NCBI GenBank assembly: GCA_030062745.1
Contig: CP099839.1
Location: 33,258,293 to 33,322,292 of the forward strand
Length of the DNA: 64,000 nt
From: Capitulum mitella
Lineage: Eukaryota > Arthropoda > Thecostraca > Pollicipedomorpha > Pollicipedidae
Direction of reading: 5' to 3'
The notes under the pieces are model-generated. The model was not told the origin of the DNA. It saw nothing but the letters and a program-made list of their open reading frames with translations, and did not search any database. Made by a program: the position numbers and the translations under genes. Each line of letters opens with the position of its first letter. The stretch's first letter is position 1. Positions 1-64,000 of this stretch are shown here, piece after piece.

Positions 1-107
1 CAAGCCGTCGTTTTCCATGAAATATGTTCGAAAAGAAATGTGCTTCCAAAATATTGGTATATAAACAAATATGTATATTTATATATACATGCGTATATAT
101 CTATATC

Positions 108-221
<114 letters not shown>

Positions 222-331
222 TTGATGAGTTGGTGGTCTGAGGTACAAATACATACTTTTAAATGACTTAATACAATTATTTTTTACATAATGCCCCTGC
301 AAATTTAGACACTTTGTCCAAAGGCCATGGA

Positions 332-778
332 CAGTGTAGGAAAACTGTCGTTTTCTGGTGCCGAGCACGAAAAAATTTATACTCCAGTATAAATTTTGTA
401 CTCCTAAATAGTCATTTGCCCCCAGACATGGGAATTTGTAATCAATAAAAGTCTGAGGTTGCCCAGCGTCCCCTCTTCCCCGGTTGATGGGATACCATCC
501 TTATTCGGCCGCTGAAGTATACTCCGAACCCACGGCCACAGCCAGCCGCCTTCCACCATCCCCCCCGTCGGCGATTCCACTGACCTGCCATAAAACCCAG
601 GAAACTGGTTTGCCCGCCCCCCCAAAAAAAACGAACCGCTGGATCCGCCCCTACTGGCCATATGCGCTTGCAAAGCACCTAGTTAGTCCTTGTTTCTGGC
701 ATAAACGCATGACATTTTATACCCCAAAAGAGAATTTGTACTCCGGCACCAGGAAGAAAAACCAGGTTTCCAACACTG
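332..778. mobile_element. hAT-type MITE with perfect 8-bp target duplication
   Basis: The element is bounded by CAGTGTAGGAAA and TTTCCAACACTG, and the imperfect terminal inverted repeats continue for some 40 bp (CTGGTGCCG near both ends). It is flanked on both sides by GCCATGGA (324-331 and 779-786), an exact 8-bp duplication. The termini CAG..CTG and the 8-bp duplication are hAT hallmarks. No transposase is present; ORFs inside are incidental. Confidence 0.88.
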
Positions 779-1123
779 GCCATGGAGCTCACGGACCCCT
801 TATTTGTACAAGTCAACCTCTTGGGCCTCCAAGAAATGCTCTACTGCACTGATGACGTCATTATCAGTGGAACTCATCTTGGGGAACAGGTAGTAATCTG
901 AGGGCGCTGGGTCAGGCGAATAGGGAGAGTTTTCGACAAAATGGAATCCACATTCATGGATAGCAGCCATTGCCACCGTGGACTTATGAGCTGAAGCGTT
1001 ACCTTGATCAAAGAGCACACCTCTTGTCAGCTTCCCTCGCTGGAAATTCTCTGTCGTAACTGCCTCAAGAGATCGGCGTAGTAACGCCCGGTGACAAGGT
1101 GACCCTTTTCCAAGTAATCCATT

Positions 1124-1294
1124 CAGGGGTGTCGATTTCTAAAAATGATTGGAGGGGCCGAGCCGAGGACCGGACAACTTAACCTACCCTCAAGCGTGGG
1201 TTTCTCAACGGATTTGGCCTATTTTATTTTGGTCAACGGAAATTTATGAGCTTTTTGTTACTATTTATGACATAAAAAATTGCACTTATCCCCA

Positions 1295-1342
<48 letters not shown>

Positions 1343-1556
1343 TATATAGGATAAAAAGATAGATAGGTACATCGCTTTGGATTTTATTCTTTTCTTTTTA
1401 TCTTTTATCTAATGCGGCCGATTTCCCGCTACTATTGCTCAGTTCCCTTCAAAACCAGCGGGAAATATTGGGTGGGCCCAAACCAGCATTGGGTGGGCCC
1501 ACATCAACATTGGGTGGGCCAGAGCCCTCTCAGAAGAATATGAATCGACACCATTG
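1124..1556. mobile_element. hAT-type MITE (CAGGG-GTCGATT family), copy 1, inside the mariner
   Basis: The ends are CAGGGGTGTCGATTT and the inverse GAATCGACACCATTG. Target duplications are AATCCATT (1116-1123) and AATCCACT (1557-1564), 7 of 8 identical. The interior has an expandable TA/CA microsatellite, GGGTGGGCC triplets and AACGGAAATTTATGA, all shared in reverse orientation with the copy at 58693. It interrupts the mariner between the VDS and MDYLEKG codons. Confidence 0.9.
1307..1348. repeat. (TA)n microsatellite inside MITE copy 1
   Basis: TA repeats broken by ACACA. The second copy of the family has a much shorter TA tract at the matching place, so this tract expanded after insertion or differs between source copies. 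Confidence 0.95.
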
Positions 1557-2487
1557 AATCCACTAATAGCACTCCCTCTGCATCCGAAAAAATGGAGACT
1601 ATCACCTGCCCTGCAGACACCACCGACTTGGCCTTTGAAGATGCAGATCCGGATGTTTCCACTATTTCGACTTTTCTTTCATCTCTGGTTGGGAATGATG
1701 CACAGAAATCTCATCCATGGTCACGTATCGCTGGGTAATTCTCTCGGGATCTGCACCATAAATAGCAAAATTGTGCACTGGAATGCTGTGGCGAATCCGC
1801 TTCTGCTCAGGTCCATGGAGTTTTGGTGCCCAGCAAACTCAAACCTAGGTCACTTGGAGTTCATTGCGGATCAGTGCATGTACGCGTTCCTTGGAGATAC
1901 CCAGCTATGTGGCGATGTAACGCTCTGTTATTTGTCGTTCTAACAAGACCATGTCCTGGATTTTGCCAAAGGATTCCTGTGTGGTGACAGCGACAGGTCT
2001 CCCTGGACGAGGTTCTTCTTCCAAGCTTTCCCTGCATCAGTGAAATTCCGCAGACCATTTCTTCACCATTCTGCAGGAAGGGGAAACTTCCTCTAATGTC
2101 GCCACTATATCCTGATGGATTTCGTTGGGTGATAAACCCTTGACACCGAGGTAGCGAGTGACGGTATGAAGGGCCATCTTATCCTTTTTTCTCAACCATC
2201 GCCAACTCATAAATTTCAGTTATTTGAAACAACAAAAACCCAACGTTTGTTAACTTCAAATTTCCTGTGTAATCATTCCAGGTGCTGAACGGTATATGAA
2301 TGTAGTTAAAACTGTACAGCTCATCTTGTGCCTTCGGCCACGAACTTATCAATCAGCCCGCGTTTATACAAACGAAACAATGAATCGAAGCAATGCAAAC
2401 AAAACAATGAATCTGCAAGCCAGTATGCTTGAAACGTATTCACGAGGTGGAGCAGGCATGTAGCCACAGCCTAAAGACGTTACAGTT

Positions 2488-2489
<2 letters not shown>

Positions 2490-2535
<46 letters not shown>

Positions 2536-2696
2536 ATGTCCATTGAAAGCGACAGTTTGATTGCCGTTGATGACCTTTTTGGATAAGTTTTAGGAAAAAA
2601 CAAGAACTTTCTCTGTTACTAATAAACTGTTGTTTTCAATAAACAAAATACACTCGCACGCATACGCACGCACACACGCGCACACACACACATACA

Positions 2697-2752
<56 letters not shown>
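2490..2752. repeat. Two (TA)n tracts with adjoining (CA)n
   Basis: Pure AT runs at 2490-2532 and about 2697-2752; the second is preceded by a CGCACA/CACACA tract (2653-2690). ORFs of Tyr-Ile repeats read across them are artefacts. Confidence 0.97.
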
Positions 2753-2754
<2 letters not shown>

Positions 2755-2814
2755 CAGCATTGGCCAGATGCGATAAAACAAGACGTTTCACATTATGTTT
2801 AGAGCTTCAGCAGC

Positions 2815-3240
2815 ATGACCACGTTCCGCCGATGCATATTTCGCTTTATTGACGACAATGCTGGTATCTGGATGCATGGTGAAGAGGAGCTCAGGAAGTT
2901 GCGTAACAGTGCTAATAACATGCATTCCAAAGTTCAGGTGGACCTTCGAACATCTCAGACACAAGTAGAACTCCTAGACATTATAGTAGATGGACATTTT
3001 AAAGCAAGACTTGTTCACGAAAACATCAGATTCGAAGGCGTATCTCCATTTCCGCTCGGATCATCCAACGCGTAGAAAAAGAACAGTTCCGCTAGGCTTA
3101 GCAACGAGGTCAAAGCGGGTGTGCACGACAGGAGCAGATTACGAGCCACGCATAAAATTTAGAGGCTAGGTTGACTGAGAGCACCCGGCATTCCTGGTTG
3201 ACAAGGCACTACAGAAGGTGGATACGGTCGGCTGAAGTAC
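2815..3240 (+). pseudogene. Penelope-like element reverse transcriptase fragment
   Basis: An open stretch (2815-3075) contains RFIDDNAGIW, HGEEELRKL, KVQVDLRTSQTQVELLD and DGH. This matches the catalytic region of Penelope-like reverse transcriptases: the Y/F-I-D-D active site, the GIW-x-HGEEEL segment, and the S-x-T-x-V-E-x-LD strand. Beyond 3075 the similarity continues in another frame but with stops. The upstream reverse transcriptase and the endonuclease domain are not attached here; a GIY-YIG remnant of the same superfamily lies at 52000-52522. A decayed fragment. Confidence 0.85.
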
Positions 3241-3244
3241 ACTC

Positions 3245-3825
3245 TTAGAGGGACCGGGGAAAACAGCAGGGAAAGGAAAGCAAAGGGGTGTTCCTGTGGC
3301 CGTCATGTACTCAGCATACCTTCCAAACATCAAATAAATGCTCAGGTAAGCACTATCTTTTGCAAAGATCACAAAGACTTCAAACGGTTTTCCCTGTTGG
3401 CCTGGTGCTTGCTTATAAGCGAGGAAGAAATGCAAAAAAATGTTAGTTCACAGCAAGAAGAGGCTGGTGACATGTGGGCGGATGAAAAGTTGGAAAGATT
3501 GTAAGAAAAATTGCAGGATACGTTGGCGCATGTGCAGAGATGGGTTGCACGTCACGGGGGCTCATAAAGATTGCGTAACTAAATATGTTAAAACCATGGA
3601 GTGGAAATCCATATCCATTGCCTTGAGATAGTAAAAAAAAACTATCTTTGGCACAAAAATCGCTCTGGAAATCTTCAGTAATGACGTCATAGCTTGGTGC
3701 CCTGCAACGACATGGGGTTACTCTTTTTCAAAACATGCGAAATAAATGTGTCTTCAGCTGCACCGAATTTCACGGTGCTGTCGCACGGCGTTTAGCTGTG
3801 GTCCCGGAAACACTGCTTGGGCGTT
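3245..3825. other. Unassigned interval
   Basis: I see no gene. ORFs of 63-89 codons are unsupported. Nothing repetitive was recognised, apart from possible Penelope 3' sequence up to about 3300. Confidence 0.5.
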
Positions 3826-5028
3826 TTAACCTTTAACCTTATTCCCGGCAGGGGGCTGAGTCTGCTCCCCTCGGGCTTTCTACTTGAAAATTACAGGGTC
3901 TTTGATGCCGCTTCACGAAACTTGGTCACTTTTTTTATCTATTCTTTCTTCGTTCTGTAACAAAATTTCGCGATTCTATTTTGCTCAGGGGCGGAGCCAA
4001 GCAACGTTTTTGGGATGCACCTCACGCCATTTTTGGCCCCGTTAAGGTTAAAAGGAAAATGTCTGCCAAAAATGTAGAACTTGAAACTTTACATGGATCC
4101 CTACGAAAATAGTTGGGCAAGCGTACAAATACGATTTTGTTTATCTGTGGCCACTTCGCAAGGTCAGGTCAAGGTAAAAAGTCGAACTTTGGTTTCATAA
4201 TAACAATTCTGACGCTTTTTTTTGTCAAATGCGAAATCCAAAATACATATGACGTACAGGGCCCCCGTACTTGTGTACCAAGTTTCAGGTTGATATCAGG
4301 TCGGGTCACGGAGCTATGACCTAAAGTGTCAGTGCGCGTACCCTATATCACAACAGATGTAAAATGAAATTTGAGAAACAGAGTAAATTAAATGACTGGA
4401 AACGTTTTCAAACAATATGAAATGCACATAAGATCATTCCAAGTGACTCTAAGGTCATTGGAGGTCATTTAAGGTCAAAGGCCGTAAGCTGACCTGAAGA
4501 ACATGTGACCATGACAGCTCCACTTTTCCATGTCCCTGGGACCGCCTATGTTAACATTATACGAACATTGCAATACGATTTGTACTTCTTCAGCACAAAA
4601 TGACTAGCAGAAGCCGAAAAAATGCTTGCAATTTTTTGTGAATGCAGTTTTTTTTTTCAAAAATGAAGCCTCCTTTTCTTGAAACCCAGTGAAAGCCTAT
4701 GAATTTTCCCAGAACTTCAAACGTATCGACCAATGGTAAAAGTCCCCTTCATAATCTCTCGATTCATGCCAATTCATTAAAATCGGTCCATAAACAACAG
4801 AGTTATGACATGTCCAAAAACACCCCGTTTGGTCTTTTTTGCCCTCCCCCTGTATCCACCATTTTCAAAATTCTGAAAACTTCCTTTTATAAAAATGTAG
4901 TTTACGTCATGGCAAATCCATTGCCGTTCGCTGCGATGAAATCGGATGTGAAGTTCTCGAGATCTTGGGGGCCGAATCCCCCTGCCGGGAATCGGCCATA
5001 CCGTGTATCCCTCCGGGGATAGCGTTAA
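3826..5028. mobile_element. piggyBac-like MITE family 1, copy A
   Basis: The ends mirror each other: TTATTCCCGGCAGGGGGCTGA on the left and the inverse of ATTCCCGGCAGGGGGATTCG on the right. TTAA motifs occur at both borders (3826-3829 and 5025-5028), as expected for piggyBac-type insertion. Each terminus can fold into a G/C-rich hairpin. The interior has many AGGTCA half sites, including three at 4452, 4462 and 4472, each separated by exactly 4 nt. No transposase ORF exists. Copy B (48190-49345) is the same element inverted. Confidence 0.75.
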
Positions 5029-5039
5029 CCTTAATCTCG

Positions 5040-5905
5040 TCCGGCGAAGGTTATGTTCTTCTCATTGCGACATGATAGAATATTGTGGGCCAAGTTCCAC
5101 ATTGTGAGGGGAGCCCAGCCCAGCATCTGGGGAGCAGTTCCACACTGGGAGTTAGCTGACCATGGGGGGTGGACATGTCCACCAAACGAAATACAAAGTT
5201 CTGGCCCTGGTAATGTGTATGTATGCTTGCCAGAATATATTCGGGCGAGTTAAGTGTTCACATATAAATGAACGCAGTATTTGTCCGTTTAACCTCGTGC
5301 CATTGCCATTAATATGTACTGGCAATGGCATCCACCATGTCATTACCATAAAGGATTCCCCTGTACCGTCCATGATCCCTGTATGAACCGTCCATTCGTG
5401 CGGCATTTCCAGCGCTATATCTCAGAAATCGCTAAGCCCTCAATGCTCGGGTCCAATATTCACATACAATCATGTGAAAACTACCTGTTTGGGAGGGACT
5501 GGAGGTGGGACACGGCCTGTCCAGTCCCCGCGACGCCCTCACAGTCCTCCGGCAGAACATACCACATGATCAAGACGCGCTCCTTCCTGATAGACTCTGC
5601 CCAGAACCCCATTCACAATGCAGTTGATCTTACCGACAGCCGGGAGGGTTAGCGCAGTGACGGAACTAAGAAACCTGCCCAAAGGGCCTGTCTTGCGAGT
5701 GTAAATATGGTCCTTCGTGTCATAGGCATGCAATTAAAATATGAAACACAGGTTTGAAGTTATTAAGGGTATTATTACCTCGCATCAGCTAGCTGCTCAA
5801 ACTACACTACATCAGCACCATAAATATCGGAGCTGTGGCCGATTTACGACAAGGACCCTAAAAACCACCACTACTTTTGTGGAAACCTGTACATATGGAT
5901 ACTAG
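5040..5905. other. Unassigned interval downstream of the FReD gene
   Basis: A minus-strand open stretch at 5500-5660 was considered as a last FReD exon and rejected. ORFs here are short. Nothing else is recognised. Confidence 0.5.
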
Positions 5906-5911
5906 TCATTT

Positions 5912-6168
5912 CTGCTTACAGCAGAAAAGACTGTCGGGCAGATTAGGATGATATGGAAACATGGATGAATGTAAAAACGATAAAAACGTCCCTACCGCGA
6001 CGTTTTTATCGTTTTTAGCAAAACCAAAACCAAAACTTTTCTTCAGTTTGGCAGTTCTTGCTGCTTATAGCAAAAAAGACTGCCAAACAGATTCCGATGA
6101 TATAAAAGCGTGGATGAAAATCCCTCTTTCCCTACCGCGACGAATTTTTATCGTTTTAAGCAAAACCC
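5912..6168. repeat. Imperfect tandem duplication, ~147-bp period, at the FReD gene 3' end
   Basis: Two units (about 5912-6034 and 6059-6168) share AAAAGACTG, CAGATT, GATGATAT, TGGATGAA, CCCTACCGCGACG and TTTTTATCGTTTT. The second unit overlaps the stop codon of the FReD gene, so the present stop may derive from the duplication. The first unit also forms a palindrome around AAAACGTC/GACGTTTT. Confidence 0.8.
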
Positions 6169-6363
6169 AAGCATTCCCGAACCCAGTGTCTTCTGCCACT
6201 GTCTGCTGGCTTCTGGAAAAATACCAAAACCTCATGGTTTGGACAAGCCTGAAGAGGAGCCAAAAGCATGATGGTCGCCTTTTTCAATGAAATACGGCAC
6301 GTACTCAACGCTTCTGGGTCCGCCCGTGGAGGCGTGATGAACAGTAAATTTAGTAAATGTTTG
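6156..6363 (-). CDS. FReD gene exon 8: divergent C-terminal end
   Basis: A TTTACAGTAGTTAG acceptor gives the phase needed by exon 7. The peptide contains [10 protein letters not shown] and [11 protein letters not shown], which align with the TPPRADP and YSLKKATMM segments of fibrinogen domains at about the right distance from the NLNG position. The tryptophans usual before YSLK are absent, and a 30-residue non-homologous tail follows. The last bases, including the stop, lie inside a tandem duplication (5912-6168). The exon could be degenerate or mispredicted. Confidence 0.58.
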
Positions 6364-9300
6364 CTAACTACTGTAAATATGAAGTAAGGCGGAAAACCAT
6401 GCAGAACCCGTCTGTTTTTCTTATATGCAATCTGGGACACAAATTAGAAGTGTTTTGGCTTGAAACAAAACATGATTCATGTGCATCCTCTCATTGCAAC
6501 GGAAAATCTATCCTTTATAGGTAAAGCTCCGGAAGCCGACATTTACGCATTGTCATTGTTCTCAAACCTGTTGAACCACCAGCCTCCTCCGTAGGCGTTG
6601 GCACATGGACAGCACGGCGGCGCCTTGTCGTTAGTAACGTCCCAAGTGGAGAACTGGCTGAGGTTGTGCGAGGTCAGGGAGTCCGATGCATTCCCATGAT
6701 AACCGGCCACTTCCAGATGATATCCGTCCTCTTCACCTGAAACTCTGACCAATGACAAATTCCAGGCTCTGCCGATGCAGTCAACACTATAGAGAGGGAA
6801 ACAGCCTAAGTCACTACTTTTGACATATAATGACGTTAAGCTGTTTACTGAACGCGCTTCTGATGGATTATGGATCCTGGATCCCATGTTTACCTTTGTT
6901 GGTACAAGTCCTGTACTTTTACACCGCAAGCATGGTCTCTAAAGCCGTCGTCCCCGCAGTATTCATCCCATAACTTTAGACATGGCTAATGACATTCAAT
7001 CGAACTCACGGTCACGAGTGCTTCTGACAAAAACTTCTGCATGCTTGCTAGAAAATAAGGCCATGTGAAGTACCTCCTATTTGATGTCTCGTGGTTGAGT
7101 TCTTGGTAACAGCGGAAATAGATCTAAGACCTCGTTGACTAACAGTGACAAAAACATAAGAATATTTTTCAGAAAACATGTCCATGCACAGTATAGCATG
7201 CACAGTACCGTATGTCCTGTTTGGTGCTAAAATAGCCGCAAAACGCAAGAACTCACCTGAACTTTGTGTAGACTGCGAAAGCGGTGTTACCCTCAAAATC
7301 TTCCAGATCGACCCTCAAAGAGACATCTTGTTCATTAGTTAGCCTGAAATCAGCGAGTACCTGCGTTTGTCTTGTGACAGTTTTATTCTTCTTTTTTGCT
7401 TCATTCCGCCCATAATTAGGATGTCATGTCTGCTGTTTGCTTACGTATCCGCAGTTGTCCAGAATACGATTTCTAAACCCAAATGATCAGAAAACGATCA
7501 AATACATCAAACCAGGATAACCATTTTCTGAACAAGTCAGTGAAATGCGTCTCAGAAGGGTATTCGAAACACTGATTTACTTACTTGTGAATGTTTTCGT
7601 TCCCGAACCAGAATTCCTTATCGAGGTCTCCGAAGCCATGTTTGTAAGATTTCCAGGGCTGACTGAAGTTTAGCTTTGGTATCCCAAAATCGTTCCGTCT
7701 CTGAATTATCTGAAACGCATCGGTGCGAGAAACTTCGATGATTCTATTTTACATCATTGTAACCTTTCGACACTTTTAAATGCTAACAATCAAAGAGAAA
7801 TGTTATCATGAGGTACGGGCTAAAAATCAGTGGTACTGACATTTCTGTCAAATTCATTTCATATCAGTGTCTGATTCTACAACTATCCTACAAAGTAGCC
7901 TAAAATGAGGCTGATCAAAGGAAACCTAGAGTTACTTATCCAGACCTATTCGACTCTATCCGGACCTACCCGAAAATAGTTAGTCAGTGCACTTGAACCA
8001 TCTAAAAACTGCACTAAGCAAATAGTTGCCAAGGCTGGGAACTCAGACAGCGGGGAAAGCTCTGTCCCAGCTGAGCCCCGGGGTGTAGCCCTCCTGTTCT
8101 CGCGAGGCATCTGTGGCACGCTCACTGTCCAGCCGCCGCCGTCCGTGTGCATGTCGCAGTAGCGCTCCATGTAGTCGAGCCCGACTGAAGGCCCGAAAGC
8201 GTCGCCGAACCGATAGCGCACGTCGCTAGTCATGCCGAGCTGAGCCAGATCCTCGCAGCCGCGCAGGCCAGGCGGTGTTGCATCGGGCGGAGGAGGCGGC
8301 AGTTGCGTTGGCGGCGGCGATGGCGGGGGTGCCGACTCCGGGCCAGCCGCAGCGGTCGGTGCCGGTCGAGGCGGGCGGTGTAGCGCTGCCAGCAGGTCCA
8401 GTGCGCTAAGCACCTTGTCGAAGTAGACTGATGTCACGTTGTCGCTGGCCTGGACGAGCTCGCTTAGTTGCCGGGAGGAATTGTCTGCCGCCTTCGCCGC
8501 GAGCTCAGTCTGTTCCTGGAGAGAGACCGCTGCCTCTGAAATGTTTCGGAGGAACAGCTCTGTCTGTTCCAATGACGGTTGTATTGATGACGTCATTGTA
8601 GCCGATCTCTCCGTCAGATTGCTCAGCGACGCCATTGTCGCAGTGTGCGAGGCTGCTGTCTGTTCTCTGAGGGTTTTCAGTCGCACCAGAATGGCGTCCT
8701 GGTTGTGCTGCATAGATACTTCGCTTTTGTCTAGCTTCGAGCCCTGCCTGTACATAAGGTCCGCGAGACGGTCCAGTTTCACTTCGGCGGTTGATGTTTT
8801 GTAATCCAAGACGTCCTCCATGCGCCCCACCGCTTCACGCACGGCGTCGAACTGGTCGAAGTTCAGCTCCATTTGCGACCATTGTTTGAGCAAGCGTTCG
8901 CACGACACAGCTCCGCGGCCGGCATCAGCGGCCCCACCACGCCTGCCGCGCGGCTCACCGTGCAGGCGCGGCCGCGGCTCTTTAAACACCTGACCTCCCC
9001 GGGGCCGAATCGGAGGGCGCTCACCGGGCGCCGTACCATTGTGCCAGGTGCCTCGGCCGGCGCCGGGTCCGCGGCTGCCACTGGACGACTCTTTGACGCC
9101 GGTGCTGACAGCGGCGACGGCGCCGAGCCGTTCCGTCACCACAGTCTCGATCCGGTCCAGTTTCACTTCGATGGCATTGAGCATGTTGTTGCTACTGATG
9201 GCCTCGTCCAGTTCGTCCTGAATGTCACGGTACTGGACGTCCGAGACGCCCGGCGGGCCGGACGTCAGCGGTGGCAGCGCGCCGTCTGTGTTCACCACCT

Positions 9301-12300
9301 GCGGGCCGGTCACGCGTCACTACACCAGCCATGTGTATCGGTGTCAAATCGACTGTTGGATTCATTGGCGGGATTCAGGTGTGATGGATACGACAGGACT
9401 CGGGACGGTACCCATTTGGTCGGATCAGCGCGTAGCATTGCATTGGGAAACGTATTGTTTTCCGTTTCGCAGAAGGTTTTTCACAAAACATTATTTCACG
9501 ACCACGTATACGTTAGCACCCACAGACTGCATTTATCTTCATCCAAACACAATGCATTAATCTAACCAAAATATCCCTGATATCCAGCCAATCACCTTTT
9601 TCACGACAAATCGTCGTCGATTCATGGTCTCCATTTTGGCTTTCAGTTCACGGAGCGTAGCCAGGACGCCTTTGATGGCAAAATCCTTCACCATGTAACC
9701 ACCATCTGTCTCCGGGACCTTGGATAGCAGACGGGACAGCTTGACGTTAAGCTGCTCCACCTGGTAGGCGACTGCAGAGTACGGGCTGATGGAGCCGTAG
9801 AGCTGAGCAGTTCTCTCGATACCCCTGCGAGGCCATCAGAGTGATGTCGCGTCGTGTCGCGTCACGAGAACCTACCGGCAGCGGGAAAACTGAATTCGCG
9901 GAATGGATTACGCAAACACGAGAGGTTTATGTATTACTAGCAGCGGATTTATGGGCGGATGCGAGTTTCTTTTCCGATTATTTTTTATGCATATACGACT
10001 GTCTATAGAATCTCGGGTTCGGCATGCTCGTCATAACCACTTTTTCATCCAATGCCTCATTTCCCCGTTTTCTCAAATCCTTCTGAAGGGTGGACATTTG
10101 CGCGTGCTCCCCGAGCCGCGCGCCTGGCGCCACCCTTGAGGACGAAAGGCAAGGTCATGCCCTGAGGCTGGACGCCGGCCGGCGGCCGGCTGGAACCGCT
10201 CCGTGGACCTGTCTACTGTTTGGTGAGTGGCGAACATCGCACTAGTGGCAGCGGTGCCGTGATCGTGATGGCGGAACGGGACTCGGATAAACTGGTGTGA
10301 TGTGATGGGGAGGACATCACGGATTATTTGTGGCGAGTTGACGCATACGTGCTTTCGGTCGATGATGAACACAAAGCGATCCGGAAAACTTCGCTCGGGT
10401 TGGGCTCGTGTATCGGGGTGATCGATTCGCTTAGTGGAGAAGACAAGACAAGCGTCAGAAATCTCAACGCGGCTTTTCGACGGCAACTGGGATAGACGGT
10501 TCAGAGCACGCAGCTGGAAAAGGTGTTGTTTTTTTGGTGTTGAAGAACATAAAAAAATACCTGTTCCACAGAACATACTATGTTCCAAAATGTCGATCTT
10601 GTGCCTCCATCAAAAACCTACATTATAACCATGTTGACAGATTTCTAACTGCAAGCAAATAACTCCGTCTCCATTTAGTAAGAAAAAGATATGATGTCGC
10701 AACTGAATTACACGCCATTTTTGGTGTTCTTCAGTCGAGGTCAAGACGGGACGACAAGACGTACGGTATGTACATGTCTACTGTACGGGCGCTGTTTCAA
10801 GGAGCCTACGCATCCCCGTATCCAGGCCAGTCCAATTCTGAGGAACTGACAGAACGACTGGCATAGCCCTGATCAACTCCCAGTTCTGGAACGGTGTTGA
10901 TCCGGCCGTAGCAACTCAGCTCAGACTTCCTTTTTCGGCGGCCACCCTCGATGAGCTACCTCATGCAAGGCAGATAAAAAAGCGCCCCGGCTGAAAGGCC
11001 AAGGTCAGATTGTTTTCCAGGTCACAGAGACACCCTCGGGTGCCAGCAAAATAACAGAGCTTCATCGTCAAGTCCAAGCGCTTACTGAGGCGGTTAATGC
11101 TCTCCGGATGGGTGGAACGGAAGGTTGTTGCACGCCACAAGATTTCAGTGGACGCCGCCCGGGTGCGGGGTGGGCCGCGATGGCCGCCAGCTGGCTAGTT
11201 GGACTTGGGGAGAGGTAGAATACGTGCAGCGATCGTGTTTGCGTGCGCCGGTCAGCTGCGGCCGGGGCCGAGCTGCACCCATTGTTTGTTGGTCGTGCGG
11301 TCGGTTCGGTCGCACACGGAATGAGTGCCGGGGACCGTCTTTCAACTAAGAAGGGTTGCTGCCGCCGTGGGGCAAGTGGCAACGTCAAGGAGGACAGACA
11401 GCCTCCAAGGTTGATATGAAAAATTATTTGCAGGTGCGGGGACAGGTCGGAAAATTAGATAATACATGGATGCTGGACACTGGAGTTTCTGTCACGTGTG
11501 TGTCGGCGTCGCTACCAGGAATACGTGTTCAATCTGCAGCCGACAGGCAGTAAGCCGGTAACGGCAAATAGGTCTCCCATGGAATGTGTCAACCGGTTCA
11601 AATGTGTTTGGCATGCAGCCTTAACACAGAACCACATTTTCAGCGGCTCGTGGAAGTTCATGCGAGGGATTTGGGGTCCCGGCCTCGCGACGTGGTGATC
11701 CGGACCCATCCCGGACCAAGCGTTGGGGAATTTCCTTGTCGCCGACTGCGATTTCTTCGTGTCCAGAAAATGTGATGCCACTCTCGGTGTGCAATCTCAG
11801 TAATGAGCCCGTTAAACCGCTCGAAAACATGGTTCTGGGCGAAGTGGTGGACGTTCGGGAAAGCGATGGTGAACGGACACTGAATGCGAGAAGTCAAGGA
11901 CCAGTGCAGCTTGATCTCGCCCTAGTTGAGGTAAACGAAGCTGACAAAGCCAAACTAGGACAAAAGATGAATGAATACCGAGATGTGTTCGTAGATGATG
12001 ATGACCAGCTTGGTCGCACCCATCTGAGGAAGTTTCGGATGAAGACAGTCAACAGCCCACCGATTGCGGTGAGAGCGAGACGGACGCCGTATGCGACAAA
12101 GTAGCGACAAAGTATGCGACAAGTATGCGACAGAGTAGCGTGACAAATCGAGGAAATGGAGCGACTGTACATTGTTCAAAAGTCAAATTCGCCGTAGTCA
12201 GCACCAATGCTGATGTCAAAAAGGGCGATAAGAGTTACCGATTTGCGGTCGATTTCCCAGAGTTGAACACCAAAACTGCAACGGAAGAAGCATATCTTCC

Positions 12301-15300
12301 AATTGTGCGGGAATGTTTGGATAGTCTAGCTGGTTCCCAATAGCACACCGCTCGCAATCTGTACTTGGCTTACTGGCAGATTCCAGTCCGAGGATCGTCC
12401 CGAAGTCCGCGTTTTCAACTGAGGCGAATCAGTGGGTGTTCAAAGTTATGCCATTTGGAACGAAAAAAACGGAGATGTTTTACTAGGCTTATGCCTGACG
12501 TGCTGAAGGGCTTGCTGGGAAACGGGGTAACGGCTTATTTGGACGAAATTATCGTGGGTGACAGCAACACTGAGGAGCATCTGTCACTTCTGCGATCTGT
12601 CCCACAGCAGTTGCGAGGAGCGGGTCTAACAGTCAAAAGCGACAAGGGTCGTGTCGCCGGAAGCTGCGATTCCTGGGGCATTCCAGTCTCCTGGGGCATT
12701 TCCATTTCCAGCATGTCCAGCAACGGAGTGGAACCTTGTTTCTTTGTTTATTAGGGTTTAGGAGCACACCGACTCCATGATTATATGGCCCCAAAACGAA
12801 GTGGAACCGGACCCATAAAAACTGAGTGTGACATAATCCTGGTCTGGGCTGTCTTCCACGAATGAAGTGCGTCCATTTTAGGCCTGTACAGGTACTACAA
12901 CGATTTTGTTCCGGACCTGGAACAGTGAGCGCGAGGTGGCGTTTGAAAATTCGAAGGAAGCTCGGTGTGAAACAGCTGTGCTGCAGTTTCCGGAAATGCG
13001 AACAAAAGGAACTCAAAGTCAGCACAGATGTCTCTGATGTGGAATTGGGCCTCATCTTGTCGCGGAAAGATGCATAATGAAAGGATCAGTCAATCTGTTT
13101 CGCATCCAAGCTATTCGCCGAAAATGTCTGAAGAAAAAAAGAACTGTCACGTCTGAGATAAAGAAGCGGACGCGTTTGTTTTCGCCCTTCGGGGACTTCG
13201 TCAGTATCTTTTGGGAAAGCTGTTTCGTTAGTACACGGATCATCGCCATTTAACATGGCTTCAGAATACCAGAGATCCGCGGGGCCGGTAAGCTCGCTGG
13301 CTGGAGATCAGCGAGTATGGCTCATCTTAGGGTACAGGAAAGGTTCTAAAAGCCCTTATATCGATGCCGTCTCCATGGCCCGTGTCTGCGTGACACAGGA
13401 GAAGACAACGTCGTGTTCCGAGACATTCAGTGAAGAAGAGATGATGCTGGCGCAACGAGAAGACAAAGGACTAAAGGAGCTGTATGAAGAAGTCCAATTG
13501 AAATAGGTCAACGGAGCAGTGGCCGAGAGATGGAGAAAGTTTGGTTGGAAGCTGACCATCAAAGCAGGCAGCGATCTGCTAATGGGAACGCGGAAGCGAC
13601 AGGAGATGCTGCTGGTGCTGGGGAAACTGACTGCGAAGGTTCTCCAGCTGAAGCATGACCATGCCGGGTACTTTAGGACCGCGACGGCGGAAGCGCCGTT
13701 GATCCAGGATGGCTGCGGATGGCTAAGAATACAGGATGAGCGAATCGTTCGTGATCACATCGTTTGCCGTCATGGTCTGGGGGAATCACTCCTCACGGAT
13801 CGTGGGCTATAATTTGACAATCAGTACATGCGTGCGTTTGCGCAGGCAGTGGGCATAGATAAGAAGAAAATCAGTGCTCTTCACCCACCAAGCAGCGGAG
13901 CGGTGGACAGATGAATTGATACAGCAGGCTCACTGCTAAGACGGACAGTTCAAGATCGCACTGACGACTGGGACGACCTTCCGGCCTTGATCCGGTTCTA
14001 GCACATGACGTCGGTTCTCAGGTCACTCGCCGTTCTTTTTGCAATTTGGACGGGCTGCAAGACATCGAGCTCTGACGACGAAGTCAGTGAGTCGCCCGCG
14101 GGACGAAACCTCGTGAGTTGGGAAGGTGATTGACAAGCTGTCGAAAGCTCACGAAGCCGTGAACGCTCGAGAGGAAGGAACCAAGGAGCGACGGAAGGAG
14201 GAGAGCAAGATGAAGGCAAATCGTGCGTGCCACAAGGTCGGTGACTGTGCACTCATGCGTTGTTCGAGGAAGCCGGGACTCCTGTAACAGTAAACTGCAG
14301 CCTCTCTGGGACTGTCCGTATCTCATCGTAGTATGCCGACAAAACATCTACCAAATCAAGGAAGATAGCTGCCGTCGGAGGTACATCAGACATCATGACG
14401 AGCTGAAGCAGTGCGAAACGCGGAAACAGCGACTGAGTCGGCAGCCAACAGTGCCGGGGCAAGGTCGTTCGGTTGACGGGGTGGGGGACGCAGCCATGGT
14501 TCGGCGCCCGGGCCAAGCGAGCACAGAGCATTTGAGACTTCAGAATAGGAAACCAATTCAAGTTCCTCCGCAGACACCAGCTCGGAGCACGGCAAATCAA
14601 GGGAGAGGTCCGCGGGTAGCGCTGAAATGCCCCCGCCCGTCGGCAGAACTACAGACGACGCAGAGCGCCGACAAAGTGGCCGGTGGCCGAATGGTCACAG
14701 TGATGCCCCAGGGACATTTTGGGGTGGGTGAGAAACAAACGCAAGCCAAACGGAAGACAGCAAGAGGGGGAAAGTGTGGGATGGACCACCTGCGCATGCT
14801 CCCGAGCCGCGCGCCTGGTGCCGCCCTAAGGGGAGGGCAAGATCACGCCCTGAGACTGAACGCCGGCCGGGGGGCGGCCGGAACCGCTCCGTGGACCAGT
14901 CTACTGTCTGGCGAGTGTACGACCTCACACCATACTGGCGTCGACCGATTTACATCAACCTTCTCAGAGGCCGTGCTGCCAGTTAGGCCCTCAAGGCGGC
15001 AAATTATGTCATCGGACTAAGTTCAACTAAGAAATTTCAGTATGCCCCCATTAGTTGTTTTCTCCTCGTATGCTCTATAGAGAGCCAGGGCGACATCATA
15101 GAGCAGAGGATACACTGGGGTATTCCTTCCTAAGCTTCCCGAAATCCTGATTTCTTCTCGTATTTGTTTTATGGTTCGTTTTTTGTTTGGTTTCTTTGTT
15201 TTACTATTTCAAAGAAAATAAATGGTTAAATATGTTTAACACACACACTGGAAGGAGGAACTTTTGTGCCCCCCTCCCGTCTGGTATTCATAAAAATATC

Positions 15301-15707
15301 TAGAACGGATCGGAGCTGGTCGCTGCTATTTTGTGACATTTATGGCAATCAAATAACTCGTCGATTCGTGCAAAAGATCAAAAACCTGTGGGAAATTTTT
15401 AAAGTTTGAAGCATTTGAAGTCAAATAAACGTAACGAAAATAACGGTTGTCGATGACAAATGAGAACTTTGCGAAAGGACCATCATTCTAGGTTAAATTA
15501 TTGTTTGAACATAATCAGCCAACACACTGGGGCATAACTGATGAATGTACTAAGACCAAAACCAGGGTCAGTAAGGGACAAGGTGACCAAAAGCCAAGGT
15601 CAACCAGGTTGTGGCCTGATCCAAATTTCTTTGCAACATGTCGGTTTGTATGAAATTTGCATTCAAAGACCGTAATAAAAACACGTTTGGCACATTCATA
15701 CGCATAT

Positions 15708-15766
<59 letters not shown>

Positions 15767-16513
15767 TGTACAAATAATCTTTGCGTTTTAGAGCAATCAA
15801 ATCGTTTAATTGGGTTCATTATAACGAAATAACTTTAGCGCAAACAGCTGACATTAAACTTATTTTGGGTCAAAAACTTCATCCAAGGTCAGTGACCTCG
15901 CTTCACTTGTTTTGACCTTGCTGGGAGTAGTAAACGCTAGAAGTGATTAAATGTACCGATGTCGGCTATCTTCACTGAAAATACGTTAAAAGATGCGTCT
16001 AGCGCTCTTATTTACACTCAAGGAACAGCAGTATACCGTGTTGTTCGAAATCTGGTCTGCAAGAAATGAAAAAAATACATCATAGGTCAATGGCCTGACA
16101 TGAATTTAATCCGAAATCCCCAGTCAAGACACCAAATGAACGAAAGTTGTCTTATTCCTCGTTTTAACGCTCAGATACGCACACTTTTCCGGTTTCGTTC
16201 GAAAAGGCGTACGGCATGGCCTGTACGGGCCGAGAAAGTGTCCAAAATTGACCTTTTCGACCCCATTTGACCTTGGAGATATTGACCTAGGGTCATGAAA
16301 ATTGCACGCTATGTAAACCTTAATGGCACTACCATACCCATAAAATTTCATATCTCGAATTCTTTTGGATGCCTGCATGCCTCTAACTTCCAGTGCGCGT
16401 CAGCGCGAAACCCTCTTCCCTTGCGCGTGTTAAAACAGGCAGGACATCTTATGTAATGAACGGGGAATTGCTAATATATATATTTATTTATTTATATAAT
16501 GTGTATATATATA

Positions 16514-16571
<58 letters not shown>

Positions 16572-19500
16572 TGAGAAATGGCGCCAAATTAACCCGTCCC
16601 CAACTGGGGGGGCAGTTGACTGCCCCCCCTGAGGTTTTTTGGGATTGCGAGAGAAGGAACAAACACAGAGTCACGAAACTTTGTGTACCTTTTGCTTCAT
16701 CAATTTGACATCTGGTGTCAAAATTTGACTTCAGGTCAGATCCGGGGCCTGACGTAAGTCAGATCAAGCGGACCTATGTCCAAAAAAGTTTAGCGCCCTA
16801 CTTTTTCGCAAAACAAGATATCTCAACAATACTTTCAGGGATCAGTAATCGTGACAGATGCAACAAATCCGCTATCTCAGATTTTTCGGAATTTTCCGGG
16901 TCCTTGACCTAAGGCCAAGCCCATTTTTAACACATGTCGCCGTTTTTTCGGAAACTCACGGAATATTTCATAACATTTTTAGTGTGGAGTGAAGCAGACA
17001 TCTAGTTACCGTCATTGGGCAAAGTATCAATGACTTCCAGCCATTGATCTGAGGTCAGGTCACGAATAACTGTAGTGAGGCAAAATGTACCATCGTCAAA
17101 ATCGACGATGAATTATTCAGAATGGGTAGAAAATGGCAGATCTAGCTTGCACAGGCGTAAGTAATACCAAGAACCTCAAAAAGTTTGAAAAAATGCATAT
17201 TTTGGAAATAAACAGGCTCTCGCGAATAAACCTCCGCCAATTGTGTAAACTGGTAACTAATCAATTTTTCCAAAATTTAAGCATGAAAAACCATCACAAG
17301 GACCACTAAGATCAATCAAATATACAAAGGTCGTCTTTTTTCGCGAAAATAAAGGAACACTAAAATTAGTTCCCATCAATTTGTCACCGCATACGGCAGC
17401 GGCGCACACCGACAACTGGCGGGAGCATTGCCGTGTCTTTAACTCAACGTTTCGGCGTATATATTGGACAAATCTGAGAAATTAGATGCGTATCGGCATC
17501 CGCTGACCTTTACTTGTGCGCTGGTGCCTTTACCTATGCGTTATTAGTCACAGCCCTTGAGATTCAGGACATTTCTCGGTCTCATGCAGTCGGCTATGAG
17601 GAAACATATATAGGGCGTAAATTGGCTTACATATTATCTAAAACTAAAAATGAGACCAGTTTCGAGCTCTACTCGTCACAAGCTTTCCAACGGTATGCCT
17701 ATTTTTATCGTGCGACCAACTGTTCGTGAGTTAGAGGGGGGGGCGGCCAACTGCCCACTCCAGTCGTCCATGTTCGAAACGGACCGACAGTCGTGCGCGG
17801 GTTAATATTATGGAACCAAATTTTGACTTTTGACGTTGACCTGACTTTGTGAAGCGACCTCAGACAAATGGAATTGTATTTGTATGTTGCCCAACTATTT
17901 AGCAATATATCTACACAAAGTTTCAACTTTTACCCTAACAACTCTGTTTTTGGCAGCCATTTTCTTTTTAACCTCAACAGGGCCAAAAATGGCCTAAGGT
18001 GCCTCCCAAAAACGTTGCCTGGCTCCGCCCCTGAACAAAATAGGACTACGAAGTTTTGTTGCAGTACGTAGAAAGAATAACTAGAAAAATCCGTCAAATT
18101 TCGTGAAGCTGCGTAGAAATTTGCATTTTTGATGCATATATGATGCAAACTTGCATTACAGTAACTTGCGTCACAAAGCCTGGGATTTTCAAGCAAAAAA
18201 CCGAAGGGGGTGGCGCATTCAGCCCCCCTGACGGGAAAAGGGATACGTTTTCCGCTTCTAATGACGACAAGGAGATACGTCACGAAAATGGTGCCGAACT
18301 GGCACATTTCGGGGACAAGGAACTTCACGGAACTTCATAGCATAACGAACTCGTTCCAACACGGAACATAGCCTGATGCTGCTCCCATATTTCCCGTCAT
18401 ATGAGAACGTTATTGTTTTTCCCAGCACCAACAACATGCGCTGAGACGAAAACCCCGCTCCGTGTAGACTAAAAAGGCGTTCGCCCAGTCCATCGGTAGT
18501 GTCTGTAGGGGACAAAGAATGCTGTCAACTGGTATTAGCGTCCCGAAGGGAAAGTTGATGGTACCCAAACTTAGCGTTCAACGCTAAATAAAACCTAGCT
18601 TTACCCAGGGGCGAGGAATAGCGATATGACAACGCAAATCTGTGACACTATCAGGACATGTTTTGGGCACCCCTGCATGCTAAGTTCATGGTGGAAAGGG
18701 TCTTGAACTTTGAAGGATAACTGCAGCCTCGAAAAGTGATTTTGCAGAGCTTCACTGTACAGAACCAAGCTTTGTTTCCTTGGTCGTGTTAAATCGCACA
18801 TCGAACGGTCTCGTTATCAATAATTTGCTATTTCATTCAACCAGATCTTGACGACGATGGTGACATTACAATAGTCAGAACTATACGCCAGTTTGCTGTC
18901 GAGGTCGGGATACGGTCGGAAATGAGAGCTGTTAAAAAGAACGACAAAAAGAAAATCTTTGACGTAACGCCTACTGGAGTCGTTCTCAATACCAAACAAG
19001 CACTACGACTTCAAAAGTTCGAGAGACGACGGCTACTTCCTTGTGTATACAAACTTGGAAGAATGGATGAGCTTTTAGTACCCAAAGGGGACTATGTGCT
19101 TGTAAATGCCGTAGAGGTTAAAGTAAATTGTAATTGGCCAGTTATGCGTTATGACAAAAAAAGACGGAAATACTACATTGGACGATGCTTGCCAAATGCC
19201 TTCAAAACCTTGCCGCAGCTGTCTGTTAGACCAAAGCCTTATCATTCCAGGCTCCAATTTAGCTCAGAAAGTTGGAATATTTAGTTTAACAGTTCACGTC
19301 ACTTCTACTTGCGTTTAATCCTTTGTCTTCAATAACCGTGGACATAGGCGTAAGAGCGTTTCAAAAAGTTAGGGTGACAGGCTGAGGTACGATGTCATTC
19401 AAGTCCCAGTTTTCACATTCTCATACATTCTCACATTTAGCTTGCTTTCTTCTATTGTTTGCACCTCCGTAGATGTAAACTCCAGTCGAGGCATGCATAC

Positions 19501-22500
19501 CACGATGCCACAGTCATTCTCATTTTTTTCTGCTTTATCTACCTTTTAGCTCGTAGTATCGATCTGGCGTGACCAGATTCTGGTTGTCCGTGGGTTTTAG
19601 CTTCGACACGTCGACGCATGGCGCTCTTATCTTGTTCAAAAATGAAAGTTCGAAAAAAATGCATAACATCACCGTGACTTCCCTAGTCATTAACTTCGCA
19701 ATGACGGGGCTCAGCACGAACGTAGAAATGACGGGGAACAGTTACCTGCCCTTCACCCCCTGCTATATGGTACAGAAGAGAGATAAAAAATACATGAAAC
19801 ATCGTAAGATAGTTTGTACGATTCTGACGCAGGTTATTTCCTAATTTAAGGTCCAGAGAGCATTAGGTGCCTCAGTCCTTTCAATCTGTCAGTGACTGAA
19901 CGATTTAGTAAGCCACAGTACTGTGTTCGACACATGGTTATACACTGGTGGTGTTTGACCTAGGTCAGCCAGCCATCGAGCCGGCTGCATTTCAGGGACA
20001 ACCTACGTCAGTAACTTATGAAGACTTTTCGTGGCAAAATGTCACGAGCAGATGAGGGAGCGGAAGTGTCAAATCTAAAGACGAATAAAAGTTGTGGTGG
20101 TAGAGCGCTTATTATAAGGATTATGAGTCAAAGGTGGACTTGAGAACGACCTTTGGGGTAAATATGTCATCTGGAGATAACGAAGCGACACTTTCAAGTC
20201 TGAAAATGAACAAAATCCACACATTACAAAACTATATCAAATCTTGGCATCCGATGCAGTCCGATGACATCCGACTGTCGTTTAGAGATCAGATAGTGAA
20301 AACGTTGTACTGAAAAATGAAGCACACAAGAGCACAACCACATTTGAATGAATTACTAGCGAATGTCATACAAAACCGCGTCTTGGTCCGAGATGGCCTT
20401 GTTAAAGCCTATCCAGGTCTCTGACCTAGCATGACCTGGGCCCGAAAATTTCAGGATATCTTTACAACTGATGTGGGACAAGGTGCTGCAAGCATAGTGA
20501 CGATACCCCGGAACGCTCTGCAGCCATTCTAAAAAAAGGTGGAGGGGGGCGGGGCAATACCTGTCCGTACCAGTGCGAGGGCAGAGTTTCACACATAGAA
20601 TCAAGGTAGTGATAATGGTAATGGTAATTAGGGGTGTAATGGTAGTAAAAAATGACTAATGGTAGCTCATTATACCAGCGTACCCCAGTAGCGTACCCCG
20701 CCATCCACTTAACATTAACACGTTTTGGGGGCTAGGGGTACGGCGTAGTTCTGCTTACCCCATCCGTTACATTCCTGACCTTAATAGCAACTTTTCATAC
20801 AAACCGGACGAAGATTTCGGTGCGCAAGCTATTCCGTGCTGGGAAGATCTTCAAAAGATCTTCCCAGCACGGGATTCCTTCCCTTCTTTTCCCTTCCCAG
20901 CAAGGGAAGAGCAGATTCTGCCCCCTCCGGTTTTTTGGTCGCCATTCCAGGATTTTTGGAAGCTGCTGTACTAAACTTGGTGGCTTGTCCTAAATATGCT
21001 TTTTACATGTAATAAAATTTTGAAAATTTACGTCCACCAGTGGCGGTTCAAGGACGCGTTTTTGGAGGATTTTTTTTAGAAATACCGCGCTTTCTTGAGA
21101 TCACGCACTTTGACGTGGTCATATGCCATTCTGATGTCGTTTCTAATGTCACGGATGGTTCAAAAGATCGACATATTTGTAACCTGCACACTCTTAACTT
21201 AATACTTTAAACAAAAATATTCGTCAATAGCGGGTCCAGTGACATGAAACGTGGTATTTATTTTTTTCTTATTCCCAAGATTTTTGACATATTGTATGAC
21301 GTGTCACGTGTAATATACACATCTTTATCCTAATTTACGCATATTTTCACCTATCTATAATGCCAGGAACGTCTCCAGGTGCCGGTTTTCAGGTGCATAT
21401 TTCTTCAGATAACATGATCAGTGGGCCCAACAGACGTCTGGATCTGTGTGACTGCTTTTGTTAGTTCGACATAGATTATGATCAAATGACGTAAACTTTA
21501 GTGGAAAGAATAATCAAAGACGCATCCACGGTAATATCAAATAAGGTGTTTTACTTCTTATTCCAGAGAACTTATACCGTTTTTCTGGTACCTGTATCCA
21601 CTGTTGAGTACTTGCAGTGTGTACATAAAATAGTATGTGATGCATATGGAAAAGTGTTCTTGACACACATAATCTCACCAACTTCAGAACATCTGTCAAA
21701 AATAAAACAAAGTTTCCAAAACAATTAGCCCCTTTTTATTTGTCTAAGTTAAGCCTATGACTCTGTTATTTCAAAATACCACGCGTTATCTCAAAATCCA
21801 AACTTGCAGACTTGCAAAATGCGCAACACAAAATGGTATTCGCGATATGTTTGAATTTGATAGTAATTTGCCAAAAGTTTACCATGTAGAAAGTTACCCC
21901 ACTTTTACTGATAACTGGATCCGCCTATCGGCATTTGTCATATTGTCATGTGGCATGTCATGTGGCATGTTACTCATATGGAAATATTTTTCGAACACAA
22001 GTAAGCTCACCAGACTCAAAATATGTTGTTGAATGGACATTTCCCAAATTCTCCTTTTCCTAGTCTGCGTTATTTCGGCAACCGTAGCAAAACACATTTG
22101 ATAACGTTATGTGCTTCCACACAAAAGTCATCAAATTTTTCCCTCTGGTACAGCAAATGTCAAATACGTTATCAGAGCGAGTACTTAGTATCCCAATTAG
22201 TTCGCATTCTCTACTATAGGTCATGTAAAATTTCTTATGTAGGATTCGCTTAATAAATACGCTGCCGAATAGCGTTCAAAGTCCCAAAAGTGGGGTGACG
22301 CTAACCATTACTGGCACCCCCATTCTCAAAAGTGGGGGTACCATGACACCCACTCCCCTCATTCCTACGTCTCTGACCGTGGCTATACGCATCCATCACC
22401 GTGGCTATCCATCAAGTCCTCAATCAAGGGGATAGGGTGGAGAGTGGCTGGTGCCAACCAAGCATTAATCCCGCGATAATCAATCGCCAGACGCAGAGTT

Positions 22501-25500
22501 TCGTCCCGGCGATGCGCACACACCATAGGGTGACTGCCCATGGGCTGTTGGTTTGAGGTAGAGCCCAAAATTTGGATTTTGGATTCGAATATTCCGATGG
22601 GTGATCGAAGATTCGGATCTTTGTTCAGGGGGTTCTCCATGGAAAGTGGGAGGGATAAAGAGCTGAAAATTGGGACAGATTTTGGGATTCGAATACTCGG
22701 ATAGGTACATTCCAATATTCGGATCGAATTTTCGAGTCTTTCGAAGTTGCCGCCATTTCATCTCAAAAGGCACGACGGGAACGAGATGTAAAAGTCGGAC
22801 TGATTCACGATTGCGAAAACAGGTGGCAACTGGAGAGCTCTGACATAGAGCTGAGAACTGGGATAGGATTTTGGATTCGAATATTCGGAAAGGTACTTTC
22901 ATATATTCAGATCAAATGTTCCAATCTTTGGAAGCTGGGGCCATTTCATCCCTAACGGTACGACCGGAACACACGTAAAATTCGGACTGATTCACAATTT
23001 AGTAAACAAGTTATGGAACTTAAAAGTTTCGGCCAGTGCCAGGGATATAGGAACGCGACGAAAGAAGGGGGGGGGACCATTCGCCCAGGAAGGGCGCCAA
23101 TTTCCAAGGGACGCCGATCTCAAGCAGGCGCTCAATCTATTTAGAACACACTGGTAATTTATTTACATATTTACGGATATAAAGGGGCATCTATGAATGG
23201 GTTTTTATCTTTAGATACGCGGACTACGCGGACATGAGCGGTGCCGAGAAACCAGATAAGATGCGGCATTTTTTTGTGTTCCGTTGGCAATGTGACGTCC
23301 AGTTTCAAACTTTTGATGTCGTTTTTCCTGCTAGTTCGTTTCCTAAAACAGGTTCAAAACAACTGTATTACATCTTAATTTACCCATAAAGCCTGCTTTA
23401 TCTGGCCGCCAATGACAAAAGCAGTTATCCAGGGTAAAGGGAAAGAAGACCACAGCACACTGCTCAACGTTTGGTTTAGATGACTAATGAACGAGTCGTG
23501 TTCGTGGTTATCCATCAGGCTGTTGCTGTTTAATATGCCTGAAGTTCGTTACGCAGTGTGTGTCATGAGGACACACACGGAGAGTAGTGTGTGTGTCGTG
23601 GGGATAACAAGCGTACGCAGAACTGACAGCGGGATATTGAATCCTCCTCAATCCTCAATAGATTTGTCGGCGTTGCGTCCTATGTGCCAGCAGGTAACAG
23701 GACTCTGCCTCCGGGTGATTCTGACCTGTTCAATCCAGCCCCTAGAGAAATCATCGGCAGATCTTTACCAGCCAGTGCGGTTAGGTGGCCAGACCCAAAG
23801 ACGTGCATGAAGAGCAGGGCTCCCGGGCGAATGCGAAAAAGCCAAATGCTTTGTCTCGTGCCAACCTTAATTACTTATGTACAGTTGTAACATGTTTCAT
23901 CTGAAATATAGTAGTGCACAGGCTGCTACCATGTCTTTCGAGTCCTTACACCCATACCCAATCCGGGGGTATGGGTGGGGAGTCCGGGCTCCCCCCCAAT
24001 ACTCAGGGATTTTAACACCAGGCTTATGGCAACGACTGGAAAGAAACGGTGTGAAATCGTATTGGAGCCCTGAATAATTTTTAGAAATATCCAGCCATGG
24101 CTATGCTCTCTGTTGAGGCTCAAGGCCTTGAAGCGATAGGGGTAGGGTAATGGATCAAGGACATCCTCTAACCTAGTAAATGGGAGATGGCCCACAAATC
24201 AGGCTGTCGGCCCCCTCACCCCCTCCCCATCAGGTCCTTTCTTTCATTGTCTTAACTCTTGCTGGACGTGATGATCTTCATCTAAACGTCTGTCGAGAGG
24301 GGTGCTTGCCACCAGGCCCATTTGTCCTCTTATGATGATAAAACAGTGAGACAAGGACGAATGTGTAGACCGTGTGATTCGTAGCTATTACATGTACATT
24401 TCCTTTGGACATGTCAGGTCAAACTGCGACCTCTCAAGTTACTGGGAATTAGGAATGCTTCCTATTGCTTGCCCCACTCGTTATCGTCGTACGTTGTTCG
24501 CTTTTGGTCAGGGAAGCCAGGCTTTGAAGCGTCAAATCATTTTCGTCATTGAAATGAGAAACAACACGTACTTCTCAAACTATTCAGAGCCAGTTCGGGG
24601 TAATTTAATGTCAGTGACCTTATTTGAACTTAAGTAGGTCACTGCGTTTCAGAACACGAAGTATATTTCTAGTCGCATGTACGTTGATTCATACCTGAAA
24701 TAGTGACTCCATATCTCGTTACACTGTTAAAGAAAAACACAAAACGTAACTCTGATCGCCCTTCAGTATGACGTCAGAACTCAGAGGCCTGAAAAGACTT
24801 AGACAAAAGCTGTTGCAAAAAATGTGTAAAAGAGGTAAGTCCGATAACGCACATTTCAGTTCCCTGCCGGCCTGTGCCGTGTCAGCAGACGCCGGAAGCT
24901 AGAGACTGTTGTGTCAGCAGAGACAGGGAGACCGCCGTGTCGGCAGACGCCGACAGCTAGAGACTGTTGTGTCAGCAGAGACAGGGAGACCGCCGTGTCG
25001 GCAGACGCCGACAGTTAGGGACTGTTGCGTCAGCAGAGGCAGGGAGACCGCCGTGTCGGCAGACGCCGACAGCTAGGGACTGTTGTGTCAGCAGAGGCAG
25101 GGAGACTGCCGCGTCGGCACATGCCAGGACAGTTACAACAGTTGAAGGCTTCCATCATTTTCTTTCTAAAGATTACAGTTTTGTGCATTATTTGCAGCAG
25201 ACAAGGCAGAACTGCAAGTCTTCGCGATGACTCGCCACGAGCATGTCCTGCCCTGATCGCTAAAAAATCTACGGGATGTTGGCCGACTGACTCTTTAAGG
25301 AGGTCCATCTTGCGGTCTGTGCCGACCAGAAGATCCGTCCATGTTGTGATGACCGACTGGAATGTGTCCCAGACACGGGCGCGCTCCTGCAGCTGGCTCA
25401 GCTTGTCTTCCACCTGCGTCAGCGTGCGGGTAGAGCTGACCTGCAGCTGCTCGATGCGACTGATGTACTGCTGACCAAACTGCTCCATACGTGCTGCCGA

Positions 25501-26100
25501 AATACATGGAACGATGTTTTAGTTTATAGCCCATTTTGTTGATGGAACATTCGTTCTATTTTGCAAAGAGTGGACCAGGCAGGTTTCTTCATGGAACGGG
25601 TAGGGAAGTGTTTATACTTCTGATATTCATGCAAAGACCACCATATGTCTGAAGTTCGAAGAACCCAGGTGAAAACATGGAACGTTCTATAACGGATGTA
25701 GAGGCTGGCACAGTGATTTCGTCCCATAAGCCTTAGAAAACGTAGGTTTCAACAGCTTTTAAAAAGGTTTTAAACAATTTGAACAGGTCAAAAACAGGTT
25801 TTCAATAGCTTCGGAGAGATGAGAGCTTCCCTGAGACCATCGTTTACTGAAACTACATCCGTTGTAGTCTTGTAAAGCAACATATTTTTGACGAAGTGAT
25901 TTTAGAGGTTCCCAAATACGAAATGAGCCATTGTAAAATAACCTTTAACCGCAAAAAGATGGGAACTCCTTCGCTGCCTTACCTCCAACTTCTTGGAGGA
26001 TGCGCTGCTCAAATGCCGACGATGAGATTATAGTGTCTTCAGCTGATGCCAGCGAAATGACAATGACGCGCGTCACTGCTGCTGTCCATAGCCAAAACAT
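6156..26100 (-). CDS. Secreted fibrinogen-related (FReD) lectin-like protein, eight-exon gene
   Basis: Seen: eight exons with GT/AG borders join in one frame (2340 nt, 779 residues plus stop). Order: signal peptide (residues 1 to about 20), coiled-coil-like segments (about 40-180), a long stalk with a basic Gly/Arg-rich stretch and further helices (184-490), a proline-rich linker (about 492-529), then a fibrinogen C-terminal domain from Gly530. The stalk has N-glycosylation sequons (NGT, NLT, NIS, NSS, NVT). Known: such proteins (techylectins, ficolins, scabrous/angiopoietin-like proteins) are secreted oligomers that bind carbohydrate or cell-surface ligands, often in innate immunity or development. 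The CCPCA and YGGGWWF signatures resemble the scabrous/angiopoietin-like subgroup. Odd: the cysteine expected just after WWFN is gone and NLNG reads NDNA, so ligand or calcium binding may be impaired. The 15.5-kb second intron is packed with mobile elements. The joining of exons 2 and 3 across it rests on phase alone. Confidence 0.78.
6547..6744 (-). CDS. FReD gene exon 7: CCPCA / YGGGWWF region with lost cysteine
   Basis: After the GGTCAG acceptor the exon encodes [27 protein letters not shown] and YGGGWWFN. Family members normally continue with Ser-Cys and then a Asn-Leu-Asn-Gly-like motif; here the reading is R-FENNDN, so Cys is missing and NLNG has become NDNA. I end the exon at a GTAAAT donor (after 6547). 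An alternative donor 21 bp earlier (exon end 6568, GTTTGA) has the same phase and would skip FENNDNA. Without splicing the frame stops just after NNDNA. Confidence 0.8.
7257..7343 (-). CDS. FReD gene exon 6: [11 protein letters not shown] strand
   Basis: An 87-bp exon between TTTCAG and GTGAGT. Its first base completes a Lys codon. The peptide ([10 protein letters not shown], then AFAVYTKF) matches the conserved L-x-V-x-L-x-D-F-x-G-N strand of fibrinogen domains. Confidence 0.92.
7585..7709 (-). CDS. FReD gene exon 5: IIQRR to [10 protein letters not shown]
   Basis: After TTTCAG the exon reads IIQRR and continues to SYKHGFGD and [10 protein letters not shown]. These are textbook fibrinogen-domain motifs (WTV-x-QRR, GFG, E-WLGNE). 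The donor is GTAAGT. Exon 4 plus exon 5 gives GGGWT-IIQRR without any gap. Confidence 0.93.
8126..9298 (-). CDS. FReD gene exon 4: long stalk, proline-rich linker, start of FReD
   Basis: An uninterrupted GC-rich exon of 391 codons, phase 0 at both ends. Two similar helices share the core VKLDR ([12 protein letters not shown] and [12 protein letters not shown]), suggesting an internal duplication. Between them is a Gly/Arg/Pro-rich basic stretch. A run of prolines precedes the fibrinogen domain, which starts GCEDLAQLG and continues to [12 protein letters not shown], carrying the first conserved disulfide pair (Cys531, Cys564). The donor GTGAGC immediately follows GGGWT, a usual exon border in this domain. 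Confidence 0.88.
9596..9824 (-). CDS. FReD gene exon 3: coiled-coil stalk
   Basis: The exon lies between a CTCGCAG acceptor and an AAAAAG/GTGATT donor. It encodes 76 complete codons after one phase-completing base. The peptide has leucine-rich heptads ([30 protein letters not shown]) and ends in a basic RRRFVVKK. The exit phase (0) fits exon 4. Confidence 0.7.
10084..10241 (+). repeat. 5' LTR (158 bp)
   Basis: Begins TGAAGGGTGGACA and ends in CA. It shares CCGAGCCGCGCGCCTGG, GACGCCGGCCGG and GGAACCGCTCCGTGGACC with the 3' LTR. The two LTRs differ at many positions, so the insertion is old. Flanking bases (CCTTC versus CCATA) do not form a clear target duplication. Confidence 0.88.
11287..11332 (+). 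pseudogene. Retrotransposon nucleocapsid zinc knuckle, His replaced
   Basis: The peptide [14 protein letters not shown] has CCHC spacing (C-x2-C-x4-x-x4-C) but Arg at the His position, which should abolish zinc binding. Confidence 0.8.
11420..11520 (+). pseudogene. Retrotransposon aspartic protease fragment
   Basis: The peptide has the hydrophobic-hydrophobic-DTG active-site core ([12 protein letters not shown]), followed by a frame break. Confidence 0.8.
12030..12720 (+). pseudogene. Retrotransposon reverse transcriptase, frameshifted
   Basis: Pieces in different frames include [38 protein letters not shown] and [16 protein letters not shown]. The active-site YLDD reads YLDE. A duplicated GCGACAAAGTA tract around 12095-12135 marks a local slippage. 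Confidence 0.88.
13640..14420 (+). pseudogene. Retrotransposon integrase, broken
   Basis: His-x3-His-like HDHAGYF at 13657, the core segment [17 protein letters not shown] near 13760-13809, [11 protein letters not shown] near 13880, and a GPY/F-like module ([13 protein letters not shown], then [10 protein letters not shown]) at about 14296-14410, where GPY reads CPY. Stops and frame changes separate them. Confidence 0.87.
14775..14929 (+). repeat. 3' LTR (155 bp)
   Basis: Begins TGTGGGATGGACC right after a polypurine tract and ends CA. It matches the 5' LTR over most of its length. Confidence 0.88.
14930..16560. other. Intron sequence with AGGTCA-rich repeat and (TA)n tracts
   Basis: No gene recognised. 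Scattered AAGGTCA/TGACCT half sites (about 15560-15610, 15885-15925, 16085-16300) resemble those in the piggyBac-like families, but I found no termini. (TA)n tracts lie at 15704-15764 and 16472-16566. Confidence 0.6.
16593..17801. mobile_element. piggyBac-like MITE family 2, copy A, nested in family 1
   Basis: The element is flanked by TTAA (16589-16592; 17802-17805) and begins CCCGTCCC, ending GCGCGGG, as piggyBac-type elements do (TTAA, then CCC). A subterminal hairpin at 16606-16629 has an 11-bp stem (seven G, then CAGT) and a TG loop. The right end has a decayed version. The flanks read GCCAAA before and TATTATGGAACC after; family 1 copy B shows the same sequence uninterrupted at about 48968-48985. 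No ORF of note; copy B of this family is at 53321. Confidence 0.88.
17802..18245. mobile_element. piggyBac-like family 1, copy C (right part)
   Basis: Shares TTTTGACTTTTGACGTTGACC, GACTTTGTGAAGCGACCTC, GGCAGCCATTTTC and CAAAAACGTTGCCTGGCTC with copy B (48980-49200). It ends in GGGGGTGGCGCATTCAGCCCCCC and GACGGGAAAAGGG, equivalent to the family terminus. Its left part (about 16562-16588) is cut off by family 2 copy A and a TA tract. Confidence 0.82.
18793..19284 (+). CDS. Unrecognised ORF, basic, possibly an exon or old insert
   Basis: Open from 18793; the first ATG is at 18922, giving 120 residues. The peptide is non-repetitive and looks coding: it is rich in Lys/Arg, contains [38 protein letters not shown] and [13 protein letters not shown], and ends SESWNI. 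No promoter, splice site or family could be assigned. It lies inside FReD intron 2 on the opposite strand. It could be part of a mobile element, a decayed gene or an endogenised viral gene; I cannot choose between these. Confidence 0.35.
   Translation: MAHRTVSLSIICYFIQPDLDDDGDITIVRTIRQFAVEVGIRSEMRAVKKNDKKKIFDVTPTGVVLNTKQALRLQKFERRRLLPCVYKLGRMDELLVPKGDYVLVNAVEVKVNCNWPVMRYDKKRRKYYIGRCLPNAFKTLPQLSVRPKPYHSRLQFSSESWNI
19285..20830. other. Unassigned intron sequence
   Basis: An ORF of 91 codons at 19569-19844 is open but unrecognised. No repeats were identified except scattered AGGTCA half sites near 19960-20430. Confidence 0.5.
20834..20872. repeat. Perfect 18-bp inverted repeat with 3-nt loop
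   Basis: CCGTGCTGGGAAGATCTT (20834-20851), loop CAA, then the exact reverse complement (20855-20872). Immediately afterwards TTCCCAGCAAGGGAAGAGC and GCAGATTCTGCCCCC match the terminal motifs of the family 1 elements, so this is probably a rearranged MITE end. Confidence 0.95.
21501..22032 (+). other. Two adjoining unrecognised ORFs, the second with a membrane segment
   Basis: ORF 21501-21728 (75 codons) and ORF 21757-22032 (91 codons) lie in different frames 28 bp apart in AT-rich sequence. The second contains a strongly hydrophobic stretch ([19 protein letters not shown]) after FTDNWIR, like a single transmembrane helix with a short basic tail. I cannot assign a family. They may belong with the ORF at 18922 to one decayed insert. 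Confidence 0.3.
22383..22555 (-). pseudogene. Gypsy-type reverse transcriptase scrap
   Basis: A minus-strand peptide contains [23 protein letters not shown] and then [16 protein letters not shown]. This matches the conserved V-R-K-K-D-G-x-LR-x-x-IDYR-x-LN and P-I-P-x-I-x-D-L segments of Ty3/gypsy reverse transcriptases. Only about 50 codons survive, with no flanking polymerase sequence. Confidence 0.82.
22557..22960. repeat. Short tandem repeats with ATTTTGGATTCGAATATTC units
   Basis: Three copies of a GGATTCGAATAYTC(G/C)G core at about 22580, 22683 and 22873. The last two are parts of a ~190-bp unit that also repeats GAGCTGARAAYTGGGA and the following GGACTGATTCACRATT. Confidence 0.75.
22961..24840. 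other. Unassigned intron sequence
   Basis: I recognise no gene or repeat. ORFs of up to 107 codons (23487-23810) have no supporting features. Confidence 0.5.
24911..25135. repeat. 58-bp minisatellite, four units, in intron 2 next to exon 2
   Basis: Units start at 24911, 24969, 25027 and 25085, exactly 58 bp apart, with a partial unit before them. Each holds GTCAGCAGAGRCAGGGAGAC and GTCGGCAGACGCCGACAG. The second motif is itself close to a short palindrome. The repeat begins about 160 bp beyond the exon 2 donor in the direction of transcription. Confidence 0.9.
25292..25493 (-). CDS. FReD gene exon 2: coiled-coil stalk
   Basis: The acceptor is TTTCGGCAG. The two first bases complete the Ala codon begun in exon 1. 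The product is heptad-like ([24 protein letters not shown]), and the VWDTFQ segment resembles the N-terminal helices of arthropod scabrous/angiopoietin-like FReD proteins. The best phase-compatible donor is GTCAGT, which leaves GA and pairs with the G that opens exon 3. A GTAGAT donor slightly further on is the alternative, but its phase would not match exon 3. Confidence 0.62.
25983..26100 (-). CDS. FReD gene exon 1: signal peptide
   Basis: The start at 26100 opens a hydrophobic leader ([20 protein letters not shown]) followed by Glu-Asp, a convincing signal peptide with a cleavable Ala-x-Ala end. The exon closes at a strong GTAAGG donor, leaving one base of a codon. An in-frame upstream ATG exists at 26139, but a pyrimidine-rich CAG sits between the two, which looks like a 5' UTR splice acceptor, so I prefer the inner ATG. 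Confidence 0.68.
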
Positions 26101-26139
26101 GGCTACTCGAGATGTGTCCCTGCTCTGTGGGAAAAACAT

Positions 26140-27048
26140 TCATTTTACTGAATTTTATTCGAGTTTTGGTAAATTCGCTGGTTTTGAAATGCTCTTCATG
26201 AACAGTATTTTCTTGTGTTTTCATAACAAAGTAGCGATTTTCGCATTATTTGACGTAATTCCTTTGGTGAACTGCTGGGTCATGAAGGAAGTACAGTCGT
26301 TTCGCAACTATTACCGGGAATAAGGTTAAGACGTGACCTGGGATGACCTCGTCCCCAAATTGCTGTCAGTATGTACGCAACTGATGTGAGAAAAGGCACT
26401 GTAAGTTTCAGGACGCTGCGTGTATGCGTCCGGGAGGTATTTCAGACATGCGCCAGGGGGATGGCGTTAAACGTCCCCCAGTCAATGATGGCCCGTTACG
26501 GCGACCTTGCCCGCACACGTCGTCATGAAGGAGGTCAAACTGACCCCCCTCCAAAAATCAGAACTGACTGACCAACTAACATACTCATTGATCTTCCTAA
26601 AATCATACTATTTGACCTACTTTGCGCGTTACGTCTTCGGTCAGGATCAGGTCAAATGGAGGAAAGTTAAAACAGCATGGCAACTGTCATCGTCGACAGT
26701 TTTTTTTGTGTCGTTTTGATTGCTTTGAGGGTCTTAGAATACCGAACACGGTTCATATATTTCGCTTAGAGGTATGAGATACGATGTCAAATGAAAGGCA
26801 CCCGCAAGTCATCCAAGGTCACGTCAGGTCATACTTCTCGCTTATGGTTATGCACCTGCCAACGCGCGGCGGGCGATGGCAACCGGATTCAAACCTTCGT
26901 ATCTCGAGCAATTACCGCCAGATTTAAGAAACTAAAATGGCTGAAGCCTTACTCATTTGTGGAATGCTGATATGAGCGTAAGGAAGTCAGCTGAACCGTT
27001 CGAAAAATATTCAAGAAAAACCGACTAGATGGTCAAATCGACACCCCA
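26140..27048. other. Upstream flank of the FReD gene
   Basis: This region should hold the promoter and any 5' UTR exon; I could not place a TATA box or start site. The segment CCGGGAATAAGGTTAA at 26308-26323 is an inverted TTAACC-TATTCCCGG terminus of the piggyBac-like family 1. AGGTCA half sites recur at 26640-26830. Confidence 0.5.
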
Positions 27049-27056
27049 TGATGGGG

Positions 27057-28653
27057 CAGGGGCGGATCCAGGATTTCGCCTCGGGGGGAAAGGTCAGTCG
27101 TCAGCGCGGGGCACCTTCCCGGCCAGGGCCCCCATTTTTTGCTGTTCACATATGAAAAAGTTCAGATATGACAAAAACGTTGGTCTGTTCGGGTCCAGGC
27201 CGAAATATTTGATGCAGTTTTGAGTTTTTTTTTCCATATAAAGTAACTGAAAGATTCAAGCGCGTCACCTCATTTCAGAAAATTTCGCGTTTTGTTCCCC
27301 TACAACGTGGCCAAAATATGACAACAACGGATGGATTTTAGGCGGTTGCGTCCCTTCTTCTATCTCAAATGTCGTGTTTGTGTCTGTTCCAGGAGCCCGT
27401 CTACCCCTCGTAGCTTCTGGAGACTTTTTGCTAGCTTTTCGGTGGTCTTGGGCCATCTGCCGTGTCAGGGCCATCTAGGTTCCTCTTACGGTTTCATGTG
27501 TCCCTCGAGACGTCTCAGACTTTCCTTTGGCAGTTTCAGGGACACCTTAGGCAATGCCATGGATCTTTTTGACAGCTTCAGGTACACTTAAGCCATTTCG
27601 GATTTGTTCCTGTCGTCCTTGGGAATTTTTTGCCGTCTAGGAAGCCTCTTAGCAGTAACAACGCAGTAACAACGCCCCCCTGGAGGTCTCTCTGCCGCAA
27701 CAGAGGTATCTCTGGTATTGCTCTAGGTCCTTTGGCCGTTTCAGGAGCTGACTAGACGTCTTAAGGCTTATTAGTTTCAGAGGTTCCTCAGATCATCCCA
27801 GGGGCCCCTATTGATAGACTGCTAGTTAGCAGTCTCAAAGGCCCCTCTCCAACAGTCTCAGTAGACTCCCTATTGTCCTAGGTGCCCCTCTTGTCGTCTC
27901 TGGGGAACATTTTAGCCGTCTCAGGGGCCCTCTGGCAGTTAAAAAAGACCTTCTGGCGATTTCAGGGCCCCTGTGCAGTGTCATGGGCCCTCTGAACGTC
28001 TCTGGTAGTCTCCAAGGCTGTGTCAGGAGTCTTCCTCTGTTACATGGGGTATGGCTAGCAGTCTTAGGGCTCCTCTAGCCATACCAGAGGCCTTTATTGG
28101 CGGTTCAGGGGCCTCACTGGCAGTCTCAGGGGGATCTTTCCCATGCCTGGACCCTTGGAGAATTTCGGAGGCGTTTCTGTCCATCTTAGCGGCCATCTTG
28201 CCGTCTCAGGGCCTCATTTACCTCCCCCGGGCCCTCTGACTGTATCAGGAACCTTCAGCTTTTCACACAGGTCCGTGAAACCCACTCAGGGTCCCTATGG
28301 CATTCCAGGGTCACCTATGCCGTCCTAGGGACTCAGTACTCATATTGGCCGTCTCAGGGGCCCTGTGAACCTTCTGACGGCCTTAGGGACAATCTACAGT
28401 GTTGGGCACTACTGCGGTCTCAGGGGTCCTTTGGGAGTTTTAGATGCCCTTCCATCCGTCTCAGGGATCATCTAAACCTCCCAGAGGCCCCCTTGCCTAC
28501 ATCAAGAACCCGACACGTTTTCACAGAGACCCCGTGAAGCTCATACGGGACCCCTTCAGGGCCCCTTTTAAGGGGCCCTGAAAGGGGGTCCCTCTCGTGG
28601 GGTCCCCTATCAGGCCTGGGGGGATCGCCCCATCGCCCCCGGGTCCGCGCCTG
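27057..28653. mobile_element. hAT-like element filled with degenerate minisatellite, copy 1
   Basis: Begins CAGGGGCGGATCCAGG and ends GGGTCCGCGCCTG, whose inverse is CAGGCGCGGACCC. The flanking octamers TGATGGGG and TGAGGGGA agree at 6 of 8 positions. The interior, from about 27390, is a degenerate array built on CTCAGGGGCCCCTCTGGC and GTCTCAGGG, with unit spacing of roughly 30-45 bp. The head (27057-27400) and array order match the copy at 60086-62086. There is no transposase. Confidence 0.78.
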
Positions 28654-30410
28654 TGAGGGGATGGGTTAAAAAGAGATTGCATTGCCGATTAAACTAAGTT
28701 TTTGCGATTTTGTTTTGCTAATCTTGCGCACTGTAGCCTTTAAAATAAACACTGAATATGCTGAGCGAGTCATGGCTTCATGAACTACTGGCAGTTAGCA
28801 CGTAGTGATCGTCCTTTCTCTTTTTCTTTCCCTCCTTTACTTTTTTTTCTCTCTCTCTTAAATATTTTCAATAACAAAACCTCATGTGCTCAGTGCAGTC
28901 AATAAAGCGTCTCATACATAACGCACGCTTGCAACCTCAGATGGTATTTAAGACACTTGCATGCAAATCATCAGCCGAAACTTTCTACAACAGCCTCACA
29001 GAATCACTTAAAACACAAGGAACGGCTCTGGGGTGTGGAAGAGTTAAGACACATAGCGTGTCCTACGGTGATGGATCCAGGGAGGGACCATCGGGGCTAT
29101 GGCACCCTTTAGTTGGAAACGGGGACCTGCACGTCTTTTCACCCCCGCCGCTTCCGGATGGAAAGGTATACGTTTTGCTTTCATGACACTTTATTTCTTA
29201 ATGAAATATGTTTCGTAAATGGCGAAACAAGGTGACCAAGATCCGGGGAGAAATCAGCATTTGGGGTATATTAGGCTGCACAGACGGAGATTTGCACCAC
29301 ACCTCCTCTCCCCGCTTTAGTCATGATCTGGATTCGTCCTTGCTGATCTATGATATGAGATGAGGGTGACGAATGCTAATGGCATGTACCGTATCCGGAT
29401 TTTGTATTACACGCTTAAAACATGGCACGGAATACGTTAACGGTAACAGCCAGCAGACCTAAGGAATGTTTCATTAAAGCTTACATTTTGGCGGAAAAGA
29501 ACTTGCTGCCAAGTTGGTACCGTACTGTCCAATGTACAATTTGAATTGCCGCCGCAGCTTCGTCGCTCATCAGAAGTTGGTGACACTCAGCATAACAGTA
29601 GGCATGAAGGCCTTGCTTTGAGAATCATTAACCAATATCTATATAAACAATATCTAGCTTATGGATCGGCATTAGCATAGCTTCATACTTTTAAATAACA
29701 TTTCATAGTCCCAAAAGTTATGGTTTTAGCATGTATGCAGCGAAAACACATATCAAGCTTGCCTTATCGGGATCACGTGACTTTGGCAGACAGGCCCGGC
29801 AGAAAAGTCACGTGCTGGGTTTGGAAGTGGCCGCCAGTCACCGCAGAGGTCTGTGGAGGCCAGGTCAGGTTACCGACTACGTTCACGTACCAGCCATGCT
29901 AACTGCAAGGTATGAGTGCACCGAACTGAACTTTATGCTCGTATTAGGTCATAGTCCAGTGCCTAGAGTTCATGCTCAGACTACTGGCGGAATCGGCCGG
30001 ACAACATTTAGGTTGCAAGTATGAGAAAGCCGCCCGTGCAGACATGTTTTCAGGCAGGGCCTCGTCTAAGGAACTTTGACGGGAGGGGGGGAGGGGGCAG
30101 ACCTTTTTACCCTAGGCCCTCTATAGGAGGTATGGTCACCAAGCGATTTGTTTACACTCTGCGCAAGCCGTTGTGTGATGCTTCTGGGAGTGACTCCGTC
30201 GGCGCCCGCCATGGGCATTGAATAAGCGGCCCAGATCTCGGCCGCCGGACGCTTGTGCTTCACCTTCCGATTTTAACGGACACCATATCATGCGGTATAC
30301 CATGTTTTCATGAAAGCAAAGCACAAACGGCTTCATGAAAGTGGCAAAACGGCAAGCGGCATAGCACGTGGCTTTATATACATAATACAAAGCCATATGT
30401 ACTCTGTGAT
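28654..30410. other. Unassigned interval
   Basis: No gene recognised; ORFs of 97-100 codons at 28884 and 29731 lack supporting features. CAGGGCCTCGTCTAAG at 30056 recurs at 41073 and marks the end of another interspersed repeat. Confidence 0.5.
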
Positions 30411-30416
30411 TATCAT

Positions 30417-30735
30417 GTCGGTGGCTCAGTTGGTGAAGCGTCTGTTGCCGCTGCCCACCCTGGCTAGGTGGGTTCGAGTCGTCTCAGCCTTCACAATTTT
30501 TCCCAAAGAGCACCTAGCCCTGCAAGCGACCCATAGGAGACACTGGCTACCGCGCGATCGTGTGGGTCATATCCACACGTTAAACGTTCGCCTCCGAATT
30601 ATGCGGTTAGGCTGGAATTGCGCGATCTGGTGCAGGGCAGTCCGTAAAAGCACTGCTCAGCACGGGCTCTGGGTTCAAAGCACCCCAGCGAACCATTCAG
30701 ATCACTTTTTTATAAATAATGGTAATAAATCGGGG
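30417..30735 (+). mobile_element. tRNA-derived SINE
   Basis: The head carries a consensus Pol III A box (TGGCTCAGTTGG, 30422-30433) and B box (GTTCGAGTC, 30472-30480). The body continues to a TAATGGTAATAAAT tail near 30735. The would-be acceptor stem does not pair, so it is not a functional tRNA. Confidence 0.75.
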
Positions 30736-30739
30736 TCAT

Positions 30740-31910
30740 AGGCGGGAATCACGGTAACACGGCCATGACGCCTCTCCGAGTGGCGCGGCAGGCCGGGACA
30801 TTTCTCCGAACACCGCGGCAGACTGGCACACCTCTCAAAGCTAAGCTCTCTCTCACGAATGTATTTGGTTCCTCTTGACAAGCGCACGTTTCAGGTGGGG
30901 CGGTACAAGCACCGTCCAAGGCTAGAGACGGTCACCCGGTCGGCCGCGAAGGTCCGCCGGGTCAGCGGGCCGCAGGCGCTGGCGTCCGAGTCCAGCGCAG
31001 TCATGACTACACAACACCTCCCCCTAAGACGTGGAGGAAGCCAACCCACACGTCCGACCATGCAAACCACCGCAAACAGAACAAAGCATCAGCCAATAAC
31101 AATGCAGCCACCCCCCCCCCCACACACACAATACCGATCATCACTGCTCACCTTGGCTACCACTCCGTTGCCGTACCTTTTACACGTAACGATATTATCC
31201 AAACAGTTAATGCACTTTTATTATCACAAACCTGCTCCAAACTTTACATGAATCATGATGCTTCCTAAATCCACTAAATGACATGATGCTTCCTAAATCT
31301 ACTACATGATAGCCAATGTGTCCGATCAACTACGACATCCCACACAAACACACACCACCATTCCCAAAAAAAAACGTCGGATGGGACAGAAAAGCTCAAA
31401 CCATTTAGAAATAAAATCACACCATGGACGTACTGATATCCAGCAGATGATGGGGAACACTTTACAACAAGCGCATAGGGAACATATAACCACGAATTAC
31501 ATCCCGCATGACCCCAACACGCCAGAGCCACATTTCACCGGGAAGTCACGCAATAATCACTATGGTCTTTACGCAGGGCAATTGAACAGTAATCATTACG
31601 TCATAGTCTATGGTCTATGGTCTTTACGGTGAAAAAGGAGTCGAGCCGGTTTCGAATCAAGATCGCCAAGACCGCATTCACCTGGCAAATATGGTTGATT
31701 TTCGGTCTGATTTAAATGTTATTCGGGATGAAATCATTTTTTGTCATTCACAGTGCATTATTCATCCAAACGCAGTTTGTATTTTGATGTTTTAGCTGAG
31801 ATCTACTCGTCTGTTGTCACTGATATATACTGAAAATGAAGCAATGTAAGGAAACTAGAAAGCAAATAAAATTATTTGGTATATAAACTAGGAATTTGGA
31901 GGAAACGGTT
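30740..31910. other. Unassigned interval with a small duplication
   Basis: Two direct copies of a 28-bp ATGATGCTTCCTAAATCYAC unit at 31253 and 31281. No gene recognised. Confidence 0.55.
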
Positions 31911-32279
31911 GTGATAGAAGGGGTGATCGGCTGCTGTCATTGGCCGGCGCGTTATGAGCGCCGCCATCTTTGTGGTTGGCATGTGGGTTTATTTACCATC
32001 TCGGCCTATGGGAAAAACTCGTTTTTTGCGAGGTGATAATTCAATAGCTATTGGAAGGAAAATGTTCAGGTGCGTGTAATCGCGTTCATTCAACATTTTC
32101 TGCAAGGAATCCGCTTGGCTCGTATGGATCCAACCCGGTCCGGAAATAAAAGCTGGTGGCAAGTGAGCAAATATGGTCGTCACCCTCATTAGCACCTTGA
32201 CGTCTTAACACAGAATGCAACATTGCGTGGTGGAAAATGGCCATATGGAGATTGGTGTGCCCTTTTTGCTCCTCGCCTA

Positions 32280-34800
32280 GTCATGATTTGTATGCATTTT
32301 ACTGAAATAAAAAAGTGTTGGGAAATGGCCTATATTATAGCTCACTTAGTTGTGGTATGGTGAAAGAGTATGATACATTTAGGAAATATAGCAAGACTGA
32401 ATTATAGCAACAGTATACAGTAGGTAGATACAAATACAGGATGTTATTCTGGTAACTAAATGCAAAATTATGTTTCAATATGAAGTAAATTATAAAGCAA
32501 AACTGTAGTAATTTTATTTTGTAAGGGAGAGCTTGACTTTCAAAAGTTCAGCAAGAAATTATAGAAGTTGTGGTGCACTTGTTGGTTGACTGTAAATGTC
32601 CAAATATTTTGTATGTGCAGAGTTAGTAATGGTTTGTTTCAAAGTATATGAAACTGCATTGATGTGCACTAATGCATTTTAAGATAATTATGAGGTCAAT
32701 AGTTCTGAAGAATGTGTTGCTGAGTTATTGTTTTTTGGGGATGTTTATCTGATGCTCGGGGTACTAAAACAATAAATGATTGCCACTATGCAACAGGGGA
32801 GTGAAACAAGACTGGGCCAGGGGCAGCTGCCCATAACTTTTTGAAATTTTACATGGACCTTGAGACAGCTGACTAGAAAGATGACTCAAAAAGCTTCTTT
32901 GCCCCTTCCAAACATGGAGGAGTTCCTATACCTCTGTGTAAGCAATGTTTGAAATAAGCAAATTTCAAGCAAATGAGTAAAGGACCCTGAACCATGTTTG
33001 AGCCATCAATGATAGACAGCAGTTGCATAAACAATGTTTCTCATTAAGTTCTAATGGTTGAAAGCCCCCTTTGTGCAATCTATTGCACTCATCCAGTTGG
33101 AATGTATAATCATTTGATAACAACCAAAGCCAGTTTACTGTATAAATTTAGCAAAAGCAAGCCACATGCCAGTATGGGGAGTAAAGCTATGATATTGAGT
33201 ATGAATGAAGAAACCAGATGAGAACAAATAAAATGCTGATCTCAGAAAACATTTTCTCTGGGTGTTTCTGTTCAAGGCTTAATGTACAGAACAGTGTCAG
33301 AAGCAAAAAAGTCATGTCCATGTGAATGATAGTGTTGCACATGCATTGGTTCATATCTGTGCCAAATAAAGAAAACATGTTGCAAGTCTAGCCAATGATA
33401 GTAATACCAGTATATTTCACAGTTCCCAAAAGTGTAGCAGAATATAAATGTACTGGGTTCAATGGTATGAATGTGGCAGTCCAAACCAGTCATCCAGGCA
33501 AGAACAAGATATGAAATGAAGCTGGCAGTTGATGACTGACAGAATGCCTGGCAATTTAGCCTTTAATGCATGGAGAACCATTTTTGGACTTTGTAAGAAG
33601 GAATCAATGTGCTGGATTTGTGGCATGTGGCCATGTGCATAATCCAGGCAAAACTTACATGTGGATCTGGTTTTTTGTTTGCAAAGTGATTATGGCATTG
33701 CTGATGCTGGCTGCAGCACCTCCTGATAGAAGCCTAAATAATATACACAAATAACACAGATGTTGTTGCTGGAGATCCCAATCATGGGTGATAAATAACC
33801 ATGTCAGTATTACTTTGTCTGCAGATGTTGTCTTTCAGTATGAAATTGAAATATATCATTTTCATTCCAGACTGCTTATTCTTTCTGAATCAGACCATTA
33901 TTTGTAATAACCTGCAAAGTTTCATCCACACTGAGACAATTCAGTCAACACAATTTCCAAATGCAAAACCAAATAGAGAATTGTCTCATTTTGCTCAGGC
34001 ATGCAAGCAACACATACCATGACATCATTACTGTGACATGATGGTGGATTGACACATTCCAACTTGATGTATCAAATAAAAGTATTATTGCAACAGTTTT
34101 GAGATAAATATCCTGTGAATTAGAGTTCTGTTTCTCACAGAATACTGATCTCAAAATACCATTTCTATTTACAACAGACTTGCAATACAAGCAAAAAAGA
34201 CTGCTAACTTTTTGCTCATACTTGCAAAAGTGCACACAATCCTGAAACTTGTAAAGACACATAACATGCAGAATAGTGCATTGAACCATCAGTGACCCTT
34301 GCAGATCCAGTGGGTCATCCTGCACATGGCCAACCATTTGGTGCAAAATCTGGGATCAGCATGCCTTCCTGCTCCATTTGGGTAGATACTGCATGCATTT
34401 GTTTTTGAAACAAACCTTTGCCCATATGCTTACATTTTTGAAAACAGCAAAAACAGAGGCCAAATTCTGAAGAGAAGTGAGCATTGGGGGGTAGATTAGG
34501 CTACATGGATAGATTTAATTGCTAATAGATTTAAATGCTTCCTTAACACTTGGTCTGAACCTACCCATAAACAGTTCACTGAACAGAATACACTGTGAAG
34601 CCTGGGAAATTCAGTTCCTCACACAAGACAGACAAATTGCATGGTATAATGTTACTGGTACTTCGTGTTTGAGATAGATGCATTTTTTACATTTATTCAA
34701 GAGGATCAGTCACCTTTTTCTAACCATTTGCCAGATGAAAATACACACCTTTTCAAATCCATTTTTTATTTCATTGAAATACATATGCAACATAAGCTAG
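32280..34800. other. CpG-depleted block inside the left foldback arm
   Basis: By eye I count only two CG dinucleotides in about 2.5 kb (one near 32756, one near 34663), while flanking DNA of similar composition has them every few tens of bases. TG and CA are abundant. The block is bordered by an inverted GGTGGAAAATGG (32231) and CCATTTTCCACC (34842). ORFs are short and unrecognised. Confidence 0.85.
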
Positions 34801-35515
34801 GTGAACAGCAAAAACGTAGCCCTGTCTCCACAACACCATTTTCCACCATGTTATGCTACCGCCGTTATGTTAATAGTTCAAAATTCGTTCTTTTTCTCGC
34901 CGCTAGGACGAGTATGTAAAAATATCACATTGGCTAAGATGGCTCCACTCAAGAACCAATGGCATCACAACCAATCGTTCAATTCGGCAGATTCGAACGC
35001 CAGTCGATAGCGCCGAACGTTTCGTTTCTGTGATTTACACACTTTTACTTTTGACCCGCTGATAACGTCACAGGTCAGGTCAATCACGAAAAAAGGATCA
35101 CTTCCTCCAGAATTGCCGAATCACAATGGAAAGCAGATCAAAACTGAATTATGCGTGTTAATATGTTCCTGGCAACTTAATCTCTAGTTCTTCGTGCCAC
35201 CTGGCCCAAAGTCACACAAGGTCAAGGCCAAGTGCTGGGTCAAATGTGATCCCTGTTACAAGATGTCATGCGATACATCTTTCCTGGCCCATTTGACGCT
35301 GAGATTCTAAAAAAAGACATTGAAAGAGCCCAGGGCACAAAAAATATTGCAATGACCCCAGTTGTGTAGTTTAAACTCAGGGTACCACAGGAGCGCGCAT
35401 GTGACATGCATTTAACATTTCCAGATGACCGAACAAGTCAGTTTGTTTCATGTTGCATATTTCCAAGGAATGTTGCACAACATTGCAAAAGCCGATATCG
35501 GCACACCGATCAAAG

Positions 35516-37000
35516 TTTGCATTTTGGTGTGCGTTAGGTAAGTAGACGGTGCGGTGACTACGTGGGGATAATGTGGGTAATAACATTGCAATGTTAAACA
35601 TCACGATAAACAGAAAACGTCACTTCCGCACAATATGACACCAACATTGCTGATGTTTTTCCATCACATGTCCTGTTCCTCATAAATAATCCGTGCCAGC
35701 TGCTTTTCCATATTGGTGTACGATATGGTCAGCAGACAGTGCGGTTGCTATGTGAGGATCGCTTGGGTAATAGCATCGCGATATTAAAGATCACGATGAG
35801 GAAAAAAACTGCGCTCTGTAGAACGTCAGCAGTGATGATGTACGACCATCACGTTGCCTGTCCTTGATTAATGATCCATACAAGTACCGTTTGCATATTG
35901 GTGTGCGCTAGGTAAGAAGACGGTGTGTTAACTACGTGGGAGCCGTATGGGTAATAGCAAAGCAATGTTAAAGATCACATTAAAGAAAAAACTGTCCTTA
36001 CCCACTATAACGTCGGCAGTGCTGACGTTTGACCATCACATTGACTGCTCTTGATGAATAATTCGACCAGCAGCGTTTCAATGTTGGTATGTACCTTGTG
36101 CGGTTCCTATGTGGGGACCGTATGGGTAATACCATTGCATTGTCAAAGATCACCCTGAACAAAAAAACACTGTCTTTGCACGGTAAAACGCCAGCAATGA
36201 TGATGCACGGCCATTGTGTGTTCTTGATCGATAATCCGTAACAGCAGTGTTTACATATTGCTGTGCATCAGGTAAGCAGACGGTGCGAAGATCACGTTGA
36301 ACAAAAAGCGCAGCCTTTGTACGGTAGAACGTCATCAATGATGATGCACGGCCATTGCGTGTTCTTGATCGATAATCCGTAACAGCAGCGTTTCCATATT
36401 GCTGTGCATTAGGTAAGCAGACGGTGCAAAGATGACGTTGAACGAAAAGCGCAGCCTTTGCACAGCATAAGATCATCAATGATGTAAGACCATCACACTG
36501 CCTGTCGTTATCAATAATTCATTCCAGTAATGTTTGCATATTAGTGAGCGCTAGGTAAGTACACGGCGCGTTGACTACGGGGGGCCGTACAGGCAATGAC
36601 ATTCCAATGTTGAAGATCATGTTGGACAAAAAACAATGTTTTTTTCGCAGTATAACGTCAGCAGTGGTAATGTTTGTCTTTGCACAGTATAATGTCAGTA
36701 ATGGTGATGTACGACCATCATTTTGCCTGTTCTTAATCAGTAATTCGTACCAGTACGGGCTGCATATTGGTGTGTGATAGGTAAGGTGCGGTGACTACGT
36801 GGGGACTGTGTGGGTAATAGCATTGCAAGGTGAAAGATCACGCTGAAGAAAACCATTGTTTCTGCACAATATTACATCAGCAATGATGGTGCACGGCCAT
36901 CACATTGCCTGTTCTTCATAAACAATCCGTACCGGTACCGTTTGCTTATTGGTATACGCTAGGTAAGTAGACGGTGCGGTGGATCTCTCACATTAGAACG
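35516..37000. repeat. ~180-bp satellite, about nine units, direct orientation
   Basis: Each unit has TATTGGTGTGCGYTAGGTAAG, GACGGTGCGG, TACGTGGGGACCGTATGGGT, a TTAAAGATCACG segment, CAGCAATGATGATG and CCATCACATTGCCTG. Unit tags occur near 35536, 35726, 35908, 36085, 36266, 36411, 36550, 36776 and 36957; spacing varies from about 140 to 225 bp. Confidence 0.85.
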
Positions 37001-37620
37001 CTTAACCCACACGGTCCCAACGTAGCCATCAACGTAGCTCAACGTAGCCAACGTAGCCATCCCAACGTAGCCCACGTAGCACCGTCTAGTTACCAAGCGC
37101 ACACCAATAGGCAAACGGCACTGGTGTGGACTAATAGTTAAAAAAACGGGCAATGTGATAATCGACACCATTGCTGACGTTACGCTGTATAAAGAATGTG
37201 TTTTTTCTTCAACGTGATTTTCGCGCCGTCGACTTACCTAGCGCGCACCAATACGACAACGTTGCTGGTACGGATAATCGAACTTACAGTCAACATGATG
37301 TCGTACGGTACCATTGCTGACGTTATTTTGTGCAGACAGCGTTTTTTGTTCAACATGATCTTTAACATTGCAGTGGTATTACCCATACGGTCCCACGTAG
37401 TCACCGCACCGGCCATTACCTAGCACACACCAGTGTGCAAACGATGCTGGTACGGATCATTGATGAAGAAGAGGCAATGCGATGGTCGTCCATCATCACT
37501 GTCCATGTCATATTGCGCGGGAAAGACGTTTTTACTCCGGCGTAACCTTTCACATTGTAATGCTGTTATACCTACACGTTCCCAACGTGGCCACCGCACC
37601 GTCTACTTACCTAACGCACA
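37001..37620. repeat. Same ~180-bp satellite, about four units, inverted
   Basis: Tags in reverse orientation at about 37085, 37228, 37410 and 37601 (CCGTCTACTTACCTAACGCAC). The inversion point (37015-37085) is a run of short CAACGTAGC repeats. Confidence 0.85.
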
Positions 37621-38620
37621 CCAAAATGCAAACCTTGATCGGTGTGCCGATATCCGCTTTTGCAATGTTGTACAACATTCCTTGGAAATATGCAACATAA
37701 AACAAACTGACTTGTTCGGTCATCTAGAAATGTTAAATGCATGTCACATGCGTGCTCCTGTGGTACCCTGAGTTTGAAACTACACAACTGGGGCCATTGC
37801 AATGTTTTTTGTGCCCTGGGCAATGTCAATGTCAGTTTGTCTTTTTTTTTAGAATCTCCGCGTCAAATGGGCCAGGAAAGATGTATCGCATGATATCTTG
37901 TAACAGGGACCACATTTGACCCAGCACTTGGCCTTGACCTTGTGTGACTTTGGTCCAGGTGGCACGAAGAACTAGAAATTAAGCTGCCAGGAACATATTA
38001 ACACGCATAATTCAGTTTTGATCTGCTTTCCATTGTGATTCGGCAATTCTGGAGAAAGCGGTCCTTTTTTCGTGACTGACCTGACCTGTGACGTTATCAG
38101 CGGGTCAAAAGTAAAAAAGTGTGTAAATCACAGAAACGAAACGTTCGGTGCTATCGACCGGCGTTCGAATCAGCCGAATTGAACGATTGGTTGTGATGCC
38201 ATTGGTTCTTGAGTGGAGCCATCTTAGCCAATGTGATATTTTTACATACTCGTCCTAGCGCCGAGAAAAAGAACGAGTATTGGCCTGGTGGCGAAATCGA
38301 AAACTGCAATCGCGCGTTAACCTTATCCTCGACGCTGCACATGGTGTGCGATCGGTAAGGGTTACGGCGACCGGCGTTTATTTCGGAACCGGGTTGGATC
38401 CATATGAGCCACTCGGATTCCTTGTAGAAAAATGTTGAATGAACGCGGTAGCACGCACCTGTGCATTCTCCTTCCCATAGCCAATGAATTATCACCTCGC
38501 AAAAAACGAGCTTTTCCCGTACGCCGTAATGGTAAACAAACCCACCTGCCAACCACAAAGATGACGGCGCTCATACCGCGCTGCCCAATACCAGCCAATG
38601 GCAGTAGCCGATCTCCCCTT

Positions 38621-39842
38621 CTCTGTCTATGACTTGGATTGTGTACGTTTGACTACACTCCCAGCGCCTCACTCCCAGTGACGTCACTGCGGGGTCGTTG
38701 CTAGCAAAATGGGCTTTCCTATGGTCGATAACATTGGTGACACCCGGTGCCCCTTCCCAGCATTCCAGTAACACCTACCTACTACGTTGGTGTAAAAATG
38801 GAGTCACAGAGAAGCTATGTATATCTAAATGTAGCCCTAGGACCAAAATGTCGTAAATGTTGAGAGCGGTTTACTGCGAGGAACTGCCCTTTTTTAAGCC
38901 ATGCATTTTTACCTTGAAAACGGTCATTTTTACCCGACTGTTAACCTTCACATCAGCCGTAACCTTCAGTAGTTATGACAGTGGTTACCGTTCTGCGATC
39001 AGAATCAGAAGGTTCGAGCACCAAAAATGCCTCAAGGCTTTCAAGACTGTGGCGCATGCATTACTAATAGCCAAAACCCAGCCGGTCCTTCTCAGTTCCA
39101 ATTAACACCAGACAAATTAACACTTGACGACTGCCAGAGAACTAACTGGCCGGAACGTTGCGTAAATAATAATACGGAAGGCGAGGAATATGGTCCGAAA
39201 AATTCTCCATTCGTAATATTAACATCTCGTCTTAATCATTCCGCAAAACTCTAACCACAACCTCATTTAAACGACGCCACCCCTATGCTTCGATCCCCAC
39301 CGGTTCAAAAATGGCCTTGCATTGGACAGCAGATGGCTTCCTTGACCTTTCGGTGTGGTTTTTGGGTCAAAGATTTAACAAGAAAAACATTTTCATAGAA
39401 ACAAAGCCAAGTCCATTAGCACATTTCATTGGTGTCCAGTTCAGAAGACAAATGAAGATTAGATAGCACTGTGCTGCTGTATAATGCGTATGATGCAAAC
39501 CACATGAGCAGCGGAAATGGCGTAGCATTTCCAAACGAAGCTTGAAAAACGGCCAAATACCTCAGGTTTGAAATTTTGCAGGGCACCAGAGAATACAACT
39601 TCACTTCAGCTCTTGTTTGCTATTTCAATGGATGAAATAGACTGGATTAGCAGCTCTCGTTTTTGTCGATTTTTTGTAGCAGCAGTTTTCCTTTGAGCGC
39701 CAAAAGCGTGGCGCTTTTGCGGTATCACGGCACAGATGACAAATAAATATGTCTTGTTTGCTATGCCACACAATGAGGATGACATGGAAGTAATAGAAAC
39801 ATTTATCTTTGGCAAGGATGATATGGAACAGGAGAAGGAGCA
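38621..39842. repeat. Interspersed repeat, partly shared with 41131-41390
   Basis: AACACCTACCTWCTACG-type sequence at 38770 recurs at 41138, and GTGCTGCTRYATAATGC at 39468 recurs at 41312. The two are presumably one element family of unknown class. No gene recognised. Confidence 0.65.
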
Positions 39843-39850
39843 GTTGTAAG

Positions 39851-40233
39851 CGCCGGCGCAGCCAAAGGGAGGAGAACTGAGAGCAGCCCCCTTAGGCCCG
39901 GTTTTTTTGTGAAAACCATTGCACATCGTCTTCTCAGCGGACGTGCCAGGATCCCGATGGAATGTAGGTTATCCCCGTGTTGTGTTCAACCCCTCGTTGA
40001 CCTGGGTGGGTCACTGCGTCATCTGGTCGTGTCCCTCCGGAACAAAGCGGTGCCCAGGTGACATAACATTTGCACTGATGAGCTTACAGTCCGACGGAAA
40101 ACGCAGATAGCCTGCACTCCATTGGGGTCCCGGCACATGTCTGCTTTCCAGCAGGCGGTTTTTGGTATGATTTCAGTGCACACTGAGCTCCGGCTCCCCC
40201 CCCCCTCTTAAGAAAATTCTAGCTACGCCCCTG
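39851..40233. mobile_element. hAT-type MITE (GGCGCAGCC family) with perfect 8-bp duplication
   Basis: Flanked by GTTGTAAG on both sides (39843-39850; 40234-40241). Begins CGCCGGCGCAGCC and ends CTAGCTACGCCCCTG. It shares AACCATTGCACATCGTCTTC, CAGCGGACG and CTTAAGAAAATYCTAGCTRC with copies at 52944-53136 and 57874-58023. Confidence 0.9.
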
Positions 40234-40478
40234 GTTGTAAGACATGGGGAAGAGGGCAAAAAGAATAAAGGAGGTGGAAACAGATAAATATGGATTAAAA
40301 TTATGCTTGCAACCCAAACCCAAACCCGCAACCCATAAAGACAGTCAAACACAGTTCCTCAACTAGTTCACCATCATAATTCTCAACACAGGTGATATTT
40401 TCACGTTTCGGCGTGTATTTCAGAAACCAAGAGATTCAAGAGTTCTCCGGATCCGAGGACAGGAATGTGACTGTCAGG

Positions 40479-40749
40479 CAGGGACGTGGCCAATGGAGGC
40501 CATGGGGGCCATGCCCCCGCCCGAGCCAAACGGTCTACGCTAGATATATAGCGATTTCGCACGAATACGGAATAGTGATTATATATAGGTTGGAAAAACA
40601 AACATGATAAGTATTCCTGTGGGTTAAACATGTGGTAAATTACGTTAAGTTGCTGCTTTTTCCTATAAACTTAGTCATATGCCAGTGGTATAAGACAAAA
40701 TTTGACATTTGTCCCGCCCCCACCGAGGAAAATCTTGGCTACGTGCCTA
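40479..40749. mobile_element. hAT-type MITE with CAGGGACGTGGCC end
   Basis: Starts CAGGGACGTGGCCAATGG and ends CTTGGCTACGTGCCTA, an imperfect inverted pair. Flanks CTGTCAGG and CCATCAGG agree at 6 of 8 positions. Confidence 0.75.
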
Positions 40750-40757
40750 CCATCAGG

Positions 40758-43700
40758 ACATGCGGAAGCATGAGAACATAATAACTTACAACTTTTTTAG
40801 AATGAACTATTTCAAAATGGAATTTTTAAAATATGAAACAGAAACTGAAACTGAAAAGCATTCTTTCAGCGGTTAGGACATGTTTTTACGGAGAATATCG
40901 TTATTGTGTGTAAGAGCTGACTTTTCAGATCTACATTTTATACTAAAATCATCTGTATCATCTCACAGTCCACCATGACTCACTTGTAGAGGTGTGCAGA
41001 TGTGACTTGTTTTGACTTGTTTTAAAAAAAAGTTTGCGACATATTTGGAGGAATTGGATTGTCAGTGCTATGCAGGGCCTCGTCTAAGAACTTTTGGCTG
41101 GGGGGAGGGCAGGTCTGAAAATTTTGTATTCCAATAACACCTACCTTCTACGGTGGTGTAAAAATGAAAGCACGGAAAATTCTCATAAACGTTAATGTAG
41201 CCAAGAACATTTTTATAAAATCGGAAGAACATTTTTATAAAAGCGGAGCCAAGTCCGTTGGAGTACGTTGTTGATGCACAGCTCGGAAGAAGAACGTGGG
41301 CTAGGCAACAGTGTGCTGCTACATAATGCATACGATAACCGCATGCGACATAAAGGGAGAGGTATGGCATAATAACATCATTTAACATGACGTAATTTCT
41401 TCACAAAACCGGCCCCACCAACTATGTACGACTTTATCGAGATTAGTTTTGCCCCATCTTTTTCAAACAATACTGTAGTCATGAAGTTAACTCCCTCAAA
41501 ACTCGAAAGGACGATCCCAGTCTGGCCGAGCCAGTGACACATGCCACTACGTTGCTGCATTGTTAACGGGCTGTGTTCCTTGGGACGCTAAGAACACTAA
41601 ATGATTCACAGCTATAATTTTAGATGCTCTGGTGTCATTCTTACGGCACATATAGGCTCATACAGTCTTTTTTTGTTCCATGATATGAACTCTGTGACCT
41701 GTGTAGTGTAAAGCGACCACGTCCCGAACAGGGGCTGAGAATTTCCGAACAGTGTTGTCATTGACACTTCTCCTTCATTCTTTGACAAGAAGCGCGCTAC
41801 CTTTTATATGGTAGATTTGCATTTATCGGCGGGTATCTAGACGAGACTATGCTCCTATGGGTGTTCCTAGTTTCACAAGTCGCTAGCGTCTGGAAAGTAA
41901 TATGTGAGTGGTTACGAGGGTGGAAGCAGTTTCATAATATACAGGACCCCTTGAAATGATGGCAATGTGAGATGCAAAAGGATACGAAACACAAGAAAAC
42001 ACAGCTACTTGCAAGTACAAGAATGTATATATCTACGTGCCGCGCCAAGACCAGTAAACTTACATATCAAACATTAAAACCATTGCATAACCAACAGTAA
42101 TGATAAGGATAAGACAATGAACGAGTGAACGGAGCTTGCAAAGAAAAGGCTGTAGACTTCGCGTCATGACCAGTCAGCGTAATCATACATTATTAGAAAA
42201 TTTGCTGCAGAAATCAGCAATGGTAAGGATAAGACACTGTGAAAACTGATCACATTTCTTTCATGTCCCAAGCGATTTATGTATGCATTTTACCACACAT
42301 CACTGGTTTCTAGCCCACGTTTATCTTCGGAACTAGGGATGACACAGTTACGCCACAAAATGCCGTGCGATGGAATATCGAGTGCACAAATAATGAAAAC
42401 AAAATGCCAGAAGCAAAGCTTGAAACGGTAATGCTGACCGAAGTGAACATCAAACGGGAAAGCTTGGAACGACAAGATGTCCGGTATGGATAAATATGTA
42501 ATATTATTGGATGAGCAAATCATTGCGAGGTTATACTTTATATCATCGTATTAGGGACGGGCATCGTACATAGGCTGGTATAAAATGGCCATCTTTCGCA
42601 CTACAAAATATGGAGTGGGGCAACATGTAACAGCTAGATATCTCAAAGGATGAGGATCATACCAGGACATGAACCAGATGGTGAGGTGATCAAGACTTCC
42701 GTCAGTCAAAATCACGGACGGAATTCAGGTCCCGGTTGTTTGAAATTTTCCGTTTTCTTGTTTCGAAGTTGACCGTTTTTCGCAGATACGGTAATCAGTG
42801 CAGACCGTCGCCGGAGACCAGATGTATGTTCTACGATTATTCTGTTCGAGACGCTGGGCAAAAAAAAACATTTTCTAACCCACTGTCATGCGTTATTACC
42901 AGGTGAAAGATCCCTGGCAGTAGTAGTAATTGGTTGTCTTCAAAAGACTAGTGGGAAAAGAGGGTGGGCAATTTTTCGACGCCCAGGACCCGAACCCCCA
43001 CCCTTTATGACGTGAAAAGCCAGCATTTTTGCGTCCATGCCATTAGGTCCAGCGGTGTAACCAGGATATGTGTCTAGTCGGTTCAGGTTAGTAACCCGCT
43101 GAGACAACTGGAATATTCACTTCAGTTTTAGCTAAATAGCGAAGACATTTGGAAGGTTATGTGTAAACCTAGGAGAAATTTCACGGCGGTCCTGCTAAGA
43201 TGTCCCCGTACAATTTTACGGAAAAGCCTCCGCCCGTGCGCTACTAGGTGTTCGTATTGCGACATCATTTACTCAGATATTTATCCGATGGGTTAGTGAT
43301 CCCTTCCCCGATATTTTGCCATTCATTCGTGTATCATTTGATATATGGCAGGCTGGTGTTTATGCTGCTTCGATATTTATGTTGGACATTTTACATTCGT
43401 TGTTTTCTCATTCCATGTTTTGTTCGACGAAATAATTGCTTTTCCACTTTAATCTGTGCATTGATATCCAGCGTTTGATATTTTCCGTTCAAAATTTCCG
43501 CCAACCGTCATCTTATTCGGCGTTTTGTGTTTGTTGGCTGTAATCGAACAAGTCATCCCAACGTATTTGGTTCTCCTCTTCTAAGAAAGTGGCAGATTTT
43601 GGGGCATTATGATTTTAAAGTTGCACCAAGAGGTGCCATAGGCCATGTGGATTGAAATGTCGGGTGATTTTACATTTCAGTGAGCCCTAAGTTTATTTGA

Positions 43701-43818
43701 TTGTGTGGCTAAAAAGAGCGTTTGCTTCATGACAAGGCAATTAGTTGCGATAAACGGTCCTATTCAAGATAAAAATGCATGATTAAAAAACGTGAATTCT
43801 TCAGAAGTAAACCACTTA
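40758..43818. other. Unassigned interval
   Basis: Contains the repeat shared with 38763 (41131-41390). The rest, about 41400-43800, is AT-rich and shows no convincing ORF, RNA gene or repeat. Confidence 0.5.
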
Positions 43819-46071
43819 CAAAATACCATAGGTGGGCATCGCTACTAAAAAATGTAACTTCGTTACTCGTTACTCCGTTACTCAAAAAAGCCAGTCCGTT
43901 ACTCGTTACTCCGTTACTCTGCCTTAAAAAGTAACGGAAGTTACCGTTACTCCGTTATTCCGCTACTTTTTAAATGCAGTGAAAACCAAGCGAACGGGGG
44001 TTTTAAGTCTTTTATGCTGCTTTGTGGTTGTAAAACGCATTCCATATACAAAGGGAAGAAACAAAAACCGCTTACCCAAAACACTCCGCTAGCTGCCCAC
44101 TGCCCTCACCAGCCGTTGTAGAGTCGGCGGCGCCGGGACAACAGCCACGGCGGGTATTCTACCACTGTGTTAGCCACAATGTTCAAACCAACGAATTCCT
44201 GTTCATTGCCCGCGGCGCCGACGGAGCGGGAACAACCGGCGCTGGAGCGGACGCATGCAAAATGCGACGAACAGCGGACATCTATCGACTGGGTTTGATC
44301 ATGAATGCCTCTCGAAGTATCCGCCCTGAACATAATGGTCTCCGTTCAGAGCTCGTTTCGGTCTCGCGAACTTCTTGTTTTGTTTTGAAATTATGTGTGT
44401 GTATTAGTTTGTGTACGAGGGCGTGCGTGGAGGTAAGATTCCTGATACCCCTGACGGTTTTTTAATACCAAACGACGAAGGACTCAAAAAAAACATGACT
44501 GATATGAATTTTATTATTGTGAAATAAAAGACTAAAAAAAGGTGCTTTAGTACCTCTTCAGCACCCTTGAAAAGACAAATTAGCTATGAAAACATGGTCA
44601 TAAGTAAGATGCAACGGAGGATGTTAGCCGTTCACAAGTGGAACATTTTGGAACGATGACGTGACCTGATCTGACCCCTGTGAAAGGCCAAAATTGATAT
44701 CAATGAACTCGGTATTGTCTTACGGTTCAGTATATGTTGCTTAAGTTCAGCTTTTCAGGGACAAGGTATTGTGTCTATTTACCTAACTCCAAGGACGTGT
44801 TTTGACCTTTCATGGCGTCTGGTAGCCTCATAATTGACCTGAGGTCAAAACTCTTGAATGTTTTCGTCTCGGTTTGACAAAACCTTTCCGCCGGTGTTTT
44901 CCTTTTTTCCGTGCGATATATGGGAGCCGAGATCCTGGGAGGTGCGGAAATCCGCGCTCCCCCTTCGGCCGGGCAAAGAGCATTCTGACCCCGGCCGGAG
45001 ACGGGTTAAAAACACTTCATTTAACCCTATTCCCTGTGGGGGGGGGGGGCAGATTCTGCTACCCGTGTCTTTTTGCTTGTCGCTCCCACACTGTTTGCCG
45101 CAGCGCCACAAGATTTTCTGGCATTTCATGGAATTGATACACACGTGTTTCGTCAACATTTTAAAAAAAAAATCGGTCCCGCAGAGGCGGTTCCAAGCCC
45201 CCGTTTTCGGCGGTAATGTGCTGTGCGTGAAGCTACAAAGTTGTGCGGTTCACTATCGTGACATTCTGAGTAGAAATAAAGATCACTGACTCATTTATGT
45301 GGTCATACACATCCTAAACAATGCGTATGCACACACATTTTCAGGCGAACGCACACCCAGGTACTGAAAAAATGGGGGAGCACACTATTGTGCTTATGGT
45401 GCCCTCCCAATTTTGTTTACCTGGATCTACCTCTGCGCTACATATAAACTTAAACTGGCTTGCTAGTTGTACATCTGATGTTTATATCACCCAAAACAAA
45501 CAAAAACAAAGGAAATTTCTTATTTTAAAAATCACCCTTCTTGCCCTCCCTGGAACTGCCTATGGTTTTCTATTTTAAATTTCAGCTTTCGGTATATAAA
45601 AGACTTGGACATTCCAAGCTGAACCGTGTTATTCCCATGAAAATTGGTTGGTAAACACGGCCGCAGTGACCTTTCAAAAATCCCCAAATTTTGGAGTTTG
45701 TTTGCCCCACGCCCTATTTTCGCAATTTTTGAATTTTTGGGGTCCGGAATTGGAGATCTCGTTGAAACATATTAAATGGCATTCATCCCATCAACATTGG
45801 ACGAATGCATCTCGAGATCTCTGGAAGGGCGGGGAGGGGAGGGGGCAGAATTGGTAGTCTTCACCTTTCGGCCAATGCATATTTTTCGAAGATGCAAAAG
45901 TGGCAACGGCTCATATCATGTTTGAGTTTGGGTCCTCACTTCTGCGTCTACACAAAATAATGTGTCAGCCGAAAGGTGTTTCGGCCAGTTGATATTTTTT
46001 TCCGGAACGCAGGAGTGGTAACTCGAATCGCATGGACAATGTAGCCTGTCCTCCAAGTTAAAAATGATTTA

Positions 46072-46090
46072 ACCTAACCTAACCTAAAAC
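46072..46090. repeat. Three CCTAA units
   Basis: TAACCTAACCTAACCTAAAA inside the hAT element. It equals the arthropod TTAGG telomere repeat but is far too short to be a telomeric tract. Confidence 0.6.
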
Positions 46091-46517
46091 CTACTGCATG
46101 GTTGCAGGGATTGCCCTAGATGGGCATGTAAAACTAATTTTTTGTTAGGTTCAATTTGCCTGCTTTTTGGTTTGGTTAGCTCGTATCGGCGGAAGGCAAA
46201 CATGTGTCAACTGAATCAGAATTCAAGAGTTACTTAACCAAGTCAGTTTACACATCCAGTAGGGGCCAGTGCTTAGAAAAATACCTGAATGGGCTAAATT
46301 GTTCACACAACTTGTGTTGCCACTTCCGCGTCTCCAAAAATTACGCGTAAGCGTCGGCCGAAAGGTAGATTACCGCAGATCTGCCCCCCCCCCCAGGATA
46401 ATGTGAATCTCACTGCCTGCAGAGAATATGGTTAAGGCAAATAGTCCAAGCAATAGTCGACAAGCTTCATAATTATGCTTCACTACTGACAACTTATTGT
46501 ACACATTCTGTTCTCAC

Positions 46518-46793
46518 CTGGAAATACCGTAAATAATGCTTCCTGTTGATATGTGCCTTTAGGTTTGAAAGGCTACTCTTGTGACCCTTGATTATAACCT
46601 CTTTCGGTCGGCACAGGACATACGTAAAAATGACGTTTTTCCCCTCCTCCTTAAACTCAAAGTACGTTTCTAGATGTGGCCATGGGTGACCCAGACCGCG
46701 CTCGTCCTCTGCCTCCGAAGCTGAGGAACCGTCGGACTCGGAGTCAAGGTTTTCGACCTCCAGTGGCGGCGTAAAGACGCCTTGATGGGACAT
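46518..46793 (-). CDS. hAT transposase first exon with BED zinc finger, first Cys lost
   Basis: Ninety-two codons from ATG to a CAG/GTGAGA donor. An acidic N-terminus (about residues 13-32) leads into the BED-type domain: aromatic WPHLETYFEF, then YVLC and SNLKAHINRKH. Cys61, His81 and His86 are at ligand positions, but Tyr58 stands where the first zinc Cys should be. BED fingers bind the ends of hAT elements. The later exons are missing, so a full protein is not encoded here. Confidence 0.72.
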
Positions 46794-48189
46794 TTTAGTG
46801 TCAGGTAGTTAAAATTCCAGGCTAGTCAAGAATCAATCACCACTCCATCGCCCCATGGACATCACAGATCCAAGGCCATGGCGGCAGTAATCATGTGCTC
46901 AACAGCCTTGAGTGATCTTGGCGGGGAACGTGTGGCGGTGGTAAGCAATCCGTGACTAACTTGAGACAGCATTGAAAACTGCCGTCAGCTGGCTGTTCCA
47001 GTATAAATGACAATAACTTTGATATCTTTTAGCCTGAAAAATGACGACTGGTTAATTTATCATTTTCAGTCATATCAAACTTACGCATAATTCAATACTT
47101 TTGTCCCAAAAGAGACCAAAGTCAGCTGGCCTTTATACTGAACCATTGCCGCCAGCTTGCCGTCAACGTTTATCAGTTGACGAATATTGTCAACTAGTCT
47201 ACTTCGCGATTGTCAGCTAAGTGCGCGCCCAGCCGCGCTTGTATCGCCGCGCGCTATTGGGTGTTGGCTATTCAAGTAGCCAATGGCGTGTGCCGATGCA
47301 AATAAAGCCGGGCGGTGTCTGTAAGGAGTTGAAAAAGTAACGGAGTAACGGAGTAACGGACCAAAAAGTAACGGAGTAACGGACCACAAAAGTAACTTCC
47401 GTTACTCAGTCCGTTACAGTAAAATAAAAGTAACGGGTCCGTTACTCCTTTACTAAAAAAAGTAACTTCGTTAGTAACGGAGTAACGGAGTAACGGACCA
47501 GTGCCCACCTATGCAAAATACAGCAGTGCTGGTTTGCGGGGTATGGTTGCGTACAAGATAATTGTTGTTGGACTATGTTTTTCTTTACCTCTAGCCTACT
47601 GTCTACCCCGCCCTTTTCCTCCTCATTGTTCGACTGCATTGTTTTGGGTTTTTCCCTTTCGGTGTCATTGCGGCATAAAAATGGCATTATCATATGTTGT
47701 TTGCATACATTACCACTGATTACTGAATCGCGTGAAAAACTGATGGACGAGGCATTTTGGCAGTGATTTCGCATTTGGAAAAATCTTATGTGACGACAGA
47801 AAACCCAATATTTATTGTGCATTTCTGCAGTAACTTCGCATTTGAAAAAGCTACCTCTCCGCAGAAAACCTGTTTCAGGCTTTATGATTTTGAGCATTCC
47901 AACCAGCCCCCCCCCCATTTACCCAGTTTTGCCTTGAATGGGGGATGGCGACTCCACTGCGGGGCTGAGCCCCCCCCCCCTCCCCCAGTCAACATGTTAG
48001 ACGAGGCTCTGGTGCTATGAGAGGTAATCAAGCTTTATGCTATTTTCATCAATTCATATGAAAATCAGGATGTTGTTTATCATGCATGAAGTTACTCTTC
48101 ATTGCGTCGGTAACCTCAATTTACCTACACCAAATCGACAGCGGCCTGTTTGCATCGATAACAGCGATAGTTTTGGGCCTTTTTCTGGA

Positions 48190-49345
48190 GGGCTAGACGG
48201 TGTAGCCGATTCCCAGCAAGGGGAAGGGGGCGGATTCGGCCCCCTTGAGATCTCGAAAGCTGTACATCCGATTTCATTGCAGCAAACGGCAATAGACTTG
48301 TAAACTACATTTTGGTAAAAAGAGGTTTTCAAAATCCTGAAAGGGGCAGATACGGGGGAATTGGGGGATATTTCTGGACTTCTTATAACTCGACTGTTGT
48401 TTATGGACCGATTTTGATGAAACTGGCATGAATCGAGAGCATGTGGATGGGGCTTTTACCATTGGTTCTTACGTTTAAAATCTTAGGAAAATTCATAGGC
48501 TTTAGAAAATGGGAGGATTAGTTTTTCAAAAACTACATTAGGAAAAAGTGGAAACACTTCCTAGAGTTTACTAGTCATGTTATGCTGAAGAAGTACACGT
48601 AGTATTACAATGCTTGTATAATGTTAACACAGGCGGCACCAGGGACATGAAAAAGGGAAACTGTCATAGTCACATGTTCATCATGTCAGCTAACGACCTT
48701 TAACCTCTTATGACCTCCAGTGCCATTATAGTCACATTGAATGATCTTGAGTCCACTTCATGTTGTTCGAAAATTTTTCCAATCATTTCAGTTTACTCTG
48801 TTTCTTAAATTCTGTTTCACGGCCGTCGTCATATAGGGTACGCGCACTGACATTTTAGGTCATAGCTCCGTGACCCGACCTGATATCAGCCTAAAATTTT
48901 GTACGCAAGTAGAGGGCATCTTTTCACGTCATATTGTCCCGGGTTTGGCATTTGGGAAAATACGCCAAAATTATTATCATGAAATCAAATTTGGACTTTT
49001 GACGTTGACCTGACTTTGTGAAGCGACCTCAAAGTAACAGAATTATATTTGTATGCTTTCTAGACTACGTGCCAATACACCCATATGAAGTCTATTTGAA
49101 AAACGCTATTTTGGGCAGCCATTTTCCTTTTGCCTTCAGTAGAGCCAAAAATAGCCTGAAGTGCCTCCTAAAAACGTTGCCTGGCTCTGCACCAGAGCAG
49201 AATAGAATCACGGAATTTTGTCAAAGTAGGAAGAAAAAATAGGTAGGAAAAACGATGAGGTTTCGTGAAGCTGCATCAAAAACTCTGGAATTGGCAAGAA
49301 AAAAAGGAGGAGGCGGATTCCGCTCCCCTGCCGGGAATAGGGATG
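48190..49345. mobile_element. piggyBac-like MITE family 1, copy B (inverted relative to copy A)
   Basis: Left end GATTCCCAGCAAGGGG with GGGGGCGGATTCGGCCCCC; right end CTCCCCTGCCGGGAATAGGG. Internal matches to copy A include the inverted TGACCCGACCTGATATCA, GCGCACTGACA and TGAAACTGGCATGAATCGAGAG segments. AGGTCA half sites are partly conserved (inverse at 48705-48725). The right end abuts a LINE fragment. Confidence 0.82.
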
Positions 49346-50165
49346 AGCACGGCATTTGGCAACGCTGATCATGGCGTCCTCCTCCTGAAGCTGGCATGGT
49401 ATAGTGTCCCATATCACTGGTTCCATAGCTATCTTAGCGGCCGCGGGCAGATGGTTCGGGGTTGTTCCGAGGTCCGCCAGTGGCTTGTGACATCCCACAG
49501 GGATCTGTTATTGGACCCTTACTCTTAAGCATCGACTTGGCCAACCTCCCGAACTTTCTTCTCCACAGTCGTCTGATGCGATATGCGGATGACACAGTTC
49601 CTCGACAGCTCGCCGCCTGGCAGTGATAGTTTACTTCAGTTCAAAATTCGCTTAGTGGAATCAATGGTATTGGTGCACACCTGACTGAAAAACAACTCTC
49701 TGAAGATGAACGCGTCAAAACCGATTTAATTTTACTGGGTACCGGAGTTTTTTGTGGAAAAACGTCCAATTTAAGTCCATTTTCTCTTGGCAGTTCATTT
49801 CAGTCCTCGGGCAGGATCAGACCATTGGGAGACACCGTGGACCAGCCACTGAAATGAGACCGGCACATCTCCACAGCTGTACCCGGGTGCTACGGCGTTC
49901 TCATTTCCTTGAATAAATTTCGGCACCACTTTACGACCAAAGCCCTCAATGTGATCATTCAGGCCCTTGTTTTCTCTCATATCACCTACGCTTACCAAAC
50001 TGGGATGGACTAATAACTAAATCGCATCCAAAAAGACATTAACTTTGCTTCTCGGATAGTGGCCGGTATACGTCACCGCAATCACATCACAACGGCCCTA
50101 AACTCGCTTCGTTGTTCAAGGATAGGCGAGCTTGTCATGGAGCGCGACTGCCTGAAAGAGCCCCT
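49346..50165 (+). pseudogene. Non-LTR retrotransposon (LINE) reverse transcriptase fragment
   Basis: Reads AFGNADHGVLLLKL, HSYLSGRGQMV, DIPQGSVIGPLLL and RYADDT, the conserved blocks of LINE polymerases including the Y-A-D-D active site. C-terminal segments follow (NASKTDLILLGTG, RHISTAV-x-GCYGVL, ALVFSHITYA, INFASRIVAG). Frames shift after the polymerase core and stops occur. It is 5' truncated and its 3' end is cut by a minisatellite block at about 50150. The style is that of Jockey/CR1-like clades, which I cannot resolve further. Confidence 0.9.
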
Positions 50166-51600
50166 GGGCTGAAACTCCCGAAGAGCCCCCGAGACCGCAG
50201 TAGGGCCCAACACTGTAGATTGCCCCTTGAGGCCGCCAGAAGGGTCATAGGCCCCTGAGACGGCAAAGATGATGAGCCCAGGGGACGGCATAGGGGCTCC
50301 TGGAATATCATATGGACCCGAATGGGCTTCACGGGCCTGTGTGAAAATCTGAAAGTTCCTGATGCAGTCAGAGATCCTCGGGGAGGGCTAATGAGACCCC
50401 GAATAGGCACGACGACCCCAAAGATAGGTAGAAGGGCCCCTGGAAGCTCCCCAAGAGCCCCTGAGGCCGCAAAAGGGGCCCCAATACGGCAAAGGGTTAA
50501 TGAGACTACAAAAGTGCTAGAGAGGTCCTTGAGACGACAAGATCTAAAAAGGGTGTCTAGGACGACACAAGAAACCTCTGGCCAGCCAGAGGGGCCCTAA
50601 CTGGGCTGCACTGGTCTTTTTAAAAACCTGAGGGGTTCTTGATGCAATCAAGGGGATCCCAGCAAGATCGGATTGGTTCTGAGACGGCAAGATAAAGCCC
50701 GCAATGCGGAGGGACTCTGAGACCGCAAAAAAAATCCAGAGGGGTCTCTGCGAAGGCAAAAACGATAAGAGTGCCTTTAAGGCGGCATGGGGGCCCTGGA
50801 CGACCAGACGGTTCCCGGGTGATTGAGGCCCCTGAAGAGCCAACAAAGTCCACTGATAGGCCTAGAGGGGCCCTAAGACTGCCAAATCTCACCTAACAAC
50901 GAAAGACCCCTGATACCGCAGTGGGCACCACCGGAGACCTTCAGAGGGACCATGACAATGCACAGGGACCCTGAGAGCGCTAAAGGACTTTTGTAATTGC
51001 CAGACGGCCCCTGAGACAGCAAAAACGTCGCCGGGACGACAGTAAGAACCCCGAGATGACCCAGAGATGAAAAAAACTGATGGCAAAAGGGGCACCTAAG
51101 ACCACAGGGAGTCCACCGAGACAACAAGCCTTTGAGACTGCTACATAGTAGTCTCTAGTAATAAGGGCCTCTGGGGCGACCAGATGGCTCCTGAAGCTGC
51201 TAAATTCTCAACGCCCAGACAGCTCCGGAAACTGCTTAAGGACCTAAAGGCCTGGCAAAGGCGCCTCTGTCACGGCGAAGAGAGATTTATAGACGGCCCT
51301 TGCTAGTACCAGGGGACTCCTAACACGGCAAACATGTTCCAGGGGCGACAGATGTGACCCAGAGGTAGTCTAAGCGTCCTTGACACTGCCAAATGGATCC
51401 CTGAAACAGTCCAAGGTGCTCCTGAAACTGCCAAAGAAGCGCCTGAGGTGTCGTAATGGACAAATAAAACTGTAAGAAGTACATGAGACCACTAGAGGTC
51501 CCTGAGACGACAGACGGCCTGAAACCACCGAAAGTGCTCCTGTAACTGCCAAAAGGAACCTAACCTAAGCTAATCTAAGCAAACGTTTCCAGAAACTACG
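50150..51600. repeat. GGGGCCCCTGAGAC degenerate minisatellite, inverted
   Basis: The same minisatellite as in 27390-28640 and 60350-62060, but in reverse orientation (AGGGGCCCCTGAGACGGCA). Neither CAGGGGCGGATCC terminus is visible, so it is an internal fragment of the host element or an independent block. Confidence 0.82.
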
Positions 51601-51814
51601 AGGGGGCGGGGGACTCCTGGGCCGTTCCTGACAAAGTATTTAAAAGCTGTCAGATATGGAAAATGGATGTCAGATAGAGGGAGGTACGCAGCCGCCTAAA
51701 ATCCCGCCCTTTTTGACCAGATCTCGGCCACTTTGCACGGCAACAAAAGCAACATTCTCTGAAATAAAGTGACTCACCTGAATTTCCTTTTCGATTACTT
51801 TATATCGCAAAAAG

Positions 51815-51817
<3 letters not shown>

Positions 51818-51864
<47 letters not shown>
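51818..51864. repeat. (TA)n microsatellite
   Basis: An AT run broken once by GTATA. Confidence 0.95.
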
Positions 51865-51989
51865 ATTTCCCCTGAGGCTGCGTGGATTGAAGTCTTGCAC
51901 ATCTGAAGAGCAAAAAAGGGGGGCCGGACGGGAGGAGGGCCTACGCTGACCATTCCCCCCCCTGGTGACATTCTTGGCGAGATGAAGGT

Positions 51990-52522
51990 GTACTACAAAA
52001 GTATCCTTACCGCTGCCTAGAGAACGGACGAGATCATCTGTAACATACTGAGACGCCACTCCACGCCAAGTAACGTCGACCAGAAACTTAGACTTATAAT
52101 TTACTACAAGAACCCAAAGACATCCATCCTCACTGGTCATGAAGAATAACCTTAGCCAGACTCAGTCACTGCTTAGTCAGACCATTGTCGTTTACCGTTA
52201 CACGTCTCTAGCCGGGGACTGCGCGACCCTCCGGGTGCACTACATCCGTTTGACTACAATGACTCTAAGTCGGCGCTTAACCACGCACCTGCAAGAGGGA
52301 GCCCCGAATACACACACCCGCGAACGCCACAATACGACCATAATTACATACAGTTCAGACCGCAGGCGGCTCACAACACTCCAGACCATTTTTATTAGAC
52401 ACTGCACGATCAGCAGTGTACAAAAGAAACAACTTACACAGCTAGCTCTGTATGGCAAACAATTAGCAAAACGGTATCGTGACTTATTATCAATGAGTAG
52501 GGTAACTGTAGAGGTTTTGTAG
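51990..52522 (+). pseudogene. Penelope-like element C-terminus with GIY-YIG endonuclease
   Basis: About 52030-52140 reads RRHSTPSNVDQKLRLIIYYK, the segment preceding the endonuclease, with one frame break before MKNNLSQTQ (52139). Then VVYRYT, HYIRLTT, TLSRRLTTHLQEGAP and RRLTTLQTIFI follow, matching the GIY-YIG nuclease of Penelope-like elements. The YIG of the second signature reads YIR; that Gly is normally conserved. A 127-codon ORF remains open across the domain. Confidence 0.85.
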
Positions 52523-52785
52523 TCCTGTGTGTAAGAAAACGTGTCATGCGTCATACATTGTGCTTTCAATCTTTTCCTCTGAACTAAATGTGCTGGTTTT
52601 GACTTCTTTTGTATATACCATGCATATACCATTGTCTTTTGCGTTGAGAATGAATTCAGACAGTTCGAAACACCGACTAATAAATGACTAGTTTTGGAAA
52701 CGTTTTGCATAAACATTCTGATCACGACAAACGAATAATACGGAACTTGGAACAAACGAATAAGAAGCCGAACACCTTACATAAA

Positions 52786-52914
52786 AATGAAAAACTGCCG
52801 TCGGTCAAAACAAAGTGCCGTTAACCCGTTGAAAAATTCACATTCGGGGGAGGTTAGGCTGTGGGTCTCTCTTAGCTTTGCCCCCCAATCATTTACACAA
52901 AAACGACGTCCCTG
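52786..52914. mobile_element. hAT-type MITE (CAGGG-GTCGATT family), copy 3, one end only
   Basis: Matches the right end of the copy at 58693-59148 (CGTYGGTCAAAAYAAA, AAATCCACATTYGGG, CATTTRCA) and ends AAAACGACGTCCCTG. The other end was not found. Confidence 0.75.
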
Positions 52915-52943
52915 TTCTATACTCTGTATCCTTAGCCCCAATC

Positions 52944-53136
52944 ACCGGCGTAGCCAGAGGGGGAGGCCGGCATTTTTTAGTGAAACCCATCGCACATCGC
53001 CTTCTCAGCAGGCTTTTTAGGCATTTTGTGTATTTTATGTATTTTTGCACATCTTGTCCCAGCAGTTTTCTTATCATTTCCGTCCTCACTGATCTCGGCC
53101 CACCCCTTTAAGAAAACCCTGGCTGCTCCCTTGATC
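52944..53136. mobile_element. hAT-type MITE (GGCGCAGCC family), copy 2
   Basis: Begins CACCGGCGTAGCCAGAGGGGG, ends CCTGGCTGCTCCCTTG and shares AACCCATCGCACATCGCCTTC with its relatives. Target duplication unclear. Confidence 0.75.
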
Positions 53137-53320
53137 CCAGACATTGTTCGGCGTTGATCGTATTCAGACCTCTTAACGTTCTTTTTACTTTTTTCCGTGT
53201 GCAGCATAGCCTCATTGCGATTAGGATGCACAGGGGCGCAACCAGCCAAAAATTTCTGAGAGTCCTCGCCCAGCGGTGGGTTCCTCACTCCATGAAGGGT
53301 CCCCTGGACAGAAATATTAA

Positions 53321-54449
53321 CCCGTCCCTGACTGGGGGGCAGTTGACTGCCCCCCTGAGGTTTTTCTGGGATTGCGAGAGAACCAACAAACACAGACTCA
53401 CGAAACTTTGTGTACCTTTTATTCCATCAATTTTACATCTCGTGTCAAAATTTTGGCCTCAGGTCACGTCAGGTGCCTGACCTAGGTCAGGTCAAACAGA
53501 GCTATGTTCAAAAAAGTTTAGCGCCCTGTAACTTTTTCGCAAAACAAGATATCTCAATAATACTTTGAGGGATTAGTGATCGTGATAGATGCAACAAATC
53601 TGCTATCTCAGATTTTTCGGAATTTTCCGGGTCATTGACCTAAGGTCAAGCTCCATCATACGACATATCGCCGTTTTTTCGGAAATTAACGGAATATTCT
53701 GTAATATTTTTAGTGTGGAGTCAAGCAGACATCTAGTTACCGTCATTGGGCAAAGTATCAGTGACTTCCAGCCATTGACCTGAGGTCAGGTCACGAATAA
53801 CTGTAGTGGGCCAAAATGTACCACCGTCAAAATCGACGATGAAATAATCAGAATGGGTAGAAAATGGCAGAAGTAGTTTGCACAGACGTAATTAATACCA
53901 GGAAGCTCAAAAACTTTGAAAAAATAGCATATTTTAGAAATAAACAGGCTCTCGCCAATAAAGCTCCGCCAACTTTGTAGATTGGCAACTAATTAATTTT
54001 TCCAAAATTTAAGCATGAAGCATGAGAAACCATCACAAGAACCACAAAGATCAATCAAATTGACATAGATCGTCTTTTTTCGCGAAAATAAAGGAACGCT
54101 AAAGTTAGTTCCCGTCAATTTGGTACCGCATACGGCAGCGGCGCACACTGACGGCTGACGGGAGAATAACGGTGTCTTTAACTCAACGTTTCGGCATATA
54201 TATTGAACAAATTTGGGGAAATTAGATGTGTATCGGCATCCGCGGACATTTACTTGTGCGCTGGTGCCTTTACCTATGCGTTACCTATGCCTTTACCTAT
54301 GCGACCAGTTTGGAGCTCTACTCGTCACAGGTTTTCCAACGGTATGCTTATTTTTATCGTGCGACCAACCGTTCGTGAGTTAGAGGGGGGGGCAGTCAAC
54401 TGCCCCCCAGTCGCCGATGTTCGGGACGGACCGACGGTCGTGCGCGGGT
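53321..54449. mobile_element. piggyBac-like MITE family 2, copy B
   Basis: TTAA on both sides (53317-53320; 54450-54453). Starts CCCGTCCCTGACTGG and ends GTCGTGCGCGGG. Both ends carry the hairpin (GGGGGGCAGTTGACTGCCCC; GGGGGCAGTCAACTGCCCCC). The interior is collinear with copy A at 16593 with few differences. TGACCTGAGGTCAGGTCA occurs near 53777. Confidence 0.9.
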
Positions 54450-54453
54450 TAAC

Positions 54454-55100
54454 ATTAAGTTTTACGGGGGAATCGCTACAGTGGCAGGGCCAGGCCAAAA
54501 TTTCAGGGTTGCTTGGGTGAGCCCTTATTCCATGAGCGGGCCCTTGAATAAAAACAGTGAAAATTTAGTGCTGTGGATGCTTGCTGTTCCTAAATGTTAT
54601 TAGCCGCAACCAGCTGGCTCTTCGCTCACTGTCAATGATCGCGACGAAAACAATTTTACTGGGGCTGCTATTGCCAGGGGTGTTGTTTCTTATCTCTTTG
54701 TGTGTGCCAGCACCCACAAACTGGGAATCGGCACCTACAATGCAAATGGAGCACCCACAACCTGACATGTTATTAACGATTTCCTAAAATATTGCCCCGC
54801 AGAGACGCACCAAGGATTTTCCTGAGAGGGGAGGGGGTAGGCGAAGGCAAATACATTACCAAAGATTCACTAAATCCGCCTGTCCCGCCCGCCACTCTCC
54901 CGTGCAAAATTCGCTTATAAGGTAAAAGCGTTTCTAGAAGGCGGAAAGCTCATCAGATCAAATAAAGAACATTATTTGAACGACCTCGTAAACATTCGGA
55001 TGACGGAGCCGAGAACAAAACGTTTCTGTATTAAGAATATAAAATATTATATGCGTTTGGACACCCACAATTATTTTTAGAAAACCATACCTATGCCCTT
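54454..55100. other. Unassigned interval
   Basis: Short ORFs only, including a 68-codon one (54581) with a hydrophobic start. GACGCACCAAGGATTTTCCTGAGAGGGG at 54803 looks like a repeat end. No gene recognised. Confidence 0.5.
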
Positions 55101-55104
55101 CACA

Positions 55105-55690
55105 GCTGTCAGGGGTCCCTCCTCAGGCCGTCAGGAAGCTCCTCTGCAGACCAGGGTGCCCTTCCACAAGCCGTAAGGGAGCTCCTCCACAGGCCGGCAT
55201 GCGGCCGTACAGGCGGCGGCAAGGGCCTTTGCATGCCAGCTGGGGCCCCTTCATACTAACAGGGAACCAGGCACAGGCGAGGAAAATACTCCCCGACCGG
55301 CAGGGGGCTCTTACAGACCGCAAGGGTACCATACAACAGCAGGATGTCTCTCCAAAGGCCAGCAGGGGCCCTCCGGAGGCCGGCAGGTCCTCACAGGCGG
55401 GCAAGGGGCCCTACGGACCGCCAGGTGGTCCCTACAGGCCGGTAGGGGGCCCAAAAGGCCGGCAAGGGGCCCCATACAGTCCGGTTAGGGACCCCTGCAG
55501 CCCGGCAGGAGGCCCTCTGTTGGCCAGCAGGGGCCTCCTACAGGCCAGCGGGGGCTCTATAAACTGGCAAGGGGTCCTACAGGCCGGCACGGGAAGCCTA
55601 TGGGCTGGCAGGGGCCCACACAGGCTGGCAGGGGGCCTGCATGCCGGTAGGGGGCCCCTACGGGACGACAAGTGTCCCGCTATAGGCTTG
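55105..55690. repeat. GC-rich minisatellite, CAGGCCGGCAGGGGCCC unit
   Basis: A degenerate unit of roughly 28-30 bp (CAGGCCGGCAGGGGGCCCTA) repeats about twenty times. The 175-codon ORF through it is an artefact. Similar units recur at 62190-62480. Confidence 0.85.
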
Positions 55691-56129
55691 GATCTATATG
55701 CCTCAGCTCTTGTCCACCGTTCTTAAAGCATTTTGGCGATAGCTTCGGCTTTTATAAGAACAATTTTCTAACCTCGGACGGGTCCATTCAAACATTTCGG
55801 GTCGGGGTCCTGAGACCTCCTAGGCCCTCCGGCTGTGCCAATGAAGATGCACACGTATATGTACAATGAAATACGATGCAAGGCCTGACCCCCAATAATT
55901 TTTGGAAATCTCCATCCATACTTGAAAGCCGTCTCTGGCGCTGCGTCACCAAGCATGATATGCTGTAACAATCTCATAAAGCAGGAGACATTCTTGTGAC
56001 ATCATGGTGGCAACCTGCGCAGAACGACAAAAAGCTGCACGCTACTTTACCTTGTTACACGGCCCATCCTCAGGGACGTAGCCAAGGAGGATGTCAACAG
56101 TCAGTCAACAGTCAACGTGGACCAACAAA

Positions 56130-56700
56130 TTTCGCATCTTTCCAGAACCTTGTGACCTGGTCAGAGGCCAGCAAAAGACATTCCAGTGCTGTCGTATCCG
56201 AGCGGCAAACAATCCCATGCTCCAAGCCTATCGTACCCATCGTCATTAAACCTTCCCCAGTGGACGTGTTATATGCGATTTCCAATTGTTTTTGGAACTT
56301 GGTGACGTCAGCTCAGATCAGATCCATCAACTCCAAAACAAAGAAAACCCATTTTCAGCTGTAGACAGTCCCATGCTCCGAGCCAAAGGGACCCATCGTC
56401 ACCAAATCTTCACCAATCGACCCGCCATAAGCGATTTCTTTTCCTTTCCAGAACTTGGTGACCTCAAGTGAGGCCAGTCTGCTCCAAAAGGAGGGAAAAA
56501 ACATTTTCGGTTTCTAACAGTCCCATGCTCCGAGCCAATAGGACCGATCGACACCAAACTTTCAGCAACGCCAACGTCGACGCGCCATAGGCGATTTTCT
56601 TTTATTTTGATTACTTAGTGACGCCAGGTCAAGTCAATCAACTCCGAAACAAACAAAAACGACCATTTTGGTACAGGCTTGAATAAAAGGGAGGAAACCC
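56130..56700. repeat. ~150-bp AGGTCA satellite, block 1
   Basis: Units contain CCAAACCTTCACCAATCGAC, GCGATTT-TTTCCAGAACTTGGTGACC, a TCAGGTCAGGTCAATC-type segment, AAACAAAGAAAA and CCCATGCTCCGAGCC. Confidence 0.85.
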
Positions 56701-56929
56701 ATTGTAAAGCAGGAAGAAACTGGAGAAATGAGAACGAATTGTTCTTTCACTGCTAATTTCTTACTCGCTTCACTAGTCCATAAAGTCCACTTTCAGGTTT
56801 AGTGATATATGTGGTGATTGTCATCTCTATCTTCACTATATTTGGTGGTGACAGGATAATGCATTTGAGTTGTCTTAGTTGCGGTATAGGCCATGAGCGG
56901 CACCACGGATTCTGAGTTGGGGGACGAAA

Positions 56930-57425
56930 TTTTCTGGGGGGCCTCTAAGACAAAATGGAGCCTCCTCGCAGGGGCTTTCTGATTCATACAAGGTTTCGCG
57001 ATCAAGCGAAGGGCTTCCTTACTCCAAAATAGGGCCTTCTGTTTCAGAACAGGGGCCTCATGATGCGTAGAGGGGCTTCCTGATCCGGAACAGACTCATG
57101 AAAAGGGGTCTCACATTCAAGCAAAGGTCCTCGTTATCCCAAAACAGGGCGCCCTGATCCTCAGCTAGGGCCTCCTGATATATAAAAGGGGTCTCCTGTT
57201 CCGGACGGGGGCCTCCTGATACAAAGAGGGTGCCTCCTTATCCAGAACAGGGATATCTTGATCCATAACGGGGTCTCCCGATCCAGCAAAGGGGCCTCCT
57301 TAACACAAAACAGGGCCTCCTGATCCAGAGCAGGGCTACATAATTCATAAAGGGGCCTCTTTATCCGGAAAAGGGGCCTCTTGATGCAGAAAAGGGCCTC
57401 ATAAACCCAATTAAGTACCACTTAG
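56930..57425. repeat. GGGGCCTCCTGATCC minisatellite
   Basis: A ~28-30 bp degenerate unit (AACAGGGCCTCCTGATCCAGA) in direct array. CGCTCCGCCCCTG at 57624 could be the end of a hAT-like carrier element. Confidence 0.8.
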
Positions 57426-57709
57426 CTCAGTCATGGGGTTCTCCATGATCTGAAGTCTGACAACATATGTAAAACTACGAAAAGGACCACTTAGCTCAGT
57501 TATAGGGGCCTCCTCGATCTGAATTTCGATCACATATGTACAAGTACAAAAATTTCAGTTTGGGTGAAAGGGACCCCCCAATACATATATTTTTTTGGGG
57601 GAAGCGTACTCTTCCCCTGCCTACCGCTCCGCCCCTGATATAGTCTGTGACACATCTAAAATTATTTTAGACTTTACATGACGTTTCCATGGTTTTTGTT
57701 ATTTTGTCC

Positions 57710-58690
57710 TGAGGTCACGAGGTTATGGAAAAAAGGACATCGCCTAAGGCGCGTTGGTTGGTGAAGATTTGGTGGCGATCGGTCACATAGGTTTGCAACT
57801 TGGGATTGTCTGCTGCCGACAGTGGAGTTATTCTTCGTTTTAGAGTTGGCTGGCCTGACCTGGGGTTACCAATACCGGCGCAGCCGGGGGGGGGGCTTAA
57901 GTCCCGGATAATTTGTGGAAACCATTGCACATCGTCTTCCCAGCGGACGGTTTTCGTATGATTTCGGTTCACATTGAGCTCCACGGTCACCTCCCCCTAA
58001 GAAAATCCTAGCTGCTTCCCTGGTCACCAAATTCTGGATTGAGAAAGGAATTGCTTATGACGCGTCAACCGATAAACGTTTGGAGGCGGTCGGTCCAATA
58101 GGCTCGAATCGTGGGACTGTCTGCAGCCGAAATTTTTCATTGTTTTCGAGTTGATTCGCCTGACCTGAGGTCACCGAGTTCTAGAAAATAAGGGAAATCG
58201 CCTATGGCACGTCGACTGGTGAAGGCTTGGTGGCGATCGGTCCCATTAGCTCGGAGCATGGGATTGCCTGCAGCCGAAAATGGAGAATGTCTCTCTGTTT
58301 TAGAGTTACCAGGTTTTGGAAAGTAAACTAAGTCGCATATTGCATGTCGAATGGTGAAGGTTTGGCGAAAGATCGATTCCATAGGCTCGGAGTACGGAAA
58401 TGTCTGCAGCCGAAAGTGGGGGGGGGGTTTGTTCTTTGTTTTGGGGTTGATTGGCCTGACTCGTGGTCACCAGGTTCCGGTAAGATTAGGAAGTGGCCTA
58501 TGGCGCGTCGATTGATGAAGGTTTGGTGGCAACTGGTCCCGTTGGTTCGGAGCAGGGAATGGTTTGCAGCCGAAAATGGGAGTTTTCTTTGTTTTGGAAT
58601 TGACTGACCTGACCTTAGTTCACGAAGTTCTGAAAAGTGTAAAAAACCGTCCGTAACGCGTCGATTGACGGAGGTCTGGTGGCCATAAGT
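57710..58690. repeat. ~150-bp AGGTCA satellite, block 2 (inverted to block 1)
   Basis: Units with GGTGAAGGTTTGGTGGCGATCG, CCCATAGGCTCGGAGCATGG and GTCTGCAGCCGAAA at about 57770, 58086, 58241, 58377 and 58537. Interrupted by the MITE at 57874-58023. Confidence 0.88.
57874..58023. mobile_element. hAT-type MITE (GGCGCAGCC family), copy 3, inside the satellite
   Basis: Starts ACCGGCGCAGCCGGGGG and ends CTAGCTGCTTCCCTGG. The satellite resumes exactly across it (GACCTGGGG, then TCACCAAATTCTGG). Flanks TTACCAAT and TCACCAAA agree at 6 of 8. Confidence 0.82.
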
Positions 58691-58692
58691 TC

Positions 58693-59148
58693 CAGGGACG
58701 TCGATTTGTATTCTTTTGCGAGGGCCCTGGCCCTCCCAATGTTGATTTGGGCCCTCCCAATGCTGGCTTGCCTTCCCCTCAGTATTTTCTGCCGGTTTGA
58801 AAGGGAATTGGGCAAAAACAACGAAAAGGACGGCCGCAATAGTTAGTAGACCGACATAAAGTACATGTTTGTTACATGTTAAAGTTACATGAAACAGAAA
58901 AAAGACATAGGGTGATGTGTATATCTATATTTCCATCTTATATCTGTACATAAGTACCGATATACATGGGGATATGTGGGATTTTTTAGCTGATAAATAG
59001 TGATAAAAAATCTTATAAATTTCCGTTGGTCAAAATAAAATGGGCAAAATTCGTTCAGAAATCCACATTTGGGAGGCGTTTAAATTGTCGAGTCCTCGGT
59101 TCGCACCCCCCCCCCCCACCACATCATTTGCAGAAATCGTCATCCCTG
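58693..59148. mobile_element. hAT-type MITE (CAGGG-GTCGATT family), copy 2, inside the satellite
   Basis: Ends CAGGGACGTCGATTT and AAATCGTCATCCCTG; flanks ATAAGTTC and ATAGGTTC (7 of 8). Satellite sequence continues on both sides. Confidence 0.9.
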
Positions 59149-59239
59149 ATAGGTTCCATAGGTCTGAAGCATGAGACTGTCTGTAACTCTGATGTGGCAG
59201 CACTGGAGTTTCGATGGCTTTTTGCTGGGAGGGACTAAA

Positions 59240-59620
59240 TGACCGGCGATAACTACAGGAAATCCCATGTTCCGGACCTCTGGGAACGATTCCGCTATAT
59301 TCCCCTATCAAACCTTCACCAATCGACGTGCAGTAACAAAAATCTCTCCAGAGCCTCGTGCAGCTTGGTCACGTCAGAGATCGACAAAAAGCCACTGGGA
59401 ACTCCGCGGCTGCCATATCCAAGTTACAGGCAACCCATGCTCCAAGCCTATGGGGCCGATCGCTACCAAACCTTCACTAATCGACACGCCGTATTCGATA
59501 TATTTTTTCCCCAGAACTTGGTGACCTCAGGTCAGGTCAATCGCATCCAAAACAAAGAAAAAACCCATGTTTAATACAGGCAATCCCATTCTCAGAGCCT
59601 ATGAGACTGATTGCGTGTTC
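59240..59620. repeat. ~150-bp AGGTCA satellite, block 3
   Basis: Two to three degenerate units in the orientation of block 1 (ACCAAACCTTCACTAATCGAC, AACTTGGTGACCTCAGGTCAGG). Confidence 0.85.
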
Positions 59621-59624
59621 AGAT

Positions 59625-60085
59625 CTGAAATACATGAAAAATGTGACTTCAAATGAAGAACTCTCACGCAAGGAAAGTAGCGGAAAGATGTGGTTGTAAG
59701 CTAAAGCTGCAAATAATTCGTTTGTTTTCATTTTTAGCAGGACAGTGCAAAAGCACTGGAGGTCCATGGTCATAGTTGCAGTCACATACATGAGCACTGT
59801 TGAAAGATATGCGTATGAATACCTATACTAAACAGTTTACATTTCATGAACACAGCATTTAAGCATCGTTGTGGTAGCACATCAGCGACATAATAATACT
59901 AAACTGTTGCTGAATATAAATGACTGAAACCTACATAGCCACTAATAAATGCAGTCTTGGAAAATATAGTGATAACTGGTGCCCCATAGCCATAGCCGTG
60001 GTCATTCGATCCAGGGGCGGAGCCAGGATTCCGTCCAGGGGGGCCAGATCGGATCGAGGGGGCCGTAGCCAATGGGGGCCCTCGC
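59625..60085. other. Unassigned interval with hAT-like end motifs
   Basis: CAGGGGCGGAGCCAGGATTCC at 60012 and GGCCGTAGCCAATGGGGGCC at 60062 are further termini of the CAGGGGCG-type families, close together and perhaps nested. Otherwise nothing recognised. Confidence 0.55.
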
Positions 60086-62086
60086 CAAGGGCGGATCCAG
60101 GATTTCCCCAAGGCGGGGGCCGGGTGGAGGCGAATGGTCAGTGCGGGACCCCCATTTTGCCCTTCAGATATGGAAAATAATGTCATTTTCCTTTTTGCCG
60201 TATAGCCGTATAAGATAACCGAAAAAATTCAAACGCGTCACCTCATCTGGGGAAATTCGGCGTTTTCTTCCCCAGCAAAGTGGCCGAAATATGACAGAAA
60301 CGGCGATATTTTAGACGGTTCTGTCCCCCCCCTCCATTTGAAATGTCATGTCGGCATCTGGTCCAGGAGCCCGTCTGTCCCCCCCATCCCGTAGCTTCTG
60401 GGGATTTTTTTTGTCAGCTTAGTTTAGGTTACCTGTTGCAGTTACAGGGACACTTTTGGTGGTCTCGGGCCGTCTGCCTTGCCAGGACCCTCTAATAGTC
60501 TTAGGTTCATTTTACAGTTTCACGTGTCCCCGGAACGTCTCAGGCGCTACTTTGGCAGTTTCAGGGGCACCTCGGACAGTCTCAGGGACCTATCTGGCAG
60601 TTTCAGGGACGCGTAAGCCATCTCGGGTTCCCTCCTGTTGTCCCTGGGACGTTTTTGCCGTCTAAGGAGCCCCTCAAACACTAAAAAAGACCCTCGATAA
60701 GTCTCTCTGCCGTGACAGAGGCGCCTCTGGCAATCCTCTAGGTCCTTTGGCCGTTTCAGGAGTAGTCTGGACGTCTCAAGCTCTGTTAGTTTCAGGGGCC
60801 CCTCAGGTCATCTCAAGGGCCGCTGTCGCTGGAGACTTCTGGTTAGGATTCTCAAAAGCCCCTCTCTAGCAGTCTCAGTGGACCCGGTGTGGTCCTGAGT
60901 ACCCCTCTTATCGTCTCTAAGAAACATTTTTGCCATCTCAGGGGCCCTCTGGCAGTTACAAAAGACCTTTCAGCAATCCCGGTGCAGCGTCACGGGCCCT
61001 CTGAACGTTTCCGGTGGTCCCCATGGCTGTATCAGGGGTCTTTCTCTGCGACGCGATGATGCGATTTCTCTGCGAATTCTCTGTTACATGACGTATATCT
61101 GGCAGTCTTTTAGGGCCCCTCTAGCCGTAACAGGGGGCTTTTGTTGGTGCTTCAGGGACCTCACTGGCAGTCTCAGGGGGACCATGCCCGTGCCAGGAGC
61201 CCGCTTATTATATTCGGGGACCCTCTGGCCGTCCAGCGCCCCCATGAAGCTCAAATACCATCTCAGAGGCCCTTTTATCATCTTTGTCTCGTATGGGCCC
61301 TGAGACTTTTTTTGGCGGTCTCAGGGGTTATCTACGGTGTACGAGTCCATCTTGCCGTCTCAGAAACCATCTGACCTTCCCGGGGGCCCCTGACATCATC
61401 AAGAACCCCTCAAGGTTTCAGAAAGACCAGTGTCGCCCATTTGTGGCCCCTATCGAGGTTAAGAAGGCCACCGACTAATCCCGGTTCAGGGGGCACCTCT
61501 GGGTGGCCAGGGTATCCTTATGCCGTGCTAGGCACCCTCTTAAATTCTTTCCGTCTCAGGTGCCTCTCTGGCAGTTTTAGCGGCCTCATGGACCCTTTGC
61601 CGTGTTGGGACCCCTTGCGGTCCCAGGGGTCCTTGAAGGGCTTCAAGGGCCCTTCTTTCCATCTAAGGGGCCATCTTACCGTGTCAGGGTCTCATTAACC
61701 CTCCCGGAGGCCTTCTGACTACATCAAGAAAAAGGCATTCAGCTTTTCACTCACAGGGGTCCTCAAGGGACTCAGTCCTTATCTTGGCCGTCTCAGGGGC
61801 CCTATGAGTCATCTGGCGATCTCAGGGACATTCTGCTGTGTTGAGGCCCTGTTGAGGTCTCAGAGGCCCCTTGGGAGCTTCAGGGGCCTTCTATGCGTCT
61901 CAGAGGTCATCTAACACTCCAGGAGGCCTCCCTGACTGCACAAAGAGTCCGGTATGTTCTTTAAGAGATCCCGTGAAGCTCATACTGGGCCCCTTCGGGA
62001 CTCCTTTTAAGTCTGACAGGGGCCCCTTTCTCAGGCCTCAGGGGGGTGAGGGGGCGCCTCAGTTGCTCCCCTTTGGATCGCTCCTG
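60086..62086. mobile_element. hAT-like element filled with degenerate minisatellite, copy 2
   Basis: Starts CAAGGGCGGATCCAGG and ends GGATCGCTCCTG. Flanks GCCCTCGC and ACCCTCGG share the central CCCTCG. The head and array are collinear with the copy at 27057-28653 (for example TCCAGGAGCCCGTCT, then GTAGCTTCTGG, then GGCAGTTTCAGGG). Confidence 0.8.
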
Positions 62087-62099
62087 ACCCTCGGAATCA

Positions 62100-62830
62100 A
62101 TGGGGCCCCATGTGGTTAAAATTAATGTCGGTTTTTAAAGGGGCCCCGCTGAAGTGTAAAGGGGGCCCGTGCTCACCTGTAAAGACGTTCCTGTCGACCT
62201 GACAGGTGCCTCTTACAGGTCGGCAGGGACATCTTTACAGGAAATCAGGGGCCCCTGAATGATCGTTTAGGGACCCTGTCGACCAGGGGTCACTGCCTGT
62301 CTGTAGACGCCACACTGTCCGCCTGTAATGGGCCCCAGTCGACCTCTGGATACAGGGGCAGGGAACTTCTTCATAGCATTCAGACCGAAAGGAGGTCCCT
62401 TCAGGGGCTGACAGCGGCCTTTATGGGCCGACAGGTGGCCCTCCCCAGACAAGCAGTGAATTCCCCTACAAGATAGCAGGGGCCCCTAAACGCTCATTCA
62501 GACCACGGGCCTCTCTTCATAGCACACAAAGTCTTCTTCTATATTCAGAGTACGTTTTCTTTAGGTTCGTAAGCCTTCTTTAATGCTTAAAACATTCTTA
62601 TTTTGCTTTAATTGTCTGTTTCGGACAGTGTAAAACGTCCTGCGGACGCCTCACGCTATCCAAAGAACTGGGACCTTCGGGCCCTTGGGGGATCACTCGG
62701 CCGCCAGCGGGCCCCGCTTGGCCTCCAGGGGGCCATGGCCCCTTTGGCCCTCCTTGGCTACGCCACTGATTCAGGTAAGTCGTCAGGACCATTTTCACAG
62801 CATTCACTATGCCCTACCTATGCAGTACCC
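62100..62830. repeat. GC-rich minisatellite and MITE ends
   Basis: GTCGGCAGGGRCMTCTTTACAGG-type units to about 62480. Then a segment ends CCTCCTTGGCTACGCCACTG (62742-62768), the inverse of a CAGTGGCGTAGCCAAGGAGG terminus. Confidence 0.7.
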
Positions 62831-62839
62831 ATTGGCTAG

Positions 62840-63680
62840 GTTATCACCGAACCTCCACCAGTCGACGCGCCATATGCGATTTACTTTTCTTTCCAGAACT
62901 TGGTGACCTCAGGTCAGGTCAATCACATCCAAAAAGCAGCAAAAAACACCTATTTTCGGCTCCATAGGCGTCAGCGTCCATAGGCGTCAATGCAGCCTTT
63001 CCCATTCGATCCCATAGGCTCAGCGCATGAGGTTGCCTGGAGCCAAAAATGTGTTTTTTTCTTTGTTCTGAATGTGATTGACCTGACCTGAGGTCATGAA
63101 GTTCTGCAAAGGAAAATATATTGCATGTGATGCGTTGTTTGGTGAAGCTTTGGTGGCGACCTCTCCCATAGGTTCGGAGCATGGGATTGCCTGTGGACAA
63201 AAATGCGGGTTTTTCTTTGTTTTGGATCTGACTGGCCTAACTTGAGGCCACCAAGTTCTGAATAACTGAGTAAATTGGATATGGCACGTGAATTGGTGAA
63301 GGTTTAGTGGCGATCAGTTCCATGGGCTCGGAGCATGGAACTGCCGGTAACTCGGATATGGCAGCACCGGAGTTTTCAGTGGCGTTTTGTGAACATCTGA
63401 CCTGACGTAGGGTCACGAGGTTATGGAAAGATGCGATTTTTTTTGGTGCACGTCGACTGGTGACGGTTAGACGGGAATTGGTGCTAGGGGCTCAGAGTAC
63501 GGGATTGCCCGTGGTTATAACCGGTCGTTTAATCCCTGCCTTTTTATTGGCCTCCGACCCTCCCTTAGGTCACAGGGTTTTGGAAAGATGCGAAATATAT
63601 TGGTCTTCATTGATCGTTGAAGGTTGAACGGGATGGGTCAAATAGGCTTAGAAGATGGGATTTTCTGCAGTTATCGTCAG
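62840..63680. repeat. ~150-bp AGGTCA satellite, block 4 (with an internal orientation switch)
   Basis: The first unit runs as in block 1; from about 62950 the units are inverted, with a period of about 151 bp (tags at 63167 and 63318). Contains TGACCTGACCTGAGGTCA at about 63078-63096. Confidence 0.85.
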
Positions 63681-63684
63681 TTGT

Positions 63685-64000
63685 TTAGTCCAGTCTGCGA
63701 CTTTAGTCAGTCTGCGACCTTGGACCGTAACTGTCTTTCCCAGCAGACGTTTTGAATTGATTGCGGAAGAAAAGGGGCAAAGCGGATTTTTAACGATTCC
63801 GTATGAGAAAGCAAGACTAACAAAGCGGTATTTAATCAGGGGAAGAGATACAGAAAAAGAGAATTGTTGTATTGTGGGAAGGTAAGGAATCGTTAAACAC
63901 GTATACCCTTGCACAGTGCCAAGAGTGTATGCGCCAAATAGGCTGTCCCCGTTAACCCACAAACAAACCTAGCCTGGTGGTGGATATCACCTGATGCCAC
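63685..64000. other. Unassigned end of window
   Basis: A minus-strand ORF (63648-63962, 104 codons) is open but unrecognised and partly overlaps satellite-derived sequence. No other feature seen. Confidence 0.5.

Follow-up and report, generated by a model that had tools for sequence, protein, structure and literature searches.

The window analyzed here, a stretch of 64,000 nucleotides from the genome of Capitulum mitella, raises the question of why a 2.5-kb block should almost entirely lack CpG while lying in CpG-normal DNA. Positions 32280-34800 contain two CpG dinucleotides (at 32757 and 34664) where 83.7 are expected, in agreement with the preliminary description, which had counted about two; the sharp borders that it placed at about 32276 and 34810 also hold closely, with the bordering CpGs lying at 32226 and 32274 on the left and at 34815 on the right. 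The longest CpG-to-CpG gap of the window (32757-34664, 1907 bp) and the second longest (32274-32757, 483 bp) both fall inside the block, and the longest gap outside it is 257 bp. CpG rho is 0.02 in the block versus 0.86 in the remainder of the window, and CA/TG rho is 1.59 versus 1.11. An excess of CA/TG is the usual trace of deaminated methyl-CpG, and the block combines it with CpG depletion, as does a methylated, gene-body-like domain of an invertebrate. A search of the window against Rfam gave no match at gathering scores, and six reading frames elsewhere in the window match no Pfam family.

The block is one part of a larger element. Homology among copies found elsewhere in the genome is wider than the block, and because it stops at about 34882 and resumes over 38367-38623, the whole element spans 31914-38623 with a foldback inserted into it. 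The preliminary description placed the block inside the left arm of a foldback whose right arm lacks it; we reject this, since the block is flanked by both arms of a single element into which the foldback has itself inserted, next to the block, reversing the nesting. The parts are as follows.

31914..32226, plus strand: outer left terminal inverted repeat (TIR), or arm; CpG-normal (18 versus 17.5 expected), with homology to other copies beginning at 31914
32227..34814, plus strand: CpG-free core; 3 CpG versus 87.3 expected, longest stop-to-stop frame 136 amino acids
32228..32314, plus strand: inner, CpG-poor left TIR; pairs with 34762-34848 at 74% (consensus TIR c1-426 versus c2843-3279)
34762..34848, minus strand: inner right TIR; pairs with 32228-32314 (consensus TIR)
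34849..34882, minus strand: first stretch of the outer right arm, where CpG returns (34815, 34860, 34863)
34883..38366 (edges approximate), unstranded: nested foldback of about 3.4 kb at the core/right-arm junction; CpG-normal (185 versus 175.0 expected)
38367..38623, minus strand: outer right arm, continued beyond the foldback; CpG-normal (19 versus 16.5 expected)

The inverted arms of the foldback are 86-96% alike (86% for 34879-35923 versus 37226-38282), and the foldback (34883-38366) is built of sub-repeats, each some 140-190 bp long, that have diverged from one another. A coding core was rejected on frame length, as the core has no long open frame. Elsewhere in the window, a 58-bp unit forms a tandem array at 24876-25119 (4.2 copies, 94% matches).

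The block is repeated in its own genome. In a search of the 477-Mb assembly (16 contigs) that scored 40 of 170 candidates, at least 63 core pieces matched; besides the window's own, at least nine of these exceed 2.0 kb in length with an identity of 80-85%, as do at least two more with 73%. In the family consensus, the TIRs (c1-426 and c2843-3279) are identical at 387 of 438 positions, and on visual inspection the two repeats are almost the same over their outer ~265 bp and have clearly diverged over the inner ~160 bp. Target duplications of 8 bp flank most of the 14 two-ended copies: they match at 8/8 positions in five, 7/8 in four and 6/8 in one, one further copy matches at 8/8 once shifted by 3 bases, and the duplications are not clear-cut in three (the window copy, L012 and L053). 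The element tip occurs at 80 places with at most two mismatches, and its reversed control at none. Terminal inverted repeats, target-site duplication and dispersed copies, three features of class II elements, are thus all present, and by these features the element belongs to the non-autonomous TIR DNA transposons; it has ~430-bp TIRs, 8-bp target duplications and a non-coding core.

The superfamily is less sharply defined. Target duplications of 8 bp are a mark of hAT- or P-type DNA transposons, and non-autonomous members of these resemble our element in their duplications, TIRs, lack of coding capacity and dispersed copies. The TIRs of the hAT superfamily begin CAG.G, which the element termini CATAGATATAG... 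do not fit. The genome holds 54 matches to PF05699 (hAT transposase) and 12 to PF21787 (P-type), the latter more than 1 Mb from the nearest listed tip; a second P-type profile, PF12017, gave no match in the genome, and its control was equally silent, hence uninformative. Of the listed hAT- and P-like matches, one is closer than 10 kb to any listed tip, a weak hAT fragment (E 3.4e-4) on C7 at a distance of 2.2 kb; the second closest of the listed hAT matches is 20 kb away. Because both kinds of transposase are present and none is tied to the tips, the element may be of either hAT or P type. The element differs from named hAT- and P-type families in this lack of a transposase tied to its TIRs, in its termini CATAGATATAGAAGGGG, not matched to a named family, and in its TIR length of ~430 bp. 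The weak hAT-domain fragment on C7 (C7:28480594-28482819) lies 2.2 kb inside the family tip and may be what is left of a relative that carried a transposase; 501 bp of sequence from this place have no similarity to the element or to the other sequences compared.

CpG is unevenly distributed along the consensus, with 18 versus 18.7 expected and 15 versus 18.5 in the two arms and 2 versus 90.1 in the core. CpG is normal over the outermost ~300 bp at either end of the element, within the TIRs, and the core occupies ~2.6 kb. We profiled CpG density along the TIR in 15 copies with low and 15 with high ratios of new core CpGs (see below), four of 34 being excluded. In the 15 low-ratio copies the outer TIR has roughly 3-18 CpG per 100 bp in most 25-bp bins; inward of it the density is ~2 per 100 bp at c326-375 and then ~1.4 or less (mean 0.31), climbing again at c2976. 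Because the density drops within the TIR on each side, the border of the depletion lies inside the TIR at both ends. The arm-core-arm anatomy, the 8-bp duplications, the CpG-free consensus core and the CpG-normal outer arms can all be read directly from the aligned copies.

Depletion of this kind could be inherited from a founder or could have continued in the copies. We compared 34 rows, namely the window copy (L001), L009-L028 and L047-L059; L002-L008 are the same places as L009-L015 and were counted once. Some rows depend on one another: L018 and L019 appear to be fragments of a single interrupted copy, and L048 and L054, ~8 kb apart, have a common internal deletion. A tree of 19 cores (21 rows with L018 and L028 omitted) has the shape of a star: its terminal branches measure 5-15% and its internal branches at most 2.4%, except for 4.6% at L020/L022, and deviations from the consensus are therefore mostly private to single copies. 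CA-against-TG double differences between cores amount to 3.3% versus 0.9-2.5% for six other double transitions, with the rare CG-TA class at 4.3%; because the CA-against-TG class is raised only slightly, most CpGs are likely to have been lost already in the founder.

New CpGs are nonetheless scarce in the core. Across the 34 rows, CpG-creating changes in the core stand at 312/9474 versus 1532/23806 for comparable changes, a ratio of 0.51 (0.39-0.64 by bootstrap over rows), and the same ratio in the arms is 1.09 (0.85-1.36). Core ratios of individual rows range from 0 to 1.29 without forming two clean groups. With a cut at 0.45, which was set after the ratios were seen, 18 of the 34 rows, the window copy among them, have low ratios (pooled 0.19), and the other 16 have a pooled ratio of 0.85. 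The window copy itself has 4/380 CpG-creating changes in its core versus 42/955 comparable ones, and has lost one of 52 arm CpGs. In the sequences of many copies, then, new CpGs are persistently short in the core and not in the arms.

Existing arm CpGs behave much like other cytosines in the low-ratio rows, where 36/651 have been lost versus 122/2425 for other C-to-T changes (P 0.62); two of these rows, L016 and L022, have no left arm and have lost right-arm CpGs (9/11 and 7/12), and omitting them leaves 20/628. L023 has lost 9/55 arm CpGs. Loss is somewhat faster in the other 16 rows (52/537 versus 144/2093, P 0.03), and over all 34 it is 88/1188 versus 266/4518 (P 0.06). As a control, we examined 30 other repeat pairs within the window; in some of these, CpG change is at or below that of other C-to-T (for example, 8/151 versus 39/552), and in others it is up to ~2.7-fold higher (58373/63006, 10/24 versus 22/145; foldback sub-repeats, 38/117 versus 54/431), and ordinary repeats here are therefore not wholly exempt from faster CpG change. 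Measured flanks have CpG observed/expected values of at least 0.7 in 12 of the 18 low-ratio rows; L022 adjoins a CpG-free flank (0.07). Among the 34 rows, suppression has no clear association, by eye, with possession of both arms, and its correlation with age is not significant (Spearman 0.23, P 0.18). Suppressed rows make up 16 of the 24 with less than 0.12 divergence versus 2 of the 10 older ones (Fisher 0.023), a comparison in which the split and the 0.45 cut are both post hoc.

In the genome at large, CpG-normal sequence alternates with CpG-free stretches. In a fixed-position sample of 18 segments of 3 kb, overall CpG observed/expected is 1.01; of the 108 sampled 500-bp bins, six are at or below 0.09, one is at 0.38 and all others are at least 0.52. 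The preliminary description had held that its observation would be refuted by many other loci with the block's composition: this is partly borne out, by these six bins and by the repeat family, although the block is still sharply set off from its neighbors. One CpG-free stretch from this sample (L042) runs into an exon matching EZH2 in translation (E 2.5e-9). The genome contains both a fragment of DNMT1 (E 8.7e-33) and an ADD_DNMT3 domain (E 2.1e-9); the fragments surrounding the DNMT1-like exons are CpG-rich, and a CpG-poor stretch lies upstream of a DNMT2-like exon. These features point to an animal genome with mosaic CpG methylation. CpG-poor stretches also adjoin several copies, at L022:1-2290 (6 CpG versus 82.1 expected), L010:5449-6501 (2 versus 48.0), L011:1-1300 (5 versus 55.9) and L012:1-1100 (4 versus 43.2), and are possible gene bodies.

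Taken together, the feature is real and well delimited, and belongs to a transposon family whose CpG-free core is probably scarred by methylation. More specifically, the explanation that we favor, and hold to be reasonably probable, is that the block represents the core, free of coding sequence, of a non-autonomous TIR transposon family that is germline-methylated in its core only, within a mosaically methylated animal genome. Core CpGs would be methylated in the germ line and then deaminated to TpG and CpA, with the arms and most flanks exempt and the methylation border falling within the TIR, ~300 bp in from either end of the element. Depletion of the founder core would have preceded the spread of the family, and in many copies, or in their source lineages, the core would have remained methylated. 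Core methylation with deamination would account for the depletion, the CA/TG excess, the scarcity of new core CpGs and the ordinary arm CpGs of low-ratio copies. Because the pattern recurs in copies with mostly CpG-normal flanks, the methylated state appears to travel with the element. The heavy long-term methylation of one inserted element proposed at the outset thus comes close, but it is the interior of a whole family, with the ends spared, and not one insertion, that would be affected. We are less sure of the means; by analogy, the core may be handled like an invertebrate gene body, perhaps through transcription from unmethylated arms, and a role for such transcription in directing methylation to the core is our guess. 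Counting against core methylation are the 16 rows with little or no suppression and somewhat faster loss of arm CpGs, the arm losses in L016, L022 and L023, and inserts within the cores of L012 and L027 that are CpG-normal (65 CpG versus 82.1 expected, and 68 versus 69.8).

The main rival to continuing core methylation is inheritance alone, in which source lineages were methylated in the core, dispersed copies were unmethylated after insertion and simply inherited low CpG, and the ratio of each copy records how recently it inserted. The slightly raised CA-against-TG class, implying a founder already poor in CpG, agrees with this, as do the continuous spread of ratios, the CpG-normal inserts in two cores, and target duplications with few mismatches given the divergence of the copies. 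We nonetheless regard it as rather unlikely: in the star-like tree, long terminal branches lead to low-ratio copies too, so that many separate long-lived source lineages would be needed, and core-only methylation with spared arms would still be required in those lineages.

Capture is a considerably poorer explanation. Were the founder core a piece taken from a host gene or intron that was methylated and had lost its CpG, the sharp border would be the capture junction, and the genome does have CpG-free stretches of like composition, including that adjoining the EZH2-like exon. However, the CpG-poor zone takes in the inner TIR at both ends, and its border therefore differs from the TIR/core junction; among the matches listed (40 of 170 candidates scored), none was recognized on sight as a host gene, and capture alone leaves the shortage of new CpGs unexplained. 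We judge it improbable. Still less credible is loss of core CpG through selection or a mutational process other than methylation. A persisting shortage of CpG in the core is what either would produce, but the core is non-coding and its copies diverge freely. RIP-like hypermutation leaves a marked C-to-T excess outside CpG, which is absent here: C-to-T outside CpG is alike in core (1377/20106) and arms (266/4518), making the process CpG-specific. Finally, mis-assembly, contamination or a foreign CpG-poor segment, two of which the preliminary description had offered for the sharp borders and unlike composition, has a negligible chance and is refuted as a single-locus event, as the block is a repeat of the same genome and the same arm-core junctions occur on different contigs with differing flanks and target duplications.

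Returning to core methylation, a stronger version is that the sequence of the element itself encodes a portable, gene-like methylation cassette, with unmethylated borders built into the TIRs, that imposes core methylation on CpG-normal surroundings at any landing site, its power fading as copies decay. We put this forward tentatively, as a possibility that we think has the odds against it.

What directs CpG methylation to particular invertebrate sequences is, to our knowledge, not settled. Some thirty copies occupy different sites of one genome and have a common border within the TIRs; part of them continue to lack new CpG and part do not. They provide a natural test of the signals that guide methylation: since copies at differing sites have the same border, the contribution of the element's own sequence can be separated from that of its neighborhood. 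A practical consequence is that CpG observed/expected can flag a non-coding transposon as a gene body. Gene-body and transposon methylation are both already known, and the unusual part is the core-only, TIR-bounded pattern; this is a good natural experiment with known ingredients in an unusual arrangement, and not a new system. In Ciona, methylated and unmethylated domains are reported to form a mosaic that co-localizes with genes (PMC3827831), and our block resembles such gene-body methylation in its bounded CpG-depleted domain in CpG-normal DNA, its CA/TG excess and the presence of DNMT1 and a DNMT3-type domain. It differs in that the depleted domain is the non-coding core of a transposon, whose two ends are spared and whose flanks are mostly CpG-normal, and in being known from sequence alone. 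In cnidarians, transposons are reported to be targeted by methylation, the youngest most and with levels falling with age, and intronic transposons are methylated above other intron sequence (PMC8857917). The likeness is that of an invertebrate in which young elements are affected more, as in the divergence split given above; the difference is that the cnidarian targets are mainly intronic transposons as a class, whereas here it is one family with a border inside the TIR. Among the titles and abstract openings listed in our literature search, there is no case of a CpG-poor transposon interior or of spared TIRs.

Several places hold incomplete or altered copies. L064 is a single arm, L065 has an arm and the first 636 bp, and L066, a 4.7-kb tip-bounded place, is an old copy (74%) carrying inserts. 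What we take to be a YY1-like motif of the element arm has an exact match at half of the arm sites covered (22 of 44) and was given no weight. Adjoining the partial copy in L065, a 1.08-kb stretch (L065:1711-2786) is 96% self-complementary and forms a near-perfect palindrome.
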